This document shows, piece after piece, positions 1 through 64,000 of a DNA stretch of 64,000 bases. Position 1 is the stretch's first letter. Every line of letters starts with the position of its first letter. The notes below the pieces were generated by a model, which saw nothing but the letters and a program-made list of their open reading frames with translations, had not been told where the DNA came from and did not search any database. The position numbers and the translations under genes are program-made. The stretch lies in the NCBI GenBank assembly GCA_021650895.1, contig CP091278.1, forward strand, positions 3,501,659-3,565,658, written 5' to 3'. The DNA is from Candidatus Jettenia sp. (GTDB lineage Bacteria; Planctomycetota; Brocadiia; Brocadiales; Brocadiaceae).

Positions 1-1343
1 GCCTCTAATCTGATTGTTGATGGCGACCCTTGTGATAATTGCCTGATAATAAACCTCTTTATTCTTAGGAAATGATTCATTACGAAATTGGCCTCCAACG
101 GCTCTGTTGGAGGTTCGCCCTGCAGGAGAATGATTTGTCCTTCACATAACGTCAGGGCTGACTCTATTTCTAATGAAATCCTCTTGCGAGAATAATCACA
201 GATAGCTGCACGTGTCAAGGTTTTATTATCTTGCAAGGAGATGCTCAGTGATGGCTGACCCCATCTCCATGACTGACTTGGAAGATTGTATTGGTCAATT
301 ACAGAGGACGTACTATCTTTCGGTGTGTAAAGTACTTCATATACCTGTTTCAACCATGATGAATGAGAATCAAATACATCTTTTACGATACGATTCCGGT
401 CTGCTATTTTAGCTTCTATATGAAACAGGTCTAAATTAGATGTCAGCCATAACTTCAGGAAATGATCTTCGAGAATTTCGAAGGGTTTTCCTTTTGGCTG
501 TATTTGAAATTTAAATACTGGCATGTTAGCCCCGATGCAAAGGTTTGTTGAATGCTGGCTGGCGCTTCTTCCGAATGTATAGGGTTGAAAGTGTGCTACA
601 TTATCTACAATCATCATCCAGCAGGTTGGGCTATGCGTGTAAAACCTCACCGCAGGCTCAACGTCTGGATAACTTTTCAGCCTATCACAGGCATGAACAA
701 AATCACTGTACAATCGCTGATGAAAATAAGGATCCGGTGATTGTGTTTTTGTCCTGTCGGCATGGATAATCTTTGCAGCTTCAGATGCAGTGCTTTCAAG
801 AAAAGTCCGGAAGATTGCCGGGCACTCAAGTGCATCAAGAAGGAGTATCTTTACATCGAGTCCATGCGATATTTTCTTCTGAAGCGTGGAAAGCAATTCA
901 TCGAGATGGAGATTTTCGGAAAATGTGATGCCAAGAAGCCATACCCTTTTCTCAGCATTTTCTATTGCATCATAAATATCGCCCTTTACATCCTTGCGGG
1001 TGGAATAGATATTTGTGAGACCACAAAGTGCTGCCGACCCAATGAGTCGATTGGTTGTTTGTAAATATTTTTCTAAAGAAATTCTGTTATCATCGATAAG
1101 CCGGTTTGTAGTTTGAAGAGTTTCCTTTAATATATCCTTTATATGCCCAAAGATTTCCCACCAAAGGTAGGTATATTCCATGATATGAACGCACATTATG
1201 GCGCTGAAGATGAGAAGCAGATGCTTAACTATTTCTGGTACTGTATGCCAATAAAGTGGCAATAAAATATTAAGGAGAACTGCAATAAGAAAGAAAAGAC
1301 ATGCGATTAACAGCCGAACAATTGGTCTTGGTTTTTCACTCAT
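1..1343 (-). CDS. Membrane-anchored protein with a phospholipase-D-like segment, 3' end cut by window
   Basis: An open frame runs without a stop from an ATG at 1343 to the window edge (447 codons plus two bases), so the C-terminus is missing. Two hydrophobic segments lie at about residues 9-33 and 39-64, giving an N-terminal membrane hairpin. The following region (about 120-200) reads like the start of a phospholipase-D/regulator fold (AENAEKRVWLLGI, then LDVKILLLD), and a later stretch has WMMIVDN. No clear HKD motif was seen, so enzymatic activity should not be assumed. The family is not recognised with certainty. It stands alone, diverging from the histidine kinase at 2041 across a 697-base gap. 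Confidence 0.6.
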   Translation of the reverse strand, partial: MSEKPRPIVRLLIACLFFLIAVLLNILLPLYWHTVPEIVKHLLLIFSAIMCVHIMEYTYLWWEIFGHIKDILKETLQTTNRLIDDNRISLEKYLQTTNRLIGSAALCGLTNIYSTRKDVKGDIYDAIENAEKRVWLLGITFSENLHLDELLSTLQKKISHGLDVKILLLDALECPAIFRTFLESTASEAAKIIHADRTKTQSPDPYFHQRLYSDFVHACDRLKSYPDVEPAVRFYTHSPTCWMMIVDNVAHFQPYTFGRSASQHSTNLCIGANMPVFKFQIQPKGKPFEILEDHFLKLWLTSNLDLFHIEAKIADRNRIVKDVFDSHSSWLKQVYEVLYTPKDSTSSVIDQYNLPSQSWRWGQPSLSISLQDNKTLTRAAICDYSRKRISLEIESALTLCEGQIILLQGEPPTEPLEANFVMNHFLRIKRFIIRQLSQGSPSTIRLE

Positions 1344-2040
1344 CGGTATTACCTCTAAAGGAGTATGGTTTCAGCTTATCAAAGTAACCTCTCACAATAT
1401 AATTACATCGCTGAGCCTACAAGATGAGTTAATCGTTTGTCCCATATTGTAAGAAGCTATTTGCGGGAATAACAAGTATTATGTCTGTAATGGTATGAAT
1501 GCTTCATTAACTTTTTGTAAACCTCCAAAAATTTTTCATAAAAGATCGGACTGTAATAACTTGATATTTAAAAATATTAACATTTAACAATATTATACTG
1601 CAAGATTTTATATTTTCAAAGATTACGGTGAAATAATATTGTGTGTTCTCAGAAAGTTATGAATTATATATTTTAAGATAACCTGCTTTTTATGGGACTC
1701 GTAAGCTTCTTTTTATACTTGTACATTACGTATTGGCAACTTTTAATTCCTTTGATCCGTTCCGATTAAGCTAGCAAACAATGCTTGACATTAACTAGCA
1801 AATTTGGTACTAAAATGCACGTTTACTGTTTTTTTTTAAATTTCATTTTTTACTTCCGAGCTAATGGTAGTAAAGATTACCGTTGTCATCATTCAATGTC
1901 CACCGGTTACTGCCTGCAATGAAGCAATTAAAGGTTTTGAAAAAGGATATAAAGGGAAAAAAACATTTCTATGCCGGTCATCCATTCAAATGAATTCAAA
2001 TGCAGTTTTTTACCCATAATCGTTTTTTGATCGGAAACGT
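1344..2040. other. Long AT-rich divergent intergenic region
   Basis: No convincing gene is seen in these 697 bases between the divergently read membrane protein and the histidine kinase. It holds one good sigma70-type promoter (1785-1813) and a short direct repeat of ATTCAAATG at about 1984-2002, close to the kinase start. The long leader may carry regulation for either gene. Confidence 0.5.
1785..1813 (+). promoter_or_regulatory. Putative sigma70 promoter for the histidine kinase
   Basis: TTGACA at 1785-1790 is followed after 17 bases by TACTAA at 1808-1813. Transcription from here would give a leader of about 220 bases before the kinase start at 2041. Confidence 0.5.
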
Positions 2041-5000
2041 ATGCTAAATATCCGTACAAAACTTATCCTTTTTATAAGTACACTGATAATCATCATTGGA
2101 ACATTTAGTTGCTTTTTCTTTTTAATCCATTTAAAAAGACAGCAAGACAATGCCCTGAGAAAATTAGGCACCTCTCTTGTTATGTTGCTTGCGCAGGATG
2201 ACGAGGTCAAACATGCATTGAGTTATACGCAACCTGCATTCTTAGACGCTCCTATTAAAAGAATAAAGGCGCTTGATACTGAAGGGAAAATTGGTTATTT
2301 ACGTGTATCAGATATACAAAAGGTTATTATTGAAGAAAAATCTTCCCGAATTAATCTCAATATTGAAGAGCTTCCTGCCAGAGAAGACCATCAAAATCCA
2401 GATATAGTATTTACCCGCCATAGTAGTACTTCCTTAAATGAGGAATTTTTTGATTTCTCCATCCCTGTTTTTGAAAAGACGTTCTCTGAGGAGGCTTTTG
2501 CCACACAGATTTTAAGTGAAGATAAAATCGTTACAGAGACAAAACAACGGACATTAGGTTTTGTACAGATTGGTTTATCTACCCATAAAATACATGAGAA
2601 CACTCGGTATGTTATGGTATATATTATTATCCCTTTGGGTTTAAGTATTATTATTGGCGGTATATGTATTACCTTCTTTCTTACCCGATATATAATTTCA
2701 CCATTGCAACATTTGACAAGCATTACCCTGGATATAGCCAAAGGCAATCTCACCCACAGAGTAAACATCCGTTCTCGAGATGAGATTGGACAATTATCCA
2801 TAAATTTCAATCAAATGACAACGGCACTTGAAAAATCTTATACTGATCTAAAACAAGAGGTTGTTGAGCATAAATATACAGCAAAATTATTGCAGCGTCA
2901 GGTAAAATTGAAAGAACTTATTGCAGTTATATCAACAAGCTTTATAAATCTTGCACCAAATGAGGTTGATACGGGAATAAACCGGGCATTGGAAATAATA
3001 GGAAAATTCCTGGAAGTTGATCGCAGTTATGTCTGTCTCTATTCTAACAATAGTGAAAAGAATATAGATAATACCCATGTGTGGTATGCTGAAGGGATTG
3101 AGCCGCAGATGAAAGATCTTAAGGAGGTTCTCGTTGAGCGCTTTTCCCGGGAGATGGAGAAGCTAAAACGATTTGAGGTTATCCATGTTCCCCGGTTAGA
3201 TGATCTTTCAGTTTGTACCAAAGCGGAAAAAGAGCTGCAAGAACTACAGGCAGTTCAGTCATTTATCATCGTTCCCATGATTTATGGTGGATCTCTTGTT
3301 GGGTTTTGGGGGTTTGATTCGGTACGAACAGAAAAAACATGGATAGAACAAGATATTACGATGCTGAGAATAATTAGTGAAATATTTGTGAATGCTTTAG
3401 AGCACAGGCGAAAAGCAGAGATGTTACAAAAGGCATACGATAAACTGGAAGTCCGCGTTCTGGAGCGTACCGTTGAGCTGTTAAAAACAAATGAGCTTCT
3501 GAAAGGAGAGATTGCAGAGCACAAAAGGGCAAAAGAGGAGTTAAAAAAGTATGAAATAGTAATTTCACAAATGACCGACCTTCCGTATATTTGTGATAGT
3601 AAAGGAAATGTAGTCTTTGTAAATCATATGTTTGAAAAGCTTACTGGCCATCAGCCAGAGGAGTTCCTTGGAAAATCATTCGCGCCGCTTTTTGATAAAG
3701 AGAACCTGAAAAAAGCAACGGATGCTTACACAAGAACAATGGAAGGGGAAAGTCCTCAATATGAACTTTATTTCAAGAATACCAACATATTATGCGAATA
3801 TAAGAATCTTCCTCTAAGGGATGAGAACGGGAATACCATCGGAGTTATAGGCATTGCCAGAGATGTTACCGAAAGAAGACGGATGGAGGATATATTGAGA
3901 AAAACGAATCAAACCCTCCGCGCTCTTATATCGGCATCTCCAGTAGCTATCATTGTTCTTGACTCTTATGGACATATTAAGATGTGGAATCCTGCTGCGG
4001 AGGCTATATTCGGCTGGACAGAAAAGGAGTTGATGAATCATCCCCTTCCTGTCATGCTAAAAGGCAACCAAGATGAGTTCCGTTTTTTGCGTAACCGGGT
4101 ATTACGCGGGGAATCATTTATAGGTTTGGAATTACGTCGTCTGAAACGGGATGGGACTCAGGTTGATATCAGTCTTTCAACGGCGCCCCTCTGTGATTCT
4201 CATGGTAACATTGCCGGTATCGTCGGTATACTAGCCGATATTACCGAACAGAAGCGAGTGGTTGATGAATTACGGTATGCAAAGAATTATGCTGAGAATC
4301 TTATTGAGACAGCAAACGTAATGGTTATAGGGTTGGATATTGCAGGTACTATTCGGATATTTAATGAGGCAGCAGAGAAAATTACTGCATATAAAAAAGC
4401 TGAGATTGTAGGAAAAAATTGGTTTGAAACAATTGTGCCAAAAGACCGTATTCCCTATTTTTGGCAAGAATTTACGAATTGGCAAAAAAACGGACAGTTA
4501 CCAAAGACCTTTGAGAATCCTATTTTTACAAAGTCAGGTAAAAAACGATATATATCATGGCAAAATACGGAGGTACGGGAACACGGTAAAATCAAGGAAA
4601 CGATTTTCTTTGGGATTGATATTACTGAACAAAAACGAACACAGGCATTGGTAGAACGGCTCCGTCTGATATCATTTATCAAAGATGTTAGTATTGCGCT
4701 CAGTCAGGGTAATACCTTGTATGATATTTTACGATACTGCACGGAAGCTATAGTTCACAATCTCGATGCAGCACTTGCTCGCATCTGGACACTGAATGAA
4801 AAGGAAAATATGCTAGAGTTGCAAGCCAGCGCGGGGCTCCATACTCATATAAACGGTTCTCACAGCCGAGTACCTGTTGGGAAACTCAAAATTGGCCGTA
4901 TTGCCTTAGAACGCCAGCCACATCTAACGAACTCTATTATCGATGATCCCTATATTAGTGATAAGGGATGGGCGAAACGGGAGAAAATGATTTCGTTTGC

Positions 5001-6249
5001 CGGATATCCCCTGATTGTTGGGAATCATCTGGTTGGGGTTGTTGCGATATTTTTACGCAAACCCCTTACAGAATTTACCACCAAGGCTTTGGCTTCTGTA
5101 GCAGATATCATTGCGTTAGGCATAGATCGTAAGCAGGCAGAAGAAGCATTACGTATGAGTGAAAGCAAGTACCGAATGCTCCTTGAAAATCTACCACAAA
5201 GGATATTTTATAAAGATAGAGATTCGGTGTACGTTTCTTGTAATGAAAATTACGCCAGAGATTTACATATCAAACCAGACGAAATCTTCGGAAAGACAGA
5301 TTACGATTTTTTTCCTGAAGCGTTTGTTGAAAAATATCAGACAGATGATAAACGAATTATGAAGTCCGGCCAAACGGAAGATATAGAAGAAAAATACATT
5401 AAGGATGGGTGTGAATGTATTGTGCATACCGTGAAAACCCCTATAAAAGATGAGAAAGGTAACGTTATTGGCATCTTAGGTGTTTTTTGGGATATTACCG
5501 AGAAGGTCGCTTTACAGATGGAATCTATGCGCACAAGACACCTGGTAGCGTTGGGTGAACTGGCGGCGGGTGTAGCTCATGAGATCAATAATCCCATAAC
5601 AGGTGTTATTAACTGTGCTCAAATACTATTCGATAAAAGCAGCGAGGAAAGCAGTGAAAAAGATATTGCAAACAGGATTATCAAGGAAGGTAAACGTATC
5701 GCTAACATAGTAAATAACCTCCTGTCTTTTGCCAGACCCGGAGATAGAAAAGAAAAGAAAAGTATCGTCAGTGTCCATGAAATATTGTCTGATACCTTAA
5801 CTCTGTCGGAGGTGCAGTTACGAAAAGAGGGGATCAAAATACGAGTAGATATTTCCCACAATTTTCCAGAAATAACTGTACATCCACAGCAAATTCAGCA
5901 AGTTTTTTTGAATATTATCAGTAATGCACGGTATGCCTTAAATCAGAAATATCCGGATGCACATGAAGATAAACTCCTTGAGATATCAGGTAAAGAAATA
6001 ACCATAAATAATCTTCCCTGTCTGAAAATGATCTTTTATGATCATGGTACCGGTATACCTGCCAAGAGTATAGAGAAAGTAATGGATCCTTTTTTTACCC
6101 TTAAACCAAGAGGTAAGGGCACTGGATTAGGGTTAAGTATTAGTCATGGCATTATCAATGAGCATGGCGGCAAGATTATAATTCATAGTATCGAGGGAGA
6201 ATTTACTGAAGTCGCAGTAATCTTGCCGATATTTACATTAAAACAGTAG
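2041..6249 (+). CDS. Multi-sensor hybrid-free histidine kinase (HAMP, GAF, PAS repeats)
   Basis: This 1402-residue protein is a membrane histidine kinase. A first transmembrane segment (about 7-30), an exported loop, a second transmembrane segment (about 190-213) and a HAMP domain (214-270) are followed by GAF (288-455), a coiled coil, three PAS domains (about 501-613, 618-736, 743-865), a second GAF (870-1035) and a fourth PAS (1039-1155). The dimerisation box contains AAGVAHEINNP with the phospho-acceptor His near 1180. The ATPase domain shows NISNARYALN, DHGTGIP and GKGTGLGLS. No receiver domain is attached, so its partner is probably the response regulator at 6504. No strong ribosome site precedes the ATG. 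The first PAS closely resembles the PAS of the HD-GYP protein at 8929. Confidence 0.93.
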   Translation: MLNIRTKLILFISTLIIIIGTFSCFFFLIHLKRQQDNALRKLGTSLVMLLAQDDEVKHALSYTQPAFLDAPIKRIKALDTEGKIGYLRVSDIQKVIIEEKSSRINLNIEELPAREDHQNPDIVFTRHSSTSLNEEFFDFSIPVFEKTFSEEAFATQILSEDKIVTETKQRTLGFVQIGLSTHKIHENTRYVMVYIIIPLGLSIIIGGICITFFLTRYIISPLQHLTSITLDIAKGNLTHRVNIRSRDEIGQLSINFNQMTTALEKSYTDLKQEVVEHKYTAKLLQRQVKLKELIAVISTSFINLAPNEVDTGINRALEIIGKFLEVDRSYVCLYSNNSEKNIDNTHVWYAEGIEPQMKDLKEVLVERFSREMEKLKRFEVIHVPRLDDLSVCTKAEKELQELQAVQSFIIVPMIYGGSLVGFWGFDSVRTEKTWIEQDITMLRIISEIFVNALEHRRKAEMLQKAYDKLEVRVLERTVELLKTNELLKGEIAEHKRAKEELKKYEIVISQMTDLPYICDSKGNVVFVNHMFEKLTGHQPEEFLGKSFAPLFDKENLKKATDAYTRTMEGESPQYELYFKNTNILCEYKNLPLRDENGNTIGVIGIARDVTERRRMEDILRKTNQTLRALISASPVAIIVLDSYGHIKMWNPAAEAIFGWTEKELMNHPLPVMLKGNQDEFRFLRNRVLRGESFIGLELRRLKRDGTQVDISLSTAPLCDSHGNIAGIVGILADITEQKRVVDELRYAKNYAENLIETANVMVIGLDIAGTIRIFNEAAEKITAYKKAEIVGKNWFETIVPKDRIPYFWQEFTNWQKNGQLPKTFENPIFTKSGKKRYISWQNTEVREHGKIKETIFFGIDITEQKRTQALVERLRLISFIKDVSIALSQGNTLYDILRYCTEAIVHNLDAALARIWTLNEKENMLELQASAGLHTHINGSHSRVPVGKLKIGRIALERQPHLTNSIIDDPYISDKGWAKREKMISFAGYPLIVGNHLVGVVAIFLRKPLTEFTTKALASVADIIALGIDRKQAEEALRMSESKYRMLLENLPQRIFYKDRDSVYVSCNENYARDLHIKPDEIFGKTDYDFFPEAFVEKYQTDDKRIMKSGQTEDIEEKYIKDGCECIVHTVKTPIKDEKGNVIGILGVFWDITEKVALQMESMRTRHLVALGELAAGVAHEINNPITGVINCAQILFDKSSEESSEKDIANRIIKEGKRIANIVNNLLSFARPGDRKEKKSIVSVHEILSDTLTLSEVQLRKEGIKIRVDISHNFPEITVHPQQIQQVFLNIISNARYALNQKYPDAHEDKLLEISGKEITINNLPCLKMIFYDHGTGIPAKSIEKVMDPFFTLKPRGKGTGLGLSISHGIINEHGGKIIIHSIEGEFTEVAVILPIFTLKQ

Positions 6250-6503
6250 AACCAGAATTGTGGAGACACAAGATTTTGCGTCTCTAACCATTGAGGGGTG
6301 GGTAAAAAGAAAAGTCGTTGGGTTTCGTCTTTTAAAACCCAACCTAATTAAATGTATAGGAATTTCAATTCTGTAGGGCAACCCTTTAGGGTTGCTCTCC
6401 CCCATGTACGTTCATGCAGGGAAGCAAGGCTAAAGCCTTGCCCTACGTTTTGATTAAAAACAAAAGTAGCCGAAGGCCTATTTTATATCTGTAAGGGGGG
6501 ATC
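6250..6503. repeat. Nest of palindromes between kinase and regulator genes
   Basis: Three inverted repeats follow the kinase stop. GAGACACAA/TTGCGTCTC lies at 6264-6284 (one mismatch). GTTGGGTTT/AAACCCAAC lies at 6317-6343. The third is the terminal-inverted-repeat element at 6373-6446. All could fold in RNA; none is followed by a clean T-tract, so they look like dispersed intergenic repeats rather than simple terminators. Confidence 0.7.
6373..6446. repeat. Small dispersed repeat with terminal inverted repeats, copy 1
   Basis: The 74-base element begins GTAGGGCAACCC and ends TTGCCCTAC, so its termini are inverted repeats. Inside are two further palindromes (GCAACCCTTTAGGGTTGC and GGCAAGGCTAAAGCCTTGCC). 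A second copy lies at 53240-53314, and about 36 bases of 3' flank (ACAAAAGT-GCCGAAGGC) are also conserved, to about 6480. It codes for nothing visible and resembles a MITE or REP-type element. Confidence 0.75.
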
Positions 6504-8207
6504 ATGAGGACAAAAATTCTTATAATCGATGACGAAGAGAATATTCGGTTTACTCTCAAAAGTTTTCTTTTAGATTGGGGATATGAAGTAGTAATTGCTA
6601 AAGATTACCATGAGGCTTTAACGATGATTGATGCATCTGATTTCGATTTGATATTTGCAGACATTTTCCTGGAAGGTAAGACAGGGATTGATTTTTTAAG
6701 GGAAGTTAAGAAAAGGAATATGAATTCTCCTGTTATTATGATTACCGGGGTTCCTAATATTGAAACTGCTTCGGATGCACTTCGGCTGGGAGCCTTCGAC
6801 TATATTTCTAAACCTATACTTAAAGAAACCTTGTTAAAGGTTACAAAGATGGCATTACAGCACAAAGCGTTAGTAGATGAAAAGGAGAATTACCGCTTAA
6901 ATCTTAAGGCCATCTTTAATAGCGTAAAGGATGCAATTATTACGGTGGATCAAAAATTGCTTGTACTTGAGATTAACGAAGCGGCTAAAGATATATGTAA
7001 TTTATCTCGTGAAGCAATCGGAGTGCCTTTAGGTTCTCTCTCGAAGCATTGTAGTGGTCAATGTTTCGTTAGTATTGAAGAAGCCATTCATAAAAAACAG
7101 CCCGCGGAAGTGTATCATATTGAATGCAGACATAAATTTCGCCCGCAACAGGTTGTCTCTATTACTACATATCCTCTGCTTAGTAACAAAGGCATATTCT
7201 CCGGAGTAGTGTTGGTAGTGAGTGATGAGACGTATTTGGCAGATCTTGCGCGAGATAAGAAAGAACGCAAACAATTCCATACTATCGTGGGAAAAAGTGA
7301 AAAGATGCAGACAGTTTACTCTCTTATAGAAAGCCTCTCCAATATTCAAACCACTGTCTTGATTACCGGGGAAAGCGGAACAGGCAAGGGATTGGTTGCT
7401 GAGGCTTTGCATCTTAAAGGTGAACGTAGTCATAAACCATTTATCAATGTAAACTGTGCAGCTTTATCACAGAATTTGCTTGAGAGCGAACTCTTTGGAC
7501 ACGTGAAAGGCGCTTTTACCGGTGCTGTTCAGGATAGGATCGGCAGGTTTCAAAAGGCAGATGGTGGTACTATTTTTTTGGATGAGATAGGGGACATATC
7601 ACCCCGGATGCAATTACAGCTCTTAAGGGTATTGCAGGAAAAAGAATTTGAGAAGGTTGGAGACTCAACACCTATCCGGATTGATGTCCGGATTGTTGCT
7701 GCTACCAATCAAAATTTAAAGGAAAAGATACGGCAAAGAAAGTTCCGTGAAGATCTGTATTACCGTCTGAAGGTAGTGGAAGTGAATTTACCACCATTAA
7801 GGGATCGTCGGGAGGATATACCGCTCCTGGTTAATCATTTTTTGAATAAGCTCAATAAGAAGATAAATAAGGAAATCGTAGCAGTTTCTTCTGATGTTCA
7901 AAAAATATTTATGGAATATCAATGGCCTGGTAATGTCAGAGAACTGGAGCATACCCTTGAACATGCATTTATCCTTTGCCCTCAGAGTACCATTACCGTG
8001 GATTACTTACCAGGTATTCTTAAAGGACTTGTTGAAGTTAAGACTACTTCCGGAGAAGATATAACTATTGAAGAATCACAGGCAATTCTTCAGGCGCTTG
8101 AAAAAACTGCATGGAGCAGGGTTAAGGCAGCTCGCCTGTTAGGCATGAGCAGGAGTACTTTTTATCGGAAAATTGAAGAATATAAAATAAAGATGCGAGA
8201 TATATAA
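6504..8207 (+). CDS. NtrC-type sigma54 response regulator with an internal PAS domain
   Basis: The 567-residue protein has a receiver domain (acidic pair D9/D10, phospho-acceptor D53, KP near 104), a PAS-like domain (about 135-250), a sigma54-activating AAA+ domain and a Fis-type helix-turn-helix at the end (AARLLGMSRSTFYRKI). The Walker A reads GESGTGKG where most relatives have a final Glu. The sigma54-contacting GAFTGA loop and the Walker B GGTIFLDEIGD are intact. AGGGGGG sits just before the ATG. It follows the kinase at 2041 and should be its partner. A PAS between receiver and AAA+ is unusual and may add a second input. Confidence 0.94.
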   Translation: MRTKILIIDDEENIRFTLKSFLLDWGYEVVIAKDYHEALTMIDASDFDLIFADIFLEGKTGIDFLREVKKRNMNSPVIMITGVPNIETASDALRLGAFDYISKPILKETLLKVTKMALQHKALVDEKENYRLNLKAIFNSVKDAIITVDQKLLVLEINEAAKDICNLSREAIGVPLGSLSKHCSGQCFVSIEEAIHKKQPAEVYHIECRHKFRPQQVVSITTYPLLSNKGIFSGVVLVVSDETYLADLARDKKERKQFHTIVGKSEKMQTVYSLIESLSNIQTTVLITGESGTGKGLVAEALHLKGERSHKPFINVNCAALSQNLLESELFGHVKGAFTGAVQDRIGRFQKADGGTIFLDEIGDISPRMQLQLLRVLQEKEFEKVGDSTPIRIDVRIVAATNQNLKEKIRQRKFREDLYYRLKVVEVNLPPLRDRREDIPLLVNHFLNKLNKKINKEIVAVSSDVQKIFMEYQWPGNVRELEHTLEHAFILCPQSTITVDYLPGILKGLVEVKTTSGEDITIEESQAILQALEKTAWSRVKAARLLGMSRSTFYRKIEEYKIKMRDI

Positions 8208-8748
8208 TCCACTTTTCTGTTTTGTTACCTTCCTTTTATCTGCCTTATACTCGATTTCTACCGTATTATGAAGTGTCCCGTGAGACACTTTTGTCCTGAG
8301 ACACTTTTGTCTCATGAGACACTTTTATACCAAACAGCCATATTGAGATTATTTTCGTTCTCTCGTATTCATGCATTGTTAAAATCCTAAATAGTGCTGA
8401 ATAAGAATTCTTCTTTCCCTATATATCTTCTTCTATCATCTCTTGCTTTTTCCGTTTCAGCCATAGGGTTCCCGAAAGTTATTTTCATACAAGCATTTGA
8501 TTTATTATAGTTTACATACAATCGATTAATCGTAAAAACTACTATCATCATAAATTTTAATGATTCTTGTTTAGGATAGTTTACTCAATTTAGCGTTATT
8601 GTTTACCGGCACTTTTCTGTTGATTACTTCCCTTAGTTTCATCCAAACAAGCAAATTATATTATCTAAAATTTTCTCTCTTCCTGGTATACATTTTGATA
8701 AGTTAAAAGCATCCTTTCTCAGGGGAATGGAGTAATAAACAGATAAAT
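8208..8748. other. Intergenic region without a clear gene
   Basis: Apart from the triple TGAGACACTTTT array at 8281-8331, this 541-base stretch shows no credible coding frame. It is AT-rich and could hold the promoter of the small protein and HD-GYP gene. No full sigma54 consensus was found; the nearest match, around 8686-8701, lacks the GC of the -12 element. Confidence 0.45.
8281..8331. promoter_or_regulatory. Three tandem TGAGACACTTTT units, candidate operator array
   Basis: Units start at 8281, 8297 and 8315. The middle one, 8297-8314, is a perfect dyad: TGAGACA, four bases, TGTCTCA. A neighbouring stem AAGTGTC/GACACTT (8271-8290) overlaps the first unit and could act as a weak terminator of the upstream regulator gene. 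Closely spaced dyads are typical of binding sites for oligomeric activators such as the NtrC-type protein encoded just upstream; that link is inferred. Confidence 0.5.
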
Positions 8749-8868
8749 ATGAGAAATAATAAACTTTACTATGACAAACGAAAGGAGAAAGATAGAGCCA
8801 TGTTGGTATTTACGGCCCTGGTATTCGTGAGTATTTTGATCTCTTTGACGGTAGTGACACGTTTGTGA
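8749..8868 (+). CDS. Possible 39-residue single-membrane-segment protein
   Basis: The frame from ATG 8749 gives a charged N-terminus (about 17 residues, rich in Lys/Arg) and then one hydrophobic helix (LVFTALVFVSILISLTVV) ending in TRL. An internal ATG at 8800 has a better ribosome site (AAAGGAG, spacing about 12) and would yield only 22 residues, essentially the helix. The arrangement fits a small inner-membrane protein. It lies 60 bases before the HD-GYP gene and may share its transcript. No family is recognised; translation is uncertain. Confidence 0.35.
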   Translation: MRNNKLYYDKRKEKDRAMLVFTALVFVSILISLTVVTRL

Positions 8869-8928
8869 GGTTTACCAAAGTCTTTTGGAAGTAATTATTA
8901 TTCTCTATAAAGTTGGAGGACTATTGAG

Positions 8929-10083
8929 GTGGAGATATCAAAGCTTATTGATAATTTGATGGATCATGAATTGATAGGACTATTATTATCTAACGTAACC
9001 GATCTTACCTATATTTATGATACTGAGGGAAATGTTTTATTTGTGAATAAAATATTTGAGAAATTTATCGGACATAGACCAGAAGAATTTTACGGAAAAC
9101 CGTTTGCTTCTCTTTATGATGAATCTAACCTGAAAGAAGCACTAAATATGTATGCAAGAACATTGAAAGGGGAGTGCCCGCAATATGAATTATATTTTAA
9201 AAATACGAAAGTGCTCTGTGAATATAAGAATTTTCCTTTGAAAGGTGAAAAAGGAAATATAATTGGCGTTATAGGTATTGCCAGAGATATCACCCACCGC
9301 AAGCAAGGAGAAGAGGTAAAGGCGCTTAACGAATCTTTAGAAAAACGGATAGCAGAAAACTCAATGAAACTGGTAAAGATAAATGAAGAATTGACGGAAG
9401 AGATTTACAACCGTAAACGATTAGAGAGTGAATCTAAACAGAATAGTAAAAGGTTGCAAAAATCCTTAAGATGTATCATTCAGACTATGGCATCGGTTGT
9501 TGAATTGAGGGATTCTTATGCAGTTGGTCATCAAAAACGAGTTGCCCAACTTGCTTGTTGTATAGCTGAGGAGATGGGTCTTTCCCAGGAAAGGATTGAT
9601 GGAATCTGTTTTGCGGCAAATCTTCATGATATTGGCAAAGTATCTGTACCAGCGGAGATTCTTGGGAAAGTTGAACAGCTTACCGAGGGCGAGCTGAATA
9701 TGCTTAAGAATCATTCACGAGTAGGCTATGATATAGTAAAAGAGATAGAATCTCCTTATCCTGTTGCTCAAATTGTGCTTCAACATCATGAGAGGATTAA
9801 TAGGTCTGGATATCCTATGAGCTTGTCAGATAAAGATATACTCCTGGAAGCAAAAATTTTGGCCGTAGCTGATGTTGTAGAGGCGATATCCTTTCCCCGT
9901 CCTTATCGGTCAACATTCGGTTTAGATAAAGCCTTGGATGAAATATCACAAAACAGAGGTATTCTTTACGATCTTAATGTGGTACATGCTTGTTTGGTTC
10001 TTTTTCATGAAAAAGGATTTAAGTTTGAACAGAAGTCATATGCAAATCTGAGACTATTTGAGGATGTTTTGTTGAAAATTTGA
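8929..10083 (+). CDS. PAS domain plus HD-GYP cyclic-di-GMP phosphodiesterase-type protein
   Basis: The 384-residue protein starts at GTG 8929, eight bases after GGAGGA. It has an N-terminal PAS domain (about 10-125), a coiled-coil linker (125-185) and an HD-GYP domain. Key residues are H233-D234 (in LHDIGK), H286-H287 and G294-Y295-P296. HD-GYP proteins hydrolyse cyclic di-GMP, so this one probably lowers that messenger in response to the PAS signal. No membrane segment is seen, so it should be cytosolic. Its PAS is closely similar to the first PAS of the kinase at 2041, down to a shared PQYELYFKNT stretch, suggesting a recent duplication and perhaps the same signal. Confidence 0.9.
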   Translation: MEISKLIDNLMDHELIGLLLSNVTDLTYIYDTEGNVLFVNKIFEKFIGHRPEEFYGKPFASLYDESNLKEALNMYARTLKGECPQYELYFKNTKVLCEYKNFPLKGEKGNIIGVIGIARDITHRKQGEEVKALNESLEKRIAENSMKLVKINEELTEEIYNRKRLESESKQNSKRLQKSLRCIIQTMASVVELRDSYAVGHQKRVAQLACCIAEEMGLSQERIDGICFAANLHDIGKVSVPAEILGKVEQLTEGELNMLKNHSRVGYDIVKEIESPYPVAQIVLQHHERINRSGYPMSLSDKDILLEAKILAVADVVEAISFPRPYRSTFGLDKALDEISQNRGILYDLNVVHACLVLFHEKGFKFEQKSYANLRLFEDVLLKI

Positions 10084-10133
10084 TTTTGGAAACCTTCTCA
10101 TTATTTTATTTGTTTAAAAAAGGGTAGAAAAAT

Positions 10134-10442
10134 ATGTTTGTGTTAATTGTCGGGGGAGATCATTTAGGAAACATTCCCAGAGAGCTTGATAAACTTGGGA
10201 TCACAGAAATTCAGCATATAAGCGGAAGAAGTGGGCAAAAGGTCCGTGACAAAATTATAGGGAAGAAGGTTTTTATTATTTTGTTATACGATTTTGTTAA
10301 CCATAGTTTAGCGTATAAAATAAAGAAATTTGCCAGCAATAAAGAAATTCCTATTATCTATGCAAAAAGATCCTGGGCATCTATCCATAAAAAAATAAAG
10401 GAGAATCAACAGCTCATGAGTAAATTAGGGTTGCTATGTTAA
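10134..10442 (+). CDS. DUF2325-family small protein
   Basis: This 102-residue protein begins MFVLIVGGDHLGNIPRELD and continues with HISGR, then a FVNHSLAYKIKKFA segment and PIIYAKRS. That order (VGG, a GR motif, a hydrophobic strand, a Ser/Asn-His motif, then K and P) is the pattern of DUF2325 proteins, short Rossmann-like proteins of unknown function. It lies 50 bases after the HD-GYP gene, suggesting cotranscription. There is no signal peptide or membrane segment. Confidence 0.65.
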   Translation: MFVLIVGGDHLGNIPRELDKLGITEIQHISGRSGQKVRDKIIGKKVFIILLYDFVNHSLAYKIKKFASNKEIPIIYAKRSWASIHKKIKENQQLMSKLGLLC

Positions 10443-10524
10443 AAGGATAAATATTTTACCTGTTTATTGAATTACAAATTAACGTTTTGAGATATTGTGG
10501 TACTGTTAAATAAGGATATGATAC

Positions 10525-10776
10525 ATGAAAACGAATAAATTTTTTGTTTGTCCGAACTGTGGTAATATTGAAAAATTTAAAGTATTTACCAGTAGCTTTC
10601 AAATTATTAAACAATCCCCGGTAATGGGAGTAAGAGTAGATGAAACAGGCATTTTACCTAATTTACGACAAGCTGATAACTATATTGAGTGTCAGGTATG
10701 TTTTAAAACCTTAGAGTATGATACGGCATTAGATCTTGGTCAAAAATATATTAAAAAGGCCAGTTCTATCAGATAG
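10525..10776 (+). CDS. Small zinc-ribbon-like protein
   Basis: This 83-residue protein has a CPNC pair near residues 9-12 and a CQVC pair near 56-59, a spacing that fits a zinc ribbon with a long insert. No family is recognised. AAGGATATGATAC precedes the ATG. It is the last plus-strand gene of the signalling block, 82 bases after the DUF2325 gene. Confidence 0.55.
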   Translation: MKTNKFFVCPNCGNIEKFKVFTSSFQIIKQSPVMGVRVDETGILPNLRQADNYIECQVCFKTLEYDTALDLGQKYIKKASSIR

Positions 10777-10900
10777 ATCAATGTCATTAAGTTAAGCATC
10801 CTGCAGTAAAATTCCCCTCAAAAAGCTTTATTATGGGAGTTATAAAAATGCTAAGAGGCTGTCTGCAAAGTTCATATTTATGCCTGGAATTTATCCCTTT

Positions 10901-10978
10901 GGTGGATTCGCTCCGCTTAATCCATCCTATTTACACTTCAATCATTTGGTAAGGTGGATTAAACGAAGTGAATCCACC
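10901..10978. repeat. Long imperfect inverted repeat
   Basis: The left arm begins GGTGGATTCGCTCCGCTTAA at 10901, and the right arm (10953-10978) ends GTGAATCCACC. Arms are about 26 bases with a few mismatches around a 25-base spacer. It could form a strong hairpin between two convergent transcription units. The arm ends resemble dispersed intergenic repeats rather than a terminator, since no T-tract follows. Confidence 0.65.
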
Positions 10979-11048
10979 ATTGCACCGTAATGACATTGTC
11001 AGGCAGGTTAAATCTAACGTTCATTGACTCCGTTTTTTCACAAGCAGT

Positions 11049-11067
11049 GGCAAGTTTGAAACTTGCC
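11049..11067. repeat. Short perfect palindrome
   Basis: GGCAAGTTTGAAACTTGCC has nine-base perfect arms around a single central base. It lies just after the minus-strand gene ending at 11096 and may be part of its transcript end. It resembles the GGCAAGG/CCTTGCC palindrome inside the repeat element at 6373. Confidence 0.6.
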
Positions 11068-11095
11068 CCTATTCTCTGCCAAAGGTAGCTCCATT

Positions 11096-11752
11096 TTAAG
11101 GTAGCTTTTCTTTCTGTAAAGAATGATTCTTATAATGTGGTGATTTAAAAAATTTTGCCGGTTCTAGAGTTGGCTGCAGACTAAGCCCATCATACCAGCC
11201 TGCCACATATCCATGTGTCCAATCTTGCCGTGTTTCGGTAAAAACCGTAATTATATCCTTGGTAGGAATAATGGTAAGAGAGAATTCACTCCATGGTGAG
11301 ATACTATTCCCACTAATAGTATGTTTATTTATTGTTGTAAAAGCAAGCGCCGGATTCCAGGTACCGTCAAGGATTCCTATAATCGTTACGTCTCCAAGAT
11401 CATCGCCATAAAACGCCATACGGCCTGTTAAGACATAAGGAGTATTGACTATTACCTTAATTTCCTGATAGAGACCTCCTCGGGCTGTTCCATTCGAGTC
11501 AACTTGTTGCGCCAAAGCAAAAAATCCACTTATGGCAGGGGGCAGGGGGGTCCCGATGGTACCGGGAATTGCAATGGTTATATGAGTGGGGAATTCTACA
11601 GGAGCGCCATCACCATCCCAAGGGTAAGTTTCCCAGTATTTCCAACCCGTGTTATCTCCCGTTTCAAAATCTCCATTCTTGAGTAATTCTGAAGCAGACA
11701 ATGATGGTAACGTGAACAGGAAGAAGATTAAACCGAACAAGGCGTATTTCAT
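11096..11752 (-). CDS. Exported protein with a carbohydrate-binding-like beta domain
   Basis: The 218-residue protein starts with a signal peptide (about 1-20, cleavage near LSASE) followed by ELLKNGDFETGDNTGWKYW. The NGDFE...GW opening is typical of jelly-roll domains related to carbohydrate-binding modules. The rest is rich in predicted beta structure. No catalytic motif and no C-terminal sorting signal are seen. It lies 25 bases downstream of the PDZ/TPR lipoprotein gene and is probably the last gene of that minus-strand unit. Ligand unknown. Confidence 0.65.
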   Translation of the reverse strand: MKYALFGLIFFLFTLPSLSASELLKNGDFETGDNTGWKYWETYPWDGDGAPVEFPTHITIAIPGTIGTPLPPAISGFFALAQQVDSNGTARGGLYQEIKVIVNTPYVLTGRMAFYGDDLGDVTIIGILDGTWNPALAFTTINKHTISGNSISPWSEFSLTIIPTKDIITVFTETRQDWTHGYVAGWYDGLSLQPTLEPAKFFKSPHYKNHSLQKEKLP

Positions 11753-11777
11753 TATTTTCTCTATGCTTTATATATGG

Positions 11778-12821
11778 TTATTTGAATTTATTTTTTGGCT
11801 TTAATCTCTTATAGGTTGCAAATTCCTCATCAGCTTTTTCTTTCATACCCTTTTTATCATATACGATACTAAGATTAAAATGGGCGATAGCACAGTTTGG
11901 GTCAATTTCAATGGCTTTTTTATATTCTTTCATCGCCTCATCATACATCCCTTTTCGTAGATAAAGATCACCGACTTCATTGTGAATATCGGCAGTATTT
12001 GAACTCAGTTTAACCGGAGAAGTCTCTTTTTCCGTAGTGTTCTCAATTGCCAATTTTTGTTCTTCTTTGAAGGGATTTGGCGGAGATAATACAATTTGGC
12101 TAGCCTCAGATGTTGGTACTGACAGACTTATCATCCTGATCTCTTTTTCTCTCAAGAGAGTAAGTTTAACCTCTTTGCCTGCATGTGTTTCTATGAGTTG
12201 TTTTAAATGTTTTTTGTCTTCAATTTTTTCACTATTCCATTCGGTAAGGAGATCTTCTACCCGAATACCTGCATTTGCTGCGATGCCTTCAGGCATACTA
12301 TGAACGATAAGCACGCCGTGTTGCTTTTTTTTAAATCCAAACCATTCTTTATTTTCTTTGGTAATATTACATACAAGAAGCCCCAAAGGATTATAGGATT
12401 CCAGAAATACAATTGCCGTGCCTTTACACCACGAAGTATGTTTTACACCGTAATCTGTTCCTCCCAACTCTCCATATCCTTGCCATGATTTTGAAGCTCC
12501 GGTATCGTATTGGACATTAATTACTGCCTGGGCGCCCACTGCTTGGGCTTTTTCCTTAATTTTTAAGGCGAGAACGTCATGTCCTGAAAAACCGAATTCA
12601 CCAAGACTCACTTCTCCCAGCTTTTTATATGTTGTATCGATATCGCCTGCGCAGACAAATATCTCTTCGCTTTTTTCTCTATTTGCAGGCACCGTGCCTT
12701 TCTGGGGTTCGAGAGTGGGTTCTTCGTTCTTAAAAGGTGATATCTTTTTAAGAAAGCCGGAAGAACTACAGCCGGTTATAAAAGTAGTAAGAACAATAAA
12801 GACGATCGTTCTGATGTTCAT
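11778..12821 (-). CDS. Lipoprotein with PDZ domain and C-terminal TPR
   Basis: The 347-residue protein begins with a lipoprotein signal ending in TGC, with the lipidated Cys at residue 18. A middle part (about 55-145) resembles small YbjQ-like or metal-response folds. A PDZ-like domain follows (about 160-235, with GVLIVHSMPEGIAANAGI). Two TPR units at about 280-345 carry the AMKEYKKAIEIDPN pattern. Such a protein would sit at a membrane on the periplasmic side and scaffold other proteins. It follows the PGPGW gene by two bases, so the two are probably cotranscribed. Confidence 0.75.
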   Translation of the reverse strand: MNIRTIVFIVLTTFITGCSSSGFLKKISPFKNEEPTLEPQKGTVPANREKSEEIFVCAGDIDTTYKKLGEVSLGEFGFSGHDVLALKIKEKAQAVGAQAVINVQYDTGASKSWQGYGELGGTDYGVKHTSWCKGTAIVFLESYNPLGLLVCNITKENKEWFGFKKKQHGVLIVHSMPEGIAANAGIRVEDLLTEWNSEKIEDKKHLKQLIETHAGKEVKLTLLREKEIRMISLSVPTSEASQIVLSPPNPFKEEQKLAIENTTEKETSPVKLSSNTADIHNEVGDLYLRKGMYDEAMKEYKKAIEIDPNCAIAHFNLSIVYDKKGMKEKADEEFATYKRLKPKNKFK

Positions 12822-12823
12822 TT

Positions 12824-13075
12824 TTATTTATTCTTTCTTTTAAATTTTGATTTTATTTTTATTTCACTAGATTTTATTTTTGATTCAATATTTATTAAAT
12901 ACCGATGGTAAAATTTTGTCTTTTTCAGCTTCTTAACGAGAGAAACCTTTCCTGGAAAGCTTGTGATGTATAATCCAGTTAGAATTGTCAAGAGGCCAGG
13001 ACCGGGTAAAACAAGCATTGCCGATCCTATAAAGATAAGAAAAATACCTGCAGCATTTTTTGTAATTTTTTTCAT
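12824..13075 (-). CDS. PGPGW-family small membrane protein
   Basis: The 83-residue product has a hydrophobic stretch containing LVLPGPGLLTILTGL, which matches the PGPGW family of small membrane proteins of unknown function, and then a very basic tail. The chosen ATG at 13075 overlaps the stop of the upstream U32 gene as ATGA, and AGGAAG lies five bases before it. An upstream GTG (13081) is possible but less likely. Translation is likely coupled to the U32 gene. Confidence 0.75.
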   Translation of the reverse strand: MKKITKNAAGIFLIFIGSAMLVLPGPGLLTILTGLYITSFPGKVSLVKKLKKTKFYHRYLINIESKIKSSEIKIKSKFKRKNK

Positions 13076-14313
13076 CCGCACTTCCTAAGCATAAAATACT
13101 TACGTACCGGCCGTGATACTTTTACCAGTACCTTTTGCCCGGCATTGGCTGTTTCTATCGGTTCATTCTGTTCATTCCTGATATCCATCAGTACCTGGCT
13201 AAAATCTTCACTTAAACGCTTTCCCATGATTTCTACAGAAGTGTTCCCGGAAATCCTGTTTTTTACTAATACTTCTGCCGTATCTTCTGAAAGGACGTTA
13301 TGAACCGTGCCAAGATAATCATACTCTTTTATATAAGAATTTCCAGGATGTGTTGTCTGACTATTATACCCCTGATTTCCGAAAAAAAATCCTGTTCCGT
13401 ATTCCCTGTGACTAACTTTTTCAAGCTCAGATAGCCATCTCCGATCATAGGCGTAGTTGTCAGGATCAGCAAAATAACGATCCAGTGCTTCTCTGTATAT
13501 CCTCGTGACAACGGCAACGTAGTATTGGCTTTTCATCCGTCCTTCTATTTTCCATGCAGTAATGCCAGCGCGGACCAATTCTGGAATATGTTGAATCATA
13601 CAAAGATCCTTGGAACTCAAAATAAAAGTACCACTTTCATCTTCGACTATAGGGTATGTCTCATTGGGCCGTTTTTCCTCTTTCAGGGTATACTGCCATC
13701 GGCATGCATGAGAGCAATCTCCCAGGTTTGCATGTCGGTTTGTCATAAAACTGCTCAGGAGACAACGGCCTGAATATGACATACACATAGCGCCATGGAT
13801 AAACACCTCAGTTTCTGCCCGGGAATTGTCAGTAATTTCTTGAATTTCTCCCAGGGTTAATTCCCTGGCAAGTATTATCCGTTGAATACCCTGTTGGTAC
13901 CAGAACTCGACAGACTTCCCGTTGGTTGTATTGGCTTGTGTACTCAGGTGAATGGGAATGTGCGGAGCAATTTCTCTCACCATAAAAAAAATGCCAGGGT
14001 CTGAAATAATTACAGCATCTACCGGAATTTCAGCAAGTTTTTCCAGATAAGGGCGTATACTGCGAATGTGATAATTACGTGCAAAGATATTTAAGGTGAT
14101 ATAAATTTTTTTACCCCGGTTATGAATCCAGGTAGTAGCCTCATTGATTTCCTCTAACGTTATATCGGGTGCGCCCATTCGAAGATTAAAACCTTCTCCA
14201 CCTACATAAACAGCATCGGCGCCATATTCAACTGCTGTTTTGAGTTTTTCAATATCTCCTCCCGGTGCAAGAAGTTCTGGTTTTTTAGGTAATGTATTCT
14301 GTATGGGTATCAT
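13072..14313 (-). CDS. Peptidase U32 family protein (tRNA hydroxylation TrhP-like)
   Basis: The 413-residue protein opens KPELLAPGGDIEKLKTAVEYGADAVY and contains the family region EVFIHGAMCMSYSGRC...NRHANLGDCSHACRW, with conserved cysteines for the group. Its length and layout match U32 proteins such as TrhP/YegQ, which act in prephenate-dependent hydroxylation of tRNA uridine 34; peptidase activity is doubtful for this branch. Subgroup assignment (TrhP, RlhA or another) is inferred. It overlaps the PGPGW gene by four bases. Confidence 0.85.
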   Translation of the reverse strand: MIPIQNTLPKKPELLAPGGDIEKLKTAVEYGADAVYVGGEGFNLRMGAPDITLEEINEATTWIHNRGKKIYITLNIFARNYHIRSIRPYLEKLAEIPVDAVIISDPGIFFMVREIAPHIPIHLSTQANTTNGKSVEFWYQQGIQRIILARELTLGEIQEITDNSRAETEVFIHGAMCMSYSGRCLLSSFMTNRHANLGDCSHACRWQYTLKEEKRPNETYPIVEDESGTFILSSKDLCMIQHIPELVRAGITAWKIEGRMKSQYYVAVVTRIYREALDRYFADPDNYAYDRRWLSELEKVSHREYGTGFFFGNQGYNSQTTHPGNSYIKEYDYLGTVHNVLSEDTAEVLVKNRISGNTSVEIMGKRLSEDFSQVLMDIRNEQNEPIETANAGQKVLVKVSRPVRKYFMLRKCG

Positions 14314-14358
14314 TAGATTCTTTTTATTTCAACATATCAAGAAAACCAATTTTATTAT

Positions 14359-14384
14359 CGGTTCAATCGTTTACGATTGAACCG
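14359..14384. repeat. Perfect 12-bp inverted repeat between ruvX and U32 genes
   Basis: CGGTTCAATCGT at 14359-14370 and ACGATTGAACCG at 14373-14384 are perfect inverted copies separated by two bases. The site lies in the 128-base gap between ruvX and the U32 gene. No T-run follows on the minus strand, so an operator or repeat fits better than a terminator. Confidence 0.65.
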
Positions 14385-14441
14385 GGAAATTTGGGATGGT
14401 TACTTCTTAGTGCGCAAGCTTACATTCTTCTATTGTTTATT

Positions 14442-14855
14442 TTATTTCTGAGTTCTCGCTAAATAGTTCTGTAATATGAACTGGGCGGCAATCATATCAA
14501 TTCGTTCTTTTCTCTTCTTTCTCGATAGATCTCCTTCCAGCATAGCTTTATTTGCTCTAACAGTACTGAGCCTTTCATCGATAGTATGTATAGGGATTTG
14601 AACACGCTTCTTTAACAGTTCAACAAATGCCAGTACTGCATGTGCCTTGTCTCCTAACGTATTGTTCATATGTTTTGGTAAACCAACGACAACTTCTTCA
14701 ACCTCCTTTTCCTGTATAATATTCAGTATTTTTTGCAGGTCTTCTTTTATCTGAGTACGTTCTATCGTTGTTAATCCTTGTGCGGTAATTCCAAGTGGGT
14801 CGCTTAATGCAACGCCAATTCGCTTTTCACCGTAATCGATTCCCAGTATGCGCAT
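14442..14855 (-). CDS. ruvX: RuvX/YqgF Holliday junction resolvase homologue
   Basis: The 137-residue protein begins MRILGIDYGEKRIGVALSDP, the RNase-H-like first motif with catalytic Asp. It continues with VVVGLPKHMN, then DERLSTVRA and a final DMIAAQFILQNYL helix containing the last acidic residue. The family acts in resolution of recombination junctions and in 16S rRNA maturation. Length is normal. It sits 44 bases after the HAD-kinase fusion on the same strand. Confidence 0.93.
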   Translation of the reverse strand: MRILGIDYGEKRIGVALSDPLGITAQGLTTIERTQIKEDLQKILNIIQEKEVEEVVVGLPKHMNNTLGDKAHAVLAFVELLKKRVQIPIHTIDERLSTVRANKAMLEGDLSRKKRKERIDMIAAQFILQNYLARTQK

Positions 14856-14899
14856 AATTAAGAATACCTCGTGTTGTCATCCTGTAAAAGAGTAAAATG

Positions 14900-16162
14900 C
14901 TATGAATATCCGAGAGATAACAAGAGAAGTCCGGTACCAACGGGCATGAATAGATTATCTAATGACTTTAGCGGTAATGACTCTATAATACTTGAAATGA
15001 GCGCTATAAATAAAGCTACCGGAATCGGTAAATAGATATATCCACACAAAAAAGCCACAATCATAGCTGCGAAAGTGCCCTCAATACTCTTCTTTTTGTT
15101 ATAAGGGATACGATGGACACCCAGACTCCTGCCAACTATGGTAGCAGCGGTATCGGCAAATGCTACAATCCATATAGCAATATTTGCAACCACAGCGGGA
15201 AAGAAATGTAAAGATAAAACCGCTCCCAGAATCAAAGTCACTGGCCCAAAAGCAAAATCTCGTTCTTCTGCTTTACGGACACTGGATCTTGTTATTCTTC
15301 CCAAAAGTGGGAATGAGTACCCATTGATCCTTAGACATTCAGAAACCACATAAGCGCCTAACAAAGCAAGGAGCGTCATTTGGGTTGTATAGTAAATGAA
15401 ATTGGAGAATATTGGCACGCATGCGATGAGGATATGGAGAAATTTTCTTCGAATTTCCTGATACCACGAATGAATAAATTGTTTCCGCATACCCGCAGAC
15501 AGGGTTCCATAGGTATCTGCATCTGCTATATTCAAAATATCCAGAACCTCGGCAAGGTTTCTACTATCAATTAAGTAATTTGCCTTTTGCCGCACGGTGT
15601 AGTGGGCATTAACACCAATATTGATACTGGCTTTATTCATAATATTAAGATTATTACGGTCATCTACAAGAACAATAGTATTCTGCCATGTAAGGTTATT
15701 TTTGATTAATAACTCTTCAATGAGTTCTTTTTTACCATGAGGTTGGGAAAGACGTCCAAATACATCACCTGTTAATCGCCTGTTATGTATACCGATTTCC
15801 ACACCGTATCCATCATCTGCCGATAACCTTGTTGCAAGGTCTTTTACAAATAAATCAGGCACTCCACTGCTAACAAGAATTACATAATAGCCATGGCTGC
15901 GCAGTGCCTCAATCGTCTCTTGTGCATATCTTATTACTGTAATATTTTTGTAAACTGTTTGTGCAGATTCGAGGTCAATTCCTTTAAAACGCTCGTATAC
16001 CTTTTTGAGCAATTCCTGGATAGAGATTTTATTCATATTAAAGAGAAAACACAGGAGAACCGTTCGTATGTATACGAATATTCCTACATAACGTGCTAAG
16101 TGCAATAAAAATTGCCCTCTAAACAGCACACCGTCTACATCCATTACAACAATTTTTTTCAT
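14900..16162 (-). CDS. HAD phosphatase fused to a CTP-dependent polyprenol/phytol kinase-like domain
   Basis: This 420-residue protein joins two parts. Residues 1-215 form a HAD phosphatase of the SerB type: DVDGVLF at the start, LVSSGVP, a Lys in HGKKELIEE and VDDRNN. Residues about 235-420 are a multi-membrane domain with FADTAATIVGRSLG and KKKSIEGTFA, the signature of the CTP-dependent dolichol/phytol/diacylglycerol kinase and cytidylyltransferase superfamily. The fusion could dephosphorylate and phosphorylate related lipid or polyprenol substrates, but the substrate is unknown. It follows yggT by 20 bases. Confidence 0.78.
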   Translation of the reverse strand: MKKIVVMDVDGVLFRGQFLLHLARYVGIFVYIRTVLLCFLFNMNKISIQELLKKVYERFKGIDLESAQTVYKNITVIRYAQETIEALRSHGYYVILVSSGVPDLFVKDLATRLSADDGYGVEIGIHNRRLTGDVFGRLSQPHGKKELIEELLIKNNLTWQNTIVLVDDRNNLNIMNKASINIGVNAHYTVRQKANYLIDSRNLAEVLDILNIADADTYGTLSAGMRKQFIHSWYQEIRRKFLHILIACVPIFSNFIYYTTQMTLLALLGAYVVSECLRINGYSFPLLGRITRSSVRKAEERDFAFGPVTLILGAVLSLHFFPAVVANIAIWIVAFADTAATIVGRSLGVHRIPYNKKKSIEGTFAAMIVAFLCGYIYLPIPVALFIALISSIIESLPLKSLDNLFMPVGTGLLLLSLGYS

Positions 16163-16182
16163 AGGTATATGTTCGTGAAAGA

Positions 16183-16425
16183 TTAAAAGAGTACCAATGC
16201 CATCCGTTTAACAACGCCCAAGGCAATAAATACAATTACCGGGGAGAAATCTATACCTCTGATGGGCGGGATAAGTTTTCGTACAGGATTCAATACGGGA
16301 TCTGTGATTTTATAAAGAAATTGTATTGCCTGATTATAGGGGTTATGAGGCACCCACGATAATACAATTCTGATGAGTAATGCAATCTCATAAAGACTGA
16401 TGAGTTTACCCAGGAAAACTCCCAT
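16183..16425 (-). CDS. YggT family membrane protein
   Basis: The 80-residue protein has two hydrophobic segments flanking the typical core (RIVLSWVPHNPYNQAIQFLYKITDPVLNPVRKLIPP), with the DP-LNP-R-IPP pattern of YggT proteins. These are small membrane proteins linked to osmotic tolerance and cell division. It is the first gene of the minus-strand run. Confidence 0.88.
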   Translation of the reverse strand: MGVFLGKLISLYEIALLIRIVLSWVPHNPYNQAIQFLYKITDPVLNPVRKLIPPIRGIDFSPVIVFIALGVVKRMALVLF

Positions 16426-16597
16426 ATGAATACTCCTTTTTTAAACATATAAGCCGATATTTTAATGATTTAGAATACTGAAAATGAAAAAAATTTTAAC
16501 ACACCTTATACAAGAGAGCAACAAAAAATAAAATCTGAGGTTTTCACGCATCTTCCTGTACAATGCTTTATTATTTTTGACAAGAATGTATGCTTAC

Positions 16598-16626
16598 TTG
16601 AAATATACTATGCTGCATGGTAAAAT
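16598..16626 (+). promoter_or_regulatory. Putative sigma70 promoter for the SIS-domain gene
   Basis: TTGAAA at 16598-16603 and TAAAAT at 16621-16626 are separated by 17 bases, about 46 bases before the start at 16672. Confidence 0.45.
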
Positions 16627-16671
16627 TTTTGTAATTATTTACTTTAGGTAAATTCCTTAAGGTCTGACAAA

Positions 16672-17250
16672 TTGAAGATTCATGGTAATCCTCTTGGTAT
16701 TAAAGCGACTACACAAATTATACTAGACGAAATCTATTCTGTATTGGAAAAGATCGATGAAAAGGCATATGAGCAGTTTGTTTTATCTATTCTTACTGCA
16801 AAAAGTATATTTGTTACAGGACAAGGACGTTCAGGGCTGGTATCACGCACCTTTGCTATGAGACTTACCCATATTGGATTGCATGCTTATTGCGTTGGCG
16901 ATGCTACAACACCCAATATCGATAAAGGAGATCTATTGATAGCCTGCAGCGGTTCTGGTAATACCCATATCACCGGTTATATTGCTGGATTGGCTAAGAA
17001 ATCACATTCTACCATCATCGCTGTGACTTCCCACAAAGACTCTTTACTTGCGAGACAAGCGGATGTTATTATTGAGTTACCGGTACAGGAAGTGAGCACC
17101 AATTATAAGAATAATGGGTCTATTCAATTCCGGAGTACACTTTTTGAGCAGGCATGCCTTGTGTATTTAGACGGGGTTATTCTTTCTCTTCTTACCAGGC
17201 TGAACAGTTCTGAGAATGATATGCACAGGCGGCATTCCAACCTGGAGTAA
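16672..17250 (+). CDS. SIS-domain sugar-phosphate isomerase (6-phospho-3-hexuloisomerase-like)
   Basis: The 192-residue protein starts at TTG 16672, about ten bases after AAGG. It is a single SIS domain: IFVTGQGRSGLVSRTFAMRLTHIG, then LLIACSGSGNT and TSHKDSLLARQADVIIELP. That order and length match 6-phospho-3-hexuloisomerase (HxlB) of the ribulose monophosphate route. No hexulose-phosphate synthase is adjacent, so the true sugar phosphate is uncertain. It faces the flavoprotein gene at 17283, with only 32 bases between the stops. Confidence 0.8.
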   Translation: MKIHGNPLGIKATTQIILDEIYSVLEKIDEKAYEQFVLSILTAKSIFVTGQGRSGLVSRTFAMRLTHIGLHAYCVGDATTPNIDKGDLLIACSGSGNTHITGYIAGLAKKSHSTIIAVTSHKDSLLARQADVIIELPVQEVSTNYKNNGSIQFRSTLFEQACLVYLDGVILSLLTRLNSSENDMHRRHSNLE

Positions 17251-17282
17251 ACCTTATTTTATGGGTTTGCCTTATAAGCACA

Positions 17283-19982
17283 TCAACGTATAACTAACTG
17301 CTTGCATTTATCATACATGCATTTCACAAGTCTTCGGATGATTATCATAGTTATTTTTATAAAGAGTGTTATGCTTATACTATTCAGGAGTATCTCACGA
17401 TACATTTTCTTACCCGATATACTATCGAATAATGCTTGTTTGCAGGATGGGTGGTTTTTTGCGATTTGAATAATAGGAGCTAGAAAACCGTAATAGGTTC
17501 CCCATATGACAAATTTCCTCGCCGCTTTTGCATAAGGTATATCCCTCATGATTTCCTGAAAGTTGTCAGCATAGGTTTGAAACGCTTCTTTTGATATGCC
17601 CACGTATATCATCGTTTCAGCAGCCGCAATTCCCATTAAGCAAGCGGCATTGACTCCTTTGCCTTTAAATGGACGAATAAGGCCGGCTGCATCACCAATA
17701 GTAACATATCTGTTGCCGAAGAGGTTTTTGGCGGGTTTTATGGGAAAACAACCACGATGGTAATCGAGTTTATCCAAAGATTCTCTGAAATTTTGAGGAA
17801 GTACTCCTAAAACATCAGGTAATCGAAGGAATTCGTCCATAGACCTGGAAGAGATTTTTGCACCAGCAATATTTATCGTATAGTGATCATCCTTGGGGGT
17901 AATTGCACCAAATTCTATATCTTTACGTGAGGGCAAAAAGGCGTGGATGTACCCATCTGTATCCTCCAGATCATGGTGTTTTCCTTTGGGATGGAATTTG
18001 GTTAGTATCGTTAAGAGAAATTTTGGTGATTTATATGGCGTTTCACTTTCAAATATGCAGTTTGTACCCTCCTCAAGTCCAAATGCACCAACGATAACAT
18101 CGGCCAAAACATGCTTTATCTCACTGTACACAATAACCTTATGCTTACCGATTTCCACATTGGTAGCTTTACCCCGAATAATCGTTACGCCGGCCTCTTT
18201 AGCCTTTTGTAAGAGATAAGCATCGAATTGAATCCTCCGCAGAGTATAAGAGACTTCTCCTTCACCATCAAGCTTGATAACCTGTCCATCGGTATGAAGA
18301 TAATAACCCGTCACCTTTCTTTTAACCAGATGCCAGGGAAAGGGAATTTCTAGTTTTTCTTCAATGATGCGTTCTATAGGTTGAGAAAGGACACCAGCGC
18401 ACTCGTTATGTTCGATACCACCTTCAAAATCTTTTAGCTCATACAGGATAACCTCCAGATTAATATTTCGTTTTTTTGCAAGGTTCTTTAGGGTGATGGC
18501 ACAACTCGTGCCAGCAGGTCCACCACCAATAATAACAACTGTTTGATTATTCTTTAATGGTCCTAATTCCAATTCTTTCTGAGCTTTTTGTGTTTTATCA
18601 TAGTTAAGATATATACAGTTCTTTAAGGATGCGTATACTTGTTTTATAGTGGCAGAAAAAATATAGGGAAACATGATGGCATGCAGGCGCAGGTTAATGG
18701 CTTTGAAGAAAATCTCCTTGTAACTGGTATTGCCCGTAACCATATTCCATAAGATGGTATTAATTTGGATAGATTCCCAGGCATTCTTATGTTTTTCAAG
18801 ATGATCAATTTGTGCGTTTACGAGTTGTTTGCTAGAGGTAGTGTAATCGTGGATGCTAAACATGAGATTACCAAAAAAATTATCCTGCGCCAAAAGTCTT
18901 AATGCGGGTTTGTAATATCCCGTTTTGAAATCTTTTTCAGAGATACCATATTTGAAAATGGTATTTGATGCTAACCTTGCTGTATCAAAGGCAGATCCAA
19001 TGCCATTTTTATAGGTACGTGTAACGCTGGCATCTCCTATAATAATAAGTCTGTTGGTATACGGATGGGTAGCATGAGAGACAGGTATTTTAGGAAAACA
19101 GATACAGAGGCTTTTGGGCAACGACCATCCTTCTGGTAAAAGGCTGGATACTTTTGGATGCTTCAGGAATTCCATTAAATGTGCCTTTGTTATATCCTCT
19201 TTGCCGATAAGTGAAATAGTAACATAGTCTCCTTTCGGGATAAGGGCGGCAAATTTTATAGGTTTAATTCCTAAAGCAAACACATAAATGGTATTTCGAA
19301 AATTCTTTTGGATAAAAGAGCGCCCTAAGTGAAGCTCGGTATTGCAAGTTCTTACAGATTGTGGTTCCCGATACCCAAATTCCTTACCTACAATCCTCTT
19401 GATAAGGGATGTATTAAGACCAAATGCACCTACAACAAGATGCGCAGTCATCTTTTTTCTTACCCCTGCCTCACAGTAAACGATATTGATTAAGTCTTGT
19501 GGATTTTTGGGCAGTTCTATCTCTTCTACAATAGCAGGAATGACCTTTGCGCCTTGAGACGCTACTTGTTTCAGGAGAAAATCATCAAAACTAATATTGG
19601 TAGTTACGTTGGAGAACCGGGGACCGTTCCCACGGAAAATCGTTACAATCTTTGGTTTATGCCCCGGAATTGGATGATACAGTGGAATGCCGCGTCCTTG
19701 TGTCTGGAAATAGTAGCCGTCTATTTCCTGTTGGACGCGCTCTTTTGGCAACACAATTCCCTCAGATTCCATCCTTTCGATAAGGGTTTCGGATAAGACT
19801 CCGGCACACATGTTACATCCGACAGGACCCTTTTGAATAAAATCTCTTCCATCAAAGATAGTTAAAGTGACCTTATATCCATGTTCTTTTGCAAGCTTTA
19901 ACGCAAAATGAGTGAAGAAACTTCCTGCTGGCCCACCGCCTATAACCACAATGCTTGAAGTGTCTTTTAAAGAAAGTTTCAT
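17283..19982 (-). CDS. Tandem geranylgeranyl-reductase-like flavoprotein (two FAD domains)
   Basis: The 899-residue protein contains two copies of a FixC/geranylgeranyl reductase-type FAD fold. The first (about 1-430) opens VVIGGGPAGSFFTHFAL and the second (about 485-870) opens VVIIGGGPAGTSCAITLK. Both keep a Cys-rich CAGVLS motif and a later GDA signature (IIGDASVTR and TIGDAAGLI). Family members reduce isoprenoid double bonds. The first copy has VTRTYKNGIGSA and the second has IRPFKGKGVNAA in the FAD-binding region, so both may bind FAD. A hydrophobic stretch near the C-terminus suggests membrane contact. The substrate is unknown. Confidence 0.85.
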   Translation of the reverse strand: MKLSLKDTSSIVVIGGGPAGSFFTHFALKLAKEHGYKVTLTIFDGRDFIQKGPVGCNMCAGVLSETLIERMESEGIVLPKERVQQEIDGYYFQTQGRGIPLYHPIPGHKPKIVTIFRGNGPRFSNVTTNISFDDFLLKQVASQGAKVIPAIVEEIELPKNPQDLINIVYCEAGVRKKMTAHLVVGAFGLNTSLIKRIVGKEFGYREPQSVRTCNTELHLGRSFIQKNFRNTIYVFALGIKPIKFAALIPKGDYVTISLIGKEDITKAHLMEFLKHPKVSSLLPEGWSLPKSLCICFPKIPVSHATHPYTNRLIIIGDASVTRTYKNGIGSAFDTARLASNTIFKYGISEKDFKTGYYKPALRLLAQDNFFGNLMFSIHDYTTSSKQLVNAQIDHLEKHKNAWESIQINTILWNMVTGNTSYKEIFFKAINLRLHAIMFPYIFSATIKQVYASLKNCIYLNYDKTQKAQKELELGPLKNNQTVVIIGGGPAGTSCAITLKNLAKKRNINLEVILYELKDFEGGIEHNECAGVLSQPIERIIEEKLEIPFPWHLVKRKVTGYYLHTDGQVIKLDGEGEVSYTLRRIQFDAYLLQKAKEAGVTIIRGKATNVEIGKHKVIVYSEIKHVLADVIVGAFGLEEGTNCIFESETPYKSPKFLLTILTKFHPKGKHHDLEDTDGYIHAFLPSRKDIEFGAITPKDDHYTINIAGAKISSRSMDEFLRLPDVLGVLPQNFRESLDKLDYHRGCFPIKPAKNLFGNRYVTIGDAAGLIRPFKGKGVNAACLMGIAAAETMIYVGISKEAFQTYADNFQEIMRDIPYAKAARKFVIWGTYYGFLAPIIQIAKNHPSCKQALFDSISGKKMYREILLNSISITLFIKITMIIIRRLVKCMYDKCKQLVIR

Positions 19983-20032
19983 ATATACATTTACGTGTAT
20001 ATTTGTTAATAGTAATATTTAGAAAGGTGTAT

Positions 20033-20242
20033 TTACATCAGTTTTTCACGCTCTTCTAAATATTTTTTAATTGCTAATTGTGCGATAGCAAACTCCTCGA
20101 TTTTTCTTACCCTATGCAATACATGATGCCATTCTTCTGTGGAGCCATGAGGACCGTCTTCTTTAATCTTTTTTTCCAGCTTTTTTAAATCCATTTCTAA
20201 TAAATCAAGCCTGCTTTTAAGGTCTTTCATTGTTTTCTCCAT
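20033..20242 (-). CDS. Small coiled-coil protein
   Basis: This 69-residue product is charged and helical (KSRLDLLEMDLKKLEKKIKED, then HHVLHRVRKIEEF), with no membrane segment or Cys. Starts at 20242 or 20230 are both possible. It sits 50 bases upstream of the tandem flavoprotein gene on the same strand and may be cotranscribed. No family is recognised. Confidence 0.55.
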   Translation of the reverse strand: MEKTMKDLKSRLDLLEMDLKKLEKKIKEDGPHGSTEEWHHVLHRVRKIEEFAIAQLAIKKYLEEREKLM

Positions 20243-20276
20243 TTTTATATCTTTTGGATCTTTGGTTGTAAAAGTA

Positions 20277-21014
20277 TTATTTTTTTATAGGTTTATCGTA
20301 GGTATGATACAGTGAAAATTCATCTTTTGCTTTATCTGTCCAACCTTTTGCCGTATAAGCAATGCCGAGCTTCTGATGAATTTCCTTATCTTTTGGCTTA
20401 TAGGCCAGAGCCTTAGTAAATTCATTGATTGCATCATCAATCAGTCCATTGGAAAAGTAAGAAAATCCAAGGTTGTAATGAATGTATGTCCGTTGTTTTA
20501 TCTTATTTTCAGGGATAAGTTCTAAAGATTTTTGATATTCTGCAATAGCTTCTCTATGTAATCCCTTACATCGGTAAGCGTAGCCTAGATTATAGTGGGC
20601 CTCTGCTGAATTTGGGTTTTGAATAATGGCTGTTTGAAAGGCGCTGATAGCTTCATCTCGCATACCCATATCCCGGTATAAAAGCCCTTGGTAGTAATAA
20701 ACATCAGGGTAATTTTTATCCCGTTCCAATAGTTTGTTATATGCTGTCAGGGCATCTCCATAGTTACCCTGATTTCCAGCATCAAGCGCAAAATTGAATA
20801 AATCATTGTTTTCCATGGATTCTAGTTTATTATTGATCTCTTTTCTATCAAGGGGAGAGGTGTCTAAACCGGATGCCCCCTGTTTCAAGGCATCACCGTT
20901 CATGCTATTGGGTTTATAAACAATTCCTACCTTGGTATGCGGGGTATCATTTTTGTTGCAACTAAGGGTAAAAATTACAAGAAGATTTAAGAGGGTTATA
21001 ATATAGCTTTTCAT
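20277..21014 (-). CDS. TPR-repeat lipoprotein
   Basis: The 245-residue protein has a lipoprotein signal ending LSC (Cys near residue 19). Four to five TPR units follow from about residue 75 to 240 (for example NYPDVYYYQGLLYRDMGMRD and SAEAHYNLGYAYRCKGLHRE). It would sit on the periplasmic face of a membrane as an assembly scaffold. It lies 34 bases upstream of the coiled-coil gene on the same strand. Confidence 0.8.
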   Translation of the reverse strand: MKSYIITLLNLLVIFTLSCNKNDTPHTKVGIVYKPNSMNGDALKQGASGLDTSPLDRKEINNKLESMENNDLFNFALDAGNQGNYGDALTAYNKLLERDKNYPDVYYYQGLLYRDMGMRDEAISAFQTAIIQNPNSAEAHYNLGYAYRCKGLHREAIAEYQKSLELIPENKIKQRTYIHYNLGFSYFSNGLIDDAINEFTKALAYKPKDKEIHQKLGIAYTAKGWTDKAKDEFSLYHTYDKPIKK

Positions 21015-21111
21015 GGTAAAACCTTTCTCAAAGAATTATAATACGTTTCCATATATTTCGATAGAATATCAAATTAAAGGATCTGTATAGAATTTACAAA
21101 AGCGAAGAAAA

Positions 21112-22398
21112 TTATGTAAGCATCGTAATGGTATGTTTCTTGTTCGACAAACTATAAGCGCCCACAACGATAAAATTGCGCTTTTCAGGTACAAAAATTT
21201 CAGAAATAACTTTGCGCACATCTTCTAATCGAATATCATGAATTTTCTGGGTTTGTTTTTCGGGTGTATCAGGTATTTCTGGTGTAATTAACAGTTCTTC
21301 AATGCCAAACCAGTTAGCCATTGCGAGCGGACTATCCATAATAAGCTGCATCTGACTGAACACCCGCTCCTCTGTCCTTTTGAGTTCCTGCTCGGTTATT
21401 CCCTCACAAGAAAGTTTGTGGACTTCATCCATGACGGCCTGTGCTGTTTTCTCAAAATTTTCCTTTTTTGTAGATGTGTAGATATCAATAGACCCCACAT
21501 CAGAGAACATAGTAGGGTAGCAGGCTATTTCGTAAACGAGGCCTAATCTCTCACGGAGATTGATTGATAATCTTGAACTGATGCCTCCGCCCAGAACATC
21601 TGCAATGAGAAGCATGATAATAACATTTTTGTGTTTATACGGGTATGCCTTATGACAAAGTTTAAAACTGGTGGTTTGAGAAGGAGATTTTTTAAATAAA
21701 TATTTCGGCTTTGTTTGCTTGGTTTTGAGAGGTGGTTTTTGCCCAGTAAACTTACCTTGTAGATTTCCGTATACTTCATATATGTAATGGACGACTTGTT
21801 CTTTCTTGAAGTTCCCACTGATACAGAGAACCATATTATCTGGAACAAAGAATTGCTTATAGTATGCTGTTAGGTCTTCGGCGGTTAAGGATGCGATGGT
21901 TTTTTCATCTCCGAATAAAGGTATCTCTGTTGAACCATTCTTCCACATGAGACAATAGGACATATCGTCAATGCATACATAATCTCCTTTTACATCTACA
22001 AATTGTTTCATTTCTTCGCGGAGGATGCATTTTTCTATTTCGATATCTTCCGGTTTAAAATTTCCTCCCAGGATAATGTCGCCTAATATCTGTAATCCCT
22101 GTTCGATGTGTTTGTTATGTACCTGAATAGTTACGGCAGAATATTCCGGAGATGTGTAAGCATCATTTTCTCCACCGATACTATCAATAGCTTGAAGCAA
22201 CTCGAAAGAATTTTTAAAACGCCTCGTTCCTCGGAAAAGCATATGTTCAAGGAAATGTGAGATACCCGTCTTTTTTTCTTCCTCATATCGGGACCCTACG
22301 CTGATATAGGCAGACATAACCACTGAGTGGATATAAGGCATCTCTATATAGATTACACGGAGTCCGTTTGGTAAAATCTCTTTACTATATATATACAT
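21112..22398 (-). CDS. M16 family zinc metallopeptidase
   Basis: The 428-residue protein is a pitrilysin-type peptidase of the bacterial M16B size. The zinc motif HFLEH at residues 48-52 lies in GISHFLEHMLFRGT, and a downstream ILREEMKQF segment holds the further Glu ligand. A GLVYEIACYP region in the second half matches the R/Y substrate-binding motif. No signal peptide is seen. Members degrade peptides or process precursors; the target here is unknown. Confidence 0.92.
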   Translation of the reverse strand: MYIYSKEILPNGLRVIYIEMPYIHSVVMSAYISVGSRYEEEKKTGISHFLEHMLFRGTRRFKNSFELLQAIDSIGGENDAYTSPEYSAVTIQVHNKHIEQGLQILGDIILGGNFKPEDIEIEKCILREEMKQFVDVKGDYVCIDDMSYCLMWKNGSTEIPLFGDEKTIASLTAEDLTAYYKQFFVPDNMVLCISGNFKKEQVVHYIYEVYGNLQGKFTGQKPPLKTKQTKPKYLFKKSPSQTTSFKLCHKAYPYKHKNVIIMLLIADVLGGGISSRLSINLRERLGLVYEIACYPTMFSDVGSIDIYTSTKKENFEKTAQAVMDEVHKLSCEGITEQELKRTEERVFSQMQLIMDSPLAMANWFGIEELLITPEIPDTPEKQTQKIHDIRLEDVRKVISEIFVPEKRNFIVVGAYSLSNKKHTITMLT

Positions 22399-22646
22399 TA
22401 ATGTAAATTATGCCTCGATTTGTAGCTGCATCTATCTCCCGGAGGAGCACCTATAAATCCAAAATTCACGTGTTGAATCCTGGATAAATATAAATAGTAA
22501 GATCTTAAATCGAACGTAAGTTCCTCCCAATCAAATTGCCCAGTATTTAAAATTTTACATGTTGGATTTTATTTTATAATTCTGTGCCTCGAATTTACTT
22601 ATACTTATGAATTCTGGGATTCATTTATTATCGTAATTTCACTATG

Positions 22647-23273
22647 CTAAGAGTTTAGTATCTTTACCTTTCTGCCCTCTATCCGTAATCGTCCTGCAGC
22701 AAACAGGCGTATTGCTTCAGGATATGCCATACATTCTTCTCCGAATACCCGGGCAGCAAGAGTATCGGGCGTGTCTTCAAAAAATACAGGAACAGCCCTT
22801 TGGATAATAATAGGTCCGGTATCGTAGGTATTATCAGCAAAGTGTACAGTGCATCCGGAAATCTTTACTCCATAGTCAATGGCGGCCTTATGAACCTTAT
22901 AACCATAGTACTGTTGACCGCAAAAGGCAGGGATGAGGCCGGGATGAATATTCATAACCCTTCCCTGGTATTTCTCAGGAATCTTATAGAGATGGATAAA
23001 ACCTGCAAGGGTAATTAAATCAATAGCATACTTATCTAATTCAGTACTAAGAGCATTACTAAAAGAATCAACATCTTTATAATTTACATAAGGAATAACT
23101 GATGTAGGGATATTATATTTTTTCGCACGATCTAAACCTGCAACATCCGGCTTACTGCTTATTACAACCTCAATGTTGGCATTAAGTTTTTCTGTTTTTA
23201 TCTGGTCTATAAAATTCTGAAGAGTGTTACCACTACCAGAAATTAGCACCCCTAAATTGATTTTTTTGTTCAT
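22647..23273 (-). CDS. purN: Phosphoribosylglycinamide formyltransferase
   Basis: The product catalyses the third step of purine synthesis, adding formyl to glycinamide ribonucleotide. Starting at ATG 23273 (208 residues), it opens INLGVLISGSGNTLQNFI. The catalytic set appears as MNIHPGLIPAF, HKAAIDYGVKISGCTVH and DTGPII, with the Asn-His-Asp triad in place. An upstream TTG at 23312 would add 13 residues but has no family support. No clear ribosome site precedes the ATG. It is divergent from hemL. Confidence 0.92.
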   Translation of the reverse strand: MNKKINLGVLISGSGNTLQNFIDQIKTEKLNANIEVVISSKPDVAGLDRAKKYNIPTSVIPYVNYKDVDSFSNALSTELDKYAIDLITLAGFIHLYKIPEKYQGRVMNIHPGLIPAFCGQQYYGYKVHKAAIDYGVKISGCTVHFADNTYDTGPIIIQRAVPVFFEDTPDTLAARVFGEECMAYPEAIRLFAAGRLRIEGRKVKILNS

Positions 23274-23305
23274 AAGGAAAGGCAAATGAAAATTTATGAA
23301 ATATA

Positions 23306-23334
23306 TTGACAAAAAAATTAATGTTTGCTAAGAT
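23306..23334 (+). promoter_or_regulatory. Strong sigma70-type promoter for hemL
   Basis: TTGACA at 23306-23311, a 17-base spacer, and TAAGAT at 23329-23334. It lies in the purN-hemL divergent gap and gives hemL a leader of about 70 bases. Confidence 0.65.
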
Positions 23335-23411
23335 GGCGATCTTTATGGTACTAGAAGAATCTTCTAGACTTAGAACTCTAATTACATAAATAATAAGAAT
23401 AAAAATTCTCC

Positions 23412-24704
23412 ATGTCAAAAAGAATTACCGAAAAATCAGAAAAGACATTTGCTGAAGCGCAAAAATTTATACCCGGAGGAGTTAATAGCCCTGTTAGAGC
23501 ATTTGGCGCAGTAGGAGGAACCCCTCTATTTATAAAATCTGGAACAGGTTGTTACCTGAATGATATTGATGGTAATACTTACGTGGACTATATAGGCTCA
23601 TGGGGGCCACTCATATTGGGGCATGCCGATCCCAGGGTTGTAAAAAGGATTCATGCGGCAGTTTCCAATGGAACCAGCTACGGAGCCCCAACCGAGCAAG
23701 AGGTAAGGTTAGCGCAACTCATTAAGGAAGCTATGCCTTCTCTGGAAAAGATAAGAATGGTTAATTCTGGTACAGAAGCCACAATGAGTGCTATTCGCCT
23801 GGCGCGAGGATTTACCAAACGGGATGCGGTGATTAAATTCGATGGCTGTTACCATGGGCATGTGGATAGTTTGCTTATCCAGGCAGGTTCGGGTGCCACG
23901 ACATTAGGAACGCCCACGAGTCCAGGTGTTCCTCAAGATTTTGTTAAACATACAATATCTCTTCCCTATAATAATATAGACGCAGTGAATGAGGTTTGTC
24001 TCAAGCGAGGGAAGGAAATTGCCTGTATTATTGTTGAAGCGGTTGCCGGAAATATGGGTGTAGTGCTCCCTCAAAAAAATTATTTAGAGGGATTGAGAGA
24101 AATAACCAAGAAGTATGGTATTGTGCTTATATTTGATGAGGTAATGACCGGTTTCAGGGTTGCACACGGCGGTGTGCAGTCGCTTTACCATATTACTCCT
24201 GATTTAACAACCTTGGGCAAGATTATTGGTGGGGGTCTTCCGGTCGGTGCATATGGTGGCAAGAAGGAAATTATGGACAGTATATCACCTATGGGTGCTG
24301 TATATCAAGCGGGTACGCTATCGGGCAATCCTGTGGCTATGACTGCTGGTATTGCTACATTGGAAATACTCAAAGATACTACTATTTATAAAGGATTAGA
24401 AGAGAAATCTCATCGATTAGCCGTAGGTATGGAAAAAGTCTGTAAAGATGCTAAAATACCTGCTTACCATACACGTATAGGATCAATGTTATGTACGTTT
24501 TTTACAGACCAACCAGTAACGGATTATGCCACAGCCAAAAAATGCAATACAATGCGATATGCAAAGTTCTTTCACGGTATGTTAGATAAAGGTTTCTATT
24601 TTGCTCCGTCTCAGTTTGAGGCAGCTTTTGTATCAACATGCCATGGTGAAAAAGAAATTGATGCAACGATCGATGCTTTTAAGGATGTAGTAAAAAGTTT
24701 TTAA
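23412..24704 (+). CDS. hemL: Glutamate-1-semialdehyde 2,1-aminomutase
   Basis: The 430-residue PLP enzyme converts glutamate-1-semialdehyde to 5-aminolevulinate in the C5 heme pathway. It carries FIPGGVNSPVRAF at the N-terminus, the MVNSGTEATMSA cofactor loop, LIFDEVMTGFR, the Schiff-base Lys at residue 270 (TLGKIIGGGLPVGAYGG) and GTLSGNPVAM. The length is normal. Heme supply matters in an organism rich in cytochromes. It is the first gene before the ATP synthase cluster, 53 bases upstream. Confidence 0.96.
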   Translation: MSKRITEKSEKTFAEAQKFIPGGVNSPVRAFGAVGGTPLFIKSGTGCYLNDIDGNTYVDYIGSWGPLILGHADPRVVKRIHAAVSNGTSYGAPTEQEVRLAQLIKEAMPSLEKIRMVNSGTEATMSAIRLARGFTKRDAVIKFDGCYHGHVDSLLIQAGSGATTLGTPTSPGVPQDFVKHTISLPYNNIDAVNEVCLKRGKEIACIIVEAVAGNMGVVLPQKNYLEGLREITKKYGIVLIFDEVMTGFRVAHGGVQSLYHITPDLTTLGKIIGGGLPVGAYGGKKEIMDSISPMGAVYQAGTLSGNPVAMTAGIATLEILKDTTIYKGLEEKSHRLAVGMEKVCKDAKIPAYHTRIGSMLCTFFTDQPVTDYATAKKCNTMRYAKFFHGMLDKGFYFAPSQFEAAFVSTCHGEKEIDATIDAFKDVVKSF

Positions 24705-24757
24705 ACGAAGATCTGAAGGGCTAAGTTCATTTTGAAATTCGTAGATAGTGTTTCTTT

Positions 24758-25090
24758 TTGTTGAAAGTTGATTTTCCTAATCGAACAAGCCTCAATATGG
24801 ATTTTTGTATAGAGGGAAATAGATTGCCTCTTGTCAAGAAAGATAAAAATGGTAAAGATGATGAAACATATCGTGTTATAGGATTAGTTGGGAGCTTTGG
24901 TTTCACGACTGCTGGCGCTATAGCAGGGGGATATTTTCTTGGTGGCTATTTAGATAAAAGATTTGATACCTCTCCGTGGTTTATGATGTCGTTCATTGTA
25001 TTAGGAATTATTGGAAGTTTTATAGAATTTTTTAAGCTAGTAAAGAAATTATTAGAAGAAAATAATAAAAACCATGATAGTAGAGGATAA
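24758..25090 (+). CDS. atpI: ATP synthase AtpI/AtpZ-like assembly subunit
   Basis: The 110-residue frame has two transmembrane helices with the AtpZ/AtpI-like core YRVIGLVGSFGFTTAGAIAGGYFLGGYLDKRF. Such proteins help assemble the c-ring or admit divalent ions. The first codon is uncertain: TTG 24758 opens the frame, while ATG 24797 would give a 97-residue product still holding both helices. It overlaps the next gene by 17 bases. Confidence 0.8.
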   Translation: MLKVDFPNRTSLNMDFCIEGNRLPLVKKDKNGKDDETYRVIGLVGSFGFTTAGAIAGGYFLGGYLDKRFDTSPWFMMSFIVLGIIGSFIEFFKLVKKLLEENNKNHDSRG

Positions 25091-25529
25091 AGAGAAATCT
25101 CTTTTGTTTTTTGATGAGGGTTTTCCCGATAGGGTGCTTAAAACTTCTTTTTTTCTGTCACTCTTACTCGTTGTTTGCTCATTATCTTATATGTCTTTTA
25201 TGGTAACTGTAAGTGTTGCTGTTGGCTGTTTTATAAGCTTAATTCTCTGTAAGGTATTGTGGTGGACAATACAACATACGATACAACATGCGATACAGCA
25301 CGAGAGGTCTAAGATTAAGAAATTTCTCTTAAAAATAAATATCTTAAAGTATTTTATTCTAGGTGCGCTATTACTTTCGATCAGCTTATTTCTGGACGTT
25401 GATGTAATTGCTATGATGATTGGTCTCAGTGTAGTCATTGCAGTGATTATTATGAAAATTGGAAGTAAAGTACTGGTAAATTATATGAATAGGTCGGTTA
25501 AAGTTCCTTATAAAGATATTAATTTATAA
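25074..25529 (+). CDS. Second subunit-I-like membrane protein of the ATP synthase cluster
   Basis: The 151-residue protein has four hydrophobic segments (about 22-40, 41-63, 92-110 and 111-130) with a basic loop rich in Gln and His between the second and third. Size and position between an AtpI-like gene and atpB match the ATP synthase subunit I family, which is poorly conserved in sequence. The overlap with the preceding gene suggests translational coupling. Confidence 0.6.
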   Translation: MIVEDKEKSLLFFDEGFPDRVLKTSFFLSLLLVVCSLSYMSFMVTVSVAVGCFISLILCKVLWWTIQHTIQHAIQHERSKIKKFLLKINILKYFILGALLLSISLFLDVDVIAMMIGLSVVIAVIIMKIGSKVLVNYMNRSVKVPYKDINL

Positions 25530-25686
25530 TTTTTGTAATGGCGCCGACCGCCACGCTATAAAAAGGCTAAACTGAGATATGTTTAAGCGATAAATATTGC
25601 AATTGAATGTTTTATCCTTTGTAATGAGAAGTGTGCTATGGAAGTATGTTTCTCAACTAATTTATGTAAGAAAGGGGTGTTAGTCT

Positions 25687-26451
25687 GTGTCTGGTGCAGG
25701 TGATGGAGGCGAAAAAACAACTGAATTACCATCGTTTGTAGATTTAGTGCCTATCGATGCCCATAGTCATTTTTTAGGATTAACAAAGCACGAGTGGGTA
25801 CCTATAATAATGTCGGCAACGATAATTATTTTTTTGGCATTATTTTCTATGCTTGCAACGAGAAAGTTGCGAAAAACCCCTGGTAAGCTTCAGGCTTTTC
25901 TAGAAATCCTTGTGGAAGGGCTTGAAAATTTTACCAGATCACAGATGGGACGAGCTGCAGGGCCCTTTATTCCGTTTATTGGGACATTGTTCATCTATAT
26001 TTTTGCTATGAATATGCTAGGGCAAATTCCCCTGTTTCACTCACCAACGAGTAATTTTAATACTACTATTGCCTTAACATTAATCGTTTTTTTTGTTACG
26101 CACTACCAGGGAGTGAAAAACAATGGCGTTGTAGGGTATCTTAAGCATATGGCTGGAAAGCCAATTTGGCTTGCCCCACTCGTTTTTCCTTTACATTTAA
26201 TGCAAGAATTGCTTTCACGTCCATTATCTTTATCTATGCGTTTGTTTGGTAATGTTATGGGAGAAGATACAATTATTGCAATATTTATAGGAATTTCTCC
26301 GTTTCTCCTGGGTTACATCCCTTTACCCATGCATCTACCGATGGTCTTTCTTGCCTTATTAGGAAGTACAATACAAGCAATGATTTTTTCATTATTAGCA
26401 AGTTTTTATATAGCGGGTGCAATTGGCATCCATGAAGAAGAGCATCATTAA
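25687..26451 (+). CDS. atpB: ATP synthase subunit a
   Basis: The 254-residue membrane subunit forms the ion half-channels. It starts at GTG 25687 after AAGGGGTG. The essential Arg is R185 in LSMRLFGNVMGED, within the expected hydrophobic helix. Five to six transmembrane segments are visible. An unusual acidic N-terminal extension (SGAGDGGEKTTELPSF) precedes the first helix. A 157-base gap separates it from the subunit I-like gene. Confidence 0.95.
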   Translation: MSGAGDGGEKTTELPSFVDLVPIDAHSHFLGLTKHEWVPIIMSATIIIFLALFSMLATRKLRKTPGKLQAFLEILVEGLENFTRSQMGRAAGPFIPFIGTLFIYIFAMNMLGQIPLFHSPTSNFNTTIALTLIVFFVTHYQGVKNNGVVGYLKHMAGKPIWLAPLVFPLHLMQELLSRPLSLSMRLFGNVMGEDTIIAIFIGISPFLLGYIPLPMHLPMVFLALLGSTIQAMIFSLLASFYIAGAIGIHEEEHH

Positions 26452-26476
26452 CATTTTTTAAGAAGGAGGAGGTACC

Positions 26477-26749
26477 GTGGTTTATTTTGCAGTATTAGCA
26501 GTATCAGTGGCTTTGATAGCAATTGCAGCTTTTGGTTGTGCTATTGGACAAGGTATGGCAGTTTATGGTGCGACAACCAGCATAGCAAGACAGCCTGAAA
26601 CGGCAGGTAAAATACAGCTTGTCATGTTTGTTGGTCTGGCCTTTATTGAATCATTAACAATCTATTCCTTGATGATGTCCTTTATGCTTCTTGGAAAATT
26701 ACCAAAGACAGAGGCAGTTCTTGAATTAATTCAACACGCAGTGAAATAA
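26477..26749 (+). CDS. atpE: ATP synthase subunit c
   Basis: The 90-residue hairpin subunit forms the rotor ring. It starts at GTG 26477 after a strong GGAGGAGG site. The polar loop reads RQPE (39-41) and the ion-carrying carboxylate is E58 in FIESLTIY. Q25 (AIGQG), S59 and Y63 are also present, a set partly shared with sodium-binding c-subunits, although the T of the ES-T motif is Leu here. Ion choice cannot be settled from sequence alone. Confidence 0.96.
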   Translation: MVYFAVLAVSVALIAIAAFGCAIGQGMAVYGATTSIARQPETAGKIQLVMFVGLAFIESLTIYSLMMSFMLLGKLPKTEAVLELIQHAVK

Positions 26750-26768
26750 GTGTTAGGAGGGAATCTCA

Positions 26769-27278
26769 TTGGATATTTTGAATACCCTGGGAATCAATTT
26801 TAAATCTATTATTATCCAGGGAACTGGTTTTTTAATACTGCTCTTTGTTCTTAAGAAATTTCTTTTTGGTAAGATATCAGCTGTAATAAAAGCTCGAACG
26901 GATGAAGTAAGAAGCACCTACGAGAAGATTGAAAAAGATAGAGCAGAGGCAGAAAATGTTAAGTTGGAGTATCAAAGGAAGCTTTCTGAGGCAGAAGCTG
27001 ATGCTGCCAGGCGGATTCAGGAAGCTATAAATGAGGGTAATCGTATTAGCGAAGAAATTATTAAACGTGCTAGGGAAGAGGTTGAACTGGTCAGGATAAA
27101 GGCGCAAGAAGGGATTGAACAAGAGCGGAAGAAAGCTCTGACAGAAATAAAGAATCAGGTAGTGACTCTTTCCATTTTAGCTTCTTCCAGGATCATTAAG
27201 CAGTCGATAAGTCCACAGACAGCTGAGGAGCTTGTTGATAGCTTTATTGAAGAAATAGGGGAATTGCGTGTTAGATAA
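26769..27278 (+). CDS. atpF: ATP synthase subunit b
   Basis: The 169-residue stator protein starts at TTG 26769 after TAGGAGGG. One N-terminal membrane segment (about 12-30) is followed by a long charged helix typical of the b dimer (KARTDEVRSTYEKIEKDRAEAE and onward). The 3' end overlaps the atpH start by 11 bases. Confidence 0.93.
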   Translation: MDILNTLGINFKSIIIQGTGFLILLFVLKKFLFGKISAVIKARTDEVRSTYEKIEKDRAEAENVKLEYQRKLSEAEADAARRIQEAINEGNRISEEIIKRAREEVELVRIKAQEGIEQERKKALTEIKNQVVTLSILASSRIIKQSISPQTAEELVDSFIEEIGELRVR

Positions 27279-27816
27279 AAGTGCTGCAATTGCATTTGTT
27301 AATGCCCTTTTAGAAGTAGCTTTAAAGAAGGGAAATTTTGAACAAATTGAGAAAGAACTGGATTTGGTTTCTGATGTAATCACAAGACACGATAACCTTA
27401 AAAAAATATTGTTTCATCCATCGATTCCAAGAAGTGAGAAGAAGGATTTAATCAAGAATGTGTTTGGTGGATCTGTCTCAGATCTCATGAAAAATTTTTT
27501 GTATTTATTAGTGGATCGGAGAAAGATAGGCCTTCTGGAATTTATTCCTGAGGTATATAAAACGGTTGCGAGTGAAAAGAAAGGAATCGTAAAAGCCAGA
27601 GTGCAGACAGTCATACCTCTGGTAGGAGAACGGCTAGATAACTTTAAAAAGCAGCTTAGTAAACTTACTGGTAAAACAGTAGAGGTTGAAGTTGTTCATA
27701 ATCCAGATATTTTGGGAGGTATGATAATCCAAATTGGTAATAAAATGATTGATGGAAGTGTTGTGAACAAATTAAAAAATCTCAAAACCAGATTACTATC
27801 GCTGCGAACAACGTAG
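27268..27816 (+). CDS. atpH: ATP synthase subunit delta
   Basis: This 182-residue stator subunit starts at GTG 27268 inside the end of atpF, so translation is probably coupled. The N-terminal helical domain contains the VNALLEVALKKGNFEQIEKEL stretch, and the C-terminal end carries PDILGGMIIQIGNKMIDGSV, the delta signature. The length is normal. Two hairpins follow before atpA. Confidence 0.95.
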   Translation: MLDKSAAIAFVNALLEVALKKGNFEQIEKELDLVSDVITRHDNLKKILFHPSIPRSEKKDLIKNVFGGSVSDLMKNFLYLLVDRRKIGLLEFIPEVYKTVASEKKGIVKARVQTVIPLVGERLDNFKKQLSKLTGKTVEVEVVHNPDILGGMIIQIGNKMIDGSVVNKLKNLKTRLLSLRTT

Positions 27817-27847
27817 GTATAGTTTCAGTATTTTTTAAACATGGAAT

Positions 27848-27877
27848 AAAGCATCAAGTCCGATTTACAGATGCTTT
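27848..27877 (+). terminator. Hairpin after atpH, possible terminator or attenuator
   Basis: AAAGCATC (27848-27855) pairs with GATGCTTT (27870-27877), and the right arm runs into a TTTT stretch. It lies 31 bases after the atpH stop, inside the ATP synthase cluster, and could set a step in subunit expression between the Fo/delta genes and alpha. Confidence 0.4.
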
Positions 27878-27910
27878 TAGTAGCCCCGGAGCTTGGTGAA
27901 TAGTACGATT

Positions 27911-27935
27911 TGTGGCAGGAGTTACTCCTGCCACA
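27911..27935 (+). repeat. Perfect 11-bp inverted repeat in the atpH-atpA gap
   Basis: TGTGGCAGGAG at 27911-27921 and CTCCTGCCACA at 27925-27935 are perfect inverted copies with a TTA loop. No T-run follows. It may be an RNA processing or stability element, or a protein-binding site, in the 244-base gap before alpha. Confidence 0.7.
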
Positions 27936-28060
27936 TAACTTGAAATTGAGGAATTTGATCATTGAGATTCTTTTGTATTTATCGCTTTTCGCATGACTCG
28001 TTATCATAATTATGTGAGCGAAGAAAAGGGTCTAAATTATTTACGATAGGAGTGGGGGAT

Positions 28061-29574
28061 ATGGCATTAGCATCCACGGATATTACTTCAATCCTAAAAA
28101 AGGAAATTGAAGGTTATGAAGAAAAACTAAAATTAGAAAATGTCGGATATGTTATGCAGGTAGGGATGGTGTTGCACGTATTTACGGTTTGGATGATTGT
28201 TTGTCCAGTGAGTTGTTGGAATTTCCTGAAAATGTGTACGGCATTGCTATGAACCTGGAGGAGGATAATGTTGGTGCAATCCTCCTGGGTTCCGACGAAA
28301 AAATTAAAGAGGGTGATGTTGTAAAGACTACCGGTAAGGTCGTACAGGTGCCTGTTGGTAAGGCATTATTGGGCCGTGTAGTAAATGCTTTAGGCCAACC
28401 TATTGATGGTAAGGGGCCTATAGCCACTGAGCATTTTAGACCTATCGAAAGTTCTTCTCCCAATGTGGTTGAGAGGCAACCGGTAAAAGAGCCGCTCCAA
28501 ACTGGTATTAAAGCAATTGATGCAATGATACCGATTGGTAGAGGTCAGCGTGAACTTATTATTGGTGATAGACAGACAGGTAAAACTGCTATTCTCATTG
28601 ATACGATAATTAACCAGCGAGAATCCGGTGTTTACTGTATTTATGTGGCGATTGGTCAGAAGATGTCTACTGTTGCTGATGTTGTTAAGACATTGGAAGA
28701 TCATAAGGTGATGGATATAAGTATCGTTGTTGTAGCCTCTGCATCTGATCCTGCCCCGCTTCAATATATTGCGCCGTATGCTGGCTGCGCTATGGGAGAG
28801 TATTTCAGAGATAATGGTATGCATGCCGTGGCTATGTATGATGATCTTTATAAGCATGCTATTGCCTATCGCCAGATTTCCCTATTATTACGGCGCCCGC
28901 CTGGACGCGAAGCTTTCCCTGGTGATATATTTAATCTCCATTCACGGTTACTGGAGAGGGCAGCAAAACTGAACAGCGATCTCGGTGGAGGTTCGTTAAC
29001 TGCGCTTCCTGTTGTGGAAACACAAGCAGGAGACTATTCAGCTTACATTCCAACCAATGTTATTTCTATTACAGACGGTCAGATCTACTTAGAAAGTGAT
29101 TTGTTTAATGCAGGTATACGTCCTGCTATCTCAGTAGGGTTATCAGTATCCAGGGTTGGTGGAAACGCCCAAATTCCTGCAATGAAGAAGGTTGCCGGAA
29201 CGTTACGTTTGACCTTGGCACAGTATAGAGAATTGGCTTCCTTTGCACAGTTTGGTTCTGAGTTGGATAAATTTACTCAGGCACAATTAGCTAAAGGTAG
29301 CAGACTCGTAGAGATTTTAAAACAGCCGCAATATTCTCCTGTGCCGGTAGAAGAACAAATCATGGCAATTTTTGCTGGTATTAACGGATATCTGGATGAT
29401 ATTGCCGTAGACAAGGTTCGTTCCTTTGAAAGAGAGTTTTTGAAGTTTATGAGAGAAAAATATGCTTCTATTGGCATCGAGATTAAAGAGAAGAAAAAAC
29501 TCGACCAGGAACTGATACCGAAATTAGAGAGTGCGATCAAGGAATTCAAACAAAATTTTGTAAAGAAGGGCTAA
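28061..29574 (+). CDS. atpA: ATP synthase subunit alpha, interrupted by a one-base frameshift
   Basis: Alpha is the non-catalytic nucleotide-binding subunit of F1. ATG 28061 follows AGGAG by eight bases and opens [20 protein letters not shown]. Reading then needs a frame change near 28163-28165: homology continues as GYVMQVG, then [20 protein letters not shown] in the other frame, which runs to 29574 with GDRQTGKT and the rest intact. The run GGG there should be GGGG. The 1514 bases become 505 codons once a base is added, the usual size. A sequencing slip or a real mutation is possible; the gene should be essential if this is the main ATP synthase. Confidence 0.9.
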
Positions 29575-29577
29575 GAA

Positions 29578-30450
29578 ATGCTGAGTACTCGAGAAATTAA
29601 ACAACGTATCAGGAGTATTTCAAGTATCAAGCAAATTACGCGCGCCATGGAAATGGTTGCTGCGAGCCGGCTAAAAAAGGTTGAGTCCAGGGTTGTAGCA
29701 TCGCGAGCTTATACCGAACGAATGCATATGGTCTTGAACCATCTCGTTTCCACATTGGAAAAAGCCCATCCGTGGTTTGCAGAAAAAGGACAGGAGATTT
29801 CCGTTATAAAAGCTATTTTGATTACAGGGGATAAGGGACTTTGTGGAGCTTATAATAACAATATCATACAAAAAGTAGTTCGATTCATGAAGGATCAATC
29901 TGATAAAAAAGTGAAATTAATCCTCATCGGAAAGAAAGGATATCAGTATTTTTCTAAAGGAATCTATGCTCCTGCTATTGAAGAATACATTCCTGAAAGT
30001 GTGGAGAAGCTCGGATATAGCCGGGTGCAGGCGATAGCTGCTCAGCTAATTAATGGGTACGATAGTAATGCGTTTGGAGAGTTGCATATATTTTATACGA
30101 AATTTCATACTGTTATGCAATCTTTCCCTACGAGTATGCGATTGCTACCCATAGAAAAAGATATTTTTGAATCGAAAGAAAAATCAGGTGGTGAATATAT
30201 TTTTGAGCCATCGGCAGAACAGATAATTAATCATCTTTTCCCGAAATTCATAGAGACTCGATTGTATCAGTGTATTTTAGAATCCTTAACATCTGAATAT
30301 GCTGCAAGGCGAGTGGCCATGATTGCCGCTACTGAGAATGCCGGTGAAATGATTGAAGAATTAACCAGTACTTACAATAAGGCTCGGCAAGAAGCAATAA
30401 CGAAGGAATTATTAGAGGTTGTTTCGGGTGCCGAAGCGCTCGTAAGGTGA
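29578..30450 (+). CDS. atpG: ATP synthase subunit gamma
   Basis: The 290-residue rotor shaft protein starts at ATG 29578, three bases after atpA. The N-terminal helix reads LSTREIKQRIRSISSIKQITRAMEMVA and the C-terminal helix AARRVAMIAATENAGEMIEEL, both typical. The central ITGDKGLCGAYNNNI stretch is conserved. Length is normal. Confidence 0.97.
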   Translation: MLSTREIKQRIRSISSIKQITRAMEMVAASRLKKVESRVVASRAYTERMHMVLNHLVSTLEKAHPWFAEKGQEISVIKAILITGDKGLCGAYNNNIIQKVVRFMKDQSDKKVKLILIGKKGYQYFSKGIYAPAIEEYIPESVEKLGYSRVQAIAAQLINGYDSNAFGELHIFYTKFHTVMQSFPTSMRLLPIEKDIFESKEKSGGEYIFEPSAEQIINHLFPKFIETRLYQCILESLTSEYAARRVAMIAATENAGEMIEELTSTYNKARQEAITKELLEVVSGAEALVR

Positions 30451-30564
30451 AATTTTACCTATTGAGTAAAAATAAAAAAGTAATATATAAAGGTATATAA
30501 AAATATTTAGAAATTTTGAAATGCTAACATAGACTATGAGGGGCATTCAAATTCTAAAAAATAA

Positions 30565-32013
<1,449 letters not shown>

Positions 32014-32015
32014 AC

Positions 32016-32420
32016 ATGGCTAAAACATTTAAATTTGAGATTATTACGCCTGAAAAAGTTGTTTATAGCAATCCTGTACAAAGCATTACTGCTGTTGGAA
32101 CTGAGGGTGCTTTGGGTATACTTGCAGATCATGCTCCTCTGATTACAGAACTTCAGACGAGTGTATTGGCGGTTACTGATACAAATAATAAATCGATACG
32201 TTTTGCCCTTGATGGCGGTTTTTTGGAAGTTATGGCTAACAATGTTATTGTGCTGACTGATTCATGTGTTATGGAAGGTGAAGTGGATATCGAAAAAATG
32301 CGTGCCGAAAAGGAATCTGCAGAAAAAGCTTTAGCTATGGGAGGAACCACTGAAGTTAAAGAGAAAGCTCAGGCTGCTTTAAAAAGAGCTAACGTATGGC
32401 TTAGTTTGGCAAACAAATGA
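32016..32420 (+). CDS. atpC: ATP synthase subunit epsilon
   Basis: The 134-residue regulator of the rotor starts two bases after atpD. The N-terminal beta domain shows KFEIITPEKVVYSN and GALGILADHAPLITEL; the C-terminal helical pair follows (EKMRAEKESAEKALAM). Length is normal. Confidence 0.95.
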   Translation: MAKTFKFEIITPEKVVYSNPVQSITAVGTEGALGILADHAPLITELQTSVLAVTDTNNKSIRFALDGGFLEVMANNVIVLTDSCVMEGEVDIEKMRAEKESAEKALAMGGTTEVKEKAQAALKRANVWLSLANK

Positions 32421-32464
32421 AATCTTTTTATCTCCCATTAATTTAATCAGCGTTGGGAGGATAT

Positions 32465-33496
32465 ATGTCTATACTTATTACGGGTGGTGCAGGGTTTATT
32501 GGAAGCCATTTTGTCCGCCGTATGGTTAATCAAGATAAGCAAGTGGTAGTGCTTGATAAATTAACCTATGCGGGCAATCTTCAAAATCTAAAGGATATCA
32601 CAGAAGATTCAAAAAGGTCTAAACAATGTAAATTTTACAAAGGGGACATTTGTAATCAAGAGCTAGTAGAACATATTGTGTCTGCGGAAGGGGTTGATGT
32701 AATCGTCAACTTTGCTGCTGAAACACATGTCGACCGAAGCATTTTGAGCGCAAGCACCTTCATCGATACAGATATGAAGGGTGTTTTTATCCTTTTAGAG
32801 GCAGCAAGGCATCATAAGGTCAAAAAATTTATTCAGATATCTACAGATGAAGTGTATGGGACAGCCCATCATGGCGCCTTCAGGGAGACAGATGCCTTAA
32901 ACCCCAGTAACCCTTATTCTGCAAGTAAGGCGGGCGGAGACAGACTTGCTTATTCGTATTGGATAACCTACAGGTTACCTATCATTATAACAAGAGCCTC
33001 TAATAATTATGGTCCATATCAGTATCCTGAAAAATTCATTCCTCTCTTTATCACGAATGCGTTAGAAGACAGGAAGCTTCCATTATATGGTGATGGAAAA
33101 CAAGTAAGGGATTGGATTCATGTTGAAGATCATTGTGCCAGCATTGATTTTCTCATGATACATGGGAAAGATGGCGAAGTGTACAATATCGGTGGAGGTA
33201 ATGAGTGGTCTAATATCGATACAGCGAGTCTTATCCTGAAAGAGCTTAAGAAAGACAAGACTTTGATAGAACATGTGAAGGATAGAGAAGGACATGATAG
33301 ACGCTATGCTTTAGATTGTACTAAACTTGCATCTTTAGGCTGTAAACCAAAAATAAAATTTGAAAATGGCCTTAAAGATACGATACAATGGTACAAGAAT
33401 AATCAGGGATGGTGGAACCGGATAAAGAACGGTGAATTTATGGAATATTATAACAGGCAGTATAATCATCGTTTCAGAAATTCGCCAATTTGTTAG
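32465..33496 (+). CDS. rfbB: dTDP-glucose 4,6-dehydratase
   Basis: The 343-residue short-chain dehydratase makes the 4-keto-6-deoxy sugar nucleotide used for surface glycans. It starts at ATG 32465 with GGGAGG four bases before; an upstream TTG is less likely. Signatures are ITGGAGFIGSHFV for NAD binding, the STDEVYGTAHHG region, the YSASKAGGD catalytic Tyr/Lys and the RASNNYGPYQYPEKFIPLF motif. No other sugar gene is next to it, so the end product is unknown. It lies 44 bases after atpC. Confidence 0.92.
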   Translation: MSILITGGAGFIGSHFVRRMVNQDKQVVVLDKLTYAGNLQNLKDITEDSKRSKQCKFYKGDICNQELVEHIVSAEGVDVIVNFAAETHVDRSILSASTFIDTDMKGVFILLEAARHHKVKKFIQISTDEVYGTAHHGAFRETDALNPSNPYSASKAGGDRLAYSYWITYRLPIIITRASNNYGPYQYPEKFIPLFITNALEDRKLPLYGDGKQVRDWIHVEDHCASIDFLMIHGKDGEVYNIGGGNEWSNIDTASLILKELKKDKTLIEHVKDREGHDRRYALDCTKLASLGCKPKIKFENGLKDTIQWYKNNQGWWNRIKNGEFMEYYNRQYNHRFRNSPIC

Positions 33497-33526
33497 ATGC
33501 CTATTGTGTGAAGAAAGAGGTATGTT

Positions 33527-33979
33527 ATGTTAGATTCGATAAGTTTTTCCAATGCAAGGTTGATTATAAACATACAGAAAAAAGCAGAAGAGCTAATAAC
33601 GGCTGTACTTAATTTTAAGAAAAAACATAGATCGTTTTTGATGAATTGTGCTGTTATTTATATGTCATTAAAGATTGGGATCATTCTCATAGCTACCTTT
33701 TCAGTAATGGCTTTATTAATAAGCCATATGACCCAGCATCTGGCTGTAGAGATGTCAAAACCTAAGGTGCTCCTTTTGGTATCGCCATTAACGCTGATAA
33801 TCATGTTAAAACTATACTTTATATTTAAGATACTGATAACCTATGATAGATCCAGACTAATAATTAAATTTGCTATCAATGGAGTATTATGTAAGAGTAA
33901 ACAAGGTGTGCGGCGAATTGAAAGGGCACTTCAAGTTGGTTTATTGCCGCTCTCATTGGAAAAAGCTGAAAATCATTAA
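33527..33979 (+). CDS. Membrane protein of unknown function
   Basis: The 150-residue protein has two long hydrophobic segments at about 39-68 and 83-107, with basic ends. AGAGG precedes the ATG. No family is recognised. It lies 30 bases after rfbB on the same strand and is followed by a strong hairpin, so it probably ends that transcript. Confidence 0.55.
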   Translation: MLDSISFSNARLIINIQKKAEELITAVLNFKKKHRSFLMNCAVIYMSLKIGIILIATFSVMALLISHMTQHLAVEMSKPKVLLLVSPLTLIIMLKLYFIFKILITYDRSRLIIKFAINGVLCKSKQGVRRIERALQVGLLPLSLEKAENH

Positions 33980-34118
33980 ATGCACTTGAGTACCTCTGAT
34001 TGATACATTCGTTCTTTCGATGAATTAAAACTTAATGTAAAAACTCTATTAGATAAAATCCTGAGCAAATGAAGATATAAAATAAATAGTTTTCAACACT
34101 ATAAAAGTATTATAAGAA

Positions 34119-34176
34119 AAAAAGGCCTTACTGTAAAAATATTCACTACAGAATATCTTTGCAGTAAGGCCTTTTT
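34119..34176 (+). terminator. Long-stem transcription terminator
   Basis: AAAAAGGCCTTACTG (34119-34133) pairs perfectly with CAGTAAGGCCTTTTT (34162-34176), with ATATTC/GAATAT pairing in the loop. Poly-A on the left and poly-T on the right suit bidirectional use. A partial copy of the right arm (CTTTGCAGTGAGGCTTTTTG) recurs near 34273-34292. Confidence 0.8.
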
Positions 34177-34392
34177 GTTGTAAAAATTATAAAAAAGTTT
34201 TACGTATAATTTATATTGGTATGATATTTGATCGTTTATTAAACAAATATAGGTTGTTTTTTAATAAAATAGCTTTGCAGTGAGGCTTTTTGTTTTATCT
34301 ATAACTGATAAGGCAGTATAACAGATAAGCTTTTAGCGGTATTAAATATTGAGAAGTTATAAATGCAACTAAGGAAAGGAGAGGTAGAAAGG

Positions 34393-34614
34393 ATGAGGAC
34401 ATACATTATTATCGGGGTTTTGCTTATTATTTTGGGAATTGTATCTTTTGTGTATGAAGGCATTACTTTTAAAACCAAAGAAAAGGTGTTAGAAGTTGGT
34501 CCTATCGAAGCAACGGCTGAAAAGACCAAAAAAATTCCTTTGCCTCCAATTGTTGGTGGATTAGCATTAGCTGGGGGAATTGCGTTGTTGGTTATAGGAG
34601 CAAGAAGATCATAA
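34393..34614 (+). CDS. Small two-helix membrane protein
   Basis: The 73-residue product has helices at about 4-20 and 51-68 joined by an extramembrane loop (FKTKEKVLEVGPIEATAEKTKKIPLPP), a pattern seen in widespread short proteins of unknown function. ATG 34393 lies eight bases after GGAGAGG, which is why it is preferred over the upstream ATG at 34363. It precedes the BON lipoprotein gene on the same strand. Confidence 0.7.
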   Translation: MRTYIIIGVLLIILGIVSFVYEGITFKTKEKVLEVGPIEATAEKTKKIPLPPIVGGLALAGGIALLVIGARRS

Positions 34615-34810
34615 GAATAAGGGAAAGTTTTGGATGGAGTATTTTGTTTTGTAATTCTGGTTGTTAAACCCTTGTCGGAAATAATACTCTTGTAAATAGA
34701 TATTCAAACTATCATTTCTTGCTGTTAAATATGTTTGTAAAGGAATTTGTTATAGGTGATGGTAAAGTGTCAATTAGTTAAGATTAACATTTGAGAAGAG
34801 GGAGGAAGTT

Positions 34811-35116
34811 ATGAAAAGTTTGGCAAGGTATATGATTGTTTTTGTATTTGTTGCTGCAATGATAGGTTGTGCTGGTAGTGAGAGCAAAAGGAGCACCGGG
34901 GAATATATCGATGATTCAGCTATTACTACAAAAATAAAGTCTGCTTTTGCCTCTGACCCAGTTGTTGATGCTTTAGACATTAAGGTGAAGACTTTTAGAG
35001 GGAATGTACAGCTTAGCGGATTTGCAGATACATCTGAACAGGCGGTGAGGGCAGAAGAAATTGCAGAAGGTGTTGAAGGCGTCGAATCGGTCGAAAATGA
35101 TATTATTGTAAAATAG
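34811..35116 (+). CDS. BON-domain lipoprotein (OsmY-like)
   Basis: The 101-residue protein has a lipoprotein signal with IGC at about residues 18-20 and one BON domain (about 34-101: DDSAITTKIKSAFASDP, then VKTFRGNVQLSGF). BON domains bind membranes or phospholipids, and OsmY-type proteins respond to osmotic stress. GAGGAAGTT precedes the ATG. Confidence 0.82.
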   Translation: MKSLARYMIVFVFVAAMIGCAGSESKRSTGEYIDDSAITTKIKSAFASDPVVDALDIKVKTFRGNVQLSGFADTSEQAVRAEEIAEGVEGVESVENDIIVK

Positions 35117-35244
35117 ATTCAGATGTGTGATCGTTTTTCCAGCATTGTTGTGTATTGCAAACAAAAGTAGTTCATGTTTTATTATTCCTATGTATTGCCA
35201 CTATTGGTTATTATGCTACCTTACGTAAGCGGTTTTGGTTAAAA

Positions 35245-35276
35245 AATAGGGAGTGCATTTAAAATCACTCCCTATT
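35245..35276 (-). terminator. Terminator of the minus-strand propeller gene
   Basis: AATAGGGAGTG (35245-35255) pairs with CACTCCCTATT (35266-35276). On the minus strand a run of Ts follows, the expected rho-independent layout, 82 bases beyond the stop of the gene ending at 35359. Confidence 0.7.
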
Positions 35277-35358
35277 CTTATGTTGATCATGCTTCGGTTT
35301 TACTCTATTTTTCTGTTCTCTTCCATGAGTTTACCTATAGTATTTTTCTTTTACGATC

Positions 35359-37416
35359 TTATAGACTAGGTGTATTCGTGATATACTTGAGGTCACCGTT
35401 CGTATAATCATAATAGCTAATGTGTATCTTGCCTGATTTAAGAGCAATGGAGGTGTGCCCACCTACATCGCCAAGAAAGTCTAGTGGCCACATTGTCCAT
35501 GAGCCTGAACTATTGGCAGCAAATTTGAGGTTACCCTTTGAACTATCGTAATAACTGATACGTACCTTGCTTTGTGCGCCAGATATAATGGAAGTGTACC
35601 TGCCTACAGATCCATTACTATCCACAGTGTTTTTTATCCATGAGCCTGAGACATTTGTGGCATACTTGAGGTCATCATTCGTGTCGTCATAGTAACTGAT
35701 ATGTACTTTACCCTCTGTATCGAGTGCCAGAGAGGTATATTGGCCTACAATTCCATTGCTGTCCATTGTAGTTACTACCCACTGGTTGGATTCATTCATG
35801 GCATATTTAAGATCATGGTTCGTATCATCATAATAGCTGATATGTACATCACCTGCTGTACCAAGCGCCAGAGAGGTATATTTACCAACAATTCCATCAC
35901 TATCAACAGTAGTTGCTATCCATGCATCCGGGATATTGGTGGCATATTTAAGATTATCATTGGTATCGTCGTAATAACTGATATGTACCTTACCCGCTGT
36001 ATCAAGTGCCAAAGAACAATATTTGCCTACATCTCCATAGCTATCCACAGTGGTTGTTACCCATGTGCCTGATGTATTCGTGGCATACTTAAGATTGTTG
36101 TTCGTGTCATCATAGTAGCTGATGTGTACTTTGCCTGCTCTATCAAGTGCTAAGGAGCTATATTCACCTACATCTCCATTACTATCTATCGTGGCTGTTT
36201 CCCACAGGCCTGAGGCATTGGTGGCATACTTAAGGTTATTATGGAGAGAGTCATAATAACTGATGTGTATCTTATTTGATTTATCAATAGCTATGGAGCT
36301 ATACGTGCCTACAACTTCACTCTTGTCCAAATTAACTTTTACCCATGAGTTAGATGCATTTGTAGTGTATTTGAGATGCCTACTAGAGTAATTGTAATAA
36401 CATATATGTGCTTTGTTCAAGGTATCAAGTGCAATGGAGGTATATTGTCCTAAAATTCCATTTGTATCTACAAGCGTTATTACCCATGCACCAGAAGCGT
36501 TAGTGGCATACTTCAGGTCACCCATAAATATTGAATAATAGCTGATATGTACCTTGCCTGATGTATCAATTGCTATTGAAGTATATTGACCTACATCTTT
36601 GTTGCTATCCACAGTATATTGTACCCATGAGTTTGTTATATTAGTGACATATTTGAGGTCGCCATTCGTAAGGTCATAGTAGCTGATATGTACCTTGTCT
36701 GATGTGTCAATTGCTATTGAAGTATATCGGCCTACGTCTTCTGAGCTATCTACTGTATTTGCTATCCATGTACCAGAGGCATTTGTAATATATTTAAGAT
36801 TAGAATCAGTACTATCAAAATAGCTGATGTGCACCTTATCTGATGTGTCGAGTGCAATGGAGGTATACAAACCAATTGCATTTTCATCATCATCTATAGT
36901 TTCTTTTATCCATTTACCAGAGACATTGCTAATATATTTAAGGTTACCATTTGTAGCATCATAGTAACTGATGTGCACCTTGTTTGATCTGTCTACTGCT
37001 ATGGATGTATAGGAGCCTATATCTCCAATAGTATCCAATCTCCTCATTATCCAGCTGCCTGATCTATTTGTGGCATATTTAAGATCTTTATTATTCCAAT
37101 CATAATAGCTGATATGCGCCTTATTCGATGTGTCAAGGGCTATGGAGGCATAGTAACCGATTCCAGGTGATGAGTCTACAATCTCGTATTGCCATTCGCT
37201 GCCGTCATAATATGTATAATAAAGATGGTCTCCTCCATAAACAATGTGGGGATTGTTATTGGTATCAATTGTTATTGCCCTTGAGTAATTATTAGAGAAA
37301 TATACTGGATCATCTACTTCCTGTTTATACCAAGCGCCTGCTGAAATATTTACAAAAGCAAAATTAATAAAGATAAAGATTAAAAAAAGACCTGATAAGA
37401 GTTTGCTATGAATCAT
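35359..37416 (-). CDS. Exported 14-repeat protein, probable beta-propeller
   Basis: The 685-residue protein starts with a signal peptide (about 1-27) and is otherwise about fourteen copies of a 47-residue unit of the form VHISYYDDTNNNLKYATN, then SGTW, TTVDS-GDVG and YTSIALDT. Neighbouring units in the middle (about 35640-36150) are close to identical at the DNA level, showing recent expansion with a 141-base period. The unit fits a four-strand propeller blade, so 14 copies suggest two seven-blade propellers. Cys is nearly absent and no catalytic motif is seen. It is probably outside the cytoplasm; the ligand is unknown. Confidence 0.75.
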   Translation of the reverse strand: MIHSKLLSGLFLIFIFINFAFVNISAGAWYKQEVDDPVYFSNNYSRAITIDTNNNPHIVYGGDHLYYTYYDGSEWQYEIVDSSPGIGYYASIALDTSNKAHISYYDWNNKDLKYATNRSGSWIMRRLDTIGDIGSYTSIAVDRSNKVHISYYDATNGNLKYISNVSGKWIKETIDDDENAIGLYTSIALDTSDKVHISYFDSTDSNLKYITNASGTWIANTVDSSEDVGRYTSIAIDTSDKVHISYYDLTNGDLKYVTNITNSWVQYTVDSNKDVGQYTSIAIDTSGKVHISYYSIFMGDLKYATNASGAWVITLVDTNGILGQYTSIALDTLNKAHICYYNYSSRHLKYTTNASNSWVKVNLDKSEVVGTYSSIAIDKSNKIHISYYDSLHNNLKYATNASGLWETATIDSNGDVGEYSSLALDRAGKVHISYYDDTNNNLKYATNTSGTWVTTTVDSYGDVGKYCSLALDTAGKVHISYYDDTNDNLKYATNIPDAWIATTVDSDGIVGKYTSLALGTAGDVHISYYDDTNHDLKYAMNESNQWVVTTMDSNGIVGQYTSLALDTEGKVHISYYDDTNDDLKYATNVSGSWIKNTVDSNGSVGRYTSIISGAQSKVRISYYDSSKGNLKFAANSSGSWTMWPLDFLGDVGGHTSIALKSGKIHISYYDYTNGDLKYITNTPSL

Positions 37417-37920
37417 AATCTACTCCCTTTCCCATGATATATGATAATATTCTAAAAATTAACAGTTAAGCAACCATAAACGGGCATAAAATTTTTGTTA
37501 CACCTCCTTTCTGATAAATTTATATTCAGATGTATTCTTTTTGTTTTAATCATGCTTTGTTGGTTCTAAACACTTAATCGAGTTCTTGTGAAATGGATAT
37601 ATTTTTAACCTATTGAAGAATCGATATAGAAAAGTATATGCCAATAGTTGTATGAAAAATGCAGAGATGAGATTTTTTTGATGGCAAAACCCACATAAGT
37701 CTTTGGATGGTAAAAAGGTATGTGAAAATGTTATTTTGCGGTATATAATCTAATTGGATAATAAATAGCTAAGGTATGAAAATAATGAAGAAAAGTTACA
37801 ACGCAAGCTATTATACAAAGGAAAATGTTTTAAAGAGTTATTTTATTAAGGTTTAGATTTAATAAGTTTAGTTACAGAAAAAAACGGGATATGAAGTATC
37901 AATATACTAAAATATGAGAC
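37417..37920. other. AT-rich intergenic region, no gene seen
   Basis: This stretch separates the propeller gene from the tandem repeats at 37921. No open frame with coding character was found. It should hold the propeller gene's promoter on the minus strand, but no clear consensus could be fixed by eye. Confidence 0.5.
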
Positions 37921-37974
37921 TGTGACATGTTACACTTCTGTATCATGTTACATTTCTGTGACATGTCACACTTC
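37921..37974 (+). promoter_or_regulatory. Three tandem 18-bp palindromic sites upstream of the polyferredoxin
   Basis: Units at 37921-37938, 37939-37956 and 37957-37974 follow the form TGTGACATGTCACACTTC. The third has a perfect 14-base palindrome TGTGACATGTCACA; the first differs by one base and the second by three. Two bases after the last unit a -35 element begins (37976). Position and repetition suit an activator or repressor array. Confidence 0.65.
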
Positions 37975-37975
37975 T

Positions 37976-38004
37976 TTGATCTCCTTGCGATATTTGCATA
38001 TTAT
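37976..38004 (+). promoter_or_regulatory. Putative promoter of the polyferredoxin gene
   Basis: TTGATC at 37976-37981 and TATTAT at 37999-38004 are 17 bases apart. The tandem sites would then lie at about -90 to -37, where activators usually bind. The leader to the start at 38160 is about 150 bases. Confidence 0.5.
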
Positions 38005-38159
38005 TTAGGAAGTCTATCACTACTATGTGCTGTTTCCATTCAAAGAAAGACTTTAGACGAAAAGACCTTATGTATTGAATCGTTATGGAAAAATCATAAA
38101 TTATTACTATAATTAATGAGAAAAATTATTTAAGATATATTTTATAACTTTCTTATACT

Positions 38160-40607
38160 ATGCAGGACAAATATACCAAAGCTAATAAGCCTTATAATAT
38201 ACGTAAGGTTGTACAATATCTCACTTTTTCTGTTTTTATTTATCTCCTCCTTTTCATAGATCCCTTTACGGAAAAAGATTTTTCGGTGAATATATTCCTC
38301 CGTATGAGTCCTCTTGCTGCTCTGGGATCGATGATAGCAACAAAAATATTTATCTTGAAGTATTGGCCTGCTATCATTGTGTTGCTTCTCAATGTTCCGT
38401 TTGGCCGTTTCTTTTGTGCATGGATTTGCCCACTCGGGACGACAATAGATATTACAGACTGTCTTTTTAGTAGCTTTAGAAAGAAATCTCAGAAAAATAT
38501 CTACGATGGCCGTAAGATAAAGTATTATCTTCTTGCCTTTCTTTTGATAAGTCTTCTGTTTAGTCAGCAGTATATTGGTTGGTTTGACCCACTTTCCATC
38601 GCGACTAACGTATATACAGTAAGTATTCATCCCTACAGTGTTCAGATTATTGATTATTTTTTTAGTTACTTTGGTGACATTCCCTTTATCGGACATTTTT
38701 TTGCCCTAATTCATAAATTTTTCCAGAACATTCTTTTTGCTTATCATGCCCCTTTCTTTAGAGGGCACGGAATTCTTTTCTTTATATTTGTTTTGCTCAT
38801 CACTTTTGGTATGGTGTTTAGACGATTCTGGTGCAGAAATATATGTCCCATGGGTGCTATCTTTGCACTCATTTCAGATTGGTCATTATTCAAAAGGACT
38901 GTTTCATCCTCATGCACAAGCTGCGGTCTCTGTGTTGAAAACTGTGGTATGGGTGCTATAGGAAGCGATGGGAAGAGTACTAAGGAAGGTGAGTGTATAC
39001 TGTGTATGACATGTCAAAAGGTGTGTCCGGAGAATAGCGTTACTTTTAGAAGAAAACAATCCATAGAGCAAAGGTCTACCGTAGACCTCTCGAAGAGGGT
39101 ATTTCTTCTAACGGGTTTAACCAGTGCAGCGGTTGCTCCTCTGATAAAATTGAATTATATAAAAAATACCAATAAGGGAAAGACTTCTCTTATTCGTCCG
39201 CCAGGTGCTGTAGATGAAAAAGAATTTCTTGCCCTTTGCATACGCTGCGGCGAGTGTATGAAGGTTTGCAAGACCAACGGGTTACATCCTACTGTATTAG
39301 AGGCTGGTATTGAGAGTTTGTGGACACCGAGGCTTATTCCTAGAATTGGCTATTGCGACTATGGTTGTGTACTGTGTACCCGTGTCTGTCCATCGGGCGC
39401 GATTAAGCGCTTGTCCCTGGAAGAAAAACGAGAGATTGCTTTAGGTAAGGCACGAATAGATCATAACCGATGTATTCCATGGGTAGGATACGTCCGGCTT
39501 CCTGAATTGGAAAAAGAGTGGCAGGATTTCAATTGTGGTGTATGCGAGGAGGTGTGCCCTGTGCCTACAAAGGCTATTCATTTTAATACCTACGTAGATG
39601 CACAACAGCGGGAAATTCGCAGACCTTTTGTACGGGAAAATGTTTGTATTGGTTGTGGCTTTTGTGAGAAAGTTTGTCCCGTATTAGGAACTCCAGCCAT
39701 AGTTGTAGAAGGGATACAACCTCAGACAAAAATAACACATCGCCTAAAAAGTTCTTCAGCAAATAATTTTCTTACAGAAACTATTGGAGAATGGAAAAGA
39801 GTTTCTGTTCCTATTACTTATGAGGGAAAAGAGAAACTCTACGAATATATTGATGGAGGTGCAGAGCCTTATTTATCGTATTCTTTTCTAAGAGTTTCTC
39901 AAGCAGAATATGTAGGTGAGGCAAATAAAAAGATCCTTATTGATATTTGGGAGTTTAGCAGTCCAGAAGATGCTTTTGGGGCCTTTAGTAAAGACCGTGC
40001 TGGCAGAGAAGTACAGATAGGTAATGGAAGTGCATTGTTTGATAATTATCTCTATCTCTGGAACGATATATATTTTATAAGAATCGAACCAAGGGAAGGA
40101 AATGTTTTACCTGAAGAGGTTACTTATTTGGGTAAATCCGTTATTAATACAATGCCATATAAAAAGGTATCGTTGCCAATGATACTTGATTATTTTCCCC
40201 AGCAATATCTTATCAGCGAAAGTCTGAAGTTTTTTCATAAAAAGATCATCCTTGATAATCTCTATATTTCCGATAATTTTATCGAGGAGAATGTATTTCA
40301 TTTAAGCGAAAAAACCGATGCTGCTCTTGCAGAATATAAATCGAGTGTACATGAAAGAACTTTGAAACTTATGATCATACAATATTCAGATGATGATACG
40401 GCAAGAATTGCCTTTGATGATGTGATAAAATTATGGCGAGTTTGGAGTGAAAGGGAATTTACCTCGGGAATGCTGTATACTTTTGAAGATGCATCGTCCA
40501 AGTACTCTTCTTGTTTGTTAAAAAGAAATATCCTTTGTATGACATTTCTTTCCCCGAACAAGAATGACGCAGAACTATTGCTAAAACTTGTATCCGAAAA
40601 ACTATAG
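38160..40607 (+). CDS. NapH/NapG-like membrane polyferredoxin fused to a DUF6599-like domain
   Basis: The 815-residue protein has an N-terminal NapH-like membrane part (about 1-300) with several helices and two CxxxCP motifs (CAWICPLG and CRNICPMG), a first ferredoxin pair (CTSCGLCVENC and CILCMTCQKVCP), a hydrophobic stretch, then a NapG-like ferredoxin part with further clusters (CIRCGECMKVC, CVLCTRVCP, CGVCEEVCP and CIGCGFCEKVCP). The C-terminal 270 residues look like DUF6599 (YEGKEKLYEYIDGGAEPY). NapG/H proteins pass electrons from quinol to periplasmic oxidoreductases, so this could be a self-contained electron conduit. The partner is not in the window. Confidence 0.82.
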   Translation: MQDKYTKANKPYNIRKVVQYLTFSVFIYLLLFIDPFTEKDFSVNIFLRMSPLAALGSMIATKIFILKYWPAIIVLLLNVPFGRFFCAWICPLGTTIDITDCLFSSFRKKSQKNIYDGRKIKYYLLAFLLISLLFSQQYIGWFDPLSIATNVYTVSIHPYSVQIIDYFFSYFGDIPFIGHFFALIHKFFQNILFAYHAPFFRGHGILFFIFVLLITFGMVFRRFWCRNICPMGAIFALISDWSLFKRTVSSSCTSCGLCVENCGMGAIGSDGKSTKEGECILCMTCQKVCPENSVTFRRKQSIEQRSTVDLSKRVFLLTGLTSAAVAPLIKLNYIKNTNKGKTSLIRPPGAVDEKEFLALCIRCGECMKVCKTNGLHPTVLEAGIESLWTPRLIPRIGYCDYGCVLCTRVCPSGAIKRLSLEEKREIALGKARIDHNRCIPWVGYVRLPELEKEWQDFNCGVCEEVCPVPTKAIHFNTYVDAQQREIRRPFVRENVCIGCGFCEKVCPVLGTPAIVVEGIQPQTKITHRLKSSSANNFLTETIGEWKRVSVPITYEGKEKLYEYIDGGAEPYLSYSFLRVSQAEYVGEANKKILIDIWEFSSPEDAFGAFSKDRAGREVQIGNGSALFDNYLYLWNDIYFIRIEPREGNVLPEEVTYLGKSVINTMPYKKVSLPMILDYFPQQYLISESLKFFHKKIILDNLYISDNFIEENVFHLSEKTDAALAEYKSSVHERTLKLMIIQYSDDDTARIAFDDVIKLWRVWSEREFTSGMLYTFEDASSKYSSCLLKRNILCMTFLSPNKNDAELLLKLVSEKL

Positions 40608-40614
40608 ATTTTTG

Positions 40615-40644
40615 TTGCAAAGAATAGTTAATCTTTGCTATAGT
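40615..40644 (+). promoter_or_regulatory. Putative promoter of rpsO-pnp
   Basis: TTGCAA at 40615-40620 and TATAGT at 40639-40644 are 18 bases apart, about 85 bases before rpsO. Confidence 0.45.
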
Positions 40645-40727
40645 AATAAAAAAAATGTGTTAATAGATTTGTCAAGTGAATATTAATAAGTCTTTGAAGG
40701 GTTTTATTTTTTAAGGAATTAGTATAA

Positions 40728-40994
40728 ATGATAAGTAAAGAAGTAAAACAGAGGCTCATTACAGACCTCAAGACTCATGAAAATGATACCGGTTCTCCTG
40801 AGGTGCAGGTAGCGTTGTTAACAGAGCGAATTAATCATTTAAGTGATCACCTGAAGGAACACAAAAAAGACCATACCTCTCGGAGGGGTTTGTTAAAAAT
40901 GGTTGGACGTAGGTCAGCATTACTTAAATATTTATCAAACAGAGATAACGAAAGATACAAAAGACTCATCGGTAGGCTCGGTATCCGTAAATAA
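40728..40994 (+). CDS. rpsO: Small ribosomal subunit protein uS15
   Basis: The 88-residue protein binds 16S rRNA early in 30S assembly. It has the family pattern [41 protein letters not shown] and LIGRLGIRK at the end. Length is exact. AGGAATTAGTATAA precedes the ATG. The rpsO-pnp order is ancient and common. Confidence 0.98.
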
Positions 40995-41106
40995 ATCAAT
41001 TTTTAGGAGACCCTATAGACTTATCTAAAATGTATAAAAAATTAAAATATTCATTTCTTTTGCTGGTCAAAGGCAAAATAAAGTAAAATAAAGCTGGAGG
41101 TGAAAA

Positions 41107-43218
41107 ATGCCGTATTGTAAAGTAGAACGATTGATCGGCAAAAGAATACTTAGTATAGAAACAGGTAAAATTGCAAAGCAAGCAGATGGTGCTGCATTAA
41201 TTCGATATGGAGATACGATAGTCTTAACTACAGTTGTTGCGGCAGGAGAGAATGAAGAAGCCGACTTTTTTCCTCTTATTGTTGATTATAGAGAAAAGAC
41301 ATATGCAGCTGGAAAATTTCCAGGTGGTTTTTTTAAGAGAGAGGGAAAACCTACCAACAAGGAAGTATTAACCATGCGGTTAATAGATCGACCCATCAGA
41401 CCGCTCTTCCCAGAAACATACCTCAATGAAGTGCAGATTATGTCCATGGTTCTTTCTGCAGATAAAGAAAATGATCCAGATATTTTTGCTATGATAGGTG
41501 CGTCTGCAGCTTTATCTATTTCAAGCATTCCGTTTCACGGGCCTACAGGATCCGTAAGGGTTGGTCTAGTGGATAGAGAGTTTATTATTAATCCCACCCA
41601 TTCTGAGCTGCTAATGAGCAGTATTGACCTCGTAGTCTCAGGAACAGAGGAGGCTGTTACGATGGTTGAATCATCTAGCAAGGAGGTTCCTGAGGAGCAG
41701 ATGGTGGATGCTATCATGTTTGGGCATAAATTTATTAAAGAAATTGTACAGCTTCAAAAAGAACTATTAAGCAAGTGTAGAAAAGAAAAACAACCCATCC
41801 CGCCTTTAAAAATAAATATGGCTCTTTTAGAAGAAATTAAAGGGAAGTATTACACCCAAATATTAGAAAAGAATCAAACACCAGGAAAACAGGAGCGAAA
41901 GCTTGCTTTAAACGAGATATTAAATCAAATTATACATGAGTATTGTACCGATAGAGAAGATGCTCCTACAAAAAGAGAAATTAAGGCAATTTTTGAGAGA
42001 ATAGAAACAGTTGTAGTTCGTGATCAAATCATAAAAGAAAACAAGAGGCCTGATGGACGAGGAGCAAAAGATATTCGTCCTATTGCTTGTGAAATAGGAA
42101 TATTACCGAGAACCCATGGTTCTGCTTTATTTACCAGAGGCGAGACCCAGGCTCTTGTTGTAACTACTCTTGGTACGCCTACGGATGAACAAAAAGTAGA
42201 TACGCTCGAGGATGAATATTCGAAAAAATTTATGTTGGATTATAATTTTCCTCCTTTCTGCGTAGGTGAGGTAAAACCATTACGTGGGCCAGGCAGGCGT
42301 GAAATCGGGCATGGAGCATTGGCTGAACGTGCTTTAGAGGCGGTGCTGCCCCCGCCAAACAAGTTTCCCTATACCGTTCGGGTAGTTTCTGATATCACAG
42401 AGTCTAATGGTTCATCCTCAATGGCTACTGTATGTGGAGGAACCCTTTCTATGATGGATGCCGGTATTCCTATAACTGCACCGGTTGCTGGTATTGCTAT
42501 GGGTTTGGTTAAAGAGGGGGATGACGTTCGTATCCTATCTGATATTTTAGGGACGGAAGACCATTTGGGTGATATGGACTTTAAAGTTGCAGGGACGGAA
42601 AAAGGTGTTACTGCACTGCAAATGGATATAAAAATCTCTGGAATTACCCAGGAAGTTATGCAAAGCGCTTTAGCACAGGCAAAAGAAGGGCGACTTTTTA
42701 TAATTAAGGAGCTTATAAAGGTTATTGAAAAACCAAGGGAAGAAATCTCTGTATATGCACCGAAACTCGTTCATATCAAAATTAATCCTGAAAAAATTGG
42801 TATGGTGATTGGTCCTGGAGGTAAAAATATTAAAAAGATACAAGAGGAAACCAGCGCAAAAATAGAGATCGAAGATGACGGCACCGTTATTATTTCCGCA
42901 GCCCTTACTGAATCAGCACAAAAAGCCAAGACATGGATTGAGCGTATGACGGAAGAAGTCCAGGTTGGTAAAGTTTATACGGGAAAGGTTCTTTCGTTAA
43001 AAGAGTATGGAGCTTTTGTGGAAATCATCCCGGGGCATGATGGACTTGTGCATATTTCTGAGTTATCTGATAGTTATGTAGAGAAAGTCGAAGATGTTGT
43101 ACAGGTAGGTCAGGAAATTATGATAAAAGTAATTGGAATAGATGATCAGAAGAGAGTTAAATTGAGCAGAAAGGCTGCCCTCAAAGAAAAAGGTCAACCA
43201 GAACCCTCAAACGTGTAA
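41107..43218 (+). CDS. pnp: Polyribonucleotide nucleotidyltransferase (PNPase)
   Basis: The 703-residue exoribonuclease degrades RNA by phosphorolysis. Two RNase PH domains (about 10-140 and 310-550) flank an alpha-helical domain, followed by KH (about 555-615, IGPGGKNIKKIQEE) and S1 (about 620-690, GKVLSLKEYGAFVEI) domains. Active-site stretches include TRGETQAL, FPPFCVGE and SNGSSSMATVCGG. CTGGAGG precedes the ATG. Length is normal. Confidence 0.98.
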   Translation: MPYCKVERLIGKRILSIETGKIAKQADGAALIRYGDTIVLTTVVAAGENEEADFFPLIVDYREKTYAAGKFPGGFFKREGKPTNKEVLTMRLIDRPIRPLFPETYLNEVQIMSMVLSADKENDPDIFAMIGASAALSISSIPFHGPTGSVRVGLVDREFIINPTHSELLMSSIDLVVSGTEEAVTMVESSSKEVPEEQMVDAIMFGHKFIKEIVQLQKELLSKCRKEKQPIPPLKINMALLEEIKGKYYTQILEKNQTPGKQERKLALNEILNQIIHEYCTDREDAPTKREIKAIFERIETVVVRDQIIKENKRPDGRGAKDIRPIACEIGILPRTHGSALFTRGETQALVVTTLGTPTDEQKVDTLEDEYSKKFMLDYNFPPFCVGEVKPLRGPGRREIGHGALAERALEAVLPPPNKFPYTVRVVSDITESNGSSSMATVCGGTLSMMDAGIPITAPVAGIAMGLVKEGDDVRILSDILGTEDHLGDMDFKVAGTEKGVTALQMDIKISGITQEVMQSALAQAKEGRLFIIKELIKVIEKPREEISVYAPKLVHIKINPEKIGMVIGPGGKNIKKIQEETSAKIEIEDDGTVIISAALTESAQKAKTWIERMTEEVQVGKVYTGKVLSLKEYGAFVEIIPGHDGLVHISELSDSYVEKVEDVVQVGQEIMIKVIGIDDQKRVKLSRKAALKEKGQPEPSNV

Positions 43219-43408
43219 GATTTTCCTAGTTAAGGAATGTTTCAGTAAAATTAAGTCAACTATGCAGGTGAACAAAGATTTAATTTTACCCATTATTAAA
43301 TATCTTTTGATCTTATTAGGAGGATATAAGAGCGTAAAGGATAAAGAGAAGTGGATGCAATGTTTTAACTGTTTTAAGATGTATTTATTCAATTAGGAGA
43401 GCAATATA

Positions 43409-43615
43409 ATGGCAATAGGTAAAGTTAAATGGTTTGATGCGAAAAAGGGTTTTGGTTTTATTGAACAAGAGGGTGGTGGAGATGTTTTCGTTCACTATTC
43501 AAATATTACCGGTGACGGATTTAAAACATTGGAAGATGGTGAAAAAGTAGAGTTTGATATTGTCGAAGGGGCAAAAGGCTTACAAGCCCAAAAAGTAACT
43601 CGTATCGCTTCCTAA
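43409..43615 (+). CDS. Cold shock domain protein
   Basis: The 68-residue protein is a single cold-shock domain with the RNA-binding [19 protein letters not shown] stretch and the VKWFDAKKG start. It acts as an RNA chaperone. TAGGAGAGC precedes the ATG. A terminator hairpin follows. Which csp paralogue it is cannot be told. Confidence 0.95.
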
Positions 43616-43640
43616 AAATAATATATAAAAAGAACATACC

Positions 43641-43687
43641 TGAGCCAGGAAGAAAGCAAACAAATCTTTTTCCTGGCTCATTCTTTT
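43641..43687 (+). terminator. Terminator after the cold-shock gene
   Basis: TGAGCCAGGAA (43641-43651) pairs with TTCCTGGCTCA (43670-43680) and a TTCTTTT tract follows. It lies 26 bases after the stop and 13 before the next gene. Confidence 0.8.
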
Positions 43688-43699
43688 GATTGAGAAAAT

Positions 43700-44491
43700 G
43701 TGATTCAATACTTAATTGGTGCAGCAGTATCTTTTATTATTCTTATTCCAGTCGCTCTTCTTTATATACAAAGGGTTATTGATAAAACCAGAGAATTTGA
43801 GAAAAGGGCAACGGATTCAGAAAGATTAGCTTTTGTTGGCACGTTAGCGGGAGGACTTGCCCATGAGATTAAAAATCCCTTAAGTACGCTCAATATTAAC
43901 TTGCAACTCATGAAGGAAGATATACAAAGTATCATAGGAGAAAAGAGTGAAAGGGCATACCTAAAGATACAAATCTTACAAAAAGAGATACAACGCTTAG
44001 AGGAAATATTAAATGATTTTCTCCGATTTGCAAAAGGACAAAAACTAGAACTGGAGAGCCACGATATTAATGAAGTTTTGGATGAAGTTATTGATTTTGT
44101 TACACCGGGACTAAAACAGAAAAAAATATTACTACTAAAAAGCTACGATGCGTATCTTCCCAAATGTCATATAGATAATAATCTTATAAAACAGGCGATT
44201 TTGAATATTATCATTAATGCAGAACAGGCGATGGAAAATGGCGGGAACCTTATGCTTGGTACATCCAAAGGTAAAAAATATATACAAATAGATATAACAG
44301 ATACAGGCTCAGGTATTTCCAGAGGTATTCTTGATAAAATATTCCAAGTTTATTTTTCTACGAAAAAAACAGGTACTGGACTTGGACTTCCAACAACAAA
44401 GCGTATTATCGAAGAGCATGGAGGAACTATCTCAGTTCAAAGTGAAGAGGGTAAAGGAACCAATTTCTCTATACGATTACCAATACATTAG
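43700..44491 (+). CDS. Membrane-anchored histidine kinase
   Basis: The 263-residue kinase starts at GTG 43700. One membrane segment (about 4-24) is followed by a dimerisation domain with phospho-acceptor H55 in LAGGLAHEIKNPLSTL and an ATPase domain with NIIINAEQAME, DTGSGI and GTGLGLPTT. There is no sensor loop, so input must come from the membrane or a partner. The regulator 10 bases downstream is the likely partner. Confidence 0.92.
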   Translation: MIQYLIGAAVSFIILIPVALLYIQRVIDKTREFEKRATDSERLAFVGTLAGGLAHEIKNPLSTLNINLQLMKEDIQSIIGEKSERAYLKIQILQKEIQRLEEILNDFLRFAKGQKLELESHDINEVLDEVIDFVTPGLKQKKILLLKSYDAYLPKCHIDNNLIKQAILNIIINAEQAMENGGNLMLGTSKGKKYIQIDITDTGSGISRGILDKIFQVYFSTKKTGTGLGLPTTKRIIEEHGGTISVQSEEGKGTNFSIRLPIH

Positions 44492-44500
44492 AGTTATTAA

Positions 44501-45862
44501 GTGATGATAAATCATATCAATATCCTTGTTATTGATGATAAAGAAGAGCATGCAAATGCTACAGCCGAAGCGCTCCAGAAAGTGGGATATAAATGCCGTA
44601 TTGCTACAAGTGGAGGAGAAGGTTTAAAAATTATAGAAACCGGGGAGGTGGATATTGTAATTACGGATTTAATTATGCACGATATTGATGGCCTGCAAAT
44701 ACTCAAGGCAACAAAAGAGAAATTACCGGAAGCTGAAGTTGTTCTGATTACCGGTTATGGAACAGTTGAAACCGCTGTAGATGCTATGCAGAAAGGGGCA
44801 GCTACATATCTTTTGAAGCCCATCAATATTAATCATTTGCGTGCAGAAGTTGCCAAACTCATTGAAAAGCAGGGGCTTGTGAGGAGTAATACGGAGCTTC
44901 ACAAACAACTTGATGAAAGGTTCGGATTATCAGGCATTATTGGCAATAGTCCAAAAATGCAAAAGGTGTTAAATACCGTTAAGCAAATTTCCGGAACAAC
45001 AGCTACCGTATTAATAACTGGTGAAAGCGGTACCGGTAAAGAGCTTATTGCAAAAACCATTCATAACAATAGTCCCAGGAAAAATAATTTACTTGTTATC
45101 TTAAATTCTGCAGCTATTCCGGAAAATCTCCTTGAGAGCGAACTCTTTGGACATGAGAAGGGTGCTTTTACGGGAGCCTTGTATCAGCGGAAAGGAAAAT
45201 TCGAGCATGCGCACCGCGGCACATTATTTTTAGATGAGGTTGGTGATATGCCTCTTTCTACACAAGTCAAACTGTTGCGGGTAATTGAAGATGGTATAAT
45301 TACCCGCATTGGTAGCAACGAGTCTCTTGAGGTGGATGTTCGTTTGATTGCTGCTACAAATCAGGATCTTGAAAAACTTATTAAAGAGGGAAAATTCAGA
45401 GAAGATCTTTACTTTAGATTGAATGTTGTCTCTATCAAATTACCGCCTCTCAGAGAGAAGGTTGAGGATATTCCACTCCTCATCGATGCGTTTCTCCGTG
45501 AATTTTCCCAGATACACAATAAAAAGATCTTATGCATGTCTCCTGATGCAAGAAAAATTCTCTATAAATATTCGTGGCCTGGAAATATACGGGAACTAAA
45601 AAATTGTATTGAGAGTATGGTTGTTGTAAGCACGAGAGACGTGTTAGATATAGAAACCATCCCGGATCATATATTACAGCGTAGCGATAAAGAGACTACT
45701 TCGCTTAATTTTGTAGCAGGCATGACCGTAGAAGAAGCCGAAAGAGAGCTTATTAAAAATACCTTATCCTCAGTAGGTGGAAATAGAGAAGAAGCATCAA
45801 AATTGCTGGGAATTGGTGAACGTACTCTTTATAGAAAATTAGATCGGTACGGTCTTAGATGA
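44501..45862 (+). CDS. NtrC-family sigma54-dependent response regulator
   Basis: The 453-residue regulator has a receiver (D12/D13, phospho-acceptor D56), an AAA+ domain with GESGTGKE, the sigma54-binding GAFTGA loop, GTLFLDEVGD, and a C-terminal Fis-type helix-turn-helix (REEASKLLGIGERTLYRKL). ATG 44504 is an alternative start. Partner kinase directly upstream. Its target promoters are unknown. Confidence 0.95.
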   Translation: MMINHINILVIDDKEEHANATAEALQKVGYKCRIATSGGEGLKIIETGEVDIVITDLIMHDIDGLQILKATKEKLPEAEVVLITGYGTVETAVDAMQKGAATYLLKPININHLRAEVAKLIEKQGLVRSNTELHKQLDERFGLSGIIGNSPKMQKVLNTVKQISGTTATVLITGESGTGKELIAKTIHNNSPRKNNLLVILNSAAIPENLLESELFGHEKGAFTGALYQRKGKFEHAHRGTLFLDEVGDMPLSTQVKLLRVIEDGIITRIGSNESLEVDVRLIAATNQDLEKLIKEGKFREDLYFRLNVVSIKLPPLREKVEDIPLLIDAFLREFSQIHNKKILCMSPDARKILYKYSWPGNIRELKNCIESMVVVSTRDVLDIETIPDHILQRSDKETTSLNFVAGMTVEEAERELIKNTLSSVGGNREEASKLLGIGERTLYRKLDRYGLR

Positions 45863-45888
45863 ATTAAATCAGAGAATTCCAATACGAT

Positions 45889-46266
45889 ATGCTAGAAATT
45901 AAATTATGCTCTAATTGTAAAAGAAGCTTATCCAAAAATGACATCGATTCAGGACATATCGAATATCAGGAAAGTGGGAAATTGCTTTGTAAAGAGTGTT
46001 TTGCTATGAAAACAAGAAGAGAGAAGGGATATGAGGAAAAAGATTTTATCATGGAGTCCCTATTAAATGAATTAAAAAATATTAATAGAGTCTTAACGTA
46101 TGAGCCTGTTTCATGGCTAAATATTCTGGCAGCCGTTATTCAGTGTTTTGTTTTCGGTTCTCTCATTTTTGCTTACCTTAATCGCAATGGTGATGTCCAT
46201 GCGTATCTATTACTTGCCCTTGTTTTTCAAGTAATGGCATTAACTTTTTTTGTAATAAAAAAATAG
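45889..46266 (+). CDS. Zinc-ribbon protein with two membrane helices
   Basis: The 125-residue protein opens with a Cys-pair ribbon (CSNC at 7-10 and CKEC at about 36-39), a helical linker, and two hydrophobic segments at about 80-101 and 105-122. No family is recognised. It lies 26 bases after the regulator gene and may belong to the same transcript. Confidence 0.6.
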   Translation: MLEIKLCSNCKRSLSKNDIDSGHIEYQESGKLLCKECFAMKTRREKGYEEKDFIMESLLNELKNINRVLTYEPVSWLNILAAVIQCFVFGSLIFAYLNRNGDVHAYLLLALVFQVMALTFFVIKK

Positions 46267-46277
46267 AGGAAAAATAC

Positions 46278-46305
46278 TTGACTATAGATATCTTGTTATT
46301 ATAAT
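46278..46305 (+). promoter_or_regulatory. Strong promoter of the peroxiredoxin gene
   Basis: TTGACT at 46278-46283 and TATAAT at 46300-46305 are 16 bases apart. An AT-rich partial dyad (CTATAATTAATTAAC) follows the -10 and vaguely resembles a PerR box, matching only about nine of fourteen positions, so repressor control is speculative. Confidence 0.65.
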
Positions 46306-46364
46306 GTGTAACTATAATTAATTAACAATAATTACATATTAAATTATTGAAAGGAGGCATAATA

Positions 46365-46886
46365 ATGAGTGTAAGAATTGGGCAGAATGCGCCTGAATTT
46401 ACCTTACAAAGTGTTATTGGAGATAAGTTTTGTGATGTAGGTTTGGATGAATATAAGGGGAAATGGGTTGTTCTTTTCTTTTATCCACTAGATTTTACCT
46501 TTATATGTCCTACAGAAATTACTGAATTCTCAAAACGTGATAGTGAGTTTAAAGCACTTAATGCACAAGTTCTAGGGGTAAGCATTGACAGTGTATACTC
46601 TCACAAGGCATGGTTGAAAGAACTAGGAAACCTTAGTTATCCATTACTGAGTGATATTACAAAAGATATTTCCCGGAAGTATGGTGTCCTTCTTGAAGAT
46701 AAGGGTATTGCCTTGCGAGGTACTTTTATCATTGATCCGGAGGGGAAACTAAGGTATCAATTAATTCACGATTTAGGTATTGGAAGAAGTGTTGAAGAAA
46801 TCCTCAGGGTCTTAAGAGCATTACAAACAGGAGAGCTTTGTCCAGTTGAATGGAAGCCTGGTAAAAAGACATTGGGTAAAGCATAG
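46365..46886 (+). CDS. Typical 2-Cys peroxiredoxin
   Basis: Starting at ATG 46365 (after AAGGAGG), the 173-residue enzyme reduces peroxides. The peroxidatic Cys is C48 in DFTFICPTEI and the resolving Cys is C159 in GELCPVEW. Length and motifs match the AhpC/Prx1 group. An upstream in-frame ATG at 46347 overlaps the ribosome site and is rejected. A strong promoter and a terminator bracket it as a single-gene unit. Confidence 0.95.
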   Translation: MSVRIGQNAPEFTLQSVIGDKFCDVGLDEYKGKWVVLFFYPLDFTFICPTEITEFSKRDSEFKALNAQVLGVSIDSVYSHKAWLKELGNLSYPLLSDITKDISRKYGVLLEDKGIALRGTFIIDPEGKLRYQLIHDLGIGRSVEEILRVLRALQTGELCPVEWKPGKKTLGKA

Positions 46887-46932
46887 ATATAATCTTAAAT
46901 AACGAAGATATTTTTAACTTAGCAGCAAACAC

Positions 46933-46967
46933 AATAAACTTCTCCTTGCAATGAGGAGAAGTTTATT
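46933..46967 (+). terminator. Terminator after the peroxiredoxin gene
   Basis: AATAAACTTCTCC (46933-46945) pairs with GGAGAAGTTTATT (46955-46967), followed by TTTTT. It lies 47 bases after the stop and may also serve the minus-strand TPR gene that ends at 47026. Confidence 0.85.
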
Positions 46968-47025
46968 TTTTATATTGGTAGGATTATGAATAGCGAGCAA
47001 TTGCGCCTATGCAGAATTCTATCAT

Positions 47026-48192
47026 TTACTTACTCGCTTTCTTTAATCTCTCGTATTGGGCAAAAGATTTTTTTGCCTCTTCTTTCAGTCCCTTTTTCTC
47101 ATAAAGAGTTCCAATGACGTTATGAATATCAATAGTAGTCGGATCGACCTCCAGTACTTTAGAATATTCATAAATAGCATTGTCTAAGGCGCCTTTCTGT
47201 TCGTAGATACGTGCAAGTGAGAGGTGTAGGGTAGCATATTTTGGATTAACTTCAATGGCATGTTTTAAAATCATAATCGCATTATCCGACATGCCCTTTT
47301 CATTATATGCAATTCCGAGACAGATATATGCCTTGAGATTATTCTTGTTTAAGGATATAGCATTTTCCCATTCTTCAATTGCTTCTTCATATTGTTTGTT
47401 ATAATAAGAAACGAGACCCATCTCAAAATACGTATCGGGTTTAAGTTCAAGATTCATTTCTTCAATATTTTTTAGCTTATCTCTAAGGGTAATTAATCTC
47501 TTTAATACATCGGCTGTTAAAGAGTTATTTTTAGTTTCTGGAAGGATAAGTGACGGAATAAAGGCCTTCTTTCTTTCTAGCAAGAGCATATTTTCCAATA
47601 TCTCTTTTTCTTCTTTGATAAATACTAGAGATTTTTCAAGAGTGGTTTTAAGATTAAAGTTTTTATCTTCAAGAATAGAAGCTCTTTGTTCCAAGGTTGT
47701 GATTTTCTTTTCAAATTCTTCCGTTGAAATGTCTCCTTTTACTGAAGGTTCTTCTTTCATCTGCTGTTCCATCTCTTTTATCAGATTTTTATGTTCTTCT
47801 CGGGAAATATAGTTGTTCTTGTAAGAGTTTAGTTTATTCTCGTAATCATTGACTTTATCGTTGTAAATTGATTTGAGGATGTACTCATTGGTTAATTTCT
47901 CTTCGTAAGCGGCTACTGAGTTCTCATAAATCTTCTTTTGTTTATCACGTATGAATTTCAAAGTATTAATTAACTCATCTTTTTCGGTAATGAGCTTATT
48001 ATAGTAAGGCTTTTCCTTTAAAAGCCAATAGCTTAGGAGAACAACTACTGAGATGGTAAATACAATTCCTAGTATAAAGGAAATTTGCTTATCAGTTTTG
48101 ATAAACGATCTTTTGGGTGTATAGGAAATCGTTTGCGCTAAATTTTTGAGGTATTCAAAGTATTTAAGTAAATTTTTATATGTAAATTTCAT
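47026..48192 (-). CDS. Membrane-anchored coiled-coil/TPR protein
   Basis: The 388-residue protein has one membrane segment near residues 38-60, a long charged coiled coil (about 65-215), then four TPR units from about 245 to 385 (for example LKAYICLGIAYNEKGMSDN and ATLHLSLARIYEQKGALDN). It is likely a scaffold facing the periplasm or a compartment lumen. No partner is visible. It ends close to the convergent peroxiredoxin gene. Confidence 0.8.
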   Translation of the reverse strand: MKFTYKNLLKYFEYLKNLAQTISYTPKRSFIKTDKQISFILGIVFTISVVVLLSYWLLKEKPYYNKLITEKDELINTLKFIRDKQKKIYENSVAAYEEKLTNEYILKSIYNDKVNDYENKLNSYKNNYISREEHKNLIKEMEQQMKEEPSVKGDISTEEFEKKITTLEQRASILEDKNFNLKTTLEKSLVFIKEEKEILENMLLLERKKAFIPSLILPETKNNSLTADVLKRLITLRDKLKNIEEMNLELKPDTYFEMGLVSYYNKQYEEAIEEWENAISLNKNNLKAYICLGIAYNEKGMSDNAIMILKHAIEVNPKYATLHLSLARIYEQKGALDNAIYEYSKVLEVDPTTIDIHNVIGTLYEKKGLKEEAKKSFAQYERLKKASK

Positions 48193-48226
48193 ACGTATTT
48201 AAAATTAGGTTTATTTGACTATATTA

Positions 48227-49246
48227 TTACTGGTTGTGTATCTTTTTTATGATGAGTTTATCAGCCTCTTCTTGACTCATTGGAGTAATTTCCAGGGTCT
48301 TTGCAGGGAGGTCTTTCCTTGCCTGTTTTACAGAAACCTTTACTCTTGATAAGAATTGTGATTTTCCATACCTGGCAGTAAGACGCGCTGCTATCTGAAT
48401 TTTTTCATCGGTGATCTCTCCACGTACGAGGGCAAGAGGACCGGGCATATCAATTAAATTTAACAGGAGATCCGATTCCTGTGAAAGCGAATCGATTCTC
48501 GTATTGTCTTCGTCATTTCTGCCAACAATGATTTTTGTTTTTGAATCAAGCCTAAAGTGTCTCCCGACCTTTAACAAGTTAACATCATTAACCGTGGTAT
48601 CACAGGTATGGATAGAATCTCTTATACGATGGGCAAATTCCGGGTCAGTCAGCAGACATCCACCTGCCGAACAGGGATAATCTTTTATTTGGAATACATC
48701 TGCAAGCTGTATTTGATCTTTTCTCGAACGACCCCGAATTTTGAGCAACTGCTCCCTATCCACAATGCCTAATTTTTCAGGTATGGTAGGTTCCATGTGC
48801 TTGGCACACAAAGGTCTTAAGACAAGGCCTGTAAGGTTTGCCTCTTTATCGATAAGCTTCATGGCATCTTTTCGTTGTGACATCGGTCTTTGCCCTAGTA
48901 CTTCACCCGTAATAATGAAATCAGCGCCGATCTCTCGCATATATTCTCCCGCAATGCGAAAGATGTTAATCCGGCAATCTATGCAGGGGTTCATATTCTT
49001 CCCATATCCGTATTTGGGTTTTTTTACTAATTCCAGAAATCGTTCGGTAGTATTGATAACCTTAATTGGTATTCCAAACTTTTCTGAAACCTTTACAGCC
49101 TCAAGCTTGCAGCTACCATGAGATGTACAACGACAAAATACAGTCACAAAATTCAGGGCGATTACCTCTATCCCTTGTTTCTGAATGACACGGATTGCTA
49201 GGGTACTATCTAAACCGCCTGATAATAATGCTAAAGCCTTTGCCAA
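48227..49246 (-). CDS. PP-loop ATPase, tRNA-thiolation-type enzyme
   Basis: Starting at TTG 49246, with AAGGAG seven bases before, the 339-residue protein opens with a PP-loop (LLSGGLDST at about 8-16). A CR-C-S-GSC-L stretch and a CIDCR segment follow, as in enzymes that adenylate and thiolate tRNA uridines. The C-terminal half contains a DYPCSAGGCLLTDP segment and VGRNDEDNTRI. It resembles the ThiI-type C-terminal group; the modified position is not certain. The longer GTG start at 49270 has no ribosome site. Confidence 0.75.
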   Translation of the reverse strand: MAKALALLSGGLDSTLAIRVIQKQGIEVIALNFVTVFCRCTSHGSCKLEAVKVSEKFGIPIKVINTTERFLELVKKPKYGYGKNMNPCIDCRINIFRIAGEYMREIGADFIITGEVLGQRPMSQRKDAMKLIDKEANLTGLVLRPLCAKHMEPTIPEKLGIVDREQLLKIRGRSRKDQIQLADVFQIKDYPCSAGGCLLTDPEFAHRIRDSIHTCDTTVNDVNLLKVGRHFRLDSKTKIIVGRNDEDNTRIDSLSQESDLLLNLIDMPGPLALVRGEITDEKIQIAARLTARYGKSQFLSRVKVSVKQARKDLPAKTLEITPMSQEEADKLIIKKIHNQ

Positions 49247-49529
49247 ATCATCGCTCCTTACTATCAACACTGTCTCGGTTAATAATCCTTGAAACTATAC
49301 ATAAAAACTGAAGTTTAGCATATACCATATTGGAATGCAAGTAGCACATTATTTTTATGATTTATCTCGCTATGTATGATCCATCTTATGATTCGATGTT
49401 TAACCTAATTCTTGTACTTTTCAGATAGTCTCTAAAAGAAGTTTGACTGGATAACTTTACCATGATAAACTATAAATACTTTTATGAATAGCTTATAGCC
49501 CAATATTTAGGATGAAATCGGGAAGGGTT

Positions 49530-50333
49530 ATGATAAGAGAACCAGCAGTGGCAGGAAGTTTTTATAGCGGAGATACGATTCAGTTAAAGAGAGATATTGA
49601 AGATTTTTCGATTAAGGGTTGTGAGAAGCAGCCTGTTTTAGGTGTTATTTCTCCACATGCTGGATATATATACTCGGGACGTGTTGCAGGAAATCTTTAT
49701 TCAAGAATTAAAATACCAAATACGGTAGTTATATTAGCGCCAAACCATACAGGTTATGGTGTACCATACTCCGTTTGGCCTGATGGATCATGGAATACAC
49801 CACTTGGTAATGTTAAGGTAGACGAAGAAGTGGTGGAAGAATTAGTGCAAGCCTCCGATCTTATTAAGAAAGATAAGGAGGCCCATTTTAGTGAGCATGC
49901 TGCTGAGGTGCAGATACCTTTTATTCAATACTTTAATCCTTCTGTTAAAATCGTTGTGATTGTTATATCTTCCAGGGACATAATAAATCTTAAAGATATT
50001 GGTAAGAACTTATCACGGGTATTACAGAAATTACGTCCTGATGCCCTTGTTGTAGCTTCTTCCGATATGACGCATTACGAATCACAAACATCTGCCAATA
50101 GAAAAGATAAGATTGCTATTCATGAGATATTGTCTCTTAACGAAAGTAACTTATACCATGAGGTATACAGTAAGCATATTACTATGTGCGGTATCTATCC
50201 TACAATTGCCATGCTCGTATGTTCTAAGGATAGAGGAGCTAAAAATGCAGAATTAGTGCGTTATGAAACCAGTGGTGATATTACCGGTGATTATAATCAA
50301 GTTGTAGGTTATGCAGGAATTATGATAAGTTAA
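49530..50333 (+). CDS. MEMO1-family protein (AmmeMemoRadiSam system protein B)
   Basis: The 267-residue protein opens MIREPAVAGSFYSGD and contains GVISPHAGYIYSG, APNHTGYG, EHAAEVQIPFIQYF and SSDMTHYES, the conserved His/Asp/Cys-type residues of MEMO proteins. In prokaryotes these often pair with an AMMECR1 protein and a radical SAM enzyme; neither is in this window. GGGAAGG precedes the ATG. It lies 18 bases before fdhA, so the two may be cotranscribed. Activity unknown. Confidence 0.88.
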   Translation: MIREPAVAGSFYSGDTIQLKRDIEDFSIKGCEKQPVLGVISPHAGYIYSGRVAGNLYSRIKIPNTVVILAPNHTGYGVPYSVWPDGSWNTPLGNVKVDEEVVEELVQASDLIKKDKEAHFSEHAAEVQIPFIQYFNPSVKIVVIVISSRDIINLKDIGKNLSRVLQKLRPDALVVASSDMTHYESQTSANRKDKIAIHEILSLNESNLYHEVYSKHITMCGIYPTIAMLVCSKDRGAKNAELVRYETSGDITGDYNQVVGYAGIMIS

Positions 50334-50351
50334 ATAAGGAGAAAGATATTT

Positions 50352-53054
50352 ATGGTAATGGTTCCAAAGATTAAATTAAATATTGATGGTAATACGATAG
50401 AAGTGAACAAAGGCAAAACAATTTTACAAGCAGCCAGTTCTATCGGTATTCATATTCCAACCCTTTGCCACGACTCTCGTCTGGAGCCCTTTGCGGCATG
50501 CCGTGTTTGTATGGTAGAGATAGAAAGAGGTAAGTCGAATGCTCTTATTACTTCCTGCAATACTGAAGTTACCGATGGTATGGTTATTCGAACTGATTCT
50601 GAGAAGGTATTAAAAACACGACAAATGGTTTTGGAGTTAATTCTTTCGGATCATCCTAAGGATTGTATGACGTGTGGGAAATGTGGTGCCTGCAAATTAC
50701 AAGATCTCGCTTATGAGTATGGTGTGAGAGAAAGTAAATTTTTTGAGGAACCAGACGGCGGTGTTGTAGAGGATAGTAATCCTGTCATTCAGCAGGATAC
50801 GAGCAAATGTATCCTGTGTGGGCGCTGTGTCCGCATTTGTTCCGAAGTTCAGCAGGATTATGCTATTGATTTCAAGAATCGAGGGTTTAAAACGGAAACG
50901 GGCCTACCATTTGGGATGTCTCGGCGTGATACAACCTGTGTGTTGTGCGGTCAGTGTGTGTCTACTTGCCCTGTTGGTTCATTAGTGGAGAAACAAGCTA
51001 TAGGAATGGGACGGGAGTGGGAGTTTAAGCAGGTCAAAACCACCTGTGCCTATTGCGGTGTAGGTTGTACGATGTACTTAAATGTAAAAGAGAATAAGGT
51101 TGTTAAAGTAACTTCGAAGGCGGGGTCTATTCCTAATGATGGCAACCTATGTGTAAAAGGACGATTCGGGTTTGACTTCGTCCATCATCCTGACCGATTG
51201 AAGCAGCCGCTTATAAAGAGGAATGGGAAATTTGAAGAGGCAACATGGGATGAAGCTCTGAACCTCGTTGCTTCTAAATTAGGTGAAATAAAGGCTAAAT
51301 ATGGGCCAGATTATATAGGAGTAATGAGTTCTTCACGGTGTACTAATGAAGAGAATTATCTAGCAATGAAATTTGCACGTGCTACGATTGGTACAAACAA
51401 CGTAGATCAGTGTGCCCGGACTTGACATGCACCTTCCGTCGCCGGTCTGGCGATGTCATTCGGTAGTGGCTCAATGACCAATTCTATTAGCGAAATTAAG
51501 GATTGCAAACTCATTTTTCTAATTGGCGGCAACCCGACAGAGGCACATCCGATTGTGGGGCTGGAGATGAAGAAGGCTCTAAGGAATGGATGTACTTTTA
51601 TTGTAGCTGATCCACGCAGGATCTGGTTTGCCCAGCATGCCAAGTTGTATCTTCCGGTAAAACCGGGTACAGATAACTGGTTATTGAATGCAATGGCTCA
51701 TGTCATCATTGCCGAAGGTCTTGAAAATAAAGAATTCATAAGTACTCGGACAGAAGGTTTTGAAGAGTTAAAAACATTTGTGAAGGATATTACGCCTGAA
51801 CAGGCCGCGGAATTTACTGGTATTCCGGCAGAAGATATCCGTCAGGCAGCCAGATTATATGCTAAGTCAGAAAAATCAGCCATATATTATACCCTGGGAA
51901 TTACCGAACATACCTGTGGTACCGATAATGTGAGAACTATTGCAAACCTTGCTTTATTAACAGGACATGTCGGAAAATCCAGTACAGGTGTTAATCCCAT
52001 CCGTGGCCAGAATAATGTGCAGGGTGCTACAGATATGTGCATACCGAATAAAATGACCGGATATCAGGACGTTACAGATAATGCGGTTATGGAGAAGTTT
52101 GAGAAGGCATGGGGTGTTACATTATCAAGAACTCCAGGAGCTACTGCGCCGACCATGTTTGAACGCATGGGTAAGAATCAATTTAAGGCCCTGTACGTAA
52201 TAGGAGAAGACCCGGTTATCAGTGAACCTAATCAGGATTCCACCATCAAAGCGCTAAAAAATCTTGAATTTCTTGTTGTACAAGATATTTTTATGTCAGA
52301 AACTGCTAAATATGCAGATGTTATCCTGCCAGCTACTAGTTTTGCCGAAAAGGATGGTACTTTTACTAATACGGAACGCCGTGTCCAGCGTGTTCGGAAG
52401 GCGATTGATCCTGTAGGGAATACAAGGCCTGACTGGCAAATTACCTCTGAATTGTCTACACGTATGGGATACAATATGAATTATCCTTCACCAAAGGAAA
52501 TTTTTGCTGAAATTGCAAATCTTACGCCCATACTCGCAGGCATTAGTTATGAAAGAATCGAGCAAAATGGTATTCAATGGCCATGCCCGGATGCAAAACA
52601 TCCCGGTACTAAATTTTTACATGAAGGTAAATTTCCAAGGGGTCTTGGTAAATTTTTTGTATTGCCCTATCGTGCACCCGCCGAGAGTCCTGATAAAGAG
52701 TTTCCATTACTCCTCTCAACAGGGCGTACTTTGTATCATTACAATGCAGGTACTATGACACGAAGGTCGGAAGGGATTATTCATAAAACAAATGAATGTT
52801 TTGTTGAAGTAAATCAGGCAGATGCAAAGGAATTGGGGATCTTTGACGGTGAAACGGTTAGAATTGCTACACGTCGTGGTGAGATTACTGCTCGTGCCGA
52901 GGTTTCTGAGAAAGTAAAGAAGGGTGTAATCTGGATGCCTATGCACTTTGTTGAGTCTGCTGTAAATAAGTTGACAAAAGATGCATATGATAATATTACC
53001 CAGACGGCGGAATACAAGGTTTGTGGGGCAAAAATTGAGAAACTAGGTGTATAA
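50352..53054 (+). CDS. fdhA: Selenocysteine formate dehydrogenase, NuoG-like N-terminus
   Basis: The 900-residue molybdopterin enzyme oxidises formate to carbon dioxide. A [2Fe-2S] domain (about 5-80), His/Cys-type and 4Fe-4S clusters (about 95-225), and a 4Fe-4S motif CAYCGVGC lead into the molybdopterin part. UGA at 51423-51425 (residue 358) falls in CARTUHAPSVAGLA, where active-site selenocysteine is expected, and the frame is open on both sides. The end ISTRR-style binding domain is present (HYNAGTMTRRSEGI). AAGGAG precedes the ATG by ten bases. A SECIS hairpin follows the UGA. No FdhB, FdhC or FdhD is adjacent. Confidence 0.95.
51437..51455 (+). promoter_or_regulatory. Bacterial SECIS hairpin of fdhA
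   Basis: CGTCGCC (51437-51443) pairs with GGCGATG (51449-51455, one G-U pair) around a GGTCT loop. The loop starts 18 bases after the UGA. Both the loop sequence and the spacing match E. coli fdhF, whose SelB-binding hairpin is well studied. Confidence 0.88.
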
Positions 53055-53390
53055 GTAAAAAATCAATTAAGATAATTGATATTCTATTGAATATTTAAAC
53101 TCTTTTTAAATTCAAAGAATTGATATATTCATACAACATATAGGGGCGAACCTTGTGTTCGCCTCTTATGTTTATACATGGGAAATTCAAACAAACTATG
53201 TAGTGGCAAGGCGCTCCTTGTCACTGTTATAAAATTTACGTAGGGCAACCCTTTAGGGTTGCTCTCCCCGTATGCACGTTCATACGGGGAAGCAAGGCTA
53301 AAGCCTTGCCCTACAGTTTAATAGAAAACAAAAGTCGCCGAAGGCTTAATTAAAAGCGATTTTGCCAAGTACTATAATTATCACTAAGTT
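53055..53390. repeat. Nest of hairpins downstream of fdhA
   Basis: There is no gene here. Three structures follow each other: AGGGGCGAAC/GTTCGCCTCT (53142-53166), AGTGGCAAGG/CCTTGTCACT (53202-53225) and the repeat element copy 2 at 53240-53314. Each arm pair has at most one G-U pair. The region separates convergent fdhA and the hydrolase gene. Confidence 0.7.
53240..53314. repeat. Small dispersed repeat with terminal inverted repeats, copy 2
   Basis: The 75-base copy begins GTAGGGCAACCC and ends TTGCCCTAC like copy 1 at 6373-6446. Its central hairpin CCCCGTATG/CATACGGGG is perfect, whereas in copy 1 it has decayed. The conserved 3' flank continues to about 53350. Confidence 0.75.
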
Positions 53391-54167
53391 TTACCTCAAG
53401 AAATTTTTTATAGCATCGAAGATAATGCTCTTTTCACCACCAGATAACATATAATGATGACTCTGATTAAGCCATACTAACTGTTTATTGGCAGAGCCGA
53501 GATTCTTTAATACATATCTTGCACTTGCTGGCGCGGCAACACCATCTTTTTGAGAATGAATGACCAGGGCGGGTGATTTTATATCTTTTAGCCTCGGTTT
53601 AATAGTCTCGATAATGTTTAAGATGTCATCGACTGCCTGAAGAGAATAATACGTATCCACCGGATGATAGAGATAGCCGGAATATGCTTCTGATTCCATA
53701 TAGCACTTTCTTCTCCATGTCCTAACCTTCTGGGTAAAATTCTTACATAGTTTAATTAAACTATTCATAGGTAGGTACTCTCGCACGAGAAATATCGGTA
53801 TGCCCATAAGTACCATCTTCTTTATCGGATACTTTACTGCTAATTGTAAAGTTAGTAATGCACCTAAAGAAAATCCGATAACTACAACTTCTTTGTATGT
53901 ATCTGTTAATTTATGATACTCAGACTCAACTTTTTCGCTCCAGTTGTAATGTGATTCCGATGAGAGACCTCCCATATTCATACAATGGCCGGGTAAAAGG
54001 ATACCTCTGGCAGTATGACCATCTTTGTACAGGTATTCTCCAAGCTCTCTCATCAAAATAGGACCACTGCAAAGACCATGTATGAGTAAACAAGCCGGCT
54101 TGCCATTTCTAAGGGTAAATTCAGCGCCGTATATAGATAAATCGTCGAGTATTAAATTTTGTACCAT
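53391..54167 (-). CDS. Alpha/beta hydrolase (carboxylesterase-like)
   Basis: The 258-residue serine hydrolase has the nucleophile elbow GFSLGA, an early LLIHGLCSGP oxyanion stretch, an Asp in VIHSQKDGVAAP and a final His in NQSHHYM. The group includes carboxylesterases and monoacylglycerol lipases. No signal peptide. Substrate unknown. Confidence 0.88.
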   Translation of the reverse strand: MVQNLILDDLSIYGAEFTLRNGKPACLLIHGLCSGPILMRELGEYLYKDGHTARGILLPGHCMNMGGLSSESHYNWSEKVESEYHKLTDTYKEVVVIGFSLGALLTLQLAVKYPIKKMVLMGIPIFLVREYLPMNSLIKLCKNFTQKVRTWRRKCYMESEAYSGYLYHPVDTYYSLQAVDDILNIIETIKPRLKDIKSPALVIHSQKDGVAAPASARYVLKNLGSANKQLVWLNQSHHYMLSGGEKSIIFDAIKNFLR

Positions 54168-54311
54168 AATTTTTATTTAATTCTTGTTAAGAACATGGAT
54201 TGATGAAAAAATATTTCTTGTTATTTTAAATAGATTATCACGCCCCCGTTTTGCTTCTTCTCTGCTATTCTATATGCCGTTTTGTTTTAGATAATATATC
54301 TTGAGAATATG

Positions 54312-55280
54312 TTAAAGATGACCTTTTGGATTGTATCCCACAATATATACATTATCTTTCCTGTTTCCCCATATACCTAGCAAAAGGTAATCGGTATTGC
54401 TCTTTTGTCGGCTCCATTTTGTGCCGTTATAATAAAGTATCGTACCGTAATCTCCTATTGCAAAGATGTTATTATTATCAATGCCCCATATTCTTCTCAG
54501 CCAGTTATTTGTATCACTTCTCTGTCCCTTCCAATCCATACCATCGTAATGGAAAATGAGGCCATCCGCTCCTACCACGAATACATTTTTAGGATCGGTT
54601 CCCCAAACACTCATAAGCCTTTTATTCGTAATTTGAACAGCAGTATTCCATGTCTTTCCATCGTATCGAAGTATCGTACCGTAATCTCCGACTGAATAAA
54701 TAGTATCCTTACTAGCGCCCCAAATTCCATAAAGCCAGTTAAGGGTTCCACTATATTGTTCTCTCCATTTTTCTCCATCGTAATGTAATATTTTCCCCAA
54801 AACACCAACAATGAATATATATTTCTCACTAAGGCCCCATATACTCGTTAGCCAATCTCCAATACCAATTTCAATTTTTTCCCAACCCGATCTATCATGA
54901 TGAAGAATAGTACCCTGGTCTCCTATAATATAGATGTTTTCTCGGCTGTTACCCCATATTTTATTTAATCTGTGGTAAGTAATATGAAAGTCTTTTTGGA
55001 TAGTCCATGATTTACCATTATAGTGAAGGATAGCGCCATTTTTACCAATTGCGAAGATATCGTTATCGGAAAACCCATAAATATCACTAAGCCACATATT
55101 GAATCCATCATAGACATGATTCCATGACTTGCCATCATAGTGGAGTATAACGCTATCGCACTTATCATATTCCGTTGCTTGTTCTTCTAATCCCCATTGA
55201 TTTGCAAAAACGATATCGTTCGTAGAAGATTGATATATAATAAAAAGGATAGAAATAAAAAGATTTGTAATTATTTTCAT
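54312..55280 (-). CDS. Exported seven-bladed beta-propeller protein
   Basis: The 322-residue protein has a signal peptide (about 1-26) and a 40-residue repeat: IWG, four or five residues, (I/V)-(F/Y)-(A/I)-(I/V)-G, then GTILHYDGK-W. A half repeat at the N-terminus (VILHYDGKSWN) and another at the end (GIWGNRKDNVYIVG) complement each other, the usual closure of a seven-blade ring. No catalytic motif. It lies 144 bases upstream of the hydrolase gene. Confidence 0.75.
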   Translation of the reverse strand: MKIITNLFISILFIIYQSSTNDIVFANQWGLEEQATEYDKCDSVILHYDGKSWNHVYDGFNMWLSDIYGFSDNDIFAIGKNGAILHYNGKSWTIQKDFHITYHRLNKIWGNSRENIYIIGDQGTILHHDRSGWEKIEIGIGDWLTSIWGLSEKYIFIVGVLGKILHYDGEKWREQYSGTLNWLYGIWGASKDTIYSVGDYGTILRYDGKTWNTAVQITNKRLMSVWGTDPKNVFVVGADGLIFHYDGMDWKGQRSDTNNWLRRIWGIDNNNIFAIGDYGTILYYNGTKWSRQKSNTDYLLLGIWGNRKDNVYIVGYNPKGHL

Positions 55281-55497
55281 ACTCTTTTCCTAATAGAATG
55301 TTTAGTGTGTAAGATAAAGATTGTTCTCTGTTAATAGCTTTTATGATTTATTGCTGTTTTCAAGGTCTCCTATTTTCTAATCCGGGCAAAAAAGTAACTA
55401 CAGTACTGTAAAAGAGAGATGGATGTCTGTGAAGTTTACTTTAAAAGATTGAGTGGATTTCAGAACTGTTGAACTCGGATGAGAATTAATAAACCAT

Positions 55498-56244
55498 TTA
55501 AGAGTATTCCGCTAGAGATGATTCTCTCTTAGAAGGTGATAATTTTTTAATTTGCTCCATGATCCTCCTTGTAATCTCTTCGATCTCTTCCTTTGTAGTA
55601 CCTTTTATCTTCTCAAATGTCATAGGCTTGCCAAAAATTACTTTAATTCTGAAAATTCTTGGTATCTTTGCGCCCTTCGGTAGTGCCTCATATGTACCGG
55701 AAATAAATGCGGGGATGACAGGTGCATTGCTTTTTTTTACCAGAAAACCAATACCGGGGTTTCCCTCTTGAAATTGACCTTCTTTACTTACGCCTCCCTC
55801 AGGGTAGATACCAAGGACATTATTTTTCCTAAGTACCTCAATTCCCTCTCTAAGTGCAGCAATATTCGTGCCTTTCTTTCTTACACAGATACAGTGAAAT
55901 AATTTAAAAAGCCATCTCCAGCGTCCTTCATAAAACTGTTCGGTCATCATAAAAAAAATACGTCTTGGGAACATTGCCTGTAGGACTACAGGGTCCATAT
56001 AACTAAAATGATTTGCTGCCACGATAAGAGGTCCTTTCAGTGGTATCCATGCTCTATTTTCAACTTGAATATGATAAAGTATTCTCAGTAAGATAACACC
56101 TACCACCTTAAGTACTAAGAAAAAACAATTGTTTAATAAATCCATAAGATAAACAGTAAACAAACGTAGAGTGGAGTAGATACCTCTTAGTCTTCCCTTC
56201 ATAAGGGGAAATATGGAAAGATTTTTGTTTGATTTTCGATCCAT
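55498..56244 (-). CDS. plsC: 1-acyl-glycerol-3-phosphate acyltransferase
   Basis: The 248-residue membrane enzyme makes phosphatidate. The catalytic HxxxxD reads NHFSYMDP and the substrate motif YPEGG appears as GIYPEGGVSKEG. An N-terminal hydrophobic helix (about 28-55) anchors it. The C-terminal region is rich in basic and acidic residues. Length is normal. Confidence 0.9.
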   Translation of the reverse strand: MDRKSNKNLSIFPLMKGRLRGIYSTLRLFTVYLMDLLNNCFFLVLKVVGVILLRILYHIQVENRAWIPLKGPLIVAANHFSYMDPVVLQAMFPRRIFFMMTEQFYEGRWRWLFKLFHCICVRKKGTNIAALREGIEVLRKNNVLGIYPEGGVSKEGQFQEGNPGIGFLVKKSNAPVIPAFISGTYEALPKGAKIPRIFRIKVIFGKPMTFEKIKGTTKEEIEEITRRIMEQIKKLSPSKRESSLAEYS

Positions 56245-56557
56245 AAGGTTATCCTGATAATAAAAGATTTAGCGAAATGAATTTATAGTGAAATTTCCTT
56301 GATAGATAAATTTGTTTTTGATAGCATAAGAAATCATTTCACCAATATTTAAAGTTATTTAATGAAAAAACCAATCAGTATATAATTATTGTTTTAGTTC
56401 CTTTAATTTAACGAGATATTTTGTTCTTTCATGAGATATTGAAGTTCTTCTTATTTTAGCATTCAAATCGCATATTTTTACACAATAAAAAATAAAATTA
56501 ATAAATTATGGTATTCGTTGTGTTTTACATTATCGATATTTGAAAGGAGCAGTCCGG
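56245..56557. other. AT-rich gap before ppdK
   Basis: No gene is seen in the 313 bases between the divergent plsC and ppdK genes. It is AT-rich and should hold promoters for both; none was strong enough to mark. Confidence 0.5.
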
Positions 56558-59326
56558 ATGTCACCTAAGTATATCTATTTTTTTGGCAATGGTTCTGCGG
56601 AAGGAAGCGCAGATATGAAACATCTCCTTGGTGGTAAGGGAGCCAACCTTGCAGAAATGACAAACCTAGGTATCCCTGTCCCTCCTGGCTTTACTATAAC
56701 AACAGAGGTTTGCGATGCATATTACAAAAAAAATCAGCAGTATCCTGAGGGTCTTGCCGAAGAGATAGAACGAAATCTTTCTCAACTCGAGAAATTAATG
56801 GGTGCAAAATTAGGTGATGCAGAGAACCCCTTACTGGTTTCTGTGCGTAGTGGCGCGGCAGCATCTATGCCGGGGATGATGGATACAGTTCTCAACCTTG
56901 GATTAAATCCAGATGCTATTAAGGGCCTCATGAAAAAAACAGGTAACGAACGTTTTGCGTGGGATGCATACCGACGCTTTATTACCATGTTTGGTGACGT
57001 AGTTATGGGGGTAGAACGTCATCATTTCGAAGAGGTTCTTGACAAATACAAAAAAAAGACACGGGTAAAAAGCGATACAGAACTTACTGCTGAACAATTG
57101 AAAAATATTGTTGAGGAGTTTAAGGTAATCTATAAGAAAAAGACCCGTGAATCCTTTCCTCATGATCCAAAGGTTCAACTCCAAAAGGCAATTAATGCCG
57201 TGTTTGCCTCATGGAATAATCCCCGTGCTATAAAATACAGGCAACTTTATGATATTAAAGGTCTTCTTGGAACAGCAGTAAACGTTCAAGCCATGGTTTT
57301 CGGAAATATGGGGAATGACTCTGCTACAGGCGTATGTTTTACGAGAAATCCTTCAACGGGTGAAAATAAATTCTACGGTGAATTCCTCATTAATGCGCAG
57401 GGTGAGGATGTTGTTGCAGGTATTCGTACACCCGAGCCAATTGCTGATCTGGAGAAAGAGATGCCTGATGCTTATAGTCAGCTCGTTAAATATAAGAACA
57501 TACTCGAAAATCATTTTAAGGATGTTCAGGATATCGAGTTTACCATTCAGGAAAGCCGGTTGTTTATGTTACAGACAAGAACTGGTAAGCGTACTGCCAG
57601 GGCAGCGGTAAAGCTGGCTGTTGATATGGCTCGAGAAGGACTTATTGATAAAAAGACAGCTATTTCCCGTATCGATCCCGGCCAGCTCGATCAGTTATTA
57701 CATCCAACCTTTGATCCTAAAGCAAAAAGAGAGATTGTTGCTGTAGGGCTTCCTGCTTCACCAGGCGCGGCTACAGGTAGGGTTGTTTTTTGTGCCGAAG
57801 ATGCAGAGAGATTAGCCGAGAAGAATGAGAAAGTAATCCTTGTACGAAAAGAAACCTCGCCCGAAGACATCGGTGGAATGCATGCTTCTCAGGGTATTCT
57901 GACAACACGTGGAGGTATGACATCTCATGCTGCCGTAGTGGCAAGAGGGATGGGCAAATGCTGCGTGGCGGGCTGTGGCTCGCTTAATGTTGACTATAAA
58001 AATCAAAATTTTAAAGTAAATGGCAGGGTAATAAAAAAAGGAGAATACATCTCCCTGGATGGCAGTAGCGGAGAAGTAATGTTAGGGCAAGTCTCTACCA
58101 TAGAGCCCAAATTGAGCGGAGATTTTGCTACCCTTATGGAATGGGCAGATGAGTACCGGAAACTTAAGATACGAACGAACGCAGATACCCCGGAGGATGC
58201 AAGAAAAGCGCGTGAGTTGGGCGCAGAGGGTATTGGACTTTGCAGAACTGAACATATGTTTTTTGGAGAAAACAGAATTGATTCAGTTCGGCAAATGATA
58301 CTCTCCGCACCAGACGTAAAAAATTTAAAAGCTAAAATTAGCTTCCTGGAAAAGGAGTTGGCAAAGGCAGCGAATGATAAAGCAGATGTTCTTAAGAAAG
58401 AATTAATGTTGGTTAAAAAGGAACTTAAAGAGCCTCTGGTCTCATATTCGTCTGCGCTTAAAAATCTACTTCCTATGCAACGCCGGGATTTTGAGCAAAT
58501 ATTCAAGGCAATGGATGGACTTCCTGTTACAATACGGCTCCTTGATCCACCTCTTCACGAATTCTTGCCGCAGGAAGAATATAACCAGAAGGAAATAGCA
58601 AAAAAGATGAAACTTAGTCTTAAAGAGATACAGGAAAAGGTGTCGGCACTTCACGAATTAAATCCTATGTTAGGCCACCGGGGTTGCCGTTTAGGCGTTA
58701 CCTATCCTGAAATATATGACATGCAGGTACAGGCTATTATTGAAGCTGCATGTAATATGAAAAAAAAAGGTATTACCGTATATCCAGAAATCATGTTGCC
58801 TATCATTAGTACAGAACAGGAATTCAGTGTATTAAAGGATAATGTCCATAAAATTGCCAAAGATGTTATGCAGAAAAAAAATATGCAAATTGAATATATG
58901 GTAGGCACTATGATTGAATTGCCGCGAGCAGCCCTGATAGCTGATAAAATTGCAAAACATGCAGAATTCTTTTCCTTTGGAACTAATGACCTTACGCAAA
59001 TGACATTCGGATTTAGTCGTGATGATGTAGGATCTTTTGTACCGGAATACCTTGAGAAAGGTATTCTTGAAAAAGATCCATTTCAGGTATTGGATCAGGA
59101 AGGAACGGGGCAATTAGTGGAGATTGGGATTACTAAAGGACGAAATACCCGGTCTGGTTTGAAAGTTGGCATCTGTGGTGAACATGGTGGAAATCCTCAA
59201 ACTATCTCCTTCTGCCATAAGATTGGAATGAACTACGTAAGTTGTTCGCCATTTAGAGTACCTATTGCCAGGCTTGCTGCAGCGCAGGCTTCATTACAGC
59301 AACCTGTATCGCAGACAACGGTTTGA
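56558..59326 (+). CDS. ppdK: Pyruvate, phosphate dikinase
   Basis: The 922-residue enzyme interconverts pyruvate, ATP and phosphate with phosphoenolpyruvate, AMP and pyrophosphate. The N-terminal ATP-binding domain (GGKGANLAEMTNLGIPVPPGF), the phospho-His domain with H457 in GGMTSHAAVVARGMGK, and the C-terminal PEP domain with C873 in GICGEHGG are complete. ATG 56558 follows GGAG by eight bases; the TTG at 56540 overlaps it and is rejected. A pyrophosphate-recycling glycolysis or gluconeogenesis is implied. Confidence 0.97.
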   Translation: MSPKYIYFFGNGSAEGSADMKHLLGGKGANLAEMTNLGIPVPPGFTITTEVCDAYYKKNQQYPEGLAEEIERNLSQLEKLMGAKLGDAENPLLVSVRSGAAASMPGMMDTVLNLGLNPDAIKGLMKKTGNERFAWDAYRRFITMFGDVVMGVERHHFEEVLDKYKKKTRVKSDTELTAEQLKNIVEEFKVIYKKKTRESFPHDPKVQLQKAINAVFASWNNPRAIKYRQLYDIKGLLGTAVNVQAMVFGNMGNDSATGVCFTRNPSTGENKFYGEFLINAQGEDVVAGIRTPEPIADLEKEMPDAYSQLVKYKNILENHFKDVQDIEFTIQESRLFMLQTRTGKRTARAAVKLAVDMAREGLIDKKTAISRIDPGQLDQLLHPTFDPKAKREIVAVGLPASPGAATGRVVFCAEDAERLAEKNEKVILVRKETSPEDIGGMHASQGILTTRGGMTSHAAVVARGMGKCCVAGCGSLNVDYKNQNFKVNGRVIKKGEYISLDGSSGEVMLGQVSTIEPKLSGDFATLMEWADEYRKLKIRTNADTPEDARKARELGAEGIGLCRTEHMFFGENRIDSVRQMILSAPDVKNLKAKISFLEKELAKAANDKADVLKKELMLVKKELKEPLVSYSSALKNLLPMQRRDFEQIFKAMDGLPVTIRLLDPPLHEFLPQEEYNQKEIAKKMKLSLKEIQEKVSALHELNPMLGHRGCRLGVTYPEIYDMQVQAIIEAACNMKKKGITVYPEIMLPIISTEQEFSVLKDNVHKIAKDVMQKKNMQIEYMVGTMIELPRAALIADKIAKHAEFFSFGTNDLTQMTFGFSRDDVGSFVPEYLEKGILEKDPFQVLDQEGTGQLVEIGITKGRNTRSGLKVGICGEHGGNPQTISFCHKIGMNYVSCSPFRVPIARLAAAQASLQQPVSQTTV

Positions 59327-59371
59327 TTTACGCTTTATTAACTAGTGAAATATCTAAAAATATATCCAGAT

Positions 59372-59402
59372 AAAAGGCATCCATAAGCATAGGATGCCTT
59401 TT
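59372..59402 (+). terminator. Terminator after ppdK
   Basis: AAAAGGCATCC (59372-59382) pairs with GGATGCCTTTT (59392-59402) around a nine-base loop, 45 bases after the stop. Confidence 0.82.
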
Positions 59403-59468
59403 GTGTTGATGAATGGATAGTTTGCAATACATTGAAAATTTTAAGGTGTTGTATAATAAACTCATTTC

Positions 59469-60257
59469 ATGATTACTATATATAAGAAATTACCTAAGAC
59501 AAATTGTGGCAAATGTGGTATGCCCACTTGTATAGCCTTTGCTATTAAAGTAAAAAATGCGCAACTTAAGATGTCTGATTGTCCTTATGTTAATAAAGAA
59601 GACAATGAATCACTCCTCCAGAAAACTACTGTTACTATGGAGGATAACTATGAGCGTGTGAGCAATGAATTAGAAAGCGATGCTAAACAAACAAATTTTA
59701 AAGAGGCCTCCGTTGCTATTGGAGGCCATTTTGAGGAAAAAAACGGGCATGATATTATAAGACTTAACATGATGAATAAACCCTACGAAATGCGTAAAGA
59801 AGGCTTGTTTGAAGATGGTAAGTATTGCTATGATTCCTGGTCAAAGATTATCATATATGATTATATCCGTAGGAAAGGAAACAAATCTTTAACAGGGAAT
59901 TGGGTTACGCTAGGTTACTTTCCTAATACTGCTTCCCATGTAAAGGCATTTCAGCGTAGTGCAGAGGAAAAGGTTGCTGCTATTTTTAATAAGAATATGA
60001 AAGGCTTGAAAGCACGCTGTAAGGAATTTGGTGGGGTAGAAGATATGGGTAAGATGAAGGCGGATTATATTTGTCGTTTTGACCTCTTGCCACGCATACC
60101 TTTGTATTTATGCTTCTGGGAGGCTGACGAGGAATTTTCAGCCAGTTGTAAACTCTTTTTGGATACGAGTGCAGAGGCCTATATTGATATAGAATATCTT
60201 GCCTATCTTGTAGAAAGATTTGTAGAATTATTTGTTACATTGCTACCAATTAAATAA
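59469..60257 (+). CDS. 4Fe-4S domain plus DUF3786 protein
   Basis: The 262-residue protein opens with an iron-sulfur domain (C13, C16, C21, C38 in TNCGKCGMPTC and SDCPYV), as found in corrinoid/iron-sulfur and related proteins. A DUF3786-like domain follows (about 80-255: WVTLGYFPNTASHVKAF, LPRIPLYLCFWEADEEF). Some DUF3786 proteins occur near carbon monoxide or corrinoid metabolism. AT-rich DNA and no clear ribosome site precede it. It is 12 bases before the CxxC protein. Confidence 0.72.
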   Translation: MITIYKKLPKTNCGKCGMPTCIAFAIKVKNAQLKMSDCPYVNKEDNESLLQKTTVTMEDNYERVSNELESDAKQTNFKEASVAIGGHFEEKNGHDIIRLNMMNKPYEMRKEGLFEDGKYCYDSWSKIIIYDYIRRKGNKSLTGNWVTLGYFPNTASHVKAFQRSAEEKVAAIFNKNMKGLKARCKEFGGVEDMGKMKADYICRFDLLPRIPLYLCFWEADEEFSASCKLFLDTSAEAYIDIEYLAYLVERFVELFVTLLPIK

Positions 60258-60269
60258 GGAAGATATACC

Positions 60270-60443
60270 ATGGCCAATTGCTGGAAATGTGGTCATTTCC
60301 TCGGAGAAAAAGATGAGTGGAAAAAGATGGCTACTGTGAAAGGAGATATTTGTATTCTGTGTTATAATAAGGCTAAAGAGACTGATGGCCCACGTATAAA
60401 GGCTGATATAGATGCCTTTTTAAAGGATAGAGAAAACCAATAA
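60270..60443 (+). CDS. 57-residue Cys-pair protein
   Basis: ATG 60270 lies eight bases after AAGGAAGA and the frame encodes 57 residues with CWKC at 4-7 and CILC at about 28-31, then a charged helical tail. A zinc or iron site is likely. It is too short for confident family assignment. Position between the 4Fe-4S protein and the seleno-thioredoxin suggests a shared transcript. Confidence 0.6.
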   Translation: MANCWKCGHFLGEKDEWKKMATVKGDICILCYNKAKETDGPRIKADIDAFLKDRENQ

Positions 60444-60541
60444 TGAATTTTCATTGACTTTGTAACATTATTTTGGCATGAATCTAATTATGAGATTCTT
60501 TTAATCCTTCCCATATTTTTCCTAAAAGAAGGAGGTCAACC

Positions 60542-61189
60542 ATGTTAGAATATGCCTTATCTTATCTTATTGTACTTACACTCGCTCCTTTTGCAACAAC
60601 ACTCATTGCAGACGCTAAGGGCAAACTTTCAACGATACCGTGGGAAAATACCTTTGAAGAAGCGGTAAAAAAAGCAAAAGAAGCAGGCAAGCCGATTTTA
60701 TTAGACTTCTTTTCTCCTACATGAGCAGGCTGTAAAACCCTGGGTACCGTGACGTACCCAAATGCTGCAGTAACCGATTACATCAATAGAAACTTTATCC
60801 CTTTACATATCAGTACACAAAGCAATTCAGACCTTCTGAGTAAATACCGCATATTTTGGACACCAACCATTCTTGTTTTAGATTCTGATGGTACTGAATA
60901 TTATCGTTTTCATGGTTTTCTCCCATCTGATGAATTTATTCCGCAATTGGAATTTGGCTTAGGTAAGATGGTGCTGGAAAAGCATGATTATAAAACGTCC
61001 AGCACTAAATTAAAATCTGTGGTAGATAAATATCCGAAGAGCGGTATTGCGCCTGAGGCACAATATTGGCTGGGTGTTTCAGAGTACAAGGCAACTCATA
61101 ATGTTGATGCATTATTAAATGCATGGCGGAAGATCATGAAGGATTATCCAAATAGTATTTGGGCTGATAAAGTATCCTTTGCTTTTTAA
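60542..61189 (+). CDS. Exported thioredoxin-like selenoprotein (UxxC)
   Basis: Reading the in-frame UGA (60722-60724) as selenocysteine gives a 215-residue protein. An N-terminal signal/anchor (about 5-23) leads to a thioredoxin fold: KPILLDFFSPT, U61-A-G-C64, KTLGTVTYP, the cis-Pro loop FWTPTILVLDSDG, then a helical C-terminal part (about 140-215) like TPR/YbgF tails. Cysteine-containing relatives have CxxC here, so U61 would be the attacking residue. AAGGAGG precedes the ATG. A SECIS hairpin follows. A TGT-to-TGA pseudogene is the alternative but the open frame and hairpin argue against it. Role may be exported disulfide chemistry or peroxide defence. Confidence 0.78.
60741..60760 (+). promoter_or_regulatory. 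SECIS-like hairpin of the thioredoxin-like gene
   Basis: TGGGTAC (60741-60747) and GTACCCA (60754-60760) pair perfectly around loop CGTGAC. The loop begins 23 bases after the UGA, within the known bacterial range, and its second base is G, as required of bacterial SECIS loops. The stem can also pair further on one side. SelB binding is inferred. Confidence 0.7.
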
Positions 61190-61239
61190 AGAATTGATTG
61201 CGGGTGTGAGCCAATAAAAAAGTTCTTACAATCGATATT

Positions 61240-61289
61240 TCTATACAATAGATAGAGATACTGCTATTCATCCTTATCTATTGTATAGA
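61240..61289. repeat. 15-bp perfect inverted repeat between convergent genes
   Basis: The left arm (61240-61254) and right arm (61275-61289) pair perfectly (TCTATACAATAGATA with its inverse) around a 20-base loop. Stem is AT-rich and no T-run follows, so it may be a bidirectional stop, a repeat or a protein site. Confidence 0.65.
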
Positions 61290-61360
61290 GATAGATTCCT
61301 GATGGGCTAAAAATATTTCATTTTTTTAACTCTAAGGCCTTTTACGGAAAAAATTTTAAA

Positions 61361-61966
61361 CTAGGTCTCATTCCAGTTAATAAATTGGGGAAGGCGTTTA
61401 TCTCTTTTACAGTGAATGAGTTCGTGTAAGAGTTTTTCAGGATCATGGGATACGGTAAATAACTGACGATGTTTTGCCTGTATAAAACGTTCCTGCAATA
61501 CATAGTTTACAAATTTCAGCAGTAAATCAAAATATTTTTCCACATTTAATAAGCCAATAGGCTTTATGTGTATTCCCAATTGTGCCCATGTGATAATTTC
61601 AAAGAGTTCATCAAAGGTTCCAAAACCACCGGGCATTGCTATAAAGGCATCAGATAATTCGACCATCATGGCTTTTCGCTCATGCATGCTTGATACAAAT
61701 CGGAGTTCTGTTAGACCCTGATGTGCGAATTCTCGAGAAGAAAGGGCTTTAGGGATAACGCCAATAACTTCCCCGTTCTCTTTCAAAACAGCATCTGCAA
61801 TAACGCCCATTAAGCCGATACTGCCTCCGCCATACACAAGCCCAATTCCCTGCGATACCATAATCTTGCCTAATTTTTGAGCCATTTCTGTATAAGCAGG
61901 ACGCGCGCCCATCCGGGAACCACAAAATACACAGATGCGTTTTATGGAATTACTATTTACTTCCAT
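61361..61966 (-). CDS. LOG-family nucleoside 5'-monophosphate phosphoribohydrolase
   Basis: The 201-residue protein opens RICVFCGSRMGARPAY and contains LVYGGGSIGLMG and the catalytic PGGFGTFDELFEIITW motif (the PGGxGTxxE signature). LOG proteins release base from cytokinin-type or purine nucleotides; older names call them lysine decarboxylase-like. Length is normal. The next gene upstream on the minus strand, a 56-residue protein, begins only nine bases beyond its start and may share its transcript. Confidence 0.9.
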   Translation of the reverse strand: MEVNSNSIKRICVFCGSRMGARPAYTEMAQKLGKIMVSQGIGLVYGGGSIGLMGVIADAVLKENGEVIGVIPKALSSREFAHQGLTELRFVSSMHERKAMMVELSDAFIAMPGGFGTFDELFEIITWAQLGIHIKPIGLLNVEKYFDLLLKFVNYVLQERFIQAKHRQLFTVSHDPEKLLHELIHCKRDKRLPQFINWNET

Positions 61967-61974
61967 TTTATTAC

Positions 61975-62145
61975 CTACATCTTTACGCCTGTTTTATACA
62001 GGGTATTTAAAATATTCATAGCAAGTTCCATTGCCTGGGGTTTCGAAAGCAGTAACTCATAATTATCAGCATTTGCCTCACCTTCTACGATGATTTCAAT
62101 ACCTTCTGTCCTGGCAACAACAATAATTTTTTTCTTTTCTTCCAT
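61975..62145 (-). CDS. 56-residue conserved-type small protein
   Basis: ATG 62145 lies nine bases after AGGAGG; an ATG at 62151 is also possible but leaves a three-base gap. The product starts MEEKKKIIVVARTEGIEIIVEGEA and has no Cys or membrane segment. No family recognised. It is nine bases upstream of the LOG gene, so likely coexpressed. Confidence 0.5.
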   Translation of the reverse strand: MEEKKKIIVVARTEGIEIIVEGEANADNYELLLSKPQAMELAMNILNTLYKTGVKM

Positions 62146-62255
62146 ACTCATTCTCCTCCTTTGATAAATAAGTAATATCAAAAATCAACCGCAGAGCTAA
62201 AGAAAACTGAAAAAATTATTTCTCTGTCATCTGCCTATGTGTGGTTCATTTCTCT

Positions 62256-62978
62256 CTAAATTTTGTTTTTAACTATTTTCATCTTTAAGTGGGCAATAGA
62301 GCCAGATGGATTTAAATCTTTAGGGCATACTTCCTGACAGTTAAAGACTGTATGGCAGCGCCACACGCCATGTTCATTATTTACCATTGTCAACCGTTCT
62401 TCTCTTGCACCGTCCCGCGTATCTGATACGAACCGGTCCATATTAAGAAGAGCCATCGGACCCAGGTACTTTTCGTGTGATGCTGTAACAGGACATGAAG
62501 AATGACAACTGGCGCACAGGATACAATCAATCAGGATGTCTATTCTTGATCTTTCTTCCGGACTCTGGATCTGTTCTCTTGTTGCTGGTAATGGTTTGTT
62601 AGGCATCAGGTATGGTTTTATATATTCGTAGTTTTTCCAGAAAGGCCCCATGTCAACAAAAAGGTCTTTGTGAATAGCCATATGGGCAAGTGGCTGTATT
62701 GTAATGATATCAGATGTAAGTTTCGATATTAAGGTGTTACAGGCCAGGCGATATTTTCCATTGATATGCATGGCGCAGGAACCACAAATTGCAGCCCTGC
62801 AGGAGGAGCGAAAAGCTAATGAGTTGTCCAATCGCTGTTGAATATAAAACAGCCCCTCCAGTACTGTTTGATCTTTCCGTGTGACGGGAATTTTAAATTT
62901 CTGCAAATAGGGTTTTTTATCATTATCGGGATCAAAACGGAAGATATGAAAGAGAATGTTATCTTTTTTCATGGTCAT
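62256..62978 (-). CDS. sdhB: Succinate dehydrogenase/fumarate reductase iron-sulfur subunit
   Basis: The 240-residue subunit carries the three clusters in order: [2Fe-2S] (CRAAICGSCAMHINGKYRLAC), [4Fe-4S] (CILCASCHSSCP) and [3Fe-4S] (CHTVFNCQEVCPKD). It joins SdhA flavin to quinone. ATG 62978 and 62972 are both possible, only a few bases after the ftsY stop. No sdhA or sdhC is in the window, so this is an isolated subunit gene here. Confidence 0.92.
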   Translation of the reverse strand: MTMKKDNILFHIFRFDPDNDKKPYLQKFKIPVTRKDQTVLEGLFYIQQRLDNSLAFRSSCRAAICGSCAMHINGKYRLACNTLISKLTSDIITIQPLAHMAIHKDLFVDMGPFWKNYEYIKPYLMPNKPLPATREQIQSPEERSRIDILIDCILCASCHSSCPVTASHEKYLGPMALLNMDRFVSDTRDGAREERLTMVNNEHGVWRCHTVFNCQEVCPKDLNPSGSIAHLKMKIVKNKI

Positions 62979-62986
62979 CAAGTCTT

Positions 62987-64000
62987 TTACTGTTCAAATA
63001 AGGCATTTACGAATGCGTCAGGATTAAATTTTTCTATATCATCCGCTTTTTCTCCCAATCCAATAAATTTTACGGGAATATTTATTTCATTACGCATGCC
63101 TAACACAACGCCACCCTTTGCAGTACCATCTATTTTAGCAAGAAATATTCCTGTAATATCAACAGCTTGTTTAAACATTTTTGCCTGGGAAATTGCATTT
63201 TGCCCTGTTGTAGCATCGAGTACCATTAACACCTCATGAGGCGCCCCGGGAGATCTTTTCGAAATAACTCGTTTTATTTTACTTAATTCATTCATAAGAT
63301 TCTCATGGGTATGAAGGCGTCCGGCAGTATCAACAATTAATATATCAATACCCCTTGAAATACTGGCTTCTAATGCATCATAAGTTACTGCTGCAGGGTC
63401 AGAACCGGTTTGATGTTTTACGATATCTGCTCCGATACGTTTACTCCAAATATCCAATTGATCTGCTGCTGCAGCCCTAAAAGTATCGCCTGCAGCGACC
63501 ATTACCCTTTTACCCTCTTTGATGAAAAGACTTGCAAGTTTTGCTATGGATGTAGTTTTTCCTACACCATTAACTCCCACTACCATAATGACGGTTGGGG
63601 GTGTAGGAGCATAATTGATATCGATTTGCCAGGACTGTAGATCTTCTTTTAATCTACTTTTTATGAAATCATGTATTTGTGTTGTTTCATTTATTGTTTT
63701 AGATTTCCATGCTTCATGTATTTCCTGCATGAGTCTTTGAACAGGTTTTACCCCTATATCTGCACCAATCAGGATATCTTCCAGTTCTTCAAGCACGGAT
63801 TCATCGATAGCTCTTCTAAAAGAAAAAACACCTTTTAATCGGGACCAGAAACGGTTCCGGGTTTTTTCTAATCCTTTTTTTAGCTTTTCAGATTTGATCC
63901 TTTCTTCTATAACCGCCGTTTCTTCCAGGGATGGAATGAGCGTTTCGATCTCCTCTTCCATAACAGCAGTTTCAGATGAAGCCAAAGCTTGTTTTTCAGC
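62987..64000 (-). CDS. ftsY: Signal recognition particle receptor FtsY, 5' end outside window
   Basis: The GTPase that docks signal-recognition particles at the membrane. The frame is open to the window edge (GCT GAA AAA CAA GCT before TTG 63985), so the true start is beyond 64000. The N-domain is about 35 residues into the visible part. The G-domain has GVNGVGKTTSIAKLA, DTFRAAAADQL, DTAGRLH and TKIDGTAKGG. It ends a few bases before sdhB. Confidence 0.95.
   Translation of the reverse strand, partial: AEKQALASSETAVMEEEIETLIPSLEETAVIEERIKSEKLKKGLEKTRNRFWSRLKGVFSFRRAIDESVLEELEDILIGADIGVKPVQRLMQEIHEAWKSKTINETTQIHDFIKSRLKEDLQSWQIDINYAPTPPTVIMVVGVNGVGKTTSIAKLASLFIKEGKRVMVAAGDTFRAAAADQLDIWSKRIGADIVKHQTGSDPAAVTYDALEASISRGIDILIVDTAGRLHTHENLMNELSKIKRVISKRSPGAPHEVLMVLDATTGQNAISQAKMFKQAVDITGIFLAKIDGTAKGGVVLGMRNEINIPVKFIGLGEKADDIEKFNPDAFVNALFEQ

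What the first reader, a model, noticed from the sequence alone, without database searches (positions are those of the whole stretch)
60542..61189. Apparent thioredoxin-like selenoprotein with a UxxC motif
Two plus-strand frames (60542-60724 and from 60725 to 61189) are the same frame interrupted by one UGA. That UGA stands exactly where a thioredoxin fold has its first active-site Cys, followed three residues later by Cys (U-A-G-C). The downstream half is fully coherent: a cis-Pro loop and a helical tail. The protein has an N-terminal export signal or anchor. A thioredoxin-type UxxC selenoprotein exported in this lineage, with a helical tail, is little described to my knowledge.
Basis: partly seen in the sequence, partly recalled or inferred. 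Interest (0 to 1): 0.85.

Follow-up and report, generated by a model that had tools for sequence, protein, structure and literature searches.

The report
Exported thioredoxin-TPR selenoprotein of anammox bacteria
An anammox bacterium and dozens of its relatives carry an exported thiol-redox protein whose active site uses the rare amino acid selenocysteine, written as a stop codon in the DNA, and this protein family is missing from the published lists of selenoproteins that I could consult.

Summary
The finding is real. Window 60542-61189 is one gene of 215 codons, read through one UGA (60722-60724), in a Candidatus Jettenia genome. The genome has tRNA-Sec, selA, selB and selD. The UGA is followed after 17 nt by a hairpin, GGGUAC-CGUGAC-GUACCC, whose codons are fixed in relatives and whose stem keeps pairing through a G-C to A-U change. 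Orthologues or paralogues with the UGA at the same residue occur in 24 of 33 genomes of the family and in further Planctomycetota. Two relatives from a family without detectable selA carry Cys (TGC) there. The part after the UGA is under strong purifying selection.

The 'helical tail' is a TPR domain (YbgF/BamD-like), so the protein is an exported thioredoxin-TPR fusion. The genome has two paralogues: B, with a signal-peptide-like start, and C, with none. Both have the same architecture, UGA and hairpin.

No NCBIfam model claims it, and a 2026 list of prokaryotic selenoproteins names no thioredoxin-TPR family; the nearest entries are a broad Thioredoxin_2 UxxC class and TsoB. Most likely it is a selenium-dependent thiol-disulfide reductase, recharged by DsbD, with TPRs that hold clients. 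The chemistry, electron donor and clients are inferred.

The parts
60542..61189 (+). CDS of 215 aa with one selenocysteine (U61), stop TAA at 61187-61189
   Evidence: single frame through one TGA, conserved over its whole length in relatives
60530..60535 (+). ribosome binding site AGGAGG, 6 nt before the ATG
   Evidence: AGGAGG or close variants precede the aligned ATG in most orthologues
60542..60610 (+). N-terminal hydrophobic export signal or anchor (residues 1-23)
   Evidence: hydrophobic stretch ending ADxK, like Ala-x-Ala cleavage sites, in A and several B copies, absent from C copies; residues 1-28 of low confidence in the model. No dedicated signal-peptide program was run
60629..60952 (+). 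thioredoxin-fold domain (Thioredoxin_2 / Thioredoxin_7), about residues 30-137
   Evidence: PF13098 1.3e-15, PF13899 2.1e-11
60722..60724 (+). UGA read as selenocysteine 61, first residue of UxxC
   Evidence: Cys (TGC) at this position in L087 and L088
60731..60733 (+). Cys64 (TGT), resolving residue of UxxC
   Evidence: invariant column
60742..60759 (+). bacterial SECIS-like hairpin: stem GGGUAC/GUACCC (60742-60747 with 60754-60759), loop CGUGAC (60748-60753), 17 nt after the UGA
   Evidence: 100% of cells pair; G-C to A-U change on both sides in 5 sequences; codons +7 to +10 identical in 100% of synonymous comparisons against about 54% elsewhere
60863..60865 (+). Pro108 of the WTPT (cis-Pro) loop
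   Evidence: invariant column
60962..61165 (+). C-terminal TPR domain (residues 141-208), YbgF/BamD-like
   Evidence: TPR_6 E 6.6e-5, 23.7 bits against a 26.3 cut-off; YfiO 3.1e-4; TIGR02795 YbgF 6e-12, below its cut-off; BamD and YbgF TPR, Z 11-13

Best explanation
The gene encodes a selenoprotein. SelB carrying Sec-tRNA reads the UGA at codon 61 because of the hairpin 17 nt downstream. The product is exported by its N-terminal signal and folds into a thioredoxin domain with a Sec61-x-x-Cys64 active site followed by a small TPR domain. The Sec selenolate most likely attacks disulfides or oxidised thiols of envelope proteins, Cys64 resolves the intermediate, and the resulting selenenylsulfide is reduced again by the genome's single DsbD. 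The TPR domain most likely holds client or partner proteins. Shown computationally: the gene, the UGA, the hairpin, the Sec machinery, Sec/Cys exchange, the fold and purifying selection. Inferred: actual Sec insertion, export, reductase direction, DsbD as donor and the TPR role. The confidence given is for 'UGA-decoded selenoprotein with a thioredoxin-TPR architecture'; for the full reductase/DsbD mechanism it is about 0.5.
For: tRNA-Sec with TCA anticodon; selA, selB and selD, the selD itself with an in-frame TGA. All 28 aligned relatives have TGA at the Sec column, and more lie in the order and phylum. Cys (TGC) versions occur in G059 and G060, which lack detectable selA. Across 75 class genomes, genes with the UGA track selA: 29 of 32 with against 11 of 43 without, Fisher p 1e-8, not corrected for phylogeny. 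The hairpin pairs in every sequence of A2 with a compensatory change and is fixed at synonymous sites. dN/dS after the UGA is 0.06-0.24. The Trx domain resembles DsbD-gamma and the tail resembles YbgF/BamD TPR. One DsbD of 610 aa with a CxxC gamma domain is present.
Against: No expression, proteomic or 75Se data. The folding energy of the single hairpin is not exceptional against shuffles (z -1.19). Neighbouring genes of A give no functional link. Some anammox genomes lack it (g6) or keep only a relic (G004, G013), so it is not essential to anammox. Three genomes with a UGA gene (G001, G013, G040) show no selA, though all three are fragmented drafts. DsbD as donor is inferred from fold resemblance only.
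Confidence: 0.93

Rival explanations
1. Pseudogene or sequencing error: a Cys codon (TGT/TGC) turned into TGA, so that only a 60-residue stub is made.
For: Two Brocadiaceae genomes do carry a decayed copy that has lost its thioredoxin half.
Against: The TGA is at the same codon in over 40 genes from many independent genomes and in three paralogues. dN/dS after the TGA is 0.06-0.24. There is a conserved hairpin and the full Sec machinery.
Confidence: 0.01
2. The UGA is decoded as another amino acid (reassignment to Trp or Gly) or by plain readthrough without selenocysteine.
For: Without mass spectrometry the inserted residue is not known directly.
Against: Selenocysteine machinery is present. 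Cys, not Trp or Gly, replaces it in relatives without detectable selA. Several orthologues also use TGA as their final stop, so TGA is not globally reassigned.
Confidence: 0.02
3. The protein is a selenoprotein but works as an oxidase or isomerase (DsbA/DsbC-like) or as the thiol partner of a peroxidase, not as a disulfide reductase fed by DsbD.
For: Exported thioredoxin folds serve in both directions. The nearest solved relative by sequence is annotated as a putative disulphide-isomerase (2KUC).
Against: Sequence and fold scores favour DsbD-gamma and thioredoxin-like reductases; the genome has a DsbD.
Confidence: 0.3
4. The protein is a chaperedoxin in the sense of CnoX: a holdase whose TPR domain binds unfolded proteins while Sec protects or repairs their thiols.
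For: Same domain order (thioredoxin, then TPR); the E. coli CnoX/YbbN structure 3QOU is the best whole-chain Foldseek hit. CcCnoX is a reductase with a TPR holdase (PMC6282202).
Against: The Foldseek match superposes poorly (TM 0.36, rmsd 11.7). The tail is shorter and YbgF/BamD-like. A and several B copies carry an export signal, whereas EcCnoX hands its substrates to DnaK and GroEL.
Confidence: 0.2

Closest known systems
'Thiol:disulfide interchange protein' selenoprotein family (PF13098, UxxC, representative WP_011366075.1; PMC13188914 Table 1)
   Same: Same Pfam domain as the best hit here (PF13098), Sec as first residue of UxxC, in silico prediction.
   Different: No TPR domain is mentioned for it. 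Its representative could not be fetched, so relatedness beyond the domain is untested.
DsbD C-terminal (gamma) domain, and the rhodanese/DsbD fusion selenoprotein TsoB (NF045694)
   Same: Best NCBIfam alignments of the thioredoxin domain (residues 10-136); exported thioredoxin fold with Cys or Sec active site.
   Different: Scores far below both cut-offs (56.5 of 805; 51.6 of 330). No transmembrane or rhodanese part, and a TPR domain instead.
CnoX / YbbN chaperedoxins
   Same: Thioredoxin domain followed by TPR domain; CcCnoX is a reductase (PMC6282202).
   Different: Larger TPR domain, WCG/XPC or SXXC motif (PMC6282202); here UxxC, an export signal in A, and YbgF/BamD-like TPRs.
VPGUxxT (NF041382/3), Trx7/PDZ (NF041199) and SaoT thioredoxin-like selenoproteins
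   Same: Thioredoxin-fold selenoproteins that NCBI models.
   Different: Other Sec motifs (VPGU; CxxU) or no hit; matches here are partial and far below cut-off. SaoT did not appear among the hits.

Membership tests
bacterial selenoprotein | in-frame UGA aligned with a redox Cys of homologues | tested here: met
   UGA in 41 of the 43 rows of the tree, Cys (TGC) in L087 and L088 at the same column
bacterial selenoprotein | SECIS hairpin just after the UGA, with conserved pairing | tested here: met
   loop 24 nt after the UGA, invariant G-U in the loop of A3, compensatory change
bacterial selenoprotein | Sec machinery (selA, selB, selC, selD) in the genome | tested here: met
bacterial selenoprotein | selenium in the protein (75Se or mass spectrometry) | not testable with these tools
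   no experiment possible
'Thiol:disulfide interchange protein' selenoproteins (PF13098, UxxC) | PF13098 domain with UxxC | tested here: met
   58 bits against a cut-off of 27
'Thiol:disulfide interchange protein' selenoproteins (PF13098, UxxC) | homology to the representative WP_011366075.1 over its whole length | not testable with these tools
   that sequence was not retrievable here
CnoX/YbbN | thioredoxin domain followed by TPR domain | tested here: met
CnoX/YbbN | close superposition on the solved CnoX/YbbN structure as a whole | tested here: inconclusive
   3QOU top hit but TM 0.36, rmsd 11.7; domain arrangement may differ
CnoX/YbbN | WCG/XPC or SXXC active-site motif | tested here: not met
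   PTUAGC here, U-x-G/S-C in the aligned family
TsoB (NF045694) | score over the curated cut-off; rhodanese/DsbD fusion | tested here: not met
   56.5 bits of 805, only the C-terminal thioredoxin part
DsbD (NF001419) | transmembrane DsbD domain and score over cut-off | tested here: not met
   only residues 453-569 of the model; the genome's one DsbD_TM gene lies elsewhere (C1:2323508)
VPGUxxT thioredoxin-like selenoproteins (NF041382/NF041383) | VPGUxxT motif and score over cut-off | tested here: not met
   29-36 bits of 275-350; motif here is PTUAGC

The most novel reading that the evidence does not exclude
Planctomycetota have a Sec-dominated thioredoxin-TPR family, with almost no Cys forms. 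In several anammox genera it has spread into three paralogues, exported and non-exported, that act as selenium-based chaperedoxins: TPR-held clients are repaired by a UxxC site, giving part of the anammox bacteria a selenium-dependent redox quality control of the envelope or anammoxosome. Because deep-Sep's homology filter asks for a known Sec homologue or at least two Cys-containing homologues among the top ten hits (PMC12013277), such a family could be passed over.
Probability: 0.2. Interest if true: 0.6.

Novelty: new variant of a known kind. Interest (0 to 1): 0.45.

Why it matters
It adds an apparently unlisted selenoprotein family, thioredoxin fused to TPR and partly exported, and shows that most anammox genomes examined carry it while those of genus g6 (probably Kuenenia) do not. 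It makes selenium a testable factor in anammox cultures. Since the active site reads as a stop codon, automatic annotation is likely to truncate or split these genes, which would hide them. The Sec-rich, Cys-poor pattern is unusual: the literature describes almost all selenoproteins as having many Cys homologues (PMC12013277).

Tried and rejected
Pseudogene, sequencing error and code reassignment were rejected (see rivals). Rfam gave no match over threshold in 60400-61300; the weak mir-BHRF1-2 and STnc560 matches are chance. Plasmids and viral contigs hold no relative. The single-protein scan of genome contigs found only Ca. Jettenia ecosi, because it reaches close relatives only; the profile searches of class and phylum did the work. 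Neighbourhoods: A sits in a conserved block (ftsY, an SdhB/FrdB-like gene, a small gene, a LOG-family gene, A; with a CxxC protein and DUF3786 upstream in some genera), which gives no clear functional link. B lies by a gene that looks like bacteriohemerythrin in Jettenia, and C lies near pirin-, isochorismatase- or FMN-reductase-like genes (judged by eye from sequence). A covariance model of the hairpin found only A, B and C in the genome; the other matches are at chance level, and fdhA is missed because its SECIS is too different, so the model does not count the whole selenoproteome. The held literature has no paper on anammox selenoproteins. The deep placement of the Cys forms in the tree is unsure because of long branches.

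Full report
WHAT IS THERE. Window 60542-61189 (+) is a single reading frame of 215 codons, interrupted by one TGA at 60722-60724 (codon 61), with AGGAGG before the ATG and TAA at the end. The window lies in a 3.82 Mb single-contig genome at C1:3501659-3565658. The gene is 98% identical to one in Candidatus Jettenia ecosi J2, and the genome that holds that copy is counted as same genus, so the host is an anammox planctomycete of the genus Jettenia (lineage). Of 115 TGA codons in the window that end an open stretch of 50 or more codons, only two are followed by at least 140 open codons: this one and the TGA of fdhA at 51423. fdhA, with its expected U-H-x-P site, is a useful positive control in the same window.

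SELENOCYSTEINE MACHINERY. The genome has a tRNA-Sec with TCA anticodon (67.8 bits), selA, selB (next to selA) and selD, which itself carries one TGA.

CONSERVATION THROUGH THE UGA. In the Brocadiaceae genomes searched, every full-length relative of this protein has exactly one TGA, at the Sec column; the TAA reported for some rows lies outside the reading frames given. The 28-row alignment has Sec61 and Cys64 as invariant columns, with Trp34, Pro108 and others. dN/dS downstream of the UGA is 0.06-0.24 in nine pairs. Several orthologues also end in TGA, so the same gene uses TGA both as Sec and as stop; this speaks against a changed genetic code.

SECIS. 17 nt after the UGA lies GGGUAC-CGUGAC-GUACCC (60742-60759). 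All six pairs form in all 18 distinct aligned sequences; one pair changes on both sides (G-C to A-U) and another shows G-U (shuffles reach the covariation score 0 of 500 times, with the caveat that related rows inflate this). Codons +7 to +10 after the UGA are identical in 100% of the comparisons where the amino acid is the same, against 54% for the rest of the gene. The hairpin recurs, as GGAUGC or GGAUAC with GUAUCC, in relatives from several other Planctomycetota families, including G+C-rich sequences. In one subgroup (L083-L085) this stem is broken or shortened and another hairpin seems to take its place (by eye). The fold energy of a single sequence is unremarkable, so the case rests on the comparison.

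SEC/CYS EXCHANGE AND CO-OCCURRENCE. G059 and G060, from a family in which no genome shows selA, carry full-length relatives with Cys (TGC) at residue 61, and the hairpin is gone. Over 75 class genomes the UGA gene and selA occur together (29 of 32 against 11 of 43; Fisher p 1e-8, phylogeny not accounted for). The genomes of genus g6 (probably Kuenenia, by size and contiguity only) have neither. In the tree 41 of 43 rows carry Sec and the two Cys rows form one group; its deep branches are uncertain.

WHAT THE PROTEIN IS. Residues 30-137 match Thioredoxin_2 (1.3e-15) and Thioredoxin_7 (2.1e-11); residues 141-208 match TPR_6 and YfiO weakly and YbgF at 6e-12, below its cut-off. AlphaFold2 gives mean pLDDT 82.9 with a thioredoxin fold, then helices, and a low-confidence N-terminus; the active-site stretch 65-68 is also of low confidence. 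Foldseek puts CnoX/YbbN (thioredoxin plus TPR) first but with poor superposition; 2KUC, DsbH and DsbD-gamma match the first domain. VIA-align matches the tail to BamD and YbgF TPRs and the front to 2KUC at Z 11.8 (rmsd 2.6, 116 aligned). The N-terminus looks like a signal peptide (hydrophobic stretch, ADxK end); this was judged by eye.

PARALOGUES. The genome has three such genes: A (this one), B at C1:2279893 (IGUASC, signal-like start) and C at C1:1463848 (NPGUIGC, no signal). A hairpin model finds exactly these three. In G021, G027 and G030 A and B are adjacent; in G027 and G030 B has lost the signal. Two genomes retain only the TPR half of A, in at least one of them (G004) at the same syntenic place.

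HOW IT MOST LIKELY WORKS. Sec is inserted by SelB at the UGA under direction of the hairpin (well supported). The protein is exported (inferred from sequence). Sec61 attacks a disulfide or oxidised thiol, Cys64 resolves (inference from thioredoxin chemistry, established knowledge). The single DsbD (610 aa, with CxxC gamma domain) is the likely electron source (inference). The TPR domain binds clients or partners (inference from CnoX, PMC6282202).

COMPARISON WITH THE KNOWN. A 2026 table of prokaryotic selenoproteins (PMC13188914) lists many thioredoxin-fold families; the words TPR and tetratricopeptide do not occur in that paper. The nearest entries are the PF13098 UxxC 'thiol:disulfide interchange protein', whose representative I could not compare, and TsoB. 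No NCBIfam model reaches its cut-off for the window protein. In the held papers I found none describing anammox selenoproteins. Hence a new variant of a known kind: a thioredoxin-TPR selenoprotein family, with the caution that unread supplements, such as that of PMC4807772, may list a member without naming it so.

Noticed in passing
window 50352-53054 (+), TGA 51423-51425: Formate dehydrogenase alpha subunit (fdhA) with one in-frame TGA at the U-H-A-P site, followed by a hairpin with a GGUCU loop: a second, classical selenoprotein gene in the same window.
   Followed up: partly
window 60270-60443 (+): 57-residue protein with CxxC pairs and no Pfam match, conserved next to gene A in Jettenia and in two further genera.
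   Followed up: partly
window 59469-60257 (+): FeS plus DUF3786 protein upstream of gene A, also adjacent in G016 and G028.
   Followed up: partly
window 61230-61297: Long AT-rich inverted repeat (TATCTATTGTATAGA arms) between the convergent gene A and the LOG-family gene, perhaps a terminator for both.
   Followed up: no
window 54312-55280 (-): 322-residue exported-looking protein of repeats like 'ILHYDGKSW', without a Pfam match.
   Followed up: no
L089 2770-3080 (G004), L090 2456-2749 (G013): Relics of gene A that keep only the TPR half, near ftsY: loss of the gene in two Brocadiaceae genomes.
   Followed up: yes
L083, L084, L085 (order family f3): UGA relatives in which the usual stem is broken or shortened and a different hairpin (CGGC-UGGAU-GCCG in L083 and L084) may serve instead.
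   Followed up: no
G000:C1:2198205-2199131 (L023): selD of this genome is itself interrupted by one TGA, so SelD is probably a selenoprotein.
   Followed up: no
G031:C196:799-1206 (L052), G014:C149:645-1058 (L055): DsbD-like matches with one or two TGA inside the matched frame; not checked whether these are Sec codons, stops or assembly errors.
   Followed up: no
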